A stretch of 49,310 nt of DNA from Clostridia bacterium (GTDB taxonomy: Bacteria; Bacillota; Clostridia; UBA1212; UBA1255): contig JAEFAM010000010.1 of the NCBI GenBank assembly GCA_016287565.1, positions 1-49,310 on the forward strand, in the 5' to 3' direction. A program made the position numbers and the translations under genes. Below are positions 1 through 49,310 of the stretch, one piece after another. The notes beneath the pieces were generated by a model that was not told where the DNA came from, ran no database searches, and saw only the letters and a list, made by a program, of their open reading frames with translations. Position 1 is the stretch's first letter. The number at the start of each line of letters is the position of its first letter.

Positions 1-114
1 CGCCAGAACTTCCGCCGCGGCGTCCCTGCAGCGCCCGAAATATTTTTCCTCCAGCGCCCGGAGCCCCTGCTCGTCTCCTGCATTTATAAGTTGTAAAACT
101 TCAAAGTCGTTCAA
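1..114 (-). CDS. Partial sigma-70 region-2-like protein (5' end only)
   Basis: Only the first 38 codons lie in the window. The frame opens with TTG at 114-112, directly after an in-frame TAA, so no earlier start is possible. GTGAGG lies just upstream, inside the end of the preceding gene, whose stop is 10 bases before the TTG; translational coupling is likely. The N-terminus (LNDFEVLQLINAGDEQGLRA, then LEEKYFGRC) aligns almost residue for residue with the start of the neighbouring 903-residue protein, including the TTG start and the LEKEYF-type helix. It is therefore a tandem paralogue. Whether it also has a membrane segment and an outer domain cannot be seen. The sigma-like reading is inferred from the neighbour. 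Confidence 0.7.
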   Translation of the reverse strand, partial: MNDFEVLQLINAGDEQGLRALEEKYFGRCRDAAAEVLA

Positions 115-124
115 AACTTATGCC

Positions 125-2836
125 TCACTCTCCGCCCGCAGGCTCAAGCAACAGCGAATCCGCCGAAAGATCTACGTAGAGCCGCTCGAAAGGCTCCTCG
201 ATATTGTCGTATCCTGCTACTATGGCCGTAAGGTAGCTGCCAACCGCTTTCGTGAAATCATCCAGCCCGGAGTCGCCGAAATGAGCGTTGTCCATACCAA
301 GCCATTCTATCAGCGCCCTGTATTGTTGGTAAAGCGTTTCAAAGGTCATATCCGCCATCCCGACGAAAAACGCGCGGTAGAGGGACAACGTGGCGATCCC
401 TTCGTCCGAATCCAGCCGGCCGTAATATCTGACCTGGACCGTAAACGAGATCGATGAACCGGGAGACGCAGGCCCGGGCATGGGAACGGTCAACGTTTCG
501 AAGGTGTACAGATAGCATGACAGGTCCTCGAAGATCACCATCATATAAGGAGTCCTGGCGGCGTTTTCATTGAACTGGTCGTAATTGACGGAGGGCAGCG
601 GGCTCGGTTGTCCGGACCGGGGGTATGGGTCGCCTTCGTAAAACAGCACCCAGCCCGTCGCTGCGCTGCCTGCCTTGCCGTCTTTAAACACCAGCCGCCA
701 GTCTCCTTCGTCGTATTCCGCGTCGACTATAGCTATGGGTTTGGAGTTGACGTCGTCGAAGACACACCGGCAGACGCCGTCGGCGGCGCGGTTCCAGGTC
801 AGTCTCACGCTGGGATGGATCCTGTCGAATGAAAATACGCTGCCTTCCATCTGCTCTATGATACCGCCTGGATCGCACATGAGCCGCGTGTATTCCTGAG
901 GATCGGCAGTATACGTCAGATCCGGCCACGATCCCACCCTTACGGTACGGGGAACGATCTCTTCTCTAAAAACGACGTTGCCGTCGCGGTATATCTCTCT
1001 TTCGAGCACGTTATATTCTCCGTCGATCACGTAACGGCGGCCCTCCGAATTCCGGGAGGAATTCTGGGAGTACATTTTTAAATAACTTATCTCCAGGAGT
1101 TCCGTGACGCCTCCTCCGAAATTCCGGTTCTTTCCGGAAAGCGTTATAGAGACTGCGGGGCGTTTCGTGCCGGAAGCCGGAGAGTCCCCAAGTTCGAAAG
1201 AAGTCACGACGCCGTCGGTGACCGTCATCGCCGCCGAGGTATGCCGCTCGGGATATATTGCGTGCTGTGCCCGGAACCAGACATGTATGGAAACAGTCGT
1301 GACCTGCCTGGTCTCGCCGGAATATGAGGACGAAAGATAGTCATGATATTTCCAGTCCGAGGCGATCGAGTAAACGTAAGTGTTCTGAAAACCTTCGGAG
1401 TCGGTCACTCTGTCTACCCGGAGCGTTCTGTCGTGCGCTCCCGTGCCCGTCTTTCTAAGTTCTACGGTGGCAATGCCGTATGGCAGCTCTACGTCGTAAG
1501 TGGCTCTTTCGCTGCTGCCGCCGTTCTCGCCGGTCTCGGGCGCCAGAGCTTCCTTTATTCTCTTGTTGAACGCCATTGCCGTCGACCGGGAGGCCGTTGT
1601 CAACAGGTATTCGCCAAGGAGATCAGAAAGCCCCGGATTGAGTTCCAGCAGTTCGTCCGCGGATCTGAAGGGGATCAGCACGGTACGTTCGACGCTGCAG
1701 GCCAACAGAGAATTATTACCATAGGTGCCTGTCCCATCGTCCCGCCAGAGGCATGTGCCGAAATGACCGATCCTGACCGTCGTCATATACGCCGTGTTGT
1801 AATAATTCGGTTTTACCCAGTCCAGGCTGACCTGTACTTCCACTTCGTTCTCGAAATAGAAACGGCCGTCTTCGGTTATGCTGAGCTTCGTCCCGCAGGG
1901 CTGGAACGTTCCCTCGTAAAACGCGGTGCCCACCGTGTTCAGCAGGTTTTGGAGGGTCTTAAGATCTTCTTTTGCCGAATAATCTATTTCATCCGCTCCG
2001 GCGAACTCCGCGTGCCTGAGCATATTGTGCTGGCTTGCGTCCGTTTTGAGCGCTTCCGGGATCCCGGACAATTCCGCCTTTATCTGTTCCACGTCGTATC
2101 CGGTCGCGTCGGCGCCGAGCCAGACTTCGATCTCTTTCTGCAGCTCCCGATATTCCTCATCCGGGTCAACTTCTTCTATTTCGACTTTTGTTTCTTCGTG
2201 ATGCGTGTGTTCTTCTGCCGGATCGTTTCCCGTCCCGGATTTTATTATATTCAGCATGGCGGCAACGGCTGTGACTGCCAGCAGAAGGACGATCGCGGCG
2301 GAAGCGATCAATATGACCTTCCGGCGCTTTTTCTTATTTGCCGTGTTTTTGCCGCCGTCTGAGTTGTTCGCTTCGCCGGTGTTATTCTCATTGCCGGAGT
2401 TATTCTCGCTGTCGATGTTCTCCTCGCCGCCGGCGTTTTCGAGACCGGCCTGGCGGACGCCGCCGCTCCCGTCCCCGAGGTCCATCGGGGCGCCGATGCC
2501 TGAAAGCTCGTCCCGGCAGGCTTCTCCTGACAAGGCCTCGGTGCGTTTCGCCAGGGCGATATTGCGAGCGGACCTCTCCAAGTAATCCCTCAGCGGAAGA
2601 AAGCCCTCCGGCGAAGCGATGTTGTCCCGGTTGTTCCAGAGCTTGATAAAAGCGTCGAAAACGCATTGACGGCCTGCGGCCCGAAGCGACTCCTCGCTGT
2701 CGAAACCGGAGGAGTCTTGACCGCGCAGGACCTCAAGGGCAGCGTCGAAACAGCTGTCGAAATATTCCTTCTCCAGTTCTCTGAGCCCCCGTTCCTCTCC
2801 CGAAACGATAAGGTCTAACATCGCCCTGTCGTCCAA
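125..2836 (-). CDS. Membrane protein with sigma-70 region-2-like N-terminus and large outer domain
   Basis: The best start is TTG at 2836, preceded by AGGGAGG at about 8 bases; this matches the start of the tandem paralogue and gives 903 residues. A longer frame reaches 3028 but has no comparable ribosome site. Residues about 1-100 look like sigma-70/ECF region 2: acidic helices, CVFDAFIKLWNNRD, then LRDYLERSARNIALAKR, which fits the family pattern of a helix ending in ARN.A. No region 4 (the -35 reader) is visible. A Gly/Asn/Glu-rich linker follows (about 105-167), then KKKRRK (168-173), one transmembrane helix (about 174-198) and some 700 residues predicted outside the cell, with no family I recognise. 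The positive-inside rule puts the sigma-like part in the cytoplasm. It may be a membrane-tethered sensor-regulator; function is inferred only. Confidence 0.65.
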   Translation of the reverse strand: MDDRAMLDLIVSGEERGLRELEKEYFDSCFDAALEVLRGQDSSGFDSEESLRAAGRQCVFDAFIKLWNNRDNIASPEGFLPLRDYLERSARNIALAKRTEALSGEACRDELSGIGAPMDLGDGSGGVRQAGLENAGGEENIDSENNSGNENNTGEANNSDGGKNTANKKKRRKVILIASAAIVLLLAVTAVAAMLNIIKSGTGNDPAEEHTHHEETKVEIEEVDPDEEYRELQKEIEVWLGADATGYDVEQIKAELSGIPEALKTDASQHNMLRHAEFAGADEIDYSAKEDLKTLQNLLNTVGTAFYEGTFQPCGTKLSITEDGRFYFENEVEVQVSLDWVKPNYYNTAYMTTVRIGHFGTCLWRDDGTGTYGNNSLLACSVERTVLIPFRSADELLELNPGLSDLLGEYLLTTASRSTAMAFNKRIKEALAPETGENGGSSERATYDVELPYGIATVELRKTGTGAHDRTLRVDRVTDSEGFQNTYVYSIASDWKYHDYLSSSYSGETRQVTTVSIHVWFRAQHAIYPERHTSAAMTVTDGVVTSFELGDSPASGTKRPAVSITLSGKNRNFGGGVTELLEISYLKMYSQNSSRNSEGRRYVIDGEYNVLEREIYRDGNVVFREEIVPRTVRVGSWPDLTYTADPQEYTRLMCDPGGIIEQMEGSVFSFDRIHPSVRLTWNRAADGVCRCVFDDVNSKPIAIVDAEYDEGDWRLVFKDGKAGSAATGWVLFYEGDPYPRSGQPSPLPSVNYDQFNENAARTPYMMVIFEDLSCYLYTFETLTVPMPGPASPGSSISFTVQVRYYGRLDSDEGIATLSLYRAFFVGMADMTFETLYQQYRALIEWLGMDNAHFGDSGLDDFTKAVGSYLTAIVAGYDNIEEPFERLYVDLSADSLLLEPAGGE

Positions 2837-2942
2837 CGCAGCGCCTCCCTGAAAACAGTAACGTTCCGTGCCCCGATCGTCACGGTCTTCGCGGCAATAT
2901 TCTGGCACAAAAACCAAGGTTAAATCAAGTGCGCCCGGATGA

Positions 2943-2971
2943 TTGACACAGGAGCGTTTTTTTGCCAAAAT
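2943..2971 (+). promoter_or_regulatory. Probable promoter for the PAP2-GNAT-ygiQ operon
   Basis: A perfect TTGACA (2943-2948) is followed after 17 bases by CAAAAT (2966-2971), a 4/6 match to the -10 consensus. The PAP2 start lies 34 bases downstream. The element sits in the 168-base divergent gap between the sigma-like gene and the PAP2 gene. Confidence 0.4.
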
Positions 2972-3004
2972 ATCACTATGCAATGAAAGGAATTCACTAA
3001 GGAA

Positions 3005-3727
3005 ATGACCTTCATCGACTGCTTGCAATCATTTGATATTTCAGTGCTCGACCGGCTCCAGAGCGCCTTCCGCGGCTCCTTCGCGGACGGGTTCTGGAAA
3101 TTCATATCCTTCTTCGGAGACGGCGGCATCTTTCTGCTTGTCCTCGGGGCGATACTGCTCTTTTTTAAGAAGACCCGCAAGGGCGGCCTGGCAATGCTCA
3201 TCGCCATCACCATCGGCTTCATCGTGGGCAATCTGATAATCAAGAATGCCGTTGCCCGTGAGCGCCCCTACGACGTGATCCGCCTCATGGCGTCCCATCT
3301 TGCCGTGGATAAACTGACTGACAAGTCCTTCCCTTCCGGCCACACTATGGCTTCGCTGGGCGGCGCTCTGGCCCTGTTTTACGTGAACCGCAGGCAGGGG
3401 CTTCCTCTGGTCCTCCTTTCCGTACTTATTATGATCTCAAGGCTCCACCTCTACGTCCATTATCCCAGCGACATTATAGGCGGAGCCGTCATCGCGCTGT
3501 GCACCTCCTTTATAGGATTTATTGCAGCCGAACATATAATGGCCCGGATAGAGCTATGGCTGGACAGCAAGCTGGCAACGCTGAAGGCGCGGCTCTTCCG
3601 AAAGGCCGCCGGACAGCGCCGTGGCGGGACTGACTCTGCCGGTTCCGGCGAGGTCCCTGAGGCAGGAACAGCTTCTAACGCATCCGAAAACAGCTTCTCT
3701 GACGGCAGCGGAGGTGACGCGAATTGA
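3005..3727 (+). CDS. PAP2-family membrane phosphatase
   Basis: A 240-residue integral membrane phosphatase, probably acting on undecaprenyl pyrophosphate or a lipid phosphate at the outer face of the membrane. All three PAP2 motifs are present: K80 with RERP shortly after (KNAVARERP), PSGH at 110-113, and SRLHLYVHYPSD starting at S145 with H152 and D156. Several hydrophobic segments surround them. The C-terminal ~45 residues are a soluble Gly/Ser/Asp/Asn-rich tail that the fold does not need. The end overlaps the next gene (TTG start at 3724 across the TGA). The exact substrate (cell-wall carrier recycling or lipid turnover) cannot be told from sequence. Confidence 0.9.
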   Translation: MTFIDCLQSFDISVLDRLQSAFRGSFADGFWKFISFFGDGGIFLLVLGAILLFFKKTRKGGLAMLIAITIGFIVGNLIIKNAVARERPYDVIRLMASHLAVDKLTDKSFPSGHTMASLGGALALFYVNRRQGLPLVLLSVLIMISRLHLYVHYPSDIIGGAVIALCTSFIGFIAAEHIMARIELWLDSKLATLKARLFRKAAGQRRGGTDSAGSGEVPEAGTASNASENSFSDGSGGDAN

Positions 3728-4233
3728 CCGCGAACTGCCTCCCGCTTTCCGCTGAAAATATGGTAGTCCGCGCTGCATTGCCCCGGGATATCCCAGGCAT
3801 CGCAGCGCTGCTTCTTCAGGTGCTGGCGGTGCACAACGCCATCCGCCCTGACCTGTTTAAGCCCGTAGGGGCCAAATATACCGGCGAAGAGATCGAAAAG
3901 ATCATCGCAGACCCTCTGACCCCCGTGTTCGTATGCGTTGACGGCGTCACCGGCACCGTGCTCGGTCACTGCTTCTGCAAGGTGCTCGACAAGCCTGAGA
4001 CCGGAGCAACGTACCCTGTGAAGTCCATGTTCATCGACGACCTGTGCGTCGAAGAGTCCGTCCGCGGCAAACATATAGGCTCGAAGCTCCTGGACTTTGT
4101 CACTGAGTATGCCCGGGACAACGGCTTTTACAATATCACGCTCCACGCCTGGGAGGGCAATGACCCTGCCCTGGCTTTTTACAGGAACAGCGGCTTTACG
4201 GCGCAGCAATACACGCTGGAGCTCAAACTCTGA
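3724..4233 (+). CDS. GNAT-family N-acetyltransferase
   Basis: A 169-residue acetyltransferase of the GNAT fold, transferring an acetyl group from acetyl-CoA to an unknown amine. The acetyl-CoA pyrophosphate loop is visible as VRGKHIGSKLLDF (R-x-x-x-x-G/A type), preceded by the beta strand FIDDLCVEESV and followed by the C-terminal GNDPALAFYRNSGF typical of the family. The start is TTG at 3724, with GGAGG ending 10 bases upstream; the TTG overlaps the stop of the PAP2 gene, so translation is probably coupled. An ATG at 3760 would remove the first 12 residues but has no ribosome site. Confidence 0.9.
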   Translation: MTANCLPLSAENMVVRAALPRDIPGIAALLLQVLAVHNAIRPDLFKPVGAKYTGEEIEKIIADPLTPVFVCVDGVTGTVLGHCFCKVLDKPETGATYPVKSMFIDDLCVEESVRGKHIGSKLLDFVTEYARDNGFYNITLHAWEGNDPALAFYRNSGFTAQQYTLELKL

Positions 4234-4246
4234 CCGGAGGTCCGAG

Positions 4247-6058
4247 ATGGCGCAAGGCTTTTTACCTGTGAATATCGAGGAGGTCATGGCGGCGGGACAC
4301 GACGCTCCGGATTTCGTATTCGTCACAGGCGACGCCTACGTAGATCACCCTTCTTTTGCCCACGCCCTTATAGGCCGCGTGGTAGAAGCCGCAGGCTACT
4401 CCGTTATGATCGCGGCGCAGCCCGAATTCAGGACCGACGAAGCCTTTAAGGCGCTTCCCCGGCCGAAACTGGCGTTCCTTATCTGCGGCGGCAATATGGA
4501 CACTATGGTGAACCATTACACCGTGGCCAAAAAACGCCGCCCCTCCGATTTCTACTCACCAGGAGGCAAGACCGGCCTCCGTCCCGACAGGGCAACCATC
4601 GTTTACGGCAAAATGCTCCGCCGGTGCTTCCCAGACGTACCCATAGTGATCGGAGGCATAGAAGCCAGCCTGCGGCGCCTGGGCCATTACGACTACTGGT
4701 CCGACAAGGTCATGCGCTCCATCCTCATAGATTCCTGCGCCGATCTCCTGATCTACGGCATGGGCGAAAGGCAGATCCGCGAGATAGCAGATCTTCTCGC
4801 CTCCGGAAAGCCGGTAAACGAGATCACCAACGTGCGCGGCACCGTCTACAAGAGCAAAAAGCTGCCCGAAGACGTGGAGACCGTGCTGCCCTCCTTTATG
4901 GAGATCGCCTCCGACAAGCGCAGGTACGCCGAAAGTTTTGCCGTACAGTACGACAATACGGATCCTTTCCGCGGCAAAAAGCTGGCGGAACCCTACGAAA
5001 ACTGCTTTATCGTCCAGAATCCTCCCGCGCTCCCGCTTACTCAGGCGGGGCTTGACGCGGTGTACGAACTGCCCTACGCAGGCGCCTACCATCCAAGTTA
5101 CGAAAAGGACGGCGGCGTCCCCGCGGCTTCTGAGATCAGCTTCAGCATAACTTCATCCCGGGGCTGCTTCGGAGGCTGCAATTTCTGCGCGCTCACGTTC
5201 CATCAGGGCAGGATCGTACAGGCCAGAAGCCACGAGTCCATCATGCGGGAAGCGGAAAAACTTGTCCGCCGCCCGGATTTCAAAGGTTTCATACACGACG
5301 TGGGAGGTCCCACCGCCAACTTCCGGGCTCCCGCCTGCGAAAAGCAGTTGACCCGGGGCGCCTGCAGCGGCAAGCAGTGCCTTTTCCCGAAGCCCTGCTC
5401 CCAGCTGAAAGCCGATCATTCCGACTATATCTCCCTCCTTCGAAAGCTCCGCCGGGTGCCCGGCGTGAAAAAAGTGTTCATAAGGTCCGGCATCCGCTTC
5501 GACTACCTGCTGGCAGATCCCGAATGCGAAGCGGTGCTGGAAGAACTTGCCCGGAACCACATAAGCGGCCAGCTTAAAGTTGCCCCGGAGCATATTTCCG
5601 ACAACGTTCTTAAATATATGGGCAAGCCTGAGCACGGCGTCTACGAGGAGTTCGACCGCCTGTACCGCTCCGTCACCGAGAAGAGCGGCAAGAAGCTGTT
5701 TACCGTGCCTTATCTGATGTCTTCCCATCCGGGCTCCACGTTGAAAGACGCCGTGGCGCTGGCGGAATATTTAAGAGACCGCCGCATCCGCCCCGAACAG
5801 GTGCAGGACTTCTACCCCACGCCTTCCACCGTATCCACCTGCATGTACTACACGGGCATAGATCCCCGCACGATGGAGCCCGTATACACGGCTTCATCGC
5901 CTCACGAAAAGGCGCTCCAGAGGGCGCTGATCCAGTATTCCAGGCCCGAAAACTACAAGCTTGTTAAGGAAGCGCTCATCACCGCCGGAAGGCGCGACCT
6001 TATAGGCAATTCCGGCAAATGTCTCATCAAACCCTACGAGAGAAATATTAAAAAGTGA
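4247..6058 (+). CDS. ygiQ: YgiQ-family radical SAM protein
   Basis: The start is ATG 4247 with GGAGG seven bases upstream, giving 603 residues; a longer frame from 4097 lies inside the acetyltransferase gene and is rejected. The family (UPF0313) has an N-terminal cobalamin-binding-like domain and a radical SAM core. The iron-sulfur site is C307-x3-C311-x2-C314 in RGCFGGCNFCALTFHQGR. Other typical blocks are IGGIEASLRRLGHYDYWSD and FYPTPSTVSTCMYYTG. The reaction is not known for this family. It closes a compact three-gene unit, and the gap to the acetyltransferase is 13 bases. Length is normal for Gram-positive members, shorter than the E. coli protein. Confidence 0.93.
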   Translation: MAQGFLPVNIEEVMAAGHDAPDFVFVTGDAYVDHPSFAHALIGRVVEAAGYSVMIAAQPEFRTDEAFKALPRPKLAFLICGGNMDTMVNHYTVAKKRRPSDFYSPGGKTGLRPDRATIVYGKMLRRCFPDVPIVIGGIEASLRRLGHYDYWSDKVMRSILIDSCADLLIYGMGERQIREIADLLASGKPVNEITNVRGTVYKSKKLPEDVETVLPSFMEIASDKRRYAESFAVQYDNTDPFRGKKLAEPYENCFIVQNPPALPLTQAGLDAVYELPYAGAYHPSYEKDGGVPAASEISFSITSSRGCFGGCNFCALTFHQGRIVQARSHESIMREAEKLVRRPDFKGFIHDVGGPTANFRAPACEKQLTRGACSGKQCLFPKPCSQLKADHSDYISLLRKLRRVPGVKKVFIRSGIRFDYLLADPECEAVLEELARNHISGQLKVAPEHISDNVLKYMGKPEHGVYEEFDRLYRSVTEKSGKKLFTVPYLMSSHPGSTLKDAVALAEYLRDRRIRPEQVQDFYPTPSTVSTCMYYTGIDPRTMEPVYTASSPHEKALQRALIQYSRPENYKLVKEALITAGRRDLIGNSGKCLIKPYERNIKK

Positions 6059-6109
6059 CTTCTCCCGCCGGGCTCCGGCCCCTGATGGCATCCCAATCTT
6101 CTTTTATTC

Positions 6110-6139
6110 TTTACATTCCCCCTTCCCTTTTGGTACAAT
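6110..6139 (+). promoter_or_regulatory. Promoter for the secreted GH-like protein
   Basis: TTTACA (6110-6115), an 18-base spacer rich in C and T, and TACAAT (6134-6139). The coding start at 6222 is about 80 bases downstream, with GAGGTG as ribosome site. Confidence 0.55.
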
Positions 6140-6221
6140 AACCGGCGTAAGCAACTGCATAACGCGTCTCGTCCGAAGGCGCGGCTGTTATGGTTATCAC
6201 AACGATCACAGAGGTGACATT

Positions 6222-8783
6222 ATGAAACGCAAGTACTTCCTTCTTCTGATGCTTCCGGCAATAATGCTGGCAATGTTCATCTTCGCCGACCTGGGTTCTT
6301 CCGTTTTAGCGGCGTACAACTACCAGGCTTACGGCGTCGGAAACCGCTCTCCGATGAGAGTGGGCAACGACGACGGAATGATGGGGCAGCGCGTTAACGT
6401 TAACGGCGAATTCGTCGGTTTCTCTTTCAATATGCCCACCTGGGAGACCAGCGACTCGGAGGCCACGCTTGGAGTCTTCAAGTGGAAAAACAACTTCGAC
6501 GACACCGTGGAGCAGGAGCCCCTCTTCTCCAAGCATTTCGTTCTGCGTGACAACGCCACAAACCAGGTGAAATTCAAGGACGACCCTCTCCCCGCCGGCG
6601 AGTATCTCTTCCTGATCTACGAGTGCTCCGGTTCTGCGGGCTGCTACACCTTCGATACCAACGAAAAATCTCTCGGTTACTGCTACTACGAGGGAGTCGA
6701 GCAGGAATGGGACATGGAACTCACCATCACGCTTACCTCCCGCACCAAGGAGCCGGTAAAAGAATGCGACAGCGCCTCGGATACCTACGTCGCCGTGAAA
6801 CCGCCCAAGGAATTCGAGATCCCGGCAGACAGCCTCATCTACACCCACGAAGTCATGCCTGACACCTGGGTGTTCACCGACGGACTGGGCCGCGTCTCCC
6901 TCACCAACGCGGAGGTGGGCGACCTTAAGGAAGACAAGACCGTGGCCATGTTCTTCTGGACCTGGCACAGCACCAGCCACCTGGGCCAGACGCCTTTCAA
7001 CCTTCAGGAATTCTGCGAAGAACATCCCGAAGCGATCAACGATTACAACAATTCGCTCTGGCCCACGAGCGGCGCCGCATACTTCTGGAACCAGTCCATA
7101 TACGGCTATTACGTCGGCACCGACAAATGGGTCTTGAGGCACCAGGCCGAACTTCTGGCCAACGCGGGCGTTGACGCCATATTCACCGACAACACCAACG
7201 GCACCGAGACATGGCGCGAGTGCTACACGCAGCTCTACGCCGCCTGGGCCCAGGCGATGGAGGACGGCGTCAAGACTCCCAAAGTCTCGTTCATGCTTCC
7301 CTTCAGCGCTTCCGAAGCCGCCAGATCCCAGCTTCAGCTGCTGTTCACCGACATTTACAAGTCCAAGAAATATCAGCAGCTCTGGTTCTACTGGGACGGC
7401 AAGCCTATGCTTATGGCATGGCCCGGCAAGCTCCAGTCAAGCAACCCGATGGATGCCAACATCATGAGTTATTTCACCTACCGCCGCAATATTCCCGGCT
7501 ACATCACCGAGGATTCCGATACGATGTACGGCTCCTGGGGCTGGCTCTCCATGTATCCTCAGGCTTATTATTACGCCAGCGCCGAAGATGCTCAGGCCGG
7601 AAAAGTCGAGCAGGTCACCGTGGGCATCGCCCAGAACCACGACTACACCACCCACAAGCTTTCAGCTATGAACGGCGCGCACAACACCGGCCGCTCCTAT
7701 ACCCTTGACCAGTCTCACCTGGGCGAAGAGAATTCAAAGCTTTACGGATATAACTTCATCGAGCAGTTCGATTACGCGCTTACCCTCGATCCCAAAGTCA
7801 TATTCGTCACCGGCTGGAACGAACTCATCGTGGGACGCTACGACGAGTGGGGCGGCGTCAAGAACGCTTTCCCCGATCAGTTCAACGACGAGAACAGCCG
7901 CGATATCGAACCTTCCAGAGGAGACCTGCAAGACCATTACTACTATCTGCTCGTAAACTACGTGCGCAAATTCAAAGGCGCAAGGCCGATCCCCACACCC
8001 AGCGATCCCGTTGCCATCGACCTGAACGCCTCCCAGGAAGCCTGGAGCGGCGTTGCCCCCTACTACGCTTCCTACATCGGCAACACCGGCGACCGCGACA
8101 CGCTGGGCTACGGAAGGATCGAATACAAGGAATTTTCCGGCCGCAACGATATAATCGGCTCCCAGATCGCCCGGGACAACGACTATTTCTACTTCCGCGT
8201 GGAATGCCGCGACGATATCACCTCCTACACTGATAAACTCTGGATGAACCTTTACATCGATTCCGACCAGCAGAACGCCGGCTGGAACACATTCGATTTC
8301 ATTATCAACAAATCCGCCGCTTCCGCGGACACCGTCGTGCTCGAACGCTTCACCGGCGACGGATACGCCAGCGAGAAGATCGCCGACTGCGAGTACAAAG
8401 TGGACGGCAGGTATATGACGGTCAAGGTCAAAAAGTCCGATATCGGAGTCAGCGGCAAGGATTACACCGTGAACTTCGCCTGGACCGACAACGTCCACGA
8501 CCTTGAAGATACCGGAACGCAGAACGCCGACGGAGAGTGGATCTACACGGATTACAGCGGCGACATACTGGAATTCTACGTGTCCGGCGACGTTGCCCCC
8601 GGCGGCAGATTCAAGTACTCCTACGTCGTCACCAACGATTCCGAACTGGATGAAAGCGGCAAAGTCATACGCAATAAAGACTCCGCCAATCTGCTCCTCA
8701 TCATCATTCCCGTTGCCGTGGCCCTGCTGGCCGTCGCCGCGATGGTAGTCGTAGTGGTCACCGGCAGGAAGAAAAAAGCCTGA
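6222..8783 (+). CDS. Secreted, membrane-anchored glycoside-hydrolase-like protein
   Basis: An 853-residue surface protein. A signal peptide (MKRKYF, hydrophobic run, cut near SVLA30-AYN) starts it. Residues ~35-190 form a beta-sandwich-like domain. Residues ~215-590 look like a GH71/GH99-type TIM barrel: AMFFWTWH, GVDAIFTDN, LWFYWDGKPMLMAWPG, and VTGWNELIVGRYDEWGG, where W-N-E is in the place of the catalytic Glu block of GH99. Residues ~600-790 resemble a CBM9/DOMON-type domain (VECRDDITSYTDKLWMNLYI). A final helix (about 823-847) with tail GRKKKA anchors it; no LPXTG is present. It probably binds and cuts a plant or host glycan at the cell surface. Family assignment is by motif memory only, and the substrate is unknown. 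Confidence 0.7.
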   Translation: MKRKYFLLLMLPAIMLAMFIFADLGSSVLAAYNYQAYGVGNRSPMRVGNDDGMMGQRVNVNGEFVGFSFNMPTWETSDSEATLGVFKWKNNFDDTVEQEPLFSKHFVLRDNATNQVKFKDDPLPAGEYLFLIYECSGSAGCYTFDTNEKSLGYCYYEGVEQEWDMELTITLTSRTKEPVKECDSASDTYVAVKPPKEFEIPADSLIYTHEVMPDTWVFTDGLGRVSLTNAEVGDLKEDKTVAMFFWTWHSTSHLGQTPFNLQEFCEEHPEAINDYNNSLWPTSGAAYFWNQSIYGYYVGTDKWVLRHQAELLANAGVDAIFTDNTNGTETWRECYTQLYAAWAQAMEDGVKTPKVSFMLPFSASEAARSQLQLLFTDIYKSKKYQQLWFYWDGKPMLMAWPGKLQSSNPMDANIMSYFTYRRNIPGYITEDSDTMYGSWGWLSMYPQAYYYASAEDAQAGKVEQVTVGIAQNHDYTTHKLSAMNGAHNTGRSYTLDQSHLGEENSKLYGYNFIEQFDYALTLDPKVIFVTGWNELIVGRYDEWGGVKNAFPDQFNDENSRDIEPSRGDLQDHYYYLLVNYVRKFKGARPIPTPSDPVAIDLNASQEAWSGVAPYYASYIGNTGDRDTLGYGRIEYKEFSGRNDIIGSQIARDNDYFYFRVECRDDITSYTDKLWMNLYIDSDQQNAGWNTFDFIINKSAASADTVVLERFTGDGYASEKIADCEYKVDGRYMTVKVKKSDIGVSGKDYTVNFAWTDNVHDLEDTGTQNADGEWIYTDYSGDILEFYVSGDVAPGGRFKYSYVVTNDSELDESGKVIRNKDSANLLLIIIPVAVALLAVAAMVVVVVTGRKKKA

Positions 8784-9035
8784 TCACGACCACGCCGCCT
8801 GTTCGGCTATCGCCTCGCTGAACCCTTTCAGCGCGTCGAAAGGAGCGAAGATCTTCGCCCTGCGGCCCACGGGCATCGACGGATGCCTGGACGAAAAAAC
8901 GTCGAACTTACCGTGCCGAGGCCTTCCCGCGAGGAAGGCCTCTTTGTATCTGAAATTCGCCGGCATATCCATTTCCCCCGGCATCCCGGAGCCTCTTTTT
9001 ACGGCGCCGGATCTTGCGTATTTCGTATATTCCAT
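8784..9035 (-). CDS. YolD-like small protein
   Basis: An 83-residue protein from ATG 9035; an in-frame GTG at 9059 overlaps the polymerase stop but has a weaker case. The C-terminal RHPSMPVGRRAKIFAPFDAL fits YolD-like proteins, in which a short Arg/Lys-rich stretch precedes APFDAL. In Bacillota such genes lie next to Y-family polymerases, as here, and are thought to act with them in damage tolerance; the mechanism is not established. It is the second gene of the polymerase operon. Its stop abuts the stop of the GH-like gene on the other strand with no spacer (TGATCA at 8781-8786). Confidence 0.75.
   Translation of the reverse strand: MEYTKYARSGAVKRGSGMPGEMDMPANFRYKEAFLAGRPRHGKFDVFSSRHPSMPVGRRAKIFAPFDALKGFSEAIAEQAAWS
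8918..8945 (+). terminator. Perfect hairpin inside the yolD-like gene
   Basis: A perfect 10-bp stem (8918-8927 with 8933-8942, arm GAGGCCTTCC) with a 5-base loop is followed by TTT on the plus strand. It lies inside the yolD-like frame, about 135 bases past the GH-like stop. Because the two genes abut with no spacer, this may be where plus-strand transcripts end. The short T run makes it a weak intrinsic terminator. Confidence 0.4.
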
Positions 9036-9055
9036 ATTGGTCTTCTCTTTCCGAA

Positions 9056-10477
9056 TCACATTCTGTGTCCGCCTATCTGCCTGTTGCGCTCCAGCGTCGT
9101 GGCACCCTCCAGCATATTCATGCCGCGGAAAAGCGCGTTGGCACCGTATCTGCGCCGGACTTCGAACATGGCTCCCTGGATCGCCCTTTCCCGCTCCCTG
9201 GCGACGGCGGCGCCGAACAGATCCAGCCTCAATAAGCCCGTGTCCTCGTGCACTTCGTCCGCAGTCACTCCCAGCTTCCGGTACAGCAGCCTGTGGTCCG
9301 TTTTCTCGTCGAACTGCCTGAGCATGGGCTCCAGCACCGGACCGGGCTCGTTGGTCACGTCCCTGAGCCGCACTGTGCCGTGGTCGTGCTTCGGATGCAG
9401 GCGGCCGTAGAAATCTATGGACAGCGGCCCGTCGTACTCGGGAAACACCTCCAGACTCTTATAATCGTAGGACACCCACCAGCCGAAGCAGTGAGAGACC
9501 AGCCGCTTCGCGAACATATCGCAGCACAGCGCCTCCGCCATCTCGTGCAGCACCAGCCTGGCCTCATCGTATCGGTACGGCCGCGGCAGCACCTGGCCGT
9601 TGGACAGGCTGCGCCCGGAACTTCTGTACTCCTTTATGTCCCGCATGGTCACCGGCTCGATCCCCCAGGCGTGGTCGATGATGATCTCCCCGTCTATCCC
9701 GAACGTCTTGTAAAAGTACTCCTCGTCCGTAAGCGACCTTTCGGCGATATCCCCCATCGTAAACATATAGGCGCGGTTCAGCCGCCGGGCCTTGCCCGGG
9801 CCGATCTGCCAGAAGTCCGTAAGAGGCCGGTGGTCCCACAGCAGGAACTTATACGAGTCCTCGTTCAGTTCCGCTATCCGCACCCCGTCGCCGTCCGCGG
9901 GAGCTTTTTTAGCCACTATGTCCATGGCTATTTTAGCCAGGTACATATTAGTCCCTATGCCCACCGTGGCGGTGATCCCCGTGGTCTTCAGCACGTCCCT
10001 TATCATAGTGACGGCCATCTGCCTGGCGGGATGCACCCCGGCGGCCGCGGCGGCTTTTTCGTAAAAATGAAGGTATCCGGTGCATTCTATGAAACATTCG
10101 TCTATCGAATACACGTGAACGTCCTCCTGAGACACGTATTTCAGGTATATGGAGTATATCTGAGCCGAAATGCGCTCGTATTCGGCCATCCTGGGCACGG
10201 CCACTATATATTCCACCTTTTTTCCGCTTTCGCACTCATACTCCCGGATCTTCTGCTTCGCCTCGAACAGCCTCGGCCTGGCAGGCACCCCGATGGCCTT
10301 CAGCGAAGGCGACACGGCCAGGCATATCGTCTGATCCGACCGCGACTCGTCCGCCACCAGCAGGTTCGCCCGAAGCGGATCCAGGCCCCGGGCAACGCAC
10401 TCGACAGAGGCGTAATACGACTTAAGGTCTATGCATATATAACAGTTATACAGATCGAGATACGGCAATTCCCCCAC
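9056..10477 (-). CDS. Y-family translesion DNA polymerase (UvrX/ImpB-like)
   Basis: A translesion polymerase of 473 residues. GTG 10477 is chosen because AAAGGAG lies 9 bases upstream and because the promoter and operator sit at 10535-10584; the open frame running back to 10621 would cover them. Catalytic acidic residues are in CIDLKSYYASVEC (D17) and YSIDECF (D126, E127). The steric-gate region and the little-finger domain follow (IGPGKARRL as helix-hairpin-helix). Clustering with YolD is typical of the UvrX type in Bacillota. The operator suggests control by DNA damage. Its stop is 20 bases upstream of the yolD ATG. Confidence 0.93.
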   Translation of the reverse strand: MGELPYLDLYNCYICIDLKSYYASVECVARGLDPLRANLLVADESRSDQTICLAVSPSLKAIGVPARPRLFEAKQKIREYECESGKKVEYIVAVPRMAEYERISAQIYSIYLKYVSQEDVHVYSIDECFIECTGYLHFYEKAAAAAGVHPARQMAVTMIRDVLKTTGITATVGIGTNMYLAKIAMDIVAKKAPADGDGVRIAELNEDSYKFLLWDHRPLTDFWQIGPGKARRLNRAYMFTMGDIAERSLTDEEYFYKTFGIDGEIIIDHAWGIEPVTMRDIKEYRSSGRSLSNGQVLPRPYRYDEARLVLHEMAEALCCDMFAKRLVSHCFGWWVSYDYKSLEVFPEYDGPLSIDFYGRLHPKHDHGTVRLRDVTNEPGPVLEPMLRQFDEKTDHRLLYRKLGVTADEVHEDTGLLRLDLFGAAVARERERAIQGAMFEVRRRYGANALFRGMNMLEGATTLERNRQIGGHRM

Positions 10478-10534
10478 CGTCCGGCGCTCCTTTCCTCCGG
10501 GCTCCCCTGCGGCACCGGCCGCCGGGGCGTATTC

Positions 10535-10584
10535 CGGACAATTTGTCCGTGATAGATTATACGCCGTCCGGGCAATTGACGCAA
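10535..10584 (-). promoter_or_regulatory. Promoter with palindromic operator for the polymerase operon
   Basis: On the minus strand TTGCGT (10584-10579), a 17-base spacer and a perfect TATAAT (10561-10556) form a promoter. Six bases further on is a perfect 7+1+7 inverted repeat, CGGACAA-t-TTGTCCG on the plus strand (10535-10549), over the expected transcription start. That position suits a repressor. It does not match the Bacillus LexA box (CGAAC-N4-GTTCG), so the repressor is unknown; a diverged LexA is one option. Confidence 0.6.
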
Positions 10585-10641
10585 CAGCTAATTTCGGCTG
10601 CTTCGTCGGACGAAAAAACAAGAAAGCCGAAAAAATAACGC

Positions 10642-10670
10642 TTGCATTGTCCCGGACACTCTGCTATAAT
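10642..10670 (+). promoter_or_regulatory. Promoter of the initiator tRNA gene
   Basis: TTGCAT (10642-10647), exactly 17 bases, TATAAT (10665-10670). The tRNA begins 35 bases after the -10 box. It may also serve purC, which has no other recognisable promoter. The spacer holds TGTCC-c-GGACA, similar to half-sites of the polymerase operator. Confidence 0.65.
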
Positions 10671-10704
10671 ACGCGTTGCCGCCGGAAAAAGCGGCGATAT
10701 ATAT

Positions 10705-10777
<73 letters not shown>

Positions 10778-10791
10778 TTTCGAAGGCAAGG

Positions 10792-10824
10792 GCGTCTCAG
10801 AATTTATGATTCAGGGGCGCTTTT
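10792..10824 (+). terminator. Terminator-like hairpin between tRNA-fMet and purC
   Basis: Arms 10792-10803 and 10809-10820 form a 12-bp stem with one mismatch and two G-T pairs around the loop TTATG, followed by TTTT. It is either the end of the tRNA transcript or an attenuator, since only 27 bases separate the T run from the purC start. Confidence 0.6.
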
Positions 10825-10851
10825 CTCAATTTTATAACGGAGGTATCTGTT

Positions 10852-11571
10852 ATGGTCAAAGGCGCTCAGCTTTACGAAGGAAAAGCAAAAAAGGTTTTCG
10901 CCACCGACGATCCGGAACTGCTCATCGTGTCTTATAAAGACGACGCGACGGCGTTCAACGGACTGAAAAAGGGCACGATCGCCGGGAAAGGCGTCATCAA
11001 CAACAAAATGAGCAACGCCCTGATGAAGCTCCTGGAAGAACGGGGCATCCCCACGCACTACGTAAAAGAACTTGACGACCGCAACACCCTCGTGAAAAAG
11101 GTGCAGATCGTGCCGCTGGAAGTGATCGTCAGAAATATTGCCGCGGGATCATTCGCCAAGCATTACGGCGTCAGCGAGGGCACCATACTTAAAGTACCGA
11201 CCATCGAGTTTTCGTATAAAAACGACGAGCTGGGAGATCCGCTCCTTAATATGTACCACGCGCTGGCGCTGGGACTTGCCACGGAAGAGGAGCTGGATAC
11301 CATTACAGAGTACGCCTTCCGGATCAATTTCGAGCTCAGATCTTTCTGGGCGGAGTGCGGCGTGACGCTGGTGGATTTCAAGCTGGAATTCGGCAGGCTC
11401 CCGGACGGCACTATAGTGCTGGCGGACGAGATCAGCCCCGACACGTGCAGGCTCTGGGACACCGAAACTGGCCGCAAACTTGATAAGGACCGCTTCCGCC
11501 GGGATCTGGGCGGCGTCGAAGAGGCGTATCAGGAGATCATGGGGCGCCTGGAAGCAAAGCTGAAGGAATAG
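10852..11571 (+). CDS. purC: SAICAR synthetase (PurC)
   Basis: A 239-residue enzyme of de novo purine synthesis, joining aspartate to CAIR with ATP. The whole PurC pattern is visible: N-terminal YEGKAKKVF, KDDATAFN, GKGVINN, the signature EVIVRNIAAGSFAKHYGV, and LVDFKLEFGR with ADEISPDTCRLWD. Length is typical. The start is ATG 10852 with GGAGG nine bases upstream. No other pur gene adjoins it. With only 74 bases between the tRNA and the ATG, largely filled by a hairpin and the ribosome site, purC probably depends on read-through from the tRNA promoter. Confidence 0.97.
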   Translation: MVKGAQLYEGKAKKVFATDDPELLIVSYKDDATAFNGLKKGTIAGKGVINNKMSNALMKLLEERGIPTHYVKELDDRNTLVKKVQIVPLEVIVRNIAAGSFAKHYGVSEGTILKVPTIEFSYKNDELGDPLLNMYHALALGLATEEELDTITEYAFRINFELRSFWAECGVTLVDFKLEFGRLPDGTIVLADEISPDTCRLWDTETGRKLDKDRFRRDLGGVEEAYQEIMGRLEAKLKE

Positions 11572-12055
11572 ACCGAAACGGCAGCTTTTGAGAGAATATG
11601 GCTTCATGCCCACAGTTCAGTTGGCCAAAAAAGCATTCCCCGCAGGAGTTTTGTTACTGTTCCACGCCGCGTGCATCGGGCTCTAAGAAGTGGAACTATT
11701 CATTATATCCATAGGTTTCGATAGCGTCTTCATCAACAAACTCATATAGCAGATGACGTTTCCCTAAGCGCTATGCACAACACAATTAGTCAATTGGCTT
11801 TGGAAATAAAAAAGACTAATTAAGCTTAAAACAATCTATTTCTGAGCAGCGGCATTGGCCTCATACGGAGAGCAATCGTCGACTTTTGGTTTTGCCCCGC
11901 ACGCGCCAAATCAAACTGTGAATTCGGCACTTCGGAATTTGTCTTAAGATCCAGAGGAACCGGTTCCGAAACAGCGTCAACACTAAAACCACCATAATAG
12001 GGAACGGCAAAAGCTGGAGCTTTCCCCCCCGCCCGGCATAACTGAAAAGCGTTTT
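11572..12055. other. Long intergenic stretch with possible decayed coding remnants
   Basis: No complete gene is visible. The part near 11700-11860 is more AT-rich and holds an 8-bp inverted repeat (AATTAGTC at 11784-11791, GACTAATT at 11814-11821). On the minus strand two short open stretches read like protein ends. One begins near 12055, gives AVPYYGGFSVDAVSEPVPLD, and would need a frameshift near 11910 to reach KVDDCSPYEANAAAQK before a TAG. The other is HLLYEFVDEDAIETYGYNE near 11700-11760. These may be remains of a lost gene, but chance is possible. Confidence 0.3.
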
Positions 12056-12084
12056 TTGACTGATCCGGCAGAATGTGATAAAAT
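12056..12084 (+). promoter_or_regulatory. Promoter of the 12.1-kb lipoprotein gene
   Basis: TTGACT (12056-12061), 17 bases, TAAAAT (12079-12084); the GTG start at 12130 follows with GGAGG as ribosome site. Confidence 0.65.
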
Positions 12085-12129
12085 CCGAATCACGATAATT
12101 CCCGGTTTTGATAAGCGGAGGTTTTTAAC

Positions 12130-13191
12130 GTGAAAAATAAGTACAGATTGCTGCCGGTCGTTTTATTTGTACTGGCTATAGTTTTATTGTCCGCCTGCGG
12201 CACCGCCGGCACGGAAGAACCTAAAAAGACAGGAGGATTGACCGTCGTCACGGACAAGCCCGGAACCAAGACAGAAGCGCCTGCCGCCACCGACGTGCCT
12301 CCCACTGCCGCGCCTACCGAGCCTCCTACGAAAGTGCCTCCCACGGAAGCTCCCACGCCGGACAACAGGCCCCTGCCGGAAGACGGCACTATGATCTACT
12401 ATGAAGATTTCTCCTCCTACGGCGACGTGTCAGAGACCATGGCCACTGTAAAGGCGCTGGGCTGGAAACTGCTGAACAAAAGCGACGGAGCGCCCAACGA
12501 CTGGACCGCCGGCCTAGCTATAAAGGACGGCGCGCTCGTTGTCGACAATTACTGGGAGACCGAAGAGACCTCGGACAACGACTCCTACGTTATGATGCTT
12601 GACGACGCATATATGGACCGGGCCCTCAAGACCGGAAGCTACACCCTTCAGTACGACGTCACCTACAACTCCTCCAGAAACTTCAAGAGATACATCGTCA
12701 TTATCACCGAGTACGACTCTGAAGGGTACAATTCATATCACTTCAGGATCGCGGGCTACGGCAACAGCCAGGTCCACTACCAGGACACCTGGTTCACCTA
12801 CGATCACAACGACGAGGGAGTCAACCTTTACGCCGCCAGGAAGAACACCAACGAGAAGGGCTCTACCATCGCATACAAGCTGCTGGGCATCGAGGGCGAG
12901 ATCGACAACGACGAAAGCATCGATAACTTTAAAGACGTTACCGTGACCATCAGGATCGTCAGGGAAAACGGGCTTCCCACCATATATATGAAGACCGCCG
13001 AAATGGCCGAATTCATAAAAGTCAGCCAGCCCTCCCCCAACGGCAATGCACAGAACATCTATCAGCTGCTCAAGGGCAAAGCCGTCTGCCTCAAGCCCGG
13101 CAACGGCATCGTCGGCACCGTTGACAACATCGCGATCTGGACCGGCACGGGCGAGATGCCTGCGGACCACACCGTGACTTACGAGCCGTAA
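12130..13191 (+). CDS. Lipoprotein with Thr/Pro linker and jelly-roll-like domain
   Basis: A 353-residue lipoprotein starting at GTG 12130 (GGAGG upstream). The signal peptide ends in the lipobox LSAC with C23 as lipid anchor. Residues ~50-80 are a Thr/Pro-rich wall-spanning linker (repeats of PTxxPT/EPPT). Residues ~90-350 appear to be one beta-sandwich resembling concanavalin-like carbohydrate-binding domains: YYEDFSSYGD, KDGALVVDN, then SYTLQYDVTYNSSRN and NGIVGTVDNIAIW at the end. No catalytic signature was recognised. It probably binds a glycan at the cell surface. It is a single-gene unit between its own promoter and a strong terminator. Confidence 0.75.
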   Translation: MKNKYRLLPVVLFVLAIVLLSACGTAGTEEPKKTGGLTVVTDKPGTKTEAPAATDVPPTAAPTEPPTKVPPTEAPTPDNRPLPEDGTMIYYEDFSSYGDVSETMATVKALGWKLLNKSDGAPNDWTAGLAIKDGALVVDNYWETEETSDNDSYVMMLDDAYMDRALKTGSYTLQYDVTYNSSRNFKRYIVIITEYDSEGYNSYHFRIAGYGNSQVHYQDTWFTYDHNDEGVNLYAARKNTNEKGSTIAYKLLGIEGEIDNDESIDNFKDVTVTIRIVRENGLPTIYMKTAEMAEFIKVSQPSPNGNAQNIYQLLKGKAVCLKPGNGIVGTVDNIAIWTGTGEMPADHTVTYEP

Positions 13192-13220
13192 TTCCCGGCC
13201 CGCCTGAATCGTTACGAAAA

Positions 13221-13262
13221 CGGCGCCCCTTCGCGATCTGCGAGGCGGCGCCGCTCTTTTTC
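13221..13262. terminator. Strong, probably bidirectional terminator
   Basis: A 14-bp stem with one mismatch (13221-13234 with 13240-13253, outer arm CGGCGCC) and a short loop is followed by CTCTTTTT on the plus strand. On the minus strand it is followed by TTTT. It separates the convergent lipoprotein and isomerase genes. Confidence 0.8.
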
Positions 13263-13328
13263 TCGGGCCTTTTTTATTTCCGTTATCTGGCCGCGGCCAT
13301 TAAATACACCGGCTCTTACAACTCCGGC

Positions 13329-14261
13329 TCAGCCTTTGGCCCTTATCTCCTCCGCCCTTCTGGCAAACATCCTTCCGGCCTTGGCGATGAATCGCAGCAG
13401 ATCCGGGCAAAGCTCGTTGTCCACCACGTTCCAGACGTTGAAAGTCTCGAAACTCAGCGTCTTGTCGAATCCGATCTTTGCCAGGCCTTCCACGAAGCGG
13501 TTCCATTCCAGTATGCCCATATAAGGCGCCAGATGCTGGTCACGGACGCCGTTGTTGTCGTGCACGTGAAACGCCTCGATGCGGCCGCCCAGCATCGTCA
13601 TTGCCTCGTAAATATCTTCGCTCACCAGGATCAGATGGCCCGTATCAAGGCAGAAAGCGAACCGGCGTTCCCCGGCGATATCGTTGAGCGTGTCAATATA
13701 CCTGCATGCCGTTTCTATGTCGGAGCAGCAGGCTTTATAGATCTTCGAGCCCCGGGATTCGAACATGTTTTCGAGGCAGATGATAACGTCGTACCGCTTC
13801 GCCGCATCGATCAGTTTCGAGTAGCTGTAGATATTCTGCTCCCACTCTGCCTCAGGGCTCTTTTTGGCGGGCATTCCGTAGAAAAACGGATGTATGACCA
13901 GGCGGTGGCAGCCGATGTAGGCAGAGCACTGTATAGTCTTCTCCAGGCATTTTATCAGATACTCGTTGTAATCCGGATCGTCGGGATCGAAGGGCACGGC
14001 AGAGGGGAACGGAGCGTGGGCCTGGTAATTGTCGATGCCGTACTTTAAAGCGGCGTTCTTCCACTGGTCGCAGAAAGCCAGCATATCCTCTTCCGGACCG
14101 TCAAAAAGCGGCGAACGCAGCTTTTTCCTGATGTCTCCTCCCCTGAAAAGGTGGTCGAGGTTCGCGTCAACTGCGTCGAATCCTGCTTCTTTTATTATCC
14201 TGTAACCTTCGTCGCATCCGAATCTTTCGGTGATGCCGCCTGTCTGAACCGCGATCTTCAT
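13329..14261 (-). CDS. Sugar phosphate isomerase/epimerase (AP endonuclease-2-type TIM barrel)
   Basis: A 310-residue TIM-barrel protein of the xylose isomerase-like superfamily. Start ATG 14261 has GGGAGG ten bases upstream. Metal-ligand positions of the family are seen: ICLENMFE (Glu), FCLDTGHL (Asp, His), FHVHDNNG (His) and LSFETF (Glu) near the end, consistent with a divalent-metal isomerase or epimerase. The reaction cannot be fixed from sequence. It lies downstream of the trehalase-like gene on the same strand with a 141-base gap and may process the released sugar. Confidence 0.85.
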   Translation of the reverse strand: MKIAVQTGGITERFGCDEGYRIIKEAGFDAVDANLDHLFRGGDIRKKLRSPLFDGPEEDMLAFCDQWKNAALKYGIDNYQAHAPFPSAVPFDPDDPDYNEYLIKCLEKTIQCSAYIGCHRLVIHPFFYGMPAKKSPEAEWEQNIYSYSKLIDAAKRYDVIICLENMFESRGSKIYKACCSDIETACRYIDTLNDIAGERRFAFCLDTGHLILVSEDIYEAMTMLGGRIEAFHVHDNNGVRDQHLAPYMGILEWNRFVEGLAKIGFDKTLSFETFNVWNVVDNELCPDLLRFIAKAGRMFARRAEEIRAKG

Positions 14262-14295
14262 AAAATGTTGTCCTCCCGTTTTTCAAATCTATTTG

Positions 14296-14371
14296 TTATG
14301 CCTGCATCTTTACGTTATGCCCGCATCTGTGCGCTACGTCCGCATCCGCGCATCATGCGCGCGTTTTGCCG
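14296..14371. repeat. Short tandem repeat, 19-bp unit
   Basis: Three clear imperfect copies of a 19-bp unit (14296-14314, 14315-14333, 14334-14352) with shared core TGCCYGCATCT/GTCCGCATCC, plus a weaker fourth (14353-14371). They fill most of the gap between the trehalase-like and isomerase genes. No function is evident. Confidence 0.5.
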
Positions 14372-14402
14372 TTGCCGCATTTCTACGCCCGTCGTCCGCG
14401 CC

Positions 14403-15710
14403 TCATTCGAGCCGCAGCTCTACTTCTGCCGAACCGTCGACGTTCCTGACCGCCTTCACGCAAAGCAGCCCCTTGTTTTCCCCCGCGCCCACCGGCACGC
14501 CGGAAATCGATATCGGGATTCCCGTCAATGCCTTCGGGATGTTGGGACGGACGCCGATCTCGCCTGTAAAGTGGTTGTCCGAAATGCCGAAGATCTCTTC
14601 GATGATCAGCTCCATATATTGGGAAGCCGTCCAGCCGTACCGCTTGACACCGTGGCCTTCGCCGGTGGAAGGGCTCAGGAACTCGGCGTAATTGCCCGAA
14701 AATTCCGTCACCGTCTTATATGCCAGTTCGGCGGACAACTCCCGCTCCCCCGCTTCACGGAGGCCCGTGGCAATAATTTCGTTGCGGAACGTCCAGATGT
14801 TGCCCGACCAGCTGGTCCAGCCTTTATAGACTCCCACGGTTTCCTGATATTCCGGCGACGAATGCGACGCGGTGACCAGGGCGTATCTGCCGTGCAGGTC
14901 GAAATGTTCCGGCGCCTCCATAAAGCCGATCAGCGCCTTCCGCCTCTCCTCCGGCGCGATCCCCCGCTTGAAAGTGTCGAGCATGGAATTATACACGCGC
15001 TTGGTCTGCAGCCGTTTTTCTTTTACGAAATACGTGTAATATCCCCCGGTCAACGGGTCGTACATATAAGTGTTTATGGCGTTTTTTACCGTTTCGAAAA
15101 TTCCGCGCCACTTCTCGGCGTCGTCGTTCCTGCCTAAATATTCTGCCAGTTCCCTGAGCACGTCAGCTCCCACGCAGACCTGCACGTTGAGATCCACCTG
15201 GGCCGCCGTCAACTGCTCCGCGAAGTCACTGGGGTCCGATTCTTCGAAAATGCCGCAGACCAGGCCGCTCTCCCTGTCCCGCTTGACGTCAGACAGCCAC
15301 CAGCCCAGATACCGCGCCAGCATGCCGTAGGTCCGGTCAATAAACTCCGGATCGTCCGACCGTTTCATCACTCCCAGAGCCACTTCGAAGATAACAGGTA
15401 TGGCGCTAAGCTCCTCGTCGTAATCACCCACCCGGTCGTTGCCCCAGAGCGGGATGCGGCCGTTAGGCTTCTGCACCAGGCCGAAATTGTCCAGCACACC
15501 CTCGGCAAACTTCTGGTCGATCCACTTGTACCCTGACAGCGTCAACGCCGTGTCGCGCTCCCACCAGCAGTTGCCGTACTGGCCGCCGGGGCCCATAAAA
15601 GGGTTCACGAAGCCGAGGCAAGGCACGATCTTCGCCTTGCACTCCTCCAGCACCTGTATGGCGTCCTCAAAGTCTTTCTGGCTCGTTCCGGGCAGGTCGA
15701 TTCTAATCAT
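14403..15710 (-). CDS. Trehalase/GH63-like (alpha/alpha)6 glycoside hydrolase
   Basis: A 435-residue protein starting at ATG 15710 with AGGAGG upstream and no signal peptide, so cytoplasmic. It fits the MGH1/GH63-GH37 barrel: NCWWERDTALTLSGYKWID (WERD at 50-53), GRIPLWGNDRVGDYDEEL, SGLVCGIFEESDPSDF, LNVQVCVGADVLRELAEYLG, then the C-terminal YGWTASQYMELIIEEIFG. Such enzymes cleave alpha-glucosidic bonds of small sugars such as trehalose, glucosylglycerate or mannosylglycerate. Family is confident, substrate is not. It leads a two-gene unit with the isomerase/epimerase. Confidence 0.8.
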   Translation of the reverse strand: MIRIDLPGTSQKDFEDAIQVLEECKAKIVPCLGFVNPFMGPGGQYGNCWWERDTALTLSGYKWIDQKFAEGVLDNFGLVQKPNGRIPLWGNDRVGDYDEELSAIPVIFEVALGVMKRSDDPEFIDRTYGMLARYLGWWLSDVKRDRESGLVCGIFEESDPSDFAEQLTAAQVDLNVQVCVGADVLRELAEYLGRNDDAEKWRGIFETVKNAINTYMYDPLTGGYYTYFVKEKRLQTKRVYNSMLDTFKRGIAPEERRKALIGFMEAPEHFDLHGRYALVTASHSSPEYQETVGVYKGWTSWSGNIWTFRNEIIATGLREAGERELSAELAYKTVTEFSGNYAEFLSPSTGEGHGVKRYGWTASQYMELIIEEIFGISDNHFTGEIGVRPNIPKALTGIPISISGVPVGAGENKGLLCVKAVRNVDGSAEVELRLE

Positions 15711-15757
15711 TTTTACGTCCTCCTGGCGCCTGGCGCCGGCATGATTCGGTCGGTTGG

Positions 15758-15786
15758 ATTATACCACAACGGGTGCGGCGGGACAA
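15758..15786 (-). promoter_or_regulatory. Promoter of the trehalase-like operon
   Basis: Minus strand: TTGTCC (15786-15781), 17 bases, perfect TATAAT (15763-15758), 48 bases before the ATG at 15710. Confidence 0.6.
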
Positions 15787-15831
15787 CCTGTCGAAGGCGC
15801 TTTTCGCATTTCAAGGTAACACCGGTCATCC

Positions 15832-16302
15832 TTAAAGTGATCTGTAGATTCTGACTCCGTCTTTCAAAATTACCTGCACGAGCACCGGGTTGTTGTTCAA
15901 CTGCCCCGCGTCCAGCAGATAGACTTTTTTCTTCAGGTTTTCCCGGAGCAGTTCCAGCAGTTCGTAGAATTTCAAACCGTCCACAGGCACTGAAATGAGC
16001 AGATCTACCTCGCTGGTCTCAGTTGCCGTTCCCCTGGAATAGGAGCCAAATAAATAGCAGTATTCCACGGAATAAGCGCGAAAAACCGGGCCGCAAATTT
16101 CTTTTATTTGTTCGACCGCCAATACTCCGTGTTCTTCGTCGATGATCCCGTATTCATTCAGGCGGTCAATAACGTACTGATATTTGATCCTGTTGACCTT
16201 GCTTTCGTCGGCTTCGTACCGCTTATAAGTTCGAACGGGGATCTAGAGGTATTCGGCACAATCGACCTGCATCAATTCCTTCTCCTTCCGCAACTGCTTC
16301 AT
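15832..16302 (-). pseudogene. HTH-nucleotidyltransferase regulator interrupted by an in-frame amber codon
   Basis: Read from ATG 16302 (GAGGTG upstream; TTG 16308 is also possible), the minus strand gives an HTH protein start, MKQLRKEKELMQVDCAEYL, then TAG at codon 20 (16245-16243), then IPVRTYKRYEADES and an uninterrupted frame to 15832. Past the stop are a linker and a MNT-type nucleotidyltransferase domain with the catalytic pattern FGSYSRG...SEVDLLIS. Full-length relatives in Clostridia have the same HTH-nucleotidyltransferase order. A CAG to TAG change explains the break. Either the gene is dead, or only the C-terminal 96-residue part is made from TTG 16122, or the codon is read through. 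A TATAAT lies upstream and TGGCA/TGCCA half-sites flank it. Confidence 0.75.
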
Positions 16303-16462
16303 TGTCAACTCTATCACCTCGCCAGTATTATACCACCGTGGCATTTTCGTATCAGGCGATTTAGTGCCATTTTGACCCTTTTGGTTATCATGTAAGGTGC
16401 CATAAAGGTACTTTTTAGTACAGATAACTCGTTTGAAAGAACAGACAACAGGAATGACGTTG

Positions 16463-16471
16463 TGATATAAT
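16463..16471 (+). promoter_or_regulatory. Extended -10 promoter of the FRG gene
   Basis: TGATATAAT (16463-16471) is an extended -10 element with perfect TATAAT. No good -35 box lies at the right distance, which extended -10 promoters tolerate. The ATG at 16543 follows with AAGGAG as ribosome site. Confidence 0.45.
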
Positions 16472-16542
16472 ATAAATAATTATTATGTAATAAAAGCCAA
16501 AACCCAAAATGGCATCATTAAGAAACATAAGGAGCCAAAAAC

Positions 16543-17655
16543 ATGAATGATAATACCATTGGAACATTTGTGAATAACGTGACAAAACAATATTTAGATT
16601 CCCATTCTTCTTTTAGTATACTATTTGATGAAAATTCAAACTCTGGAAAAGTTTATGATTTTTATGTAAATAATTTTTCCGAGATATATAGTACAATGGG
16701 GCATTTATTTTATGAAACCAATGAATTGCAAAAAGGAACCGTTTCTTATTCTGATTATTTAAATTATATTGAATCCGATTTCAGAAATCCAGATGAAAAG
16801 AAAATACTTAAAACCTATCAAAAAAGAATGATCATAGTAGTTCTTATTCATAAACTTGTTAGCAGAGATTTATCTGTAAAAGACTTGGCAGTTGATTATC
16901 TGACCTTTTTAAATAATGATGGAAGCAATTGGTATCGCGGTCAATCTGATTATCAATGGAATTTAACACCATCTATGTTCAGAAATCTTTCAAACGTATT
17001 TTCAAACAATATTACAATTAATAGGTACGAAATCGAAAAACTATATACTAATAACAAAATGTTAAGTAGATGGAAGCAGGTCTTTGATTCGTCAGTTATC
17101 GACTATAAATTTCTTTCTTATATGCAACATTCAATCTCGTACAGTCCACTGTTAGATTTTACTTCTGACTTCCCAACCGCTCTTTCCTTCTCATTAGGCA
17201 ACAGGAGCGCCATAAATGATTTTGCATATAAAGATGCTAGCGTGTTTCAGATAAAAGTGACAGATACTCGGATGTCAAAAACCGGTTTTGATGTCCTCCC
17301 CGATAACTTTTATGTTGATTTTGTACCTGGTAAATATGCAATTGGAACTCCAATTCTTGGAAAAGCTATGCAAACCTATAATGATATAATAGATGCCCTA
17401 ACACCAGAATTTATTATGATTGATGAAGTTAGTAACGACAGGATGAGGTATCAAAACGGAAAGTTTATTCTTTTTTATAACTATCTTTCACTTCAAGGGA
17501 CTGTTTGTACTTGGTTAAATAATGACTTGCAAGTTACTAAATACCGTATCAAAAAAGACGAGAAAAATTACTGGTGCGATAAATTACGGCAAGATTTTCC
17601 ATATTTAATGGTGGATAAAATGATGAACCCTTATAGTTATTTTTCAGACCAATAA
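16543..17655 (+). CDS. FRG-domain protein
   Basis: A 370-residue protein with AAGGAG before ATG 16543. The central part carries the FRG domain, named for its (F/Y)-R-G motif: WYRGQSDYQWNLTPSMFR with Y131-R132-G133, followed by helical segments with SYMQHSISYSPLLDFTSDFP, where the family commonly has a Q-H-x-x-x-P-T-x-L-L-D-x-T pattern. The N-terminal ~120 residues are helical without a known domain. The molecular role of FRG is not established; the domain recurs in phage, plasmid and defence-related loci. The gene points at the nuclease/membrane operon, and all three share AT-rich codon use, which suggests one imported unit. Confidence 0.8.
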   Translation: MNDNTIGTFVNNVTKQYLDSHSSFSILFDENSNSGKVYDFYVNNFSEIYSTMGHLFYETNELQKGTVSYSDYLNYIESDFRNPDEKKILKTYQKRMIIVVLIHKLVSRDLSVKDLAVDYLTFLNNDGSNWYRGQSDYQWNLTPSMFRNLSNVFSNNITINRYEIEKLYTNNKMLSRWKQVFDSSVIDYKFLSYMQHSISYSPLLDFTSDFPTALSFSLGNRSAINDFAYKDASVFQIKVTDTRMSKTGFDVLPDNFYVDFVPGKYAIGTPILGKAMQTYNDIIDALTPEFIMIDEVSNDRMRYQNGKFILFYNYLSLQGTVCTWLNNDLQVTKYRIKKDEKNYWCDKLRQDFPYLMVDKMMNPYSYFSDQ

Positions 17656-17865
17656 ACAATGGCTTATTATTACAGTATAATTAACCAACAATAATGGCTT
17701 TTCTCTTAAGAAAGCACACACAAGCTTTGGGTTTTCGCTAACATCGAAATAGCCTTGGGCTTTGTAACCAATCACTTTTTTAAATATCATCCTTAAACAT
17801 TTCTTTTGATATAAGAAGCTAAAAAAAGAACGAATTGTACAAGATACACTGCTTTGTGTGCCGCG

Positions 17866-17891
17866 CAAATAAAAAGGTGTTATTTTAACAC
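17866..17891 (-). terminator. Terminator overlapping the stop codon of the nuclease-like gene
   Basis: Minus strand: GTGTTA-aaa-TAACAC (17891-17877), a perfect 6-bp stem, followed by CTTTTTATTT. The TAA stop at 17882-17880 is inside the stem, so the terminator and the end of the gene are fused. Confidence 0.55.
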
Positions 17892-19364
17892 AAATGATTC
17901 TTTTGAGTTCATTGCATCTTTGAAATCATTAAAATCCAGATACTGCAACGATATTCCTGCTCGGTCAGCAAAACGAGAAATAGAGAACAGCGCTTGATCA
18001 TAGTTATCTCCCGTTTCCATATTGTACGAAAAAGAATCGAGATAATCATTTAATATTTTGCGTTGGTTTTCTTCACACTTCTCTACATAGAGCATAAACT
18101 GCCGTTGATTCTCTTCTGCTACTCGAGTCGCTTCTTCAAGAAGTGCAGTCATTCTATCGCACTCTTCGGCTTCAAGTTTTGCGTTTTTGATAATGTCCCT
18201 TGTTCCGGTGATAATAAAGCTTGCTGCAGTATAAACCACCATTGGAACAAATGGGTTAACTGCTTTACCGAGTATTGCAGAAACTGCCTTGGTGAAAAAA
18301 ACTGTCGTGGTTGCTTTTACAGTTGTATCAACCAGTTGCTCTTTTAATTCAACGCTTGATATTTCTCCTTTAGCGTACGAAAAGAGAGCAACACCACCAT
18401 CAATAAGTCCACCAGCCATAACTGTTGCCGCCATTGAATCACTTAAAAGCGCACTTCCGGCCTTTATTCCATGATAGCGAATGGCAGTACTAACAGCTCC
18501 TGTTGCTCCCCCGCGAATGCCACTTTTAATTGCATCAGCCCCAACGTCATGTAATGCTTCAGAAAGAGTTTTTTCATTTTTAAAAACTTCAAAAAAATTA
18601 ACTGCTCCAGAAATAACTCCTGCAGTAATAAAACCAGCCTTGGCCATATTAGAGGCCGTCGCTTTCATCTCAGCTGCTACGGCTTTTCTTTCGAAGTTTC
18701 TACTAAATTGAAAGGGATTGTTATATGCTCTCTCAACTTCTTCCAGAGTTGTTCCTCCAGAAGATACACTATCATACTTAGCTTCGTCGGTTAGATGTTC
18801 ATTCACATCTTTATATACATCAGCATAAATTGAATCTGACTCTGCCCTTATCCGTGATAATCTTTTTGCTTCATCAAGAAGTGTTCCGTTTTCATTATAA
18901 TGTTCTTGCTTGCGAATAAGTCGATCCATTCCGTTGTATTCTCCCCATCCGCGATTGTTTGCCCCTGTCTGCTGAAAAACAGACGAAGCAGCACTATTAT
19001 CTTTTCCGTCTCTTGCTGTTTTTAAAAACTTGGCCTGTATTTCTTTTACGGTCTTCCCATTTTCCTTAATTAAAATGTCTGCTTTGGCGTGAGGGTCTCC
19101 CAACGCCTCTGTAACAAACGCACGAGCGGAAGAATTTGCTGTTGCCGCATTCGTGTTGAATTTTGCTGCTTCAATATACTCAAAAAGATTTCCTTTCGCT
19201 TGAGCAAATGGGACATTGGAAATCTGTGCAACTTTTGTACGGAACAAATCCATTCCATCTATAGAAGCGCTCGTTGCATTTCTAACATTTTGGGAAGCGT
19301 AATCTCCTATGATTGTTCCTGCTTCCGACGACACATCTTTAACTGCTTTTTTAAAAATTGACAT
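17880..19364 (-). CDS. Predicted PD-(D/E)XK nuclease fused to a glycine-rich membrane-like region
   Basis: A 494-residue protein; ATG 19364 has GAGGTG nearby and lies nine bases after the stop of the upstream partner. Residues ~55-115 fit the PD-(D/E)XK fold: helix GNLFEYIEAAKFN (E62 or E65), then ADILIKENG (D96) and KEIQAKF (Q110-A-K112). Residues ~230-390 are rich in Gly/Ala and hydrophobic residues (AGFITAGVISGAVNF, IRGGATGAVSTAIR, VMAGGLIDGGVALF, VPMVVYTAASFII), like glycine-zipper membrane hairpins. A coiled-coil-like stretch (~395-435) and a short conserved-looking tail follow. A nuclease held at or inserted into the membrane is the simplest reading, fitting a toxin or anti-phage effector. 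No homologue name is known to me. Confidence 0.6.
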   Translation of the reverse strand: MSIFKKAVKDVSSEAGTIIGDYASQNVRNATSASIDGMDLFRTKVAQISNVPFAQAKGNLFEYIEAAKFNTNAATANSSARAFVTEALGDPHAKADILIKENGKTVKEIQAKFLKTARDGKDNSAASSVFQQTGANNRGWGEYNGMDRLIRKQEHYNENGTLLDEAKRLSRIRAESDSIYADVYKDVNEHLTDEAKYDSVSSGGTTLEEVERAYNNPFQFSRNFERKAVAAEMKATASNMAKAGFITAGVISGAVNFFEVFKNEKTLSEALHDVGADAIKSGIRGGATGAVSTAIRYHGIKAGSALLSDSMAATVMAGGLIDGGVALFSYAKGEISSVELKEQLVDTTVKATTTVFFTKAVSAILGKAVNPFVPMVVYTAASFIITGTRDIIKNAKLEAEECDRMTALLEEATRVAEENQRQFMLYVEKCEENQRKILNDYLDSFSYNMETGDNYDQALFSISRFADRAGISLQYLDFNDFKDAMNSKESFVLK

Positions 19365-19373
19365 TTCTACACC

Positions 19374-21557
19374 TCAAATAAGAATGCTCAGCACTATTAC
19401 CATTATTACGGAAACTCCAATTCGAACATAGCGCCACACCATTTTTTTGCTTTCAGGCAACCTTTTAAACTTAAAAAAAACAGGAAATGCTACTATCATT
19501 GCTCCTATAAGAATAAGTCCTTTTAGGTTTCCTTCTAAAAGCATTAACGATCCTGTTACAAAAAAACAACCAATAAGAATAAAGCTTATAACCATTGCCA
19601 TTATTGAGTTTGGTCTCCAAATAACGTTTGCTGCTCTTTTTTGATCTCCGCTCATAGAGAATGTTTTCTTTTTCAGTTCTTTAATCGAGCTATAGCAATA
19701 GTCAATCGGCATTTGAACATTTGAAACCAGATTGCCTTTTATATCTAAGATAGGCATAGACAGCGCATAATAGTATAGTTTGGCAATATCCCAAGACATT
19801 TTTATAACATTTTGCTCATCTGGTTGTAATTCTTCATATTTAACGCGTGAACAGTTGAACTTCCTATGAATTGCAGATAATTCCTTGTTGAAACTCCGTA
19901 ATAATTGATCCAGTTGTTTTATTAAAGCAATAATAGAACTCGAAATATTAGAGATGGTTCCGAGACTTGTAGCCGCATTATCTATTTTTCTGGCTACAGA
20001 CGAGACATATGCATTTAATTGGTTTGCTGTCGCAAGATTTTCTTTCCCAGTAATTGATGAAACCAGTTTTGAAGCTTCAAGTACTTCATTTACATCAACT
20101 CCTGCTATGTATGAATATGGAATCTGTTCACCCGATATCCAACGAGCGGTGTCACTTAAATCTGCATAAACATTTACAAGATTGCCATTATGAATATGTG
20201 TTTTCTCGGCCAATAAATCAGTACCGCCGCTTATAGCAAAATCAATGGAAAAAGCACGATTTATGTTAAAATACTTATTATTATATAAGACATTCGCGGA
20301 TTCGGAACCAACAACGAGATCATTAATAATTTGCTCATCGGATATTTTAAATAGTGTGATTGATTTCTCATCCAGTTCGACATTTTCAAAGGAAGAAAAG
20401 AGTGTTCCAAATGTTGTAATTGTTCCTCTCCAGGAAATGACTTTTTTATTTGATAATTCAATGAGAGCTTTAGACACTGTCGGTCGAATAATATCAAGGT
20501 TGTTTTGCGCATTCGTAATTGCTGTCCTGCAAAATGAAAGAAGTTGCGCAATCTTATGTTTCTCGTTTTCTAAAGCAGTCGCCTCTTTATTGAGAATCTT
20601 GTAATCTTTTTGGGATGCGGCAAAAACCGTTTGGGCCTCTTCTGCAATAGTTCCTTGATCTGTTAAAATCGTGACCGAAAGCATCTTGTAAAACAATTGC
20701 CCCATCAGCCATGATAGGTGAATTGTTTTTTGCTCAACCTCAGAAAGCGCATTAAAATCTATTTTCCCGTTATGATCTTTAGGGTAATCTCTACTAATTG
20801 ATATTAACTCATTGATAAATGGTTTAAATCTATTAGAGAACCGTGTCAAAAACATACAGTAATTGTCAGACATTTGTTGAATTCCCTTCATGCCTGCTGT
20901 CACTGTATTCATTTGAGTGGCTGCATTTTTTGCTTCCGCATTTGCTTTTTTGGCTTCAGCGAGTCGGGCTTTGGCTCTTACAGCCGTTATTACTGCCGCA
21001 ACAGCGATGATAGGCGCTATGACTATTCCAGCGAGAACAAGTTTTCCTCCGGCGATACCTAACCCACCAACCTTAAGCGATCCTCCTCCGAAAAAAGCAA
21101 GCGTAGCGTTTGTCTTAGCTGCCCCTGATAATGCAGCAATGGCTGTCCCGGTTGAAGCGTGAGCGAACATCATTGCACCGCCATATGAAGCAATGCCAAC
21201 TAATGCACCCGTTCCAATTGCTAAAAAACTTGTTTTGGCGATTTCCTTTGCTGTCAATGATGCATTAGCAATATTAACCATCATCTGTCGTGGCTCTTCA
21301 AATTGACCGTAAAAACTCAATTTTTGATTTTCGATTTCATGAACTTCAAGATTTTTAAATGATTCAAACGCTTTGATGAAAGAAGACATATCATCTGACC
21401 ACTTCTCTAACTTCAATCTTCCAAGAGTTTCTAAACTTTTTGCCGTTGCTTCCTTTTGATTATCAAAGTTATTCTGAGCATTGTAATAAACCCGCTCAGC
21501 TTCACTTATTAAGCTCTCTATTTCTTCCTTATGAGTAATTTTCTCAAACAATCCCAC
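19374..21557 (-). CDS. Large helical membrane protein with internal duplication
   Basis: A 727-residue protein from GTG 21557 (GGGAAG upstream), first gene of the pair. Residues ~1-100 are helical; ~110-200 form a long Ala/Gly-rich hydrophobic stretch (FLAIGTGALVGIASYGGAMM, GGSLKVGGLGIAGGKLVLAG) followed by an Ala/Lys coiled coil; the C-terminus has three hydrophobic segments and ends in VSVIMVIVLSILI. The protein repeats itself: ELISISRDYP...FNALSEVEQKTIHLSW...FYKMLSVTIL reappears ~300 residues later as ELSAIHRKFN...YEELQPDEQNVIKMSW...YYALSMPIL. The helix before each hydrophobic part also recurs (KLEKWSDDMSSFIKAF and KVISWRGTITTFGTLF). It may form or assemble on a membrane pore. Function unknown. 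Confidence 0.6.
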   Translation of the reverse strand: MGLFEKITHKEEIESLISEAERVYYNAQNNFDNQKEATAKSLETLGRLKLEKWSDDMSSFIKAFESFKNLEVHEIENQKLSFYGQFEEPRQMMVNIANASLTAKEIAKTSFLAIGTGALVGIASYGGAMMFAHASTGTAIAALSGAAKTNATLAFFGGGSLKVGGLGIAGGKLVLAGIVIAPIIAVAAVITAVRAKARLAEAKKANAEAKNAATQMNTVTAGMKGIQQMSDNYCMFLTRFSNRFKPFINELISISRDYPKDHNGKIDFNALSEVEQKTIHLSWLMGQLFYKMLSVTILTDQGTIAEEAQTVFAASQKDYKILNKEATALENEKHKIAQLLSFCRTAITNAQNNLDIIRPTVSKALIELSNKKVISWRGTITTFGTLFSSFENVELDEKSITLFKISDEQIINDLVVGSESANVLYNNKYFNINRAFSIDFAISGGTDLLAEKTHIHNGNLVNVYADLSDTARWISGEQIPYSYIAGVDVNEVLEASKLVSSITGKENLATANQLNAYVSSVARKIDNAATSLGTISNISSSIIALIKQLDQLLRSFNKELSAIHRKFNCSRVKYEELQPDEQNVIKMSWDIAKLYYYALSMPILDIKGNLVSNVQMPIDYCYSSIKELKKKTFSMSGDQKRAANVIWRPNSIMAMVISFILIGCFFVTGSLMLLEGNLKGLILIGAMIVAFPVFFKFKRLPESKKMVWRYVRIGVSVIMVIVLSILI

Positions 21558-21909
21558 TTTTCTTCCCGCCCTATTTCTGTGAATTGTTAGGTCTATTCAT
21601 AACGATTGCCCCTACATTGTAAAATTATACTGCAACAATAATATGTCTATAAAGGAGCCTTTGTTGTCATGCTTCCAAGTTCTGCCGAGTAATTCGGGTC
21701 TTTTTTGTGTCCTAGCATCCCCGGTAATTAAGTAATAGCCTTCTTAAACCGTTATTATACACATAACTAATATGTGCGTATTGTCCTGTTAATATACCAT
21801 TTCTCCTCACAGTTTTTCAAGCAGCGCACATGTCTCATCGACGCAAAGCATTTAAAGTATATCAAGACAGGAAAGCTGACAAACGAGTCCCCAAAAAGCC
21901 CCCGCTAAA
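21558..21909. other. Gene-poor right border of the AT-rich island
   Basis: No gene is recognisable. The left half, next to the GTG of the membrane protein, is AT-rich and must hold that operon's promoter, but no clear -35/-10 pair stands out. Near 21790-21900 the plus strand has a short open stretch ending in KHLKYIKTGKLTNESPKSPR, possibly the tail of a lost gene. GC content rises after about 21880. Confidence 0.35.
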
Positions 21910-21939
21910 TTGACAAATCCCCCGCCCTGCGGCTATAAT
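21910..21939 (+). promoter_or_regulatory. Promoter of the TPR-copA-tcdA operon
   Basis: Perfect TTGACA (21910-21915), 18 bases, perfect TATAAT (21934-21939), 61 bases before the ATG at 22001. It is one of the strongest promoters in the window. Confidence 0.75.
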
Positions 21940-22000
21940 TAATTGCCTCGCAAGCGACGAAAGCAGGACGAAAAACGACTGTCGGAGAACGGGATCAGCT

Positions 22001-22765
22001 ATGGAAAACGCCGGAAGGATTGACGCGAAAAGATTCATACAGAAGCTGGACGGATGCTTTGACCGCGGCGATATGCGAGCGGCCCGGGAGTGCCTGGAAT
22101 TCTGGGAAAACGAAGCCAGGACCGCAGGCGACGACAGAGGGTTGTTGACGGTGCTGAACGAGGCCGTGGGGTATTACAGAAGGACCCAGAAGAGGTCGAA
22201 GGCGCTCAGGGCAATGGAAGAGTGCCTCTCGCTTGTTGACAGGCTGGGCATCGGCGAAACGCTTTCCGGGGCAACGATCTACATAAACGCGGCGACTACG
22301 TTGTCCTTCTTCGGAAACGAAGAGGAAGGCCTTGCCCTGTATGAAAAAGCGGCGAACTGCTACGAAAAGAGCGGGGCAACCGACACGTACGAGTACGCGG
22401 CGCTGCTGAACAACAGAGCAGGCACGCTGGAAGGACTCAAGAGGTACGACGAGGCGGAAAAGGCCTGGCTGGAAGCCATAGAGATCCTGAAGCGCACCGG
22501 CGGGCACGACGGAGAGATCGCCATCTCGCTGGTGATGCTGGCGCACCTGACTTTCGACCGGGACGAAAATGCCTGCGACCGCGTGGAAGAATTGCTTGAC
22601 GAAGCCTGGGACCGCCTGAATTCAGACGACCAGCCAAAGGACGGCAACTACGCGTACGTGCTGCGCAAATGCGCCCCTTCATTCGACTATTTCCAGAGGC
22701 CTATGGAGGCCCAGGCTCTGTGGGACGTTGCCGCGGAGATAAATGAACTGTACAGGGAGAAATAA
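22001..22765 (+). CDS. Tetratricopeptide-repeat protein
   Basis: A 254-residue cytoplasmic protein built of helical hairpins of TPR type: EALRAMEECLSLVDRLG-like, ATLSFFGNEEEGLALYEKAANCYEK, YAALLNNRAGTLEGLKRYDEAEKAWLEAIEIL and EIAISLVMLAHLTFDRDE. Such proteins are scaffolds for protein contacts; no catalytic part is seen. The stop TAA (22763-22765) directly abuts the ATG of copA, whose ribosome site AGGGAG lies inside this gene. Co-translation with copA suggests a link to metal handling, but that is only from position. Confidence 0.85.
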   Translation: MENAGRIDAKRFIQKLDGCFDRGDMRAARECLEFWENEARTAGDDRGLLTVLNEAVGYYRRTQKRSKALRAMEECLSLVDRLGIGETLSGATIYINAATTLSFFGNEEEGLALYEKAANCYEKSGATDTYEYAALLNNRAGTLEGLKRYDEAEKAWLEAIEILKRTGGHDGEIAISLVMLAHLTFDRDENACDRVEELLDEAWDRLNSDDQPKDGNYAYVLRKCAPSFDYFQRPMEAQALWDVAAEINELYREK

Positions 22766-25510
22766 ATGGACCATTACTCAGTAACCGGCATGAGCTGCGC
22801 CGCCTGCCAGGCCCGCGTGGAAAAAGCCGTATCGGCAGTACCAGGAGTCACCTCCTGCGCCGTGAGCCTTCTGACCAACTCCATGAGCGTCGAAGGGACC
22901 GCGAAGCCGCAGGACGTGATCGGCGCGGTGGAAAAGGCCGGATACGGGGCAAAATTGCGGGAAAGCAGGGGCGGATCGGGCTCCGGAAAGTCCGGCGGTT
23001 ACGGCGGCGGGTCAGACAACGGCGATGGCGTAAAATCCGGCGGGTCCGGGAGGCTTTCCTACGCCGCCCAGGCCGAAGAGATGCTTAAAGACACCGAGAC
23101 GCCCCGGCTCAGGAACCGGCTGATCGCCTCCCTGATCTTCCTCCTGGCCCTTATGTACATAACCATGGGCCATAATATGTGGAACTGGCCACTCCCCTCC
23201 TTCCTCAGCCACAACCACCTGGCCCTTACGCTGCTCCAGCTCCTGCTGGCCGCGGCGGTCATGATCATAAACCAGAAGTTCTTCACCAGCGGCTTCCGGT
23301 CGCTCTTTAAAGGCGCTCCAAATATGGACACGCTGGTCTCCCTGGGATCGACGGTCTCCTTCGCCTGGAGCACTTTCGTATTTTTCAAAATGTGCGGCTT
23401 GATCGCCGCCGGTCAGGGCAACGACGCACTGATGGACGTGTATCACGACCAGCTCTATTTCGAATCCGCGGCAATGATCCCCGCTCTCATCACCGTGGGC
23501 AAACTGCTGGAATCCATTTCCAAGGGCAAGACCACCAGCGCCCTCAAGAGCCTTATAAAGCTTGCCCCCAAGCGGGCGACGCTCATAAAAGACGGGGCGG
23601 AAATAGAAGTTGACGCGGAAGAAGTGCGGCCCGGAGACGTGTTCGCCGTCAAGCCCGGAGAAAGCATCCCCGTTGACGGCATCGTGCTGGAAGGCATCAG
23701 CGCCGTCAACGAATCGGCTCTCACCGGCGAGTCCGTTCCCGTGGATAAAAAAGAAGGAGACCGCGTCAGCGCGGCCACCATCAACCAGTCCGGCTACCTT
23801 ATATGTCAGGCGACAAGGGTCGGAGAAGACACGGCGCTCAGCCAGATCATACGCATGGTAACGGAAGCCTCCGCCACCAAAGCGCCCATTGCCCGGATCG
23901 CGGACAAGGTCTCCGGGATATTCGTGCCTGCAGTCATCGGGATCGCAGTCGCCGTGACCGTCGGATGGCTCATTGCCGGAGCCGGAATCAGCGCGGCGCT
24001 GGAGCGCGGCATCGCCGTACTTGTGATCTCATGCCCCTGCGCGCTGGGGCTTGCCACACCCGTTGCCGTAATGGTAGGAAACGGCGTGGGCGCCAGGAAC
24101 GGAATACTTATCAAGACGGGCGAGGCGCTGGAGACCGTGGGAAAAGTGGATACGGTGATGCTGGACAAGACCGGCACCGTGACTTCCGGAATTCCCTCCG
24201 TCACAGGCATTTTCCCTGCGGAAGGGCATAGCGAAGAGGACCTGCTGGAAGCGGCATACTCACTTGAAAAGCAGAGCGAGCATCCGCTGGCAAAAGCCAT
24301 CGTGGCAGAGGCGGAAAGGCGCGGGATCGTTCCAAAAGAGGCGGACAATTTCGCCGCGGTGCCCGGATCGGGCGTCAGGGCGGCGTTGGCCGGGAAGAAT
24401 TATTACGGGGGCAATCTCAATTACATCAGGTCGGTGGCGAAGAGCAGCGAGGCTCCAGCGTCGAAGGCCGGCGAGACCCTGGCGTCCCTGGGAGAACAGG
24501 CCGCTTCCGAGGGCAAGACTCCCCTTTATTTCGCCTGCGAAGATTCCATCATCGGCATGATCGCCGTGTCCGACGTCATAAAAGATTCCTCCCCCGCCGC
24601 CGTGGAATCGCTTAAAAAGCTGGGTATCGAAGTGGTCATGCTTACCGGCGACAATGAAAAAACGGCGAAGCACATCGGCGCCCTGGCAGGCATCGACAAA
24701 GTAATTGCCGGAGTGCTGCCGGACCAGAAAGAGGCCGCGGTGCGCGAGCTGCAGCTGAACGGAAAAGTCGCCATGGCCGGAGACGGGATAAACGACGCCC
24801 CTGCCCTCACACGGGCGGACGTGGGCATCGCCGTAGGCGCCGGAACGGACGTTGCCATCGACAGCGCGGACGTAGTACTTATGAGCAGCGACCTGTCCGA
24901 CGTGGCGGCGTCGGTGCGTCTGGGACGCGGGACCGTCAGGAACATACACCAGAACCTTTTCTGGGCGTTTTTCTACAACCTGATATGCATACCGCTGGCC
25001 GCTGGCCTTTTCGGGCTCAAGCTTGACCCTATGATCGCGGCGGCGGCAATGAGCCTTTCCAGCGTGACCGTGTGCCTGAACGCGCTGAGGCTGAACTTCA
25101 TCAAGGTGAAGGACGGGTCAAGGGATAAGCCCAGGCGCGGGAAAAAGAAAGCGGGCAACGGCGGCAGCGAGCGCAGCGGCGGCAACAGCAGTGCTGGCGT
25201 CGAATGCGCCTGCGGCGAAGGCGTTGACGACAACGAAGGCAGCGGCGAAGACAAGAACGGCGGACCGGTCAGATTGACCGTTCTCATTGACGGAATGATG
25301 TGCGAACATTGCGAAGCGGCGGTAAAAAAAGCTCTGGAAAAGCTGGAATTCGTTGACGCGGCGGAAGCGGACCACACAGAGGGAAAAGCGGTATTGACCC
25401 TGTCGGACGGGTTCGCGGCAGATTCAGGCGCAGACGCGGAAGTCGAAGCGCAGATACGCGCCGCGGTGGAATCGGAAGGATACGACTATAAAGGCATTTC
25501 GAAAGGATAA
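22766..25510 (+). CDS. copA: Copper-exporting P1B-type ATPase with N- and C-terminal metal-binding domains
   Basis: A 914-residue ATPase that pumps Cu(I) out of the cytoplasm. An N-terminal HMA domain has GMSCAACQ. A Gly/Ser linker (about 70-100) leads to the membrane part. The transport site CPC is C423-P424-C425, the phosphorylation site DKTGT has D467, and HP (SEHPLAKAI), TGDN and [10 protein letters not shown] follow. After the last transmembrane helices comes a Lys/Gly/Ser/Asn linker containing ECACGEG, then a second HMA domain with MMCEHC (C846, C849). The C-terminal HMA is unusual; most CopA proteins carry theirs at the N-terminus only. No CopY/CsoR regulator or copZ is adjacent; the C-terminal HMA may replace a chaperone. 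Confidence 0.95.
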
Positions 25511-25518
25511 GCGCTGAA

Positions 25519-26352
25519 ATGGACGAACAGTACTCAAGAACCGAATTGTTGTTCGGCAGCGAGGCCATGGCAAGGCTCAGGAGGGCGCGGGTGGCCGTGT
25601 TCGGGCTGGGCGGCGTCGGCGGCTACGCGGCGGAAGCGCTGGCAAGGTCCGGCATCGGCGCGCTGGATCTGATCGACCACGACACGGTATCCGTCTCGAA
25701 CCTTAACAGGCAGATATACGCGCTTCGCAGCACCGTAGGCCGGTACAAGGCGGAAGTGGCGGCGGAGCGGATCGCGGACATCGACCCGTCTATAAAGGTG
25801 ACGGTGCACAACATTTTCTACACGCCCGAGACCGCCGGGCAGTTCGATTTCACCGGGTACGACTATATAGTTGACGCCATCGACACGGTGGCGGGCAAGG
25901 TGGCTCTGGCGCTAAACGCGCAGGCCGCAGGCACTCCCATAATTTCGGCCATGGGCGCGGGCAATAAACTTGACCCGACACGGTTCGAGGTGGCGGATAT
26001 TTACGATACGTCCATCTGCCCGCTGGCCAAAGTGATGCGCCACGAGCTCAGGAAACGGGGCGTGGAGCACCTCCGGGTGGTATATTCTAAAGAAGTGCCC
26101 CAAAAAGCCGTCTGTGACCCCTTTGAAGGCGCTGACGGGGCTTCGGCGGTATGCAGACCTGCGGAAGACGGCCCTGCCCTTTCCGGCCGTTCTGAAGGCT
26201 TTTCTGATGACCTTTCTGACAGCGTTTCCGAAGGAGCCCCCGAAAGCCATTACGTACCGGCAAGGCACGCCCCTGGCAGCAACGCCTTCGTGCCTCCCGC
26301 AGTGGGACTGATCATTGCCGGAGAAGTGGTGCGCACGCTGGCAGGACTTTGA
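25519..26352 (+). CDS. tcdA: tRNA threonylcarbamoyladenosine dehydratase (TcdA)
   Basis: A 277-residue E1/ThiF-like enzyme that cyclises t6A37 in tRNA using ATP. Visible features: RARVAVFGLGGVGGYAAEAL (nucleotide loop), LIDHDTVSVSNLNRQIYAL, and DYIVDAIDTVAGKVAL, with GSNAFVPPAVGLIIAGEVVR closing the protein. The ATG lies eight bases after the copA stop. Between RVVYSKEVPQK and the final block is an odd Ser/Glu/Asp/Pro-rich insertion of about 60 residues, where normal members have a much shorter loop. The core is complete, so the enzyme is probably active. Confidence 0.9.
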   Translation: MDEQYSRTELLFGSEAMARLRRARVAVFGLGGVGGYAAEALARSGIGALDLIDHDTVSVSNLNRQIYALRSTVGRYKAEVAAERIADIDPSIKVTVHNIFYTPETAGQFDFTGYDYIVDAIDTVAGKVALALNAQAAGTPIISAMGAGNKLDPTRFEVADIYDTSICPLAKVMRHELRKRGVEHLRVVYSKEVPQKAVCDPFEGADGASAVCRPAEDGPALSGRSEGFSDDLSDSVSEGAPESHYVPARHAPGSNAFVPPAVGLIIAGEVVRTLAGL

Positions 26353-26371
26353 CCCTGGTCTGTCCGGGGGT

Positions 26372-26401
26372 TTGACCGGACCGGGCAGAACTGCTTATAA
26401 T
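26372..26401 (+). promoter_or_regulatory. Promoter of the DUF3737-patB unit
   Basis: TTGACC (26372-26377), 18 bases, perfect TATAAT (26396-26401), 38 bases before the ATG at 26440. Confidence 0.7.
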
Positions 26402-26439
26402 ACCGGCAGCAAAGCCAAATTGAAAAAGAGGTAAGCGAT

Positions 26440-27321
26440 ATGAAAGATCTACTTAAGCAGGGCCGTTTTACAGGCGAGAGAGCGCTTTACGGCGCAAACG
26501 GCATCCGGGTGGAAGACAGCGTGTTCGAAGACGGAGAATCGCCGCTGAAAGAAAGCAAAAACGTGGAATTGTCCTGCTGTCTCTTCCGCTGGAAATATCC
26601 GCTCTGGTACTGCGACCACGTTGACGTCGACGGCTGCACGCTGTTCGAAATGGCACGGGCCGGCATCTGGTACACCAGCAATATCACCGTCAGGAACACC
26701 TCCATAGAAGCGCCGAAGAATTTCCGCCGGTGCAGCGGCGCAGCGCTGGAAAACGTGACATTCCACAACGCCGAGGAGACCTTCTGGTCCTGCGACAATA
26801 TCACTATGAAAAACGTTTCGGTGTCCAAAGGCCCCTATTTCTGCATGAATTCGAAGAATATCGAAGCGGACAGCCTTATGCTGAACGGCAACTACGCCTT
26901 CGACGGCGCGGAAAACGTTACGGTCCGGAACTCCAGGCTCATCACCAAGGACGCTTTCTGGAACAGCAAAAACGTGACCGTGTACGACTCCTTCATCTCC
27001 TGCGAGTATCTCGGCTGGAATTCAACCAACCTCACGCTGGTCAACTGCACCGTGGAGAGCAATCAGGGCATGTGCTATATCGACAACCTCCGCCTGGTAA
27101 ACTGCAGGCTCATCGACACCACGCTGGCATTCGAATATTCCACCGTGGAAGCCGAGGTCAAGGGCAGGATCGACAGCGTGTTCAACCCCATAAGCGGATC
27201 CGTCTCCGCCGACGAGATAGGCGAACTGATCCTGGAAAAAGACAAAATTGACCCGTCCGCAACGAACATCCGCTGCCCTTTAGTGGATAAACGCTCTGAC
27301 AGGCCGGAGTGGATAAAATGA
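26440..27321 (+). CDS. DUF3737 right-handed beta-helix protein
   Basis: A 293-residue protein of the DUF3737 family. The N-terminus TGERALYG and the repeating short strands (ESKNVELSCCLFRWKYPLWY, SKNIEADSLMLNGNYAFDGA, SKNVTVYDSFISCEYLGWNS) predict a parallel beta-helix with about ten coils. There is no signal peptide, so it is cytoplasmic. The role of the family is not known. The stop overlaps the patB ATG (ATGA at 27318-27321), so the two are translationally coupled; the family is often seen beside PatB/MalY-type enzymes or with other metabolic genes, from memory. Confidence 0.88.
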   Translation: MKDLLKQGRFTGERALYGANGIRVEDSVFEDGESPLKESKNVELSCCLFRWKYPLWYCDHVDVDGCTLFEMARAGIWYTSNITVRNTSIEAPKNFRRCSGAALENVTFHNAEETFWSCDNITMKNVSVSKGPYFCMNSKNIEADSLMLNGNYAFDGAENVTVRNSRLITKDAFWNSKNVTVYDSFISCEYLGWNSTNLTLVNCTVESNQGMCYIDNLRLVNCRLIDTTLAFEYSTVEAEVKGRIDSVFNPISGSVSADEIGELILEKDKIDPSATNIRCPLVDKRSDRPEWIK

Positions 27322-28493
27322 AATACGATTTCGACACTGTATACGACAGAAGAAGCACCGACAGCATAAAATGGGCCGTTGCCGAAAACGAGTTGCCCAT
27401 GTGGGTAGCGGATATGGATTTCCGGACCGCTCCCGAAGTGATCGATGCATTGACGGAACGCGCGGCCAACGGCATTTTCGGCTACACCGACGTCACCGGC
27501 GAATGGTACGACGCGTACATAAACTGGTGGGAGCGGCGCCACGGCCTCAAGATGGAAAAAGAAGGCCTTATGTTCACCACCGGCGTGGTGGCGGCAATAT
27601 CCAGCATCGTCCGGAAGCTTACCACCCCCAACGAAAACGTGGTGATCCAGGCGCCTGTCTACAACATCTTCTTCAACAGCATCGTCAACAACGGCGCCCG
27701 CGTCCTGGAGAACCGGCTCGTTTACGACCGGGAGACGCTCTCCTACTCCATAGATTTCGACGATCTGGAAAAGAAGCTCTCCGATCCCCAGACCACGCTT
27801 ATGATATTGTGCAACCCCCAGAATCCGGTGGGCAGGATCTGGACCGCCGCCGAGCTGGAGCGGATAGGAGAACTGGCGTTCAAATATCACGTGACCGTGG
27901 TGTCCGACGAGATACATTGCGACGTCACCGAGCCGGGACAAAGCTACGTGCCCTTCGCGTCGTTGTCCGAAAAATGCAGGAGCAACAGCATCACCTGCAT
28001 TGCCCCCACCAAAACGTTCAACCTGGCAGGCATCCATTCAGCCGCGGTTTACGTGCCGGATCCTTTCCTGAGGCACAAGGTTTGGCGCGGGCTCAACACC
28101 GACGAAGTAGCGGAACCGGGCGCTTTTGCCACCGTGGGAGCCATCGCGGCTTTCACGAAGGGCGAGGAATGGGTCAACGAAATGAACAGGTACGTTTCGG
28201 ACAACCGCCGGGCCGTTGCCGCGTTCCTGGAAGCTCAGCTTCCTTGTGTTAAACTGGTACCGGGCAACGCCACCTACCTCCTCTGGCTGGACGTCAATGC
28301 CGTCGGCCGCAGCAGAGACGTAGCCGATTTCGTCAGGCGCGAGACGGGCCTTTTCGTCACCGCCGGCGCCGTGTACGGTGAGAACGGAGACGGATTTTTG
28401 CGCATGAATATCGCCTGCCCCAGGACGCTGCTGGAGGACGGCCTTAGGAGGCTTCGCGAAGGCATCCTGAAATATCTCGAACGACTGACCTGA
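27318..28493 (+). CDS. patB: PatB/MalY-type C-S lyase (fold-type I PLP enzyme)
   Basis: A 391-residue PLP enzyme that splits cystathionine or a related cysteine thioether to pyruvate, ammonia and a thiol. ATG 27318 has GGAG nine bases upstream and overlaps the DUF3737 stop; a GTG at 27309 is less likely. Typical MalY/PatB features are the N-terminus DRRSTDSIKW, MWVADMDF, the nucleotide-like HNPVGR equivalent CNPQNPVGRIW, VVSDEIHCD (Asp pairing with the PLP ring nitrogen), and APTKTFNLAG with the Schiff-base lysine K232. Length is as expected. It may act in methionine/homocysteine synthesis or cysteine breakdown. Confidence 0.92.
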   Translation: MKYDFDTVYDRRSTDSIKWAVAENELPMWVADMDFRTAPEVIDALTERAANGIFGYTDVTGEWYDAYINWWERRHGLKMEKEGLMFTTGVVAAISSIVRKLTTPNENVVIQAPVYNIFFNSIVNNGARVLENRLVYDRETLSYSIDFDDLEKKLSDPQTTLMILCNPQNPVGRIWTAAELERIGELAFKYHVTVVSDEIHCDVTEPGQSYVPFASLSEKCRSNSITCIAPTKTFNLAGIHSAAVYVPDPFLRHKVWRGLNTDEVAEPGAFATVGAIAAFTKGEEWVNEMNRYVSDNRRAVAAFLEAQLPCVKLVPGNATYLLWLDVNAVGRSRDVADFVRRETGLFVTAGAVYGENGDGFLRMNIACPRTLLEDGLRRLREGILKYLERLT

Positions 28494-28529
28494 ACCGACC
28501 TGAACCGACCGGAAAGGAACTGATCCGGA

Positions 28530-29699
28530 ATGAAAAAATACAAGCTGCGCGCCGCTCCCCTGCTGGCGCTTCTGATGGCGGTCTGCCTGCTGCTCCCTGC
28601 CGCTTCCTGCGCAAAACTTGTCGATCTTATAAACAGCCTCGCATCGGAATTGCCCTCTTTAGAAGAGACCGCCGGACCCGACAGTTCCTCCGGACCTGCC
28701 GCCACCGGCGGCGCCTCCGAGGGTGCGATCCCCTTTGCCACCGTTCCCGACATCCCCGAATATGAACTGCCGGACGAGACGTTCGTAGACGATATCGAAG
28801 AAGAGGCCTCGCAGGCCATCGACAGCGCCATCGCCAAAGCAATCTCCTACGTCAACGTGATGAAGGACAGCCGCCATTCTTATGAGACAGTGCCCTTCGA
28901 AGAAGACCCCAACGGATATATTGCCAAGCTCGACAGCCTCCAGCTGGAGCAGTACCGCGCGATCGTCCGGGCGGCGGAGAATTTCGAGAGCTACAAACTG
29001 GAAGAAAAAGATTACGAGGGCGACCTGAAAGCGCTCTATTTCGCCATTCACGAACCCTTGTCCCAGTGCGAGCCCGTGATCAACGCCTGTTTTTATCTGG
29101 ACGCGGTGTCGTACATACAGGGGGATGATTTTTCTTCGTTTTTCGCGTCGATATTCAGCAAGTATTTCGACCCCGCCGAGGACGGCAATTTCCCCGTGGA
29201 TTCCGGGGCAATCACGCTGGAGGAAGTCAAGCACAAGATCGCCGTGCTGGACCGTGTCGTAGACCGTGTGATCCGGTTTATGCCGGAGGGCCTCACCGCC
29301 TACGACAAATATTACTACCTTGCCGCAGTGCTGAGCGAAAAGGTCACCTACGACAAGCGCCCCGCCTGCTGCTATTCGGCCTACGGCGCCCTGGTCAAGG
29401 GCCGCGCTGTCTGCGAGGGCTATTCCCAGGCGTACTATCTGCTGTGCAGGGCCGCGGGGCTGTGGTGCGCGTACCGCTCGGGGCTGCCTGAGGGAATAGG
29501 CCACGCCTGGAATATGATACAGCTGGACAGCGGCATATACAACGTCGACGTGACCTGGTCCGACGGCTACGGCCTGGCATTCGAGAAGAGCTGGTACAAA
29601 TGTTTCGTCAAGACGGATGACGATTTCGAGTTCGACGGGCACGAGGCCACCTACGGCGTCCCTTCCACCGGCTCCGGCGAGCGCTGCCCGTATGAGTGA
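28530..29699 (+). CDS. Transglutaminase-like lipoprotein
   Basis: A 389-residue lipoprotein. The signal peptide ends in PAASC (C27). A low-complexity Ser/Gly/Pro stretch (about 45-65) links it to a helical region and then a transglutaminase-core domain with the catalytic triad in order: C295 in GRAVCEGYS, H325 in GIGHAWN, D340 in YNVDVTW. In bacteria such domains act as extracellular peptidases or protein crosslinkers. It is exported, so the target is likely a surface protein or peptidoglycan peptide. It follows patB after 36 bases, which include two direct copies of CTGAACCGAC, and may be co-transcribed. Confidence 0.88.
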   Translation: MKKYKLRAAPLLALLMAVCLLLPAASCAKLVDLINSLASELPSLEETAGPDSSSGPAATGGASEGAIPFATVPDIPEYELPDETFVDDIEEEASQAIDSAIAKAISYVNVMKDSRHSYETVPFEEDPNGYIAKLDSLQLEQYRAIVRAAENFESYKLEEKDYEGDLKALYFAIHEPLSQCEPVINACFYLDAVSYIQGDDFSSFFASIFSKYFDPAEDGNFPVDSGAITLEEVKHKIAVLDRVVDRVIRFMPEGLTAYDKYYYLAAVLSEKVTYDKRPACCYSAYGALVKGRAVCEGYSQAYYLLCRAAGLWCAYRSGLPEGIGHAWNMIQLDSGIYNVDVTWSDGYGLAFEKSWYKCFVKTDDDFEFDGHEATYGVPSTGSGERCPYE

Positions 29700-29728
29700 A
29701 AAAACAAAGAAAGTGAGAGTTACTCAAA

Positions 29729-29929
29729 ATGCAAAAGATAATTCGAAACATGATAAAGTGCAACACCTGCGGAGACGTGATCGAAAGCACGTACCGGCAC
29801 GATTATAAGACATGCTCCTGCGGCCGCGTTGCCGTGGATGGAGGCCACGATTATCTCCGAAGAGCGTTTACGGAAAGTCCCGGCGACTTCACGGAGCTGT
29901 CCGAAACGGCTTCGGAGTCCGGCGCCTGA
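29729..29929 (+). CDS. Small Cys-motif protein
   Basis: A 66-residue protein of unknown function. Core: KCNTCGDVIESTYRHDY followed by KTCSCGRVAVDGGHDYLRR. The C-x2-C and C-x-C pairs with an internal His suggest a single zinc knuckle. I recall small clostridial proteins with this same core, but no function. The start could be ATG 29729 or the in-frame ATG at 29750, and ribosome sites are weak. It lies 29 bases after the transglutaminase gene. The C-terminal tail (SPGDFTELSETASESGA) is acidic and probably disordered. Confidence 0.7.
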   Translation: MQKIIRNMIKCNTCGDVIESTYRHDYKTCSCGRVAVDGGHDYLRRAFTESPGDFTELSETASESGA

Positions 29930-29941
29930 CAGCCACTGATA

Positions 29942-29970
29942 TTGCCAACCGGGCCCCTTATCGGTATAAT
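29942..29970 (+). promoter_or_regulatory. Promoter of the M3 peptidase gene
   Basis: TTGCCA (29942-29947), 17 bases, perfect TATAAT (29965-29970), 50 bases before the ATG at 30021. Confidence 0.7.
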
Positions 29971-30020
29971 AAAAACCGACATGATCGCGACGGGATCGAT
30001 TTTTTACGGAGAGTGAAAAG

Positions 30021-32012
30021 ATGAAAAAAGTCATTGTTTTCTTTATTGCCGCGGCCATTCTGCTGAGCGCGGGCTGCAACAGGCGGAACCAGGACACGAA
30101 CTGGAACGAAGCCTCTCCCGCAGCCGCCACAGAATATAACGTTGCCACCGATCCGGCTTCCACCGGGGCCGGCGAGACGAACGCGCCCTCGGCGGACAGT
30201 GCCACTCCTTCCTCCGTACCTGCGGATACTCCAGAGGCCTCCCCTTCTCCGGCGCCCACTGAAGATCCCACCGCAGCTCCCACCGAAACGCCGACCGAGA
30301 TCCCTACGGCTGTACCTACCGAGATACCCACCGCCGCGCCAACGGATCCTCCCTCGACGCCGACCGAGACCTGGGAACCCACTCCGGTAAAATACGACGA
30401 GATGGTGTACGCCAGGCCGTCACTAAGTGATTGCCTCGCAGAGATCGGGCGCCTGGAAGCAGACGTTAAGGCCAACGAAAAAAGCCGCCAGGAACTGCTG
30501 GATGAATTGACGGATTTCATGAACACCTGCATAGTGGAATGGAATTCCATGTATTCGCTGGCAAACGTGAAATTCTGCATCGACACCACCGTTAAATTCT
30601 GGACCGACGAAGTGGCCTTCTACGACGACAACAATCCCACCGTGGAGCGCAAGTTCGACGACCTGCTGGTGGCCTGCGCCGCGTCGCCCCACAAGAAATA
30701 TTTTGAGGACAATCTCTTCGGCAAAAGCACGCTGGACGAGTACGTGAACGGCCCCCTGATCACCGACGAGATCGCCGAGCTGATGCGCCAGGAAGCCGAA
30801 CTGGTGACAAAGTTCCAGGCCTACGACTATATGACGGTGGAATTCAGATTCGGCAACTGGACCGGCGACATCGTAACGCTGCTGGGCATCCTGTACGACC
30901 GGGGGCTTTACTCCCAGATCGAATCGCTGTATACGGCGTTTTACAACAAGATCAACCAGGACGCCGGGTCAATATTCGTTGACCTTCTTAAGATCCGCAA
31001 GAAGATCGCGGCGGCCGCGGGATACGACAGCTACGAGCAGTACGTTTACGACCGGGTGCTGTACAGGGACTACTCTCCCGAAGACGCCATGCGCCTGGCC
31101 AACGGGATCCGGGACCAGATCTTCCCCTTATACGAATCGCTCGTTGACACGGACAATAAAGAGCTCCAGGCCATGTTTGCGGCGCTGGAATCGTTCCCCG
31201 CATTGTCCTACGGCGACATGTCCGACTACGCGCGGTCAACGTTGTCCGGCATGGACGGTTCGCTCTCCGAAGCTTTCGAGTTTATGGAAGATTACGACCT
31301 GTGCTATCTGGGCTACGGCAGCGAACAGGCGGGCATGTCGTTCACCACATACATCCCGAAATACGTTGCGCCCTTTATCGTCATCGAGGGGTCCGGAGAC
31401 GTATCCGACCTTCTGACCTTCGTGCACGAATTCGGCCACTTCTATGACAATTGTTTCAACTACGGTTCCAACAACAACCTCGATATGTCGGAGATCTCCT
31501 CCACCGCCCTGTCGTACATATTCGACCTCTACCTGAGCCGCTCCGGCAGCGTGCCCAAGACCGTCCGGGACGCGTACCACTACTACATGGAATATTCGAT
31601 CCTGGAGACCTTCCTGTCTCAGGCCATGTATCACATATTCGAGAGCCGCTTATACACCATTCCGGACGAGATCATAGACCTTCAGATACTGAACAGTATG
31701 GCCCAGTCCGTGGCAACGGAGTTCGGCATGGATCCGGCGGAATTCGGCATGACCTGGCCTCTGATAACCCACTACTACGTCCAGCCCTTCTACGTCATCA
31801 GCTACGTCACGTCAAACGCCGCGGCGCTGCAGCTGTACGATAAAGAGGTGGAAGACCGGGGCGCAGGCCTTGCCCAATATATGGGCCTGGTCAAAAGCTG
31901 GGATCTGGAGAGCGGATTCGTTGGCAACCTCCGCCGCGTGGGACTAAAGTCTCCCTTTACGGACCAGGGCGTCAGCGACCTGGTGGCCAGCGTGCGGAAG
32001 ATTTTTAAATAA
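30021..32012 (+). CDS. M3-family metallopeptidase lipoprotein
   Basis: A 663-residue exported oligopeptidase. The lipobox is LSAGC with C19. Residues ~60-115 form a Thr/Pro linker made of repeated PTxxPTE units. The rest is an oligoendopeptidase F/thimet-like helical fold. The zinc site is H469-E470-F-G-H473 (FVHEFGHF), with the third ligand probably E491 in DMSEISSTA. Cytoplasmic M3 enzymes are common; a lipid-anchored one with a wall-spanning linker is rarer and suggests digestion of peptides outside the membrane. The linker matches that of the 12.1-kb lipoprotein in style. Confidence 0.9.
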   Translation: MKKVIVFFIAAAILLSAGCNRRNQDTNWNEASPAAATEYNVATDPASTGAGETNAPSADSATPSSVPADTPEASPSPAPTEDPTAAPTETPTEIPTAVPTEIPTAAPTDPPSTPTETWEPTPVKYDEMVYARPSLSDCLAEIGRLEADVKANEKSRQELLDELTDFMNTCIVEWNSMYSLANVKFCIDTTVKFWTDEVAFYDDNNPTVERKFDDLLVACAASPHKKYFEDNLFGKSTLDEYVNGPLITDEIAELMRQEAELVTKFQAYDYMTVEFRFGNWTGDIVTLLGILYDRGLYSQIESLYTAFYNKINQDAGSIFVDLLKIRKKIAAAAGYDSYEQYVYDRVLYRDYSPEDAMRLANGIRDQIFPLYESLVDTDNKELQAMFAALESFPALSYGDMSDYARSTLSGMDGSLSEAFEFMEDYDLCYLGYGSEQAGMSFTTYIPKYVAPFIVIEGSGDVSDLLTFVHEFGHFYDNCFNYGSNNNLDMSEISSTALSYIFDLYLSRSGSVPKTVRDAYHYYMEYSILETFLSQAMYHIFESRLYTIPDEIIDLQILNSMAQSVATEFGMDPAEFGMTWPLITHYYVQPFYVISYVTSNAAALQLYDKEVEDRGAGLAQYMGLVKSWDLESGFVGNLRRVGLKSPFTDQGVSDLVASVRKIFK

Positions 32013-32023
32013 GCAGTTCGTTT

Positions 32024-32593
32024 TTAAGACAGGTATCTTGAATATTCACCGGCAATTACGACCGCAAGGTTTTTGGGCACCAGATTGACGATGCGCTCGA
32101 ACTTTTTCCGGGTCAATGCGATCTTGACGTGTACGCATTTCGGACGCCAGAGATTCATCCTGTCACGGTATTGCCCGTCAAACTCTTCTTCGGTAAAAAA
32201 GGCAAAACCGACTTTAGTGCCGAGCCTTGGTATCACCGTGCCGTGAAAGTAATACCCGATGCAGCATTCCCTGACTGAATCATATGGAAAGATAACCGTT
32301 TTTTTGAGAAAAGTGTGGACGATCATCGCTTCGGGAGTAAAATCGATCCACGTAAGGAGAACGTTCCGGCCGCACAGGAGAAAGAAGCAGATAAGGGCAA
32401 TTAAAGGAACGATGTTCATCCAAAAAACATACGGAGCTACGGGCGCGAGACTGCCGGATTTGAAACAAATATACAAAACGACCAGCGCCAGGAGCAATGC
32501 CGCAGCCTCAACTATCATGCCGGTGCTGAACCAGTTTCCCGCATATATTTTGTTGTGCTTTTGAGATCCGTTCATTGTTGCGCTGCCGGTCAA
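32024..32593 (-). CDS. Membrane protein with two helices and PH-like domain
   Basis: A 189-residue (TTG 32593, overlapping the SGNH stop) or 183-residue (ATG 32575) protein; neither start has a good ribosome site, so coupling to the gene before it is likely. Two transmembrane helices (about 25-48 and 57-75) are followed by a ~110-residue domain with alternating strands (WIDFTPEAMIVHTFLKKTVIFPYDSVREC) that looks like the bacterial PH-like domains often found after paired helices. No function can be given. It is the last gene of the long minus-strand catabolic operon and converges on the M3 gene with an 11-base gap. Confidence 0.65.
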   Translation of the reverse strand: MTGSATMNGSQKHNKIYAGNWFSTGMIVEAAALLLALVVLYICFKSGSLAPVAPYVFWMNIVPLIALICFFLLCGRNVLLTWIDFTPEAMIVHTFLKKTVIFPYDSVRECCIGYYFHGTVIPRLGTKVGFAFFTEEEFDGQYRDRMNLWRPKCVHVKIALTRKKFERIVNLVPKNLAVVIAGEYSRYLS

Positions 32594-33435
32594 TCGGCAA
32601 ACCCGTATGGCGTCCCGATGAGACCCGACCGGTTGAATTTTTCTATATTATGCCGCACGATATAGTCGATATATGAAGCGATCAGTTTTCCCATCAGCAG
32701 ATAGCCCGAAACGTTCAGATGGCCGCCGGTGTAAAACAGGCGGCGGAATTCCGCGTCGTTGACCGGACAATATTCCGCCAGGTCGATCACGTAGGTGTTG
32801 CTGAAATATCCTGCAAATTCATGCATCAGCCGGGCGTGGGCGGCGTACCTCTCCCCCGTCAGTTCCGGCACGTAAGGCTCGGGCTCCCGGGGCATCGTCA
32901 CCAGGAAAAACACGGCGTCCGGCTGGATCTCTTTATAGTGCTGTATGATCCTGGCGTAATAACCGGCAAAAGTTGGCCTGTTCCGGTGCCAGTCGGGGTC
33001 AATATCTTCCAGGCCGCCCACGCCAAGCAGTTCGCCGCGGTCGTTGACCCGGGTCTCGTCAAGGTCGTTGCAGCCGAGGGCGATGATATACGCCTGGGCG
33101 GCCTTGCTCTTGTCCCAGAATCCCATGCTGTCGGCAAAAGAATCGCAATACTCCGCCGCGGTCATGTTGCCCCGGGAGAAATTGTACACGGTGACGCCGC
33201 ACATACGGGCAAGGTATTGCCCCCACGAAACGTCGAACATGTCGTTGTAATGACGCCCGCTGCCGTAGTCCATCGACTCCAGATCTCCGGAAGCCAGCGA
33301 GTCACCTATGACCGCTACGGTTCTGAAAATACCCGTGAAACCCCCGTCGTCGCAGAGGACGTCCAGGGGCTTCTCGTCGGGATCTCTTGAATACAGTTTA
33401 GGATTCATTTCATCGTTCGCGATGCCGCAGCGCAC
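32590..33435 (-). CDS. SGNH/GDSL-family hydrolase
   Basis: A 281-residue esterase-like enzyme. Start GTG 33435 has AAGG close upstream; an ATG at 33408 is possible. Block I is VAVIGDSLASGD with the nucleophile S46; block II Gly is probably in YNFSRGNMT; block III is ALGCNDLDE (G-x-N-D); block V is GGHLNVSGY with the catalytic His. There is no signal peptide, so it acts inside the cell, perhaps removing acetyl or other acyl groups from a sugar. It lies 14 bases after the semialdehyde dehydrogenase gene, in the same operon. Confidence 0.85.
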   Translation of the reverse strand: MRCGIANDEMNPKLYSRDPDEKPLDVLCDDGGFTGIFRTVAVIGDSLASGDLESMDYGSGRHYNDMFDVSWGQYLARMCGVTVYNFSRGNMTAAEYCDSFADSMGFWDKSKAAQAYIIALGCNDLDETRVNDRGELLGVGGLEDIDPDWHRNRPTFAGYYARIIQHYKEIQPDAVFFLVTMPREPEPYVPELTGERYAAHARLMHEFAGYFSNTYVIDLAEYCPVNDAEFRRLFYTGGHLNVSGYLLMGKLIASYIDYIVRHNIEKFNRSGLIGTPYGFAD

Positions 33436-33449
33436 CGCACCTTAATAGG

Positions 33450-34955
33450 TCAGTTCGTGGTGCCGTCCCAGGTGCTGACGTTGGTGACCTGGCCTTCTTC
33501 CTCGTCGAACCAGTGAGTGGTCACGCACTTGGAATCGGTGTAGAACTTCACGGCGTCCTTGCCCAGCGTGTGCAGCGCTCCGAAGAAGGACTTCTTATGG
33601 CCGCTGAAGGGGAACACGCCTACGGGCACGGGAATGCCTACGTTTACGCCTACCATGCCGCCGTGAGTGCGTTTAGCGAACTCTCTGGCGAAATAGCCGT
33701 TCTGGGTGTAGATAACGGAGCCGTTGGCGAAGGGGTTCATGTTCATCATGCGGAGGCCGTCTTCGAAATTCTTGCAGCGCTTGATGCAGAGCACAGGACC
33801 GAATATCTCGTACTTGCCCACGTTCATATCTTCGGTGACGTGGTCAAGGATCGTGGGTCCGAGGTAGAAGCCGTTCTCGTAGCCTTCGACGGTCACGTTG
33901 CGGCCGTCAAGCACCAGCTCGGCACCTTCTTCGATTCCGGCGTTGATGCGGTCAATGATCTCGTTCTTATGCTTCAGCGAGTAGACCGGGCCCAGCTTGG
34001 TGGTCTTGTCGTACGCTGGACCGACTTTGATCTTCTCGGCCAGTTTCTTGATCTCGGCGACCAGCTTGTCGGCAATGGCTTCTTCCGCCACGACCACGGG
34101 CAGAGCCATACAGCGCTCGCCTGCGCAGCCGTAGGAGGCGTTGACGATACCGGCGGCAACTCTCGTAAGCGGCGCGTCGCTCATTACCAGAGCGTGGTTC
34201 TTGGCCTCGCAGAGCGTCTGGACGCGTTTGCCGTACTTGGAAGCGCGCTCGTACACGGAGAGACCGGTCTTTGTGGATCCTACGAAAGTGATGCCTTTTA
34301 CGTTTTCGTTGGCGATCATCCGCTCCACTTCGTCCCTGCCGCAGGTGATGACGTTCAGCACGCCGTCGGGCAGTCCGGCTTCACGGTACAGCTCGGCGAA
34401 ACGCAGCGCAGTCATAGGAGTGCCGCTGGATGCTTTGATGACCATAGAGTTGCCGCAGGCGATGCACAGAGGAGCCATCCAGCCCATGGGGATCATAGCT
34501 GGGAAATTCACGGGAGCGATACCCAGGAACACGCCCAGGGACTCGCGGTAGAGCACGGTGTCGTAGCCGTTGGAGGCGTCCATGAGAGATTCGCCCATGA
34601 TGAGAGAAGGCATCGAAATGGCGTGCTCGGTGGCCTCCCGGGCTTTAAGCACGTCGCCTTTGGCCTCTTCCCAGGCCTTGCCGTTTTCCCGGGCGACGCT
34701 CATGGTAAGTTCGTCCATGTGCTCGTCGATGAGCTGCTTTAATTTGTGCAGCACCTGCACGCGCTTCAGCACGGGTACGTTGCGCCAGGATTCGAATGCT
34801 TTCGCAGCGGATTCGATGGCGTAGTCCGCCTCTTCGGAGGTGCATTTCGGGGCCTCGGCGATCACTTCGCCGGTGCTGGGATTGTAGATCTTGTAGTACT
34901 CCGTCGCTTTCGAAGGTACGGACTGATTGTTGATAAAAAGATTAAGCTTTTCCAT
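33450..34955 (-). CDS. mmsA: CoA-acylating methylmalonate-semialdehyde dehydrogenase-like enzyme
   Basis: A 501-residue aldehyde dehydrogenase of the MmsA/IolA group, which oxidises malonate- or methylmalonate-semialdehyde to acetyl- or propionyl-CoA. The catalytic cysteine is C282 in GCAGERCMAL. As in true MmsA/IolA, the general-base Glu of ordinary aldehyde dehydrogenases is replaced: the segment reads CEAKNHALV, close to the family GAKNH. Its ATG overlaps the end of the RpiB-like gene by 14 bases. In inositol breakdown IolA gives the last step; here it probably ends a related route. The real substrate in this operon could differ. Confidence 0.9.
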   Translation of the reverse strand: MEKLNLFINNQSVPSKATEYYKIYNPSTGEVIAEAPKCTSEEADYAIESAAKAFESWRNVPVLKRVQVLHKLKQLIDEHMDELTMSVARENGKAWEEAKGDVLKAREATEHAISMPSLIMGESLMDASNGYDTVLYRESLGVFLGIAPVNFPAMIPMGWMAPLCIACGNSMVIKASSGTPMTALRFAELYREAGLPDGVLNVITCGRDEVERMIANENVKGITFVGSTKTGLSVYERASKYGKRVQTLCEAKNHALVMSDAPLTRVAAGIVNASYGCAGERCMALPVVVAEEAIADKLVAEIKKLAEKIKVGPAYDKTTKLGPVYSLKHKNEIIDRINAGIEEGAELVLDGRNVTVEGYENGFYLGPTILDHVTEDMNVGKYEIFGPVLCIKRCKNFEDGLRMMNMNPFANGSVIYTQNGYFAREFAKRTHGGMVGVNVGIPVPVGVFPFSGHKKSFFGALHTLGKDAVKFYTDSKCVTTHWFDEEEGQVTNVSTWDGTTN

Positions 34956-35526
34956 AACTGTCGATGAACTCCTTAAACGGTTTGTAATTCATTACTGTCT
35001 CGAGCGTGGCGCGGTCAACGCGGCTCAGTATGTCGATGAAGTCTCTGTGGGTGTCGCGGCTGATGCCTGCGAGCAGATTTCTGGAGGCCTGCTGGCTCTC
35101 GGCTCTGTGGAGAGGATAGCCGCGCCCGGGAGGATCCAGAAACAGCTTCTCGAATATGTATTTCAGGTTGACGTCCCCTGCCCAGCCGAAGCCTTTGTTC
35201 AGCGCCAGGGAGATGCAGTTTCCGCCGTTGATCTGGGAGAACAGCCAGGCGTCCAGCGAGTCCTGTATGAGGCCGCAGAAGACTCCGGGATACTGCATCG
35301 CGGACATCAGGAATCCCTGTCCCGTGCCGCAGCCGCCTACGACGAAATCCGCCGCTCCGGTGTTCAGGGCGATGCCTGCCATAAGGCCGGTCTGTATGTA
35401 AGTGAGCGCTCCTTCATCCGCGGTGCAGCCCACGTTGAAGATCTCGTTGCCCGTGGCTTTCAGCGCTTCGAGCACGAGAGGGTTTTTGTCCCGCGATGAG
35501 ACTTCGTTGATAAGTGCTATCCTCAT
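34942..35526 (-). CDS. RpiB/LacAB-like sugar isomerase
   Basis: A 194-residue enzyme from ATG 35526 (AAGGA upstream); a longer frame reaching 35817 is an overlap artefact. The fold is that of ribose-5-phosphate isomerase B: MRIALINEVSS at the start, GADFVVGGCGTGQG with the catalytic-type Cys, then GNCISLALNKG. It is longer than RpiB (~150) because of a C-terminal helical extension with FIDILSRVDRATLETVMNYK. It is placed between the split transketolase and the semialdehyde dehydrogenase, so it probably isomerises the transketolase product (a tetrose or pentose, maybe substituted). Confidence 0.85.
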   Translation of the reverse strand: MRIALINEVSSRDKNPLVLEALKATGNEIFNVGCTADEGALTYIQTGLMAGIALNTGAADFVVGGCGTGQGFLMSAMQYPGVFCGLIQDSLDAWLFSQINGGNCISLALNKGFGWAGDVNLKYIFEKLFLDPPGRGYPLHRAESQQASRNLLAGISRDTHRDFIDILSRVDRATLETVMNYKPFKEFIDSYGKA

Positions 35527-35554
35527 GATCCTTCGACTTCCTTCTTTCTGTTTT

Positions 35555-36526
35555 TTATTTCTGCCGCTTCCGGGCAATGCATTTCTCCGCCGCCGCGGCA
35601 ATATTGTCCGCCGTAAGTCCGAACCGCTTCTGGAGATAATCCTGGGTCCCGACTTCGCCGAAAGATTCCTTGACCCCCACGCGCTCCACGGGCACCGGCA
35701 ACGTCTCCGAAAGCACTTCGCACACCGCTGATCCCAGTCCGCCGGTGGCATTGTGGTTTTCGGCCGTGACGATGGCTCCGCAATCCCGGGCCGCGGCCAG
35801 CACGGCTTCCCGGTCAACGGGCTTTATAGTGTGCATGTCCAGCACTCTGGCGCGGATCCCCCTGCCTTCCAGCATGTCCGCGGCTTTCAGCGCTTCGTAT
35901 ACCATTATTCCGCTGGCGATCAGACAGACGTCGCCGCCGTCGGACAGCATATTTGCCTTGCCCACGGTGAATTCCGCTCCGTCGGGATAGATGCGCATGG
36001 TCTTGCGGCGGGAGGTGCGGAGGTAGTGGACTCCGTAATTGTCCGCCATATATGCCACCGCGGTCCTGTACATTGCCGCGTCGGCGGGTTCGATGATCAC
36101 CGAACCGGGCACGAGCCTCATAAGGCCGATGTCCTCGAAGGGCATATGGGTGCCTCCGTTTGACGCTGCGGTAACGCCCGGGTCCGCGCCGATGATCTTT
36201 ACGTTCAGATCCTGATACGCGCAGGAAAGGAATATCTGGTCGAACACTCTTCTGGTGGCGAACACTCCGAAAGCGTGGAAGAAGGGCACCAGTCCGGTCT
36301 CGGACATTCCCGCGCTCATACCCACTGCCTGGGCTTCCATTATGCCGCAGTTGATGCCTCTGTCGGGGAACTCTGCATAGAAGGGCTCGGTGCCTACGGA
36401 GTGGCGCACGTCCGCGTCGACCACGATTATCCTTTTATCCGTACGCGCTTTTTCGATGAGAGCCGCGCAGTACGCCGCGCGCATTTCGGTCGTATCGAGT
36501 TTGATGCCGTCAGTCAGCCTGCCCAT
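35555..36526 (-). CDS. Transketolase, C-terminal subunit
   Basis: A 323-residue subunit from ATG 36526, with GGAGGAG just upstream; it overlaps the N-terminal subunit gene by 17 bases. It holds the pyrimidine-binding and C-terminal domains: VDADVRHSV, FPDRGINCGIMEAQAVGMSA with the TPP-activating Glu, PFFHAFGVFATRRVFDQI, and GADPGVTAASNGGTHMPFED. The closing domain has ENHNATGGLGSAV and RVGVKESFGEVG. With the neighbouring subunit it makes one heteromeric transketolase, moving a two-carbon ketol unit between sugars. Split transketolases usually serve special sugars, not the core pentose pathway. Confidence 0.92.
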   Translation of the reverse strand: MGRLTDGIKLDTTEMRAAYCAALIEKARTDKRIIVVDADVRHSVGTEPFYAEFPDRGINCGIMEAQAVGMSAGMSETGLVPFFHAFGVFATRRVFDQIFLSCAYQDLNVKIIGADPGVTAASNGGTHMPFEDIGLMRLVPGSVIIEPADAAMYRTAVAYMADNYGVHYLRTSRRKTMRIYPDGAEFTVGKANMLSDGGDVCLIASGIMVYEALKAADMLEGRGIRARVLDMHTIKPVDREAVLAAARDCGAIVTAENHNATGGLGSAVCEVLSETLPVPVERVGVKESFGEVGTQDYLQKRFGLTADNIAAAAEKCIARKRQK

Positions 36527-37346
36527 AGCTCTCCTCCAGTCTTCTGTCAACTTCCGCTATCGCCTCGTCAGCCATTTCTCTCGAGATGACCATATAATGG
36601 TTGAATCCCGGGATCTCTGCGAAGCTGCAGCCGTGCCCCTTTTCAGTGTTCATAATGACCGCGGCGGGACCGGTCTTCGCGGCCAGCGTGAGCTTGTCGC
36701 AGATATCGCATACGTCGTGGCCGTCCGCTTCGAAGGCGTGTATGCCGAAGGACTCGAACTTGCGCTTGTAGTCGAAAGTCTTGCATATGTCCTCGGTATA
36801 CCCGTCCAGCTGGCGCCTGTTGTTGTCAACGATGATGACGATGTTTTCCAGGCACCTGTGGGCAATGAACTGTACCGCTTCCCAGTTCTGCCCTTCCTGC
36901 AGCTCTCCGTCGCCTACAATGACGTACACCCTGCCCTTGCGGCCCTGGATGAGCTTGCCCATGGCAACGCCGGAGCCCAGCGAGAGCCCCTGCCCCAGGG
37001 AGCCGGTGCTGATGTCGATGCCCGGCGTCTTGAGCCTGTCGCAATGGCTGGGGAGCGACGTGCCGCCCTGGTTCAGCGTGTGGAGCATCTCTTTATCGAA
37101 ATACCCTTTATACGCCAGCGTGGCGTACAGCGCCGGGCCGCAGTGCCCCTTGGACAATACCACGTAGTCCCTGTCTGGATCTTTCGGGTCTTTCGGGTCG
37201 ATATCCAGAATATCCGTGTACAGCACGGCCAATATGTCGCAGATGGACATACTGCCGCCTATGTGCCCGTATCCCGCGGCCGCCAGCTCGTCTATGCAGA
37301 GCTTGCGTATCTCGGCGGCCGCTTTCATTGTTGCTTTTTTGTCCAT
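36510..37346 (-). CDS. Transketolase, N-terminal subunit
   Basis: A 278-residue subunit with the TPP diphosphate-binding domain. Visible: GYGHIGGSMSICDILAVLY (H28 contacts TPP), VVLSKGHCGPALYATLAYKG, TGSLGQGLSLGSGVAMG, and the metal/TPP motif GDGELQEGQNWE...VDNN. Together with the downstream gene it rebuilds a whole transketolase. Coupled translation (17-base overlap) fits equal subunit amounts. It lies 36 bases after the acetolactate-synthase-like gene. Confidence 0.93.
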   Translation of the reverse strand: MDKKATMKAAAEIRKLCIDELAAAGYGHIGGSMSICDILAVLYTDILDIDPKDPKDPDRDYVVLSKGHCGPALYATLAYKGYFDKEMLHTLNQGGTSLPSHCDRLKTPGIDISTGSLGQGLSLGSGVAMGKLIQGRKGRVYVIVGDGELQEGQNWEAVQFIAHRCLENIVIIVDNNRRQLDGYTEDICKTFDYKRKFESFGIHAFEADGHDVCDICDKLTLAAKTGPAAVIMNTEKGHGCSFAEIPGFNHYMVISREMADEAIAEVDRRLEESYGQAD

Positions 37347-37382
37347 AATAATGCCTCCGGGGAACCGCCTTCCCCGCCGGTA

Positions 37383-39179
37383 TCAGACGGTCTCCTCGCG
37401 GATGCCGCTCTCGTAATTCTTCCTCTTGTCCTCCATATAGGTCGGGATGGGAACGTCCCACCAGCCGAACGCCTTGCCGCCGGAGTAGGGATACTCGTTG
37501 GAGACGGGCACGTGGATGAAGGCGGGCTTGCCGGCTTCCGTAGTGGCCAGGGCGTCTTTCAGTGCCTTTTCAAAGCTCTCTTCGCTGTCTGCCAGGAAGG
37601 ACTTGACGTGGAAGGCTTCCGCCACGGTCTTGAAGTCGGGATCGTAGCCCTTGCCGTCCTGCTGGAAGTCGTTGCCGAAGGCGCTGTCCTGACCGAGCAC
37701 GTCGATCTGAAGGTCCTTGATGGCCATCCAGCCGCGGTTGTCCGCCACGATGACCACGATGGGGATGTTGTACTGGGCCATGGTGGAAAGTTCCTGCATG
37801 ACCATCATAAAGTCGCCGTCGCCTACCAGCGCCACTACCGGTCTGTCCGGAGCCGCCAGCTTCGCGCCCATTGCCGCCGGGAATGCCCAGCCCATGGTGG
37901 AGAAGCCGCCGGTGGTGAGGTTGCAGTTGGGCTTTTTATAGCAGTACTCCTGGAAGAGCTGCGCCTGGGTGTTGCCCGAAGAAGTGGAGATGATGGTGTC
38001 GTCGGGAAGCACTTTACCCATGACTCCGATGAGTTTGGAGATCGTAAACTCCTTGGAAGCGCTGTTGCGGTTGCTCTCTACGTAAGCGAACCATTTCTCC
38101 CGGAGCTCTTTGATCTCTTCGAGGTACGCCCTGTTCACGTCGAACTCTCCGAAGTTTTCGAGGATCTTCTCCGCCGCGTCCTTCGCGCTGGCAATGATAC
38201 CCACGTTCACCGGGTAGTTCTTTCCGATCTCGTGGGCGTCGATGTCGACCTGGATGAGCTTCGTATCCGGGAAGTCGAAGGCCACGCCCTTTCTGTAGGA
38301 GCAGGTGGTCTCGTCCGCGAAACGGGTGCCCAGGGCAAGTATCACGTCTGCGCTGCTGGCGATCTTGAGCCCGATCTCAGTGCCTTTGGAACCGGTGTGG
38401 AAGCAGTACTGGGGATGTGTCTCCGCTACTGTGCCCTTGGCTGCCAGCGTGGTGATGATGCCCGCGCCCCACTTCTCAGCCAGTTTCACGATAACGTCTC
38501 CGGCTCCGGAGTTCATGGCGCCGCCGCCGCAAAGGATCACAGGCCGCTTCGCCGTCTTCATAAGGGCGATCGCCTTTTCGATCGCCGCCATGTCAGCCGA
38601 GGGGCTGAAGGAAGGTTCCGCCGCGGAAGGTCCAAACACGCACTCGGCGGATTCGGACTGCACGTCCATGGGAAGCGCGATGACGCAGGGGCCTTTCCTG
38701 CCGCCGGTCATCTCTCTGAAAGCGTTGCCGACTATGCGGTTCAGCTGCCTGGCGGATTCAGCACGCCACACGCGTTTGGAAAGGGGCTCGAGGCTCCTGA
38801 TGATGTTGCTGTCTTTATAGCGCTCCAGTTCCTGCAGCACTCCCACGCCGCTCATATGCACGTGGGTGTCGCCGCACAGGGCGAGGAACGCGGTGGAATC
38901 GGCGTAGGCGGTGCCAAGTCCGATGCCCAGGTTGAGGGTGCCGGGGCCGATGGAAGCGAACACTGCCAGAGGTTCTTTTTTCACTCTGAAGTAACCGTCC
39001 GCGATGGCCGTGGCAGCCTGCTCGTGCTTGACCTGGATGTATTTAATATTTCCCGCCGCTTCTTCCTTCCGGATGGCGTCAAACAGACCGAGTACGCCGT
39101 GTCCGGGGATACCGAGGATGTACGGCACACCCTCAGCCGTGAGTTTTTTTACAATGATCTCTCCGCCTGTAAGTTTCAT
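37383..39179 (-). CDS. Acetolactate-synthase-like TPP enzyme
   Basis: A 598-residue three-domain TPP enzyme. The N-terminal activating Glu is E53 in VKHEQAATAIADGYFR; the central Rossmann domain follows; the C-terminal TPP motif is GDGDFMMVMQELSTM...VADN. It belongs to the superfamily of acetolactate synthase, glyoxylate carboligase and IolD. The sequence is not a standard IlvB (no IlvN beside it) and does not look like typical IolD. In this operon, beside a Gfo/Idh dehydrogenase and an MmsA-type enzyme, a C-C cleaving or carboligating role on an oxidised polyol is likely; the reaction is unknown. Confidence 0.85.
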   Translation of the reverse strand: MKLTGGEIIVKKLTAEGVPYILGIPGHGVLGLFDAIRKEEAAGNIKYIQVKHEQAATAIADGYFRVKKEPLAVFASIGPGTLNLGIGLGTAYADSTAFLALCGDTHVHMSGVGVLQELERYKDSNIIRSLEPLSKRVWRAESARQLNRIVGNAFREMTGGRKGPCVIALPMDVQSESAECVFGPSAAEPSFSPSADMAAIEKAIALMKTAKRPVILCGGGAMNSGAGDVIVKLAEKWGAGIITTLAAKGTVAETHPQYCFHTGSKGTEIGLKIASSADVILALGTRFADETTCSYRKGVAFDFPDTKLIQVDIDAHEIGKNYPVNVGIIASAKDAAEKILENFGEFDVNRAYLEEIKELREKWFAYVESNRNSASKEFTISKLIGVMGKVLPDDTIISTSSGNTQAQLFQEYCYKKPNCNLTTGGFSTMGWAFPAAMGAKLAAPDRPVVALVGDGDFMMVMQELSTMAQYNIPIVVIVADNRGWMAIKDLQIDVLGQDSAFGNDFQQDGKGYDPDFKTVAEAFHVKSFLADSEESFEKALKDALATTEAGKPAFIHVPVSNEYPYSGGKAFGWWDVPIPTYMEDKRKNYESGIREETV

Positions 39180-39242
39180 GATAGCCTCCGATCGATGTCA
39201 ATTTTAGCAGATCTCCGGGCCCCCGCAGGAGCCCGGTCAATA

Positions 39243-40301
39243 TCATACGAGAGTCAGGTAAGGATATTTGTCGCTTACCTCGATGCCTACCTTGCGGTTC
39301 TCCTCGATGCTCTTCACGCTGGCAAGCACCATGGCGATGCTGTTGACGTTGTCCTTGCAGTCCAGCAGAGGCGTCCTGCCGGTCTTGAGAGCGTCGAACA
39401 TGTCTTCGAGGGCGCCGTCGTGCTGGTCGCGGACGGTGTCGGGGCGCTTGATCACGCCGCTCTTGTAAGGGATGCCCTTGAAGATGTCGCCGCGGTTGTC
39501 GCAGTATTCATAATATGCGTCTCCCTGGCCGTCCCAGACCACGGAACCGAGCTCGCAGTTGATGCGCCAGACGTTGTCCCAGGAAGTGTAGCAGCCTTCC
39601 GCGCCGTTGTAGCCTCTGAAGGAGTAGATGGCTCCGTTGTCAAACTCGAATACCGCGTCTCCTGCGCCGTCGCCGGTGTACATGGAGCCCTTCGGGTTGA
39701 AGCTGTGATAATGGACCGACTTGGGCTTGCCGTCTACGAGGAAGCGGGCCAGGTCGAAGCTGTGGATGTTGTTGTCCTGGAGCTGCGGATATTTGAACTG
39801 GTTGCGGATGCTGGCCATGTCGGCGCATACGAATATCTCGCCGCAGATGTAGGAAGGAGCGCCCATTATGCCGGAGAGCACCAGCTGGCGGATCTTTTTG
39901 ACCTGCTCGATGTAGCGGCGGTTCTGCATAACGAAGTAGCGCTTGCCGGTCTCGTCAACGGTCTTAAGCATGTCGTTGACCTGATCCACTGTGAAGGCCA
40001 TGGGCTTCTCGCCCAGTACGTCGTAACCGGCCTTAAGAGCGGTGGTGACGATGTCGTGGTGCACGGTAACGTAGGTAAGGTCGATAAGGAGGTTGCCCTG
40101 CTCGTTGGCCAGCGCCTCTTCTACCGAATTATAGATCTTCGGTCTGGGAGTGAGGTTGTACCTCTGGCAATAATTTTCAGCCCTGGCGGGGTTTTTCTCG
40201 GCGATGGCAATGATCTCGCAGTCGTCTCTTTTGGTGATGTGATCGAGCCAGCGGTAAGCGATGTCTCCGCAGCCGGCCATGATGATTCTGAACTGTTTCA
40301 T
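39243..40301 (-). CDS. Gfo/Idh/MocA-family dehydrogenase
   Basis: A 352-residue NAD(P)-dependent oxidoreductase acting on a sugar, inositol or derivative. The Rossmann loop is IIMAGCGDIAYRW; the family signature GEKPMAF carries the conserved Lys; a later catalytic block HSFDLARFL is in the place of the usual D-x3-H segment. Length is normal. It is the second gene of the operon, after the isomerase-like gene (72-base gap), and presumably makes the first oxidation or a redox epimerisation. Confidence 0.9.
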   Translation of the reverse strand: MKQFRIIMAGCGDIAYRWLDHITKRDDCEIIAIAEKNPARAENYCQRYNLTPRPKIYNSVEEALANEQGNLLIDLTYVTVHHDIVTTALKAGYDVLGEKPMAFTVDQVNDMLKTVDETGKRYFVMQNRRYIEQVKKIRQLVLSGIMGAPSYICGEIFVCADMASIRNQFKYPQLQDNNIHSFDLARFLVDGKPKSVHYHSFNPKGSMYTGDGAGDAVFEFDNGAIYSFRGYNGAEGCYTSWDNVWRINCELGSVVWDGQGDAYYEYCDNRGDIFKGIPYKSGVIKRPDTVRDQHDGALEDMFDALKTGRTPLLDCKDNVNSIAMVLASVKSIEENRKVGIEVSDKYPYLTLV

Positions 40302-40373
40302 AAAAATTTCCTCCGCAATATATTTCCGCGATTTTTTATTATTAAATTTTGAGTTTTTCCGAACTGAAGTCCG

Positions 40374-41225
40374 TCACAGATAGCGTTTAAGGGCATCCAG
40401 CATAGGTTTGGCGCTGGCGGCGTGAGAACCGCCCAGGGTGTTGGCCCTGTACGCCCAGGACTCGAATTCGATGCTGGCGCAGCCGTCGTAGCCTATATCC
40501 TTAAGAGCAGCAAAGAAAGCGCCGAAATTCACGCGACCCTCGCCGATCAGCGGGAACACGAATTTGCCGTCTTCCGCCACGCCTACGGCGTCTTTTACGT
40601 GCACGTGGAATATCTTCTTTCCCCAGCTCCGGACAAGGAAATCCATGTCGTTGTTGCCGTAGAGTATGTCGTGGGACGGGTCAAGGTTCACGCCCAGCGC
40701 GGGAGAGTCAAACCGGCTCTGAAGATAGCTGTTGGTGTAAAAATCGTGAACGAGCATGCCCCACACGTTTTCCACCGCCACACGGACGCCCAGCTTTTCT
40801 GCCTCGGGCAATATCCGTTCGAAAGCGCCCAGCACCCAGTTCCATGCCTGAGTAAAGGACACCTGTTTGCCTGCGGTGATGGAGTCAGGCATCCAGGGCA
40901 CGGGACCTGTAAAGACGTTGACGGTCTTCACGCCCAGCGCCGCGGCTTTTTTCATATTCTCGATGATGAGGGCGGTGTTCGCGTTGCGCGCGCCTTCGTC
41001 GTTGACCACCAGATCGTGCTGGGTCAATATCTCCGAGATACCTACTCCGTACTTCTCGGAGGCCTTTACGATCTCCTCATGGTAACGGGCAGTCTTATCG
41101 GGCGAAAAGATGATGTCGTCGATCAGTTCAACGCAATCGAAGCCCGTTTCCGCAATAAAAGAGAATAGCTTTTCAGGCTCCCAGCCGAGCATCTCGCCGT
41201 TTGCCAAAAAACCGGTTTTAATCAT
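40374..41225 (-). CDS. Sugar phosphate isomerase/epimerase (IolE/IolI-like TIM barrel)
   Basis: A 283-residue TIM barrel and first gene of the operon; ATG 41225 has GGGAGG upstream. Metal ligands fit the xylose isomerase-like fold: VRVAVENVWG (Glu), GVNLDPSHD (Asp, His), IFHVHVKDA (His-x-His) and CASIEFESW (Glu). Related enzymes include IolE dehydratase, IolI, hydroxypyruvate isomerase and sugar 2- or 3-epimerases. Next to the Gfo/Idh dehydrogenase this is the typical polyol or keto-inositol pair, though the exact reaction is open. Confidence 0.87.
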   Translation of the reverse strand: MIKTGFLANGEMLGWEPEKLFSFIAETGFDCVELIDDIIFSPDKTARYHEEIVKASEKYGVGISEILTQHDLVVNDEGARNANTALIIENMKKAAALGVKTVNVFTGPVPWMPDSITAGKQVSFTQAWNWVLGAFERILPEAEKLGVRVAVENVWGMLVHDFYTNSYLQSRFDSPALGVNLDPSHDILYGNNDMDFLVRSWGKKIFHVHVKDAVGVAEDGKFVFPLIGEGRVNFGAFFAALKDIGYDGCASIEFESWAYRANTLGGSHAASAKPMLDALKRYL

Positions 41226-41274
41226 ATTTCCTCCCTTCCCTGCCTCGAGGACAGACGAAGAATTAACCTCGAAA

Positions 41275-41304
41275 ATTTTAACACAGCGGAGGCGGCATTG
41301 TCAA
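41275..41304 (-). promoter_or_regulatory. Promoter of the nine-gene catabolic operon
   Basis: Minus strand: perfect TTGACA (41304-41299), 18 bases, TAAAAT (41280-41275), then the ATG at 41225. No other convincing promoter interrupts the genes down to 32024. Confidence 0.65.
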
Positions 41305-41407
41305 CGCAAAAACGGAGCCGGCGAATGGCCGAAACGGTGCGGATTCGACCTTTTAAGGGCCTTTTTAGTGTGCGGAGCGCCGCCGAAAGCCGCCTTCTAC
41401 AGGACGC

Positions 41408-41440
41408 AAAAAACAGGGCCCGGAATTCGCTCCCGGACCC
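41408..41440 (-). terminator. Terminator of the thioesterase-GH51 operon
   Basis: Minus strand stem GGGTCCGG (41440-41433) with CCGGGCCC (41423-41416), 8 bp with one G-T pair, 9-base loop, then TGTTTTTT ending at 41408. It lies 45 bases after the GH51 stop. Confidence 0.7.
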
Positions 41441-41485
41441 GTGTTTTCAGACTGTGATCTCGTTTTCGTTTTCTTGTTTTTCAGA

Positions 41486-43273
41486 TCATCTTTCCAGCAC
41501 CATAAACGAAACGCTGTGGCCGCCGACCCTGGTCTCCGCCGCCTCTGCCGCCTCCGCCTTTTCAGGGCCGATGACCTCGTAATCGTTGTCGGTGAAGCTG
41601 TAGACTCCTGTTTTTATCTGGGCGACGGACAATATCCTGCAGCCTTCGACCTCGATCCGGCAGGGTTCAGCGCGCCGGTTCACCACCGACAGGTACAGTT
41701 TTTCTTTGCCGTCCTCACCCGTGTGGCTCGTGCACAGCACGTCGACGTCCGCCGTGTCCGCGTCGCATTCCGCGATCATTCCGTCCCTGTGCCCGGCCAT
41801 CAGTCTGAACAGCTCGCCGGTGCTCTCGACTTTACAGTCATTGCCCCGAACGGAGATCATGCCTTCGTTGACCGGCATGAAAAACTCCGCCCGCTCTATG
41901 TGGTACTTGTCCCCGCTTTTGGCAAGGAAATGGAACTGGAGCGCGTTGGACAGAAACAGCGTGTTGCTGGAATCTTTGCCCCAGGTGTAGTTCCACTCGT
42001 CGGCGCATACTCTTATATTCGAGTAGTTGTCCTTATACAGGTCGTTCTTGTAGAAGTTGAGGCCATAGCTCTCGCCGTCAAGGAAGAGGTCTTCCACCAT
42101 TTCCGCCGTGGCCATGCCGTTCTCGCCCTGGGATGGATCCGGCAGTATGCCTATATAGTCGTGGAAGGAAACGTATTCCTGTTCGAAATCGATCGTCCGG
42201 ACGAAATCGTGATTCCATTGATGGAGATTGGCGCCCCACGTAAGGCCCAGGATCGGAACGATAGAAGGATCCGCCTTTTTCATGGCGTGCACCAGCTCGT
42301 TGGTGCGCTTCGCGGCCAGAGCCCCGTCGTCCCTGTACTCGAACCCGAAAAAGTACGCTTCGTTGCCGATGAACCAGTATTTGATGCCGAAGGGCCCGAA
42401 CCCCAGCGACTCCCGGATGGCGCCGTACTCGGTGTTTGCGTCTCCGTTGCAATATTCCACCAGTTTCCGGGCGTCTTCCCCGTCGGACGATATCAGGCTC
42501 ACCGTGAATTCCGGTTCCGCGCCCAGCTCACGGCAGAGCATTATGAATTCGTTGAGCCCCACGTCGATGCAGTCCTGATCGTAGGTGTTGCGGAACAGGA
42601 ACCAGGCCTTTTCCCTGGCGCCCACGGGTTGCCTAAACTCCGGCGCTTTCAGGCTCTCGTGCCAGTCGAAATGATCCGCCGCGCAGCCGCCCGGAAAACG
42701 AACGGAGGTGGGACCGGCGTACCTGAGGGCCTCGATGACGTCCCTGCGCATGCCGTAAAAATCGTCCTCCGGCATAAGCGACGCCTCGTACACGGCAACG
42801 TTGCCCTCTGCCTTAATAACGAAAGTGCCATTGTCCACGTCTTCTCCGTCAAACGAGAACGCCTGCGCCTTGTATTTTTCTCCGTCTTCCGGGACAACGA
42901 ACCGTCTTTCGCGCCCTTCGAGGCCGAATTCCACCGCGGCGTTCTCGGACAGGGCTTTGACCCAGACCTTCGCTTCGTACCGCCGCCCTTTTTCAGTGGC
43001 AATTACCTCCGACGTCTGTTTCATGGAGCCGCTTTTCAGGACGACGAAATTGCTGCGGCACAGGCTTTCCTCCGGCCGGTCTTTCACGTATTCGAAGCCC
43101 TCGCACTCCCAGCCCGCAGGCGAAGCTTCGCCGGAAAACAGCTTCCTGTTGTTCAGCATCTGGGCCAGCAGGCCGCCGAAAAAGCCCCTGCGGGTGATCT
43201 CGGCATTGACGCCGAAAATGTTATTTTCAAACTGCCTCCCCGGCTGTCCGGGTCTTATTTTTGCCGTTTTCAT
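41486..43273 (-). CDS. GH51-type alpha-L-arabinofuranosidase
   Basis: A 595-residue enzyme from ATG 43273 with AGAGGTG upstream; the frame up to 43405 is non-coding lead. Residues ~60-160 form a carbohydrate-binding beta domain. The barrel begins with LRYAGPTSVRFPGGCAADHF, where the usual member has LRYPGG. The acid/base is E305 in IGNEAYFFGF and the nucleophile E426 in CADEWNYTWG. The closing beta-sandwich is typical. No signal peptide, so it acts on imported oligosaccharides, removing arabinose side groups. The insert between the first motifs is longer than in common GH51, and a related clan GH-A family cannot be excluded. Confidence 0.82.
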   Translation of the reverse strand: MKTAKIRPGQPGRQFENNIFGVNAEITRRGFFGGLLAQMLNNRKLFSGEASPAGWECEGFEYVKDRPEESLCRSNFVVLKSGSMKQTSEVIATEKGRRYEAKVWVKALSENAAVEFGLEGRERRFVVPEDGEKYKAQAFSFDGEDVDNGTFVIKAEGNVAVYEASLMPEDDFYGMRRDVIEALRYAGPTSVRFPGGCAADHFDWHESLKAPEFRQPVGAREKAWFLFRNTYDQDCIDVGLNEFIMLCRELGAEPEFTVSLISSDGEDARKLVEYCNGDANTEYGAIRESLGFGPFGIKYWFIGNEAYFFGFEYRDDGALAAKRTNELVHAMKKADPSIVPILGLTWGANLHQWNHDFVRTIDFEQEYVSFHDYIGILPDPSQGENGMATAEMVEDLFLDGESYGLNFYKNDLYKDNYSNIRVCADEWNYTWGKDSSNTLFLSNALQFHFLAKSGDKYHIERAEFFMPVNEGMISVRGNDCKVESTGELFRLMAGHRDGMIAECDADTADVDVLCTSHTGEDGKEKLYLSVVNRRAEPCRIEVEGCRILSVAQIKTGVYSFTDNDYEVIGPEKAEAAEAAETRVGGHSVSFMVLER

Positions 43274-43335
43274 AAAGCACCTCTTCCGCGCTCCGTTGTC
43301 CTCATCCGCCGCTCCGCGCCAGTTGTCCGCGCCAG

Positions 43336-45096
43336 TTATATGGAAAAATCGAACCGGTGGTCGCGCCAGTCCGAAAGATAATATCGACCCTGCCCGTCTC
43401 TGCACAGCACGCCCTCTTCCGCCAGTTCCTCCATCAGCGAAGCGATGGATCCGGCGTCCGGCATACCTCCCTCATAAAAGGAAGGCGCCGCCGCATATAC
43501 GGTGTCAAGGCCCCGCTGGCAAACGGTGAGACGGTCAATGATCCAACGCTTGAACCTGAACCGCGCCGCCGGGCTCCGTTCGGGCAACGCAAGCCCGTTT
43601 TCTCTGCAGAACGCGGCCAGCTGTTCAAACGCCTCTCTGGCTTCCGGCTGCCCCCACAGCCCCGTCACGCAGTTGTATTCCGGCACCTCCCAGGATACGA
43701 GAGAAGCCTTCTTTTCAAGCGTCTCCCTGTCCGCGCCGCTCTCTTTAAGCAGCTCCAGTTTCCGCAGATCGCGGCGGAATTCTGCAAACTGCTTTATCTG
43801 GAACAGGTGCGGAAGCATAAGCTTATATAGCTGTCTCCTTGTTATGGGGAACGGTATTCCGTCCTCCGGCTCAGGCCGCTCCGAAAGCTCCGTGAGCAGC
43901 ATTACGGCCCGGTCGATGCGGCTCAGGATATCTTCACAGTCGCCCGTCTTCAGCACGTAACCGGGAGACGACCACCAGTAACTTTCCCAGTTGTCGCCGC
44001 TGCGCGCGTCCCGGATCACTTCCAGAACGTACGACAGAGCCTCCGCGTCGCTGCCGCCGGCATTTTCGCTGCCGTTCCCGCCGGGCGCGTTATTGCCGCC
44101 TCTCCCGGCGATAGCCAGGGCGCTTTCCCTCAAAAGCTTGTCCGGATCGGCCTCCGGATCTGTGAGCAGATGCCCCGCGGCATAAAGCGAAAAGAAATTC
44201 AGCAAGTGATACGAATCTGTCTCGCTCCAGTAATCAGGCACCATCACGCCGTCGCCCTGGGCCCTGACTCTGTTGAAAACGCCTTTCAGGACGCGGCAGT
44301 TGACCGTCATCGATGCCAGCTGATCGATCTCCATATCGGCGGTGTACCAGCCCCATACGCCCAGGCCGCAGCCCAGCTCCTTGACGCCCCGGCGGAAATT
44401 TGCCCGCTTGCCCGGTTCCTCCCATATAGGCAGAAAAGGCAGCTCCATCAGCATCACGTCGTCCAGACCCGCCTGCACCAGCGCCTCGGGATAACCTTCG
44501 GGGCAGCCCCACGTGTCGACGGCGATCTTCACCGACGGATTCTTTTCTTTGAACTTCTTAGCCAGCAATTTCAAGAAAAATATGATGCTGGGCATATCTG
44601 TCAGGTTTCCGGGATCGAAGAAATGGGCAATGACCCTGTCCGCGAAGGGCGCCAGGTCCGCGTAAATATCGTAATATTTCTCAAATACCGAAAGCACTTT
44701 CGGATCTTTATACGCCGGCTGCGACGGGTCAACGTTTCTGTACGCCGCCTCCGGTTCGGTCCAGCCGTGGCCCGAAAATTCCGCCGCCCAGCACCATACC
44801 GTAAACCGGAGCCCTATGCTGTGGCAAGCCGCGGCAAGCACCTTGAACCTGTCGTGCACGTTTTCCCATGAGCCCGACGCTTTCCAGGCCGCGCAGATGT
44901 CCATCACCTGTATTCCTGTGAAGCCGCACTCTTTTATCATGCGTGCGTAATCGTACAACTGCCTGTCGGACAGGCACATAAAGTCGTTGATCAGCGACGT
45001 TTCCGGGTTGCTGACGTAGCCTCTGTTCCTGTCAAATTTCCAGGTACATATAGTGGCTTCTCTTTCCGCGATCCACGGCTTTTGAGCGCTGTACAC
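43336..45096 (-). CDS. Uncharacterised TIM-barrel glycosidase-like protein
   Basis: GTG 45096 is the preferred start: GGGGGAG lies 9 bases upstream, giving 586 residues; earlier in-frame ATGs lie inside the thioesterase gene. The N-terminal ~330 residues alternate strands and helices as in a (beta/alpha)8 barrel: CGFTGIQVMDICAAWK, GLRFTVWCWAAEFSGHG, DRVIAHFFDPGNL, VKIAVDTWGCPEG and GLGVWGWYTADMEIDQL. The rest is helical, with a Gly/Asn-rich loop (GRGGNNAPGGNGSENAGG). It resembles barrels of the GH20/GH67/DUF4838 kind but I cannot name a family or catalytic pair. Context with GH51 suggests action on arabinose- or uronate-bearing glycans. Confidence 0.65.
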   Translation of the reverse strand: MYSAQKPWIAEREATICTWKFDRNRGYVSNPETSLINDFMCLSDRQLYDYARMIKECGFTGIQVMDICAAWKASGSWENVHDRFKVLAAACHSIGLRFTVWCWAAEFSGHGWTEPEAAYRNVDPSQPAYKDPKVLSVFEKYYDIYADLAPFADRVIAHFFDPGNLTDMPSIIFFLKLLAKKFKEKNPSVKIAVDTWGCPEGYPEALVQAGLDDVMLMELPFLPIWEEPGKRANFRRGVKELGCGLGVWGWYTADMEIDQLASMTVNCRVLKGVFNRVRAQGDGVMVPDYWSETDSYHLLNFFSLYAAGHLLTDPEADPDKLLRESALAIAGRGGNNAPGGNGSENAGGSDAEALSYVLEVIRDARSGDNWESYWWSSPGYVLKTGDCEDILSRIDRAVMLLTELSERPEPEDGIPFPITRRQLYKLMLPHLFQIKQFAEFRRDLRKLELLKESGADRETLEKKASLVSWEVPEYNCVTGLWGQPEAREAFEQLAAFCRENGLALPERSPAARFRFKRWIIDRLTVCQRGLDTVYAAAPSFYEGGMPDAGSIASLMEELAEEGVLCRDGQGRYYLSDWRDHRFDFSI

Positions 45097-45100
45097 GGCT

Positions 45101-45988
45101 TCAGACTCCCCCTTCGGCATCGTTCGCGTCACCGGCGGCAGCTGCAGCATCGGCATCATCGGCGCAGTCACGGAACGCATATTCCCCTTCGCACTCGAAA
45201 TGGAGCACGTCGCGCTTCGCCTTTTCGCCGTCTGCGGGAGTTATCCCCTTTAATGAAAACAGCTTTTCGCCGGGCAGCAGACGGAGCCGGACGTCAAGGG
45301 GCCTGCCTTCGGAAGCGGCGGGTATCTCGGCCCGGAACCGGACGTCGAGGCGGCGGAGTTCAGGCTTCATTGCCCGTTCTTCGTCGGTCAACGCCTGCCA
45401 GAACGCGTCTGCCGCCCATTCGGCGTACCTGGCGTTGTTCATATGGCCGTTATAATCGAAATCACTGAATCTGGGAGCCCTTGACGCTATAATTTTGCGC
45501 ATCGACGTGTCCGAATCGTCGAAAATATGGTCTTTGGTCAATTCAAAGGGTGCGGAAAGCGTTGACGTGTCGGGCAGAGCTATGGTCTGCGGGTCGGGAC
45601 GGAGAAAATGGCGGTCTTTCACGTCCAGAAGCGCCCATTGCGATACGATCGCGCCTATCCTGATGCCTTCCGCGTCGTATATCTCGCCTGAGCGGTCGAA
45701 AATAAGCCTCAATCTGCCGTCGGGCCACGTATCGATGCGGATCGTGTCGCCGGTGCCGGGATAGCGGTCCATTCTGATCTCCACACGCACCACCACGTAG
45801 CACATCCCGTGCTTCTCCCACAGAGTGCTCCAGCCCGAGCCGAACAGTTCGCACTGATCGCCGGCGGTCTCCTGGAAAAAGCCCAGCAGCGACGAGAGCC
45901 GCATGCGGTTATGGAGGTCGACTTCCGTGGCTCCGAGAGTAAAATACCGGCAATACCTGCCGTCCTCCTGCTGCCCTTCTTTGATCAT
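45101..45988 (-). CDS. Acyl-ACP thioesterase (FatA type)
   Basis: A 295-residue double hot-dog enzyme that frees fatty acids from acyl carrier protein. Start ATG 45988 has GGAGG nine bases upstream. First hot-dog: LGATEVDLHNRMRLSSLLGFFQETAGDQ. Second: RFSDFDYNGHMNNARYAEWAADAF, with the D-x-N-x-H-x-N active-site pattern. The C-terminal ~20 residues (DDADAAAAAGDANDAEGG) are low-complexity and exceed the fold. It is first in a unit with the TIM-barrel protein and GH51, though no metabolic link is obvious. Confidence 0.9.
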   Translation of the reverse strand: MIKEGQQEDGRYCRYFTLGATEVDLHNRMRLSSLLGFFQETAGDQCELFGSGWSTLWEKHGMCYVVVRVEIRMDRYPGTGDTIRIDTWPDGRLRLIFDRSGEIYDAEGIRIGAIVSQWALLDVKDRHFLRPDPQTIALPDTSTLSAPFELTKDHIFDDSDTSMRKIIASRAPRFSDFDYNGHMNNARYAEWAADAFWQALTDEERAMKPELRRLDVRFRAEIPAASEGRPLDVRLRLLPGEKLFSLKGITPADGEKAKRDVLHFECEGEYAFRDCADDADAAAAAGDANDAEGGV

Positions 45989-46024
45989 ATCATTCGACCT
46001 CCGTCCGTTCCGTATTCCGGGACA

Positions 46025-46053
46025 ATATTGCGTCAAACCGGCGGGAATGTCAA
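46025..46053 (-). promoter_or_regulatory. Probable promoter of the thioesterase operon
   Basis: Minus strand: perfect TTGACA (46053-46048), 17 bases, CAATAT (46030-46025). The -10 box is weak. ATTGTCCCGGA directly follows and resembles the operator region of the polymerase gene. Confidence 0.45.
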
Positions 46054-46100
46054 GCGTTTGTCGGCGAGGCGCCCTTGGCTGCTTTTTATATCGTTCCGGC

Positions 46101-46130
46101 TTGATTTATGCCTGATCGATTTTATATAAT
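46101..46130 (+). promoter_or_regulatory. Promoter of the 46.2-kb lipoprotein gene
   Basis: TTGATT (46101-46106), 18 bases, perfect TATAAT (46125-46130); the ATG at 46216 has AGGAG upstream. Confidence 0.6.
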
Positions 46131-46215
46131 GCAGACGGGGGTAGTTTCGATGGTTCAGTACAAAAAATCTCTGCGGCTTTGTCATCTGTTTTTTGTTGTT
46201 TAAGGAGCTGAAATC

Positions 46216-47232
46216 ATGAAAAAGTCAATGGTTTACGCGATGGTTATAGTATTGTGCTTTTGTATGTTTTCGTGCAAGACTACCGACCAGGCCACGAGCG
46301 ACAAGAACGAGTTTGGAAGCGGTGGAGATACTTTATTAGGTGTTTACTCTGGTCTTGAAAACAAACTTATTGATTGTCCTTACATTTTCATAGGTGAGTT
46401 TACCGGTATATTATTACGTAATGACGACGGACATTATTATAAAGAGTTTCATGTATCTGAAAGAATCAGAGGCGACGTTGACGATTACATTAGAGTATAT
46501 AACTCGTTAGTTTATGGTCTCGAAGATTACAGTAGTGATTATCCGTTCAAAACCGGTGAAAAATATCTATTATTAACGGATAAAATTAATAACATTTACT
46601 CTGGGGAAGTTTATCTCCAGGGAGTTCTGTTCTGTCCCATAGATAACTACGAAGACGCCTTTATGAATGTTCTTGGAGAGCGAAAGAACCTTGATTTTAT
46701 GACGACGGGTTCAGCAGAAAATTTTAAGGATTACGATTCGTTTAAAGCATATTTATTATCCTTGATCGAAACCACCGAGGTTAAAGGAATTGATTGGCCT
46801 TATTACATCGATTCGGATGATATTTATGACATACTGACCGTTGCGCCGCAGATATTTAAAGTGAAGATCATTGGTCACGGAAGTAAGGAAGAATTATATT
46901 CAGACTATCTTTGCAGAATGGAAAAAGTATATAAAGGAGATTATGATTCGGAAAGAGGTAATCTGATAAGGTATGGTTTTTCCGGAAATATAGAAATACA
47001 AAGACCTATTAACCAAAGAAAGCATTATTTTTCGTTCCGTCTGTTTGACGCGGATATCGATCTGGAAAAAACCGACGAATACATTATTTGTGCCAATTCG
47101 ACTTACCTGATCGCAAGGAAAGGCGTAATAAGTCTTGAGTATACCGAAGAGGAAATAATTCAAATGCTGGAAGAAATTTACGGTGAAGTCGATATCCTCG
47201 AGATACCTGAAGAAAACGCGGTACTTCAATAG
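46216..47232 (+). CDS. Lipoprotein of unknown function
   Basis: A 338-residue exported protein. The signal peptide ends in CMFSC, with C20 the probable lipid anchor, a slightly degenerate lipobox. Two similar halves may be present: ADDRESS-free text aside, CPYIFIGEFTGILLRNDDGH...FHVSERIRGDVDDYIRVYN in the first and VAPQIFKVKIIGHGSKEELY...CRMEKVYKGDYD in the second, each followed by a Tyr/Leu-rich block (GEKYLLLTD; DEYIICANS). I recognise no family. Codon use is more AT-rich than in flanking genes, so it may have been acquired. It has its own promoter and no clear partner. Confidence 0.7.
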   Translation: MKKSMVYAMVIVLCFCMFSCKTTDQATSDKNEFGSGGDTLLGVYSGLENKLIDCPYIFIGEFTGILLRNDDGHYYKEFHVSERIRGDVDDYIRVYNSLVYGLEDYSSDYPFKTGEKYLLLTDKINNIYSGEVYLQGVLFCPIDNYEDAFMNVLGERKNLDFMTTGSAENFKDYDSFKAYLLSLIETTEVKGIDWPYYIDSDDIYDILTVAPQIFKVKIIGHGSKEELYSDYLCRMEKVYKGDYDSERGNLIRYGFSGNIEIQRPINQRKHYFSFRLFDADIDLEKTDEYIICANSTYLIARKGVISLEYTEEEIIQMLEEIYGEVDILEIPEENAVLQ

Positions 47233-47290
47233 TCAGCTCCGCAGATAATACAGCCGGAGAAACAGACGCGGAACAGGCAGAAATAATACC

Positions 47291-47319
47291 TTGACACGCT
47301 TTCCCGGCTGTTGTATACT
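47291..47319 (+). promoter_or_regulatory. Promoter of the T-box leader and acyl-CoA ligase
   Basis: Perfect TTGACA (47291-47296), exactly 17 bases, TATACT (47314-47319). Transcription should start near 47326, giving a leader of about 380 bases. Confidence 0.75.
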
Positions 47320-47329
47320 TCACCTACCG

Positions 47330-47680
47330 CGAAAGTTGCCGCTTCGGACCACGGAGAGGATGACGGCGCGGAAGAGAATATTGACAAATGCTATGATGGA
47401 AAGTAGTAACTGCCGATATGCGCGCAGAGAGCTCCGGGTGGGTGTAACGGGGCGGCAGACAGGCGGCGAACTGGTTCCGGAGCAGCCGGTGCGAACGGGC
47501 AGGCGGCATTGACGGGAGCGAGCGTTCCCCGCCGCGGCACAGAAACAAGTAGAACCGGACGTCTGACGGGCGTAACCCGTGCTTTGAGCGAGCTGATGAA
47601 GTCGGCTAATCAGAGTGGTACCGCGGATACAGAAAAACTGTCTTCGTCTCTGTAATCATACAAAGACGGAGATTTTTTTT
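47330..47680 (+). promoter_or_regulatory. T-box riboswitch, probably leucine-type
   Basis: Stem I: ATGATGGAAAGTAGTAA (S-turn AGTA), AGAGA, and a distal hairpin CTCCG/CGGGG (47432-47436, 47448-47452) whose loop ends in GGTGTAA, as in known T-boxes. The 3' side GGCGAA-CTG-GTTCC places a likely specifier CTG (Leu) at 47471-47473. The T-box core AGAGTGGTACCGCGG starts at 47612; its TGGT (47616-47619) fits a tRNA with discriminator A, as in tRNA-Leu. The terminator (47642-47652 with 47661-47671, one mismatch) runs into eight Ts at 47673-47680. Uncharged tRNA should stop termination and switch on the ligase gene. The class is clear; the specifier is less so. Confidence 0.88.
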
Positions 47681-47704
47681 ACCGCGCCGCAGGAGGAACG
47701 GAAC

Positions 47705-49310
47705 ATGATAATGTCAACAGACAAGATCTTCGGCGAAAAGAAAGATTCCCTTATAGAGATGACCCTTGGCGATCTGCTGGACCGCGTTGCCGGGATCTTC
47801 CCCGACAACGACTGCGTGGTCTGCAATGACAAGCCTTTCCGCAAGACCTACGCCCAGTTCAGAGACGAGTGCAACGTCATTGCCCGGGGCCTCCTCGCCA
47901 TCGGCGTGAAGCCCGGCTCCCACGTTGCCATCTGGGCCACCAACTATCCCGAATGGATCGTCCTTATGTACGCCACCGCCAAGATCGGCGCCACGCTTGT
48001 GACCGTAAACACCAACTATAAAATTTTCGAGGCAGAGTACCTGCTGCGCCAGTCCGACACCGACACGCTGGTGATGATGGAAGGGCTGAAAGATACGAAT
48101 TACGTAGAGATCGTCAACGAACTTGTCCCCGAGCTGAAGGACAGCGTTCCCGGGGAGCTTGAAAGCATTGACCTGCCGCGCCTTAAAAGAGTCATATACC
48201 TTGACGCCCCCGAAAAGACGCCCAAAGGCGCTCTGCACTGGTCCGACCTGCGCAAACTGGCCGAAAAAGTCAGCGAAGAGGAGCGGGCGGAGATACAGCG
48301 GAACGTTTCTCCCTACGACGTGGTCAATATGCAGTACACTTCCGGCACCACCGGCTTCCCCAAGGGCGTCATGCTCACGCACTACAATATATTGAACAAC
48401 GGCAAATGCATCGGCGACAACCAGACGCTGACTCCTCAGGACCGTGTCTGCCTCCCAGTCCCCTTCTTCCACTGCTTCGGCTGCGTGCTGGGGATAATGG
48501 CCTGCATAACCCACGGCAGCTGCATCGTCCCCGTGGAGCGCTACAACCCCGTCCGTGTGATGAACACGATCCAGGCGGAAAAATGCACCGCCACCTACGG
48601 CGTACCTACTATGTACATCGCCATGCTGGAGCACCCGGACTTCCCGAAATACGACTTTTCGTCGCTCCGCACCGGCATAATGTCCGGCTCCCCCTGCCCC
48701 GTAAAAGTCATGGAGCAGGTCGTCGGATCGATGCATATGACTGAGATCACCATCCCCTACGGCCTCACCGAAGTGTCGCCCGTATGCACGATGACGAACA
48801 TATACGACAGCATCGAAAAGCGGGTGTCGACCGTGGGCCGCGCCATGCCTTTCGTGGAGGTCCGCTGCGCCGATCCGGAGACCGGCGAAGACGTGCCCGT
48901 GGGAACGCCCGGCGAAGTGGTCGTCCGGGGCTATTCCGTGATGAAGGGCTATTACAATATGCCCGAGGCAACGGCGCTGGCCATCGACAAAGACGGCTGG
49001 CTCCATTCAGGCGACCTGGCCACTATAGATCAAGAAGGCTATTTCCACATCACCGGCCGCATCAAGGATATGATCATCCGCGGCGGCGAGAACATCTACC
49101 CTAAAGAACTGGAAGAATTCCTCTACACGAATCCCAAAGTTCAGGACGTGCAGGTCATCGGCGTGCCGGACAAGAACTACGGCGAGGAGGTCTGCGCCTG
49201 CATCATTTTAAAGGCCGGTGTCAACGCCGACGAGGACGAGATGCGTGAGTTCATCCGGTCTCACCTGGCGCGCCACAAGATGCCCAAGTACATCTGGTTC
49301 ATGGACAGCT
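47705..49310 (+). CDS. AMP-forming acyl-CoA ligase (partial, runs off the window)
   Basis: At least 535 codons from ATG 47705, with AGGAGG nine bases upstream; no stop before the edge. It activates a carboxylic acid with ATP and CoA. Motifs of the AMP-binding superfamily are in order: YTSGTTGFPKGVMLTH (phosphate loop), PFFHCFG, IPYGLTEVSP (aromatic-x-x-T-E), DGWLHSGDLATID, GRIKDMIIRGGENIYPKELE, then RHKMPKY in the C-terminal domain. It looks like a medium- or short-chain ligase. The catalytic Lys near the C-terminus falls outside the window. It directly follows the T-box, which is unusual for this enzyme class. Confidence 0.92.
   Translation, partial: MIMSTDKIFGEKKDSLIEMTLGDLLDRVAGIFPDNDCVVCNDKPFRKTYAQFRDECNVIARGLLAIGVKPGSHVAIWATNYPEWIVLMYATAKIGATLVTVNTNYKIFEAEYLLRQSDTDTLVMMEGLKDTNYVEIVNELVPELKDSVPGELESIDLPRLKRVIYLDAPEKTPKGALHWSDLRKLAEKVSEEERAEIQRNVSPYDVVNMQYTSGTTGFPKGVMLTHYNILNNGKCIGDNQTLTPQDRVCLPVPFFHCFGCVLGIMACITHGSCIVPVERYNPVRVMNTIQAEKCTATYGVPTMYIAMLEHPDFPKYDFSSLRTGIMSGSPCPVKVMEQVVGSMHMTEITIPYGLTEVSPVCTMTNIYDSIEKRVSTVGRAMPFVEVRCADPETGEDVPVGTPGEVVVRGYSVMKGYYNMPEATALAIDKDGWLHSGDLATIDQEGYFHITGRIKDMIIRGGENIYPKELEEFLYTNPKVQDVQVIGVPDKNYGEEVCACIILKAGVNADEDEMREFIRSHLARHKMPKYIWFMDS

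Follow-up and report, generated by a model that had tools for sequence, protein, structure and literature searches.

What has become of a sigma-factor domain that is tethered to the membrane and carries a large outer domain? A sigma factor directs RNA polymerase to the genes that it reads, and a preliminary description of the window (the whole stretch of DNA analysed here, 49,310 nucleotides) had proposed tandem genes for proteins resembling sigma-70 region 2, one of them a membrane protein that might act as a decoy, an anti-sigma factor or a released regulator. The window is the whole contig C58 of a draft genome (G000, 2.65 Mb) of a Clostridia bacterium. The features on which the following analysis depends are listed below with their coordinates in the window.

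1..114 (-): first 38 codons of the tandem second copy, truncated at the contig end
125..2836 (-): gene for the protein with sigma region 2, membrane helix and ectodomain (903 aa, TTG start; homologues found)
2528..2836 (-): sigma region-2-like domain, residues 1-103 (AlphaFold, Foldseek, VIA and identity to an ECF sigma factor)
2654..2677 (-): altered polymerase/anti-sigma contact patch AGRQCVFD, residues 54-61 (ECF consensus DAEECVND)
2327..2527 (-): low-complexity cytoplasmic linker without region 4, residues 104-170
2318..2335 (-): KKKRRK stop-transfer cluster, residues 168-173
2261..2317 (-): single membrane helix, residues 174-192 (hydropathy)
128..2260 (-): ectodomain, residues 193-903 (no known family; common to 6/7 members)
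3005..3727 (+): PAP2 phosphatase, a conserved neighbour of the locus in G000, G001, G004, G005 and G006
3724..4233 (+): GNAT acetyltransferase, a neighbour also in G001 and G004

The gene for the 903-aa protein begins at the TTG at position 2836, a few bases downstream of GGGAGG; its open frame reaches further upstream, to a TTG at 3028, but the homology to its relatives begins at 2836, not at 3028. A second TTG start at about position 114 (-) opens a frame with the matching N-terminus LNDFEVLQLINAGDEQGLRALEEKYFGRCRDAAAEVLA, which is interrupted by the end of the contig. Over 36 residues the two N-termini share 56% identity, and the coordinates in the preliminary description are right. The hydropathy profile of the 903-aa protein contains one helix only (residues 174-192, mean 2.9), preceded by KKKRRK and with a net charge of +6 on the inner side, so that the proposed layout of a Lys/Arg stop-transfer, one helix and about 700 outer residues (193-903) also holds. 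When the seven fused proteins described below were scanned with a profile made from 75 ECFs of the genus, region 4, which had been reported as absent, was found in none of them (an HTH control was matched). Searches of Pfam, NCBIfam and PDB sequences with the whole 903-aa protein returned nothing usable. A model of the ectodomain from five sequences (pLDDT 39) was too poor for a fold search, and an internal repeat in this part is suggestive by eye (hhalign P 0.05).

For the N-terminal part, an AlphaFold model of residues 1-110, built from an alignment of five members, had a pLDDT of 82.9 and four helices (3-11, 15-38, 48-68 and 82-102). The first 19 rows of a Foldseek search with this model were all sigma region 2, with weak E-values (0.02 to 2), and VIA-align placed sigma factors at all of ranks 1-36, with a Z of 11.3 and an rmsd of 2.4 over 91 residues to region 2 of E. 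coli sigmaE (4lup). In addition, a true ECF encoded in G000, hereafter C137, shares 40% identity with residues 3-99 (E 2e-5). On this evidence the domain has a real sigma region-2 fold. The Pfam model Sigma70_r2 gave no match with the window protein and reached no member above its curated cut-off, two of six members giving hits with a best E of 0.12. A weak PDB profile match to Lon protease (E 0.006) involved the first 40 profile positions only and is outweighed by the fold search.

We aligned the seven fused members with 77 other region-2 hits of the genus, and the mapping of positions to RpoE was checked against E. coli K-12 rpoE and the housekeeping sigma of G000. The tetrad at RpoE positions 45-48 reads AARE, AARE, AARE, VSRE, AGRQ, IARQ and LAAQ in the seven members, with a net charge of 0 or +1 in every case, whereas all 76 intact ECFs of the genus have a DAEE-type tetrad with a net charge of -1 to -3 and an acidic tetrad is present in 34/35 ECFs from other families. 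The lone non-acidic tetrad among the 77 other hits belongs to a degenerate protein (G005:C237), to which we return below. The equivalent of RpoE Gln51 is Phe or Tyr in 7/7 fused members, compared with Asn or Ser in ECFs (Asn in 94%). In published work, both binding to the polymerase clamp and assembly of the holoenzyme are described as requiring the acidic motif, and EcfP, which has no such tetrad, is intrinsically inactive until phosphorylated (PMC8999054, PMC8103513). The fused proteins resemble EcfP-type ECF43 factors in lacking the DAED motif (PMC8999054); however, EcfP is a full sigma factor rescued by phosphorylation, and the fused proteins have Arg or aliphatic residues at these positions, with no Ser/Thr in 6/7. 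In four crystal structures, positions 47 and 51 of RpoE also contact the anti-sigma factor (PMC7406223), and therefore the polymerase/anti-sigma face has been rewritten.

The fused members have thus lost the polymerase-contact residues, and the earlier functional label of a sigma core-binding domain is probably wrong, since the residues that contact the clamp are missing in all seven. Release of the domain as a working sigma subunit seems unlikely from the alignment, because both the acidic tetrad and the Gln51 equivalent are lost in 7/7. Among the roles first offered, that of a decoy is therefore favoured and that of a released sigma disfavoured.

The rewritten domain is nevertheless strongly conserved in part. 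Between the G001 and G004 orthologues, residues 1-58 show one difference (57/58 identical, against about 74% in the ectodomain; p 2e-6), with a dS of 0.44 and a dN/dS of 0.017 in this one pair, whereas the loop plus 2.3-2.4 segment, the linker, the helix and the ectodomain of the same pair have dN/dS values of 0.29-0.58. Four ECF pairs from the same two genomes gave a pooled dN/dS of 0.35 for regions 2.1-2.2 and of 0.11 for regions 2.3-2.4, one of the pairs being an outlier. The balance of constraint in the fused proteins, as read from one orthologous pair, is the opposite of that in ECFs; when all members are taken together, conservation of the 2.3-2.4 helix falls only slightly below that in ECFs. 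Because the contrast comes from one pair and the loss in 2.3-2.4 is modest, we limit the claim to the 2.1/2.2 half, which is under very strong constraint.

The seven fused proteins, which have two types of ectodomain, were found in five genomes, three in G000 and one each in G001, G002, G004 and G006. One of the two other copies in G000 (C97:1-2721) is a whole-length relative of the 903-aa protein (33% identical) and begins inside the gene. It is very probably the remainder of the tandem second copy, because C97 starts inside the same type of gene and because synteny agrees: the genes behind the C97 copy encode an NlpC/P60-like protein and then an amidohydrolase, and in congeners these flanks of C97 and the PAP2 flank of C58 lie together. 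In G006, PAP2, one fused gene, the NlpC/P60-like gene and the amidohydrolase gene stand in a row, and in G002 and G003 PAP2 lies directly beside the amidohydrolase without a fused gene between them, the G002 copy being located elsewhere. PAP2 is inverted in G000 relative to G006, so that the order matches although the orientation does not; C58 breaks within a Gly-rich loop, and its join to C97 is a reconstruction. The tandem arrangement of the preliminary description is thus upheld by the second start at 114-1 (-), with the sequence to its left very probably on C97 by this reconstruction.

The third copy in G000 lies on C72 (L019 6581-8113), encodes 510 aa and matches the 903-aa protein in the N-terminal part, linker and helix only. 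It carries the same module of sigma region 2, linker and helix on a different and shorter outer domain, and therefore the module has been recombined with different sensors.

We found no further fusion in genomes of the order (31), class (391) and phylum (398; Bacillota), which are overlapping samples; the profile used found true ECFs of about 145-250 aa, and more distant fusions may lie beyond its reach. In the genomes sampled, the fused architecture is restricted to one genus of rumen bacteria, with named equivalents among Clostridia MAGs (Mageeibacillus sp. UBA1255 and bins from yak and water-buffalo rumen). Two other long frames with region 2 were rejected. That in G743 is an ordinary ECF plus an extra upstream frame, and that of G299:C63 (L104 2275-3849 (-), 524 aa) is a frameshifted ECF/anti-sigma pair, in which the ECF shifts frame inside region 4 into the downstream anti-sigma gene; this frame may be either a real fusion or an assembly error.

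The region-2 domain descends from ECF sigma factors of the same genus: the fused-domain profile matches 70+ true ECFs of the genus, and the domain tree places the fused proteins beside the C137 ECF of G000 (support 0.82), together with G005:C237. The latter (L188 235-936 (-)) adjoins PAP2, where congeners have the membrane receptor. Region 4 is still present in it (E 4e-17), the tetrad is lost (AACS) and the frame contains no membrane segment; the tail resembles the anti-sigma motif by eye, although not significantly. G005:C237 is a degenerate ECF and, judged by position, looks like an intermediate of the same locus. A full sigma-factor paralogue that lacks a membrane segment, which the preliminary description had regarded as contradicting its proposal, does exist in this degenerate form, but it reads as an earlier stage and not as a refutation. 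An ECF at the PAP2-linked locus would have lost polymerase contact first and region 4 next, and would have acquired a membrane helix together with a large outer domain, broadly like those that the anti-sigma factors of the genus carry. Within a single genus, a subunit of the transcription machinery would then have become a signalling adaptor. As an apparent intermediate survives, loss of contact, loss of region 4 and fusion would be separable as steps.

Most ECFs of the genus are followed by a gene for a single-pass protein with a 23-aa cytoplasmic motif and an outer part of 300-1100 aa, and for this reason fusion with an ECF-adjacent anti-sigma gene is the likely source of the membrane part. 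The motif of these ECF-linked membrane proteins, as observed in the ECF loci L020-L030 of G000 and in the genus, is [IL][SPD]xx[ILM][IV]xxE.., and the one such protein tested had no match in NCBIfam. When the ectodomain was compared with ten anti-sigma proteins, hhalign gave one weak hit, to the partner of C137 (63 columns, P 0.003), and hmmsearch gave nothing significant. The 23-aa motif was not detected in the linkers of the fused proteins with a 23-column profile, which barely separates signal from shuffles.

The docking site of anti-sigma segments on ECFs is regions 2.1/2.2. Because the fused protein presents a polymerase-blind sigma region 2 at the membrane amid many anti-sigma segments that dock on this half, we read it, tentatively and with confidence slightly short of even, as a single-pass receptor whose ECF-derived region 2 would mimic a sigma factor and compete for an anti-sigma factor, giving an anti-anti-sigma action with a putative partner. 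Its outer domain would sense something at the cell surface, and the state of the receptor would decide whether the 2.1/2.2 groove is free for the partner, most likely the short segment that at least one membrane anti-sigma factor exposes to the cytoplasm. The receptor would titrate this inhibitor and so free a true ECF. That the protein senses, that its partner is an anti-sigma factor and in which direction it acts are inferences here. Note that the altered face is the anti-sigma-binding face, and therefore anti-sigma binding may be lost too. That a transmembrane sigma mimic frees an ECF by a partner switch with neither phosphorylation nor proteolysis is possible, although we lean against it. 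If the receptor reading is true, a polymerase-blind region 2 on a receptor would be a further way to wire surface signals to sigma factors.

To our knowledge, PhyR is the main example of sigma mimicry, and the only sigma-membrane fusions on record are working sigma factors. PhyR of Alphaproteobacteria also has a sigma-like domain with degenerate polymerase contacts that serves protein binding, and this domain titrates the anti-sigma factor NepR (PMC8103513). However, PhyR is soluble and combines an ECF-like sigma domain with a receiver domain and a phosphorylation switch, whereas the fused protein has region 2 only, a membrane helix and a large outer domain, and no Pfam match to a receiver domain was found in the 903 aa. 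IutY and the ECF48/52/53 families likewise unite an ECF-derived N-terminus, a membrane helix and an outer domain in one chain; IutY is freed by proteolysis (PMC8999054), and SCO4117 is a related sigma-membrane example (PMC5826349). These are working sigma factors, in contrast to the fused protein, which lacks both region 4 and the acidic tetrad and has no recognisable anti-sigma domain. Because the defining features of each class fail, the fused protein is a member of neither. The ECF-linked anti-sigma factors of the genus have the same single-pass topology, with a low-complexity linker and a large outer domain, but a short anti-sigma-like segment in the cytoplasm where the fused proteins have a sigma-2 fold. 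The suggestion that the device differs from a classic sigma/anti-sigma pair is therefore borne out by a sigma-2 fold without region 4, joined to one helix and a large outer domain. A literature search of open-access papers found no description of a region-2-only membrane protein, and it appears that the parts are known and the combination is new.

Several other readings share the same evidence. The protein may be an adaptor derived from sigma region 2 whose partner is not an anti-sigma factor but another regulator, its own copy or an envelope enzyme, the fold being kept as a platform. Such an adaptor would fit a face that was rewritten at both polymerase and anti-sigma positions yet is frozen, the aromatic side chain found where RpoE has Gln51 could close off a new interface, and PAP2 accompanies the locus in five genomes. 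We consider it unlikely, but still a serious competitor; apart from PAP2, no candidate partner is consistently linked, and the many anti-sigma segments of the genus would be expected to bind this very groove.

It is distinctly improbable that the gene encodes half of a split, membrane-tethered sigma factor, in which proteolysis would free region 2 to join a region-4 protein, as in SigO-RsoA combined with a release like that of IutY/ECF52. RsoA of Bacillus subtilis is also a stand-alone region-2 protein (PMC8103513), but it serves transcription together with SigO and is no membrane receptor, whereas the fused protein has lost its contacts and no partner is supported for it. G000 does encode one M50 site-2-type protease, and downstream of the C72 copy, one of the seven, lies a gene for an XRE-HTH protein that contains a true region 4 (L019 8269-8757 (+)); it is at this copy only that a region-4 protein is encoded beside the fused gene. 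However, the nearest relative of the XRE-HTH protein (64% identical, in G001) is not beside a fused gene, the family is widespread with its own membrane partner where checked, and the acidic tetrad and Gln51 equivalent are lost in 7/7. No specific candidate is thus supported for the partner region-4 protein that the preliminary description had sought. As a separate observation, relatives of the XRE-HTH/region 4 protein occur in all seven genomes of the genus, several per genome, and where checked their genes are often followed by one for a single-pass membrane protein, which looks like a separate regulator/inhibitor system.

Equally improbable in our view is sequestration of the anti-sigma type, in which the domain would bind a true ECF, for example its region 4, at the membrane. 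Regions 2 and 4 are coupled to each other in ECFs (PMC7406223) and the topology is shared with the anti-sigma factors of the genus, but in the loci read the fused gene has no true ECF gene beside it, and the known anti-sigma contacts use a different helical segment. Finally, that the fused genes are relics or artefacts, ECFs frameshift-fused to a downstream anti-sigma gene and kept without function, is scarcely credible despite the accidental frame of this kind in G299:C63, as there are seven copies in five genomes with two ectodomain types and a conserved start and ribosome site, and the constraint on residues 1-58 (dN/dS 0.017) largely refutes it.

The gene for the 903-aa protein is divergent from the PAP2-GNAT pair, and the nearest NCBIfam models of PAP2 are undecaprenyl-diphosphatases, below the cut-off; this neighbour hints at a possible link to envelope stress. 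Further along the window, 6222-8783 (+) encodes an 853-aa secreted protein with a C-terminal membrane helix, and frames of 880-883 aa with similar N-termini lie near PAP2 in G001 and G006.
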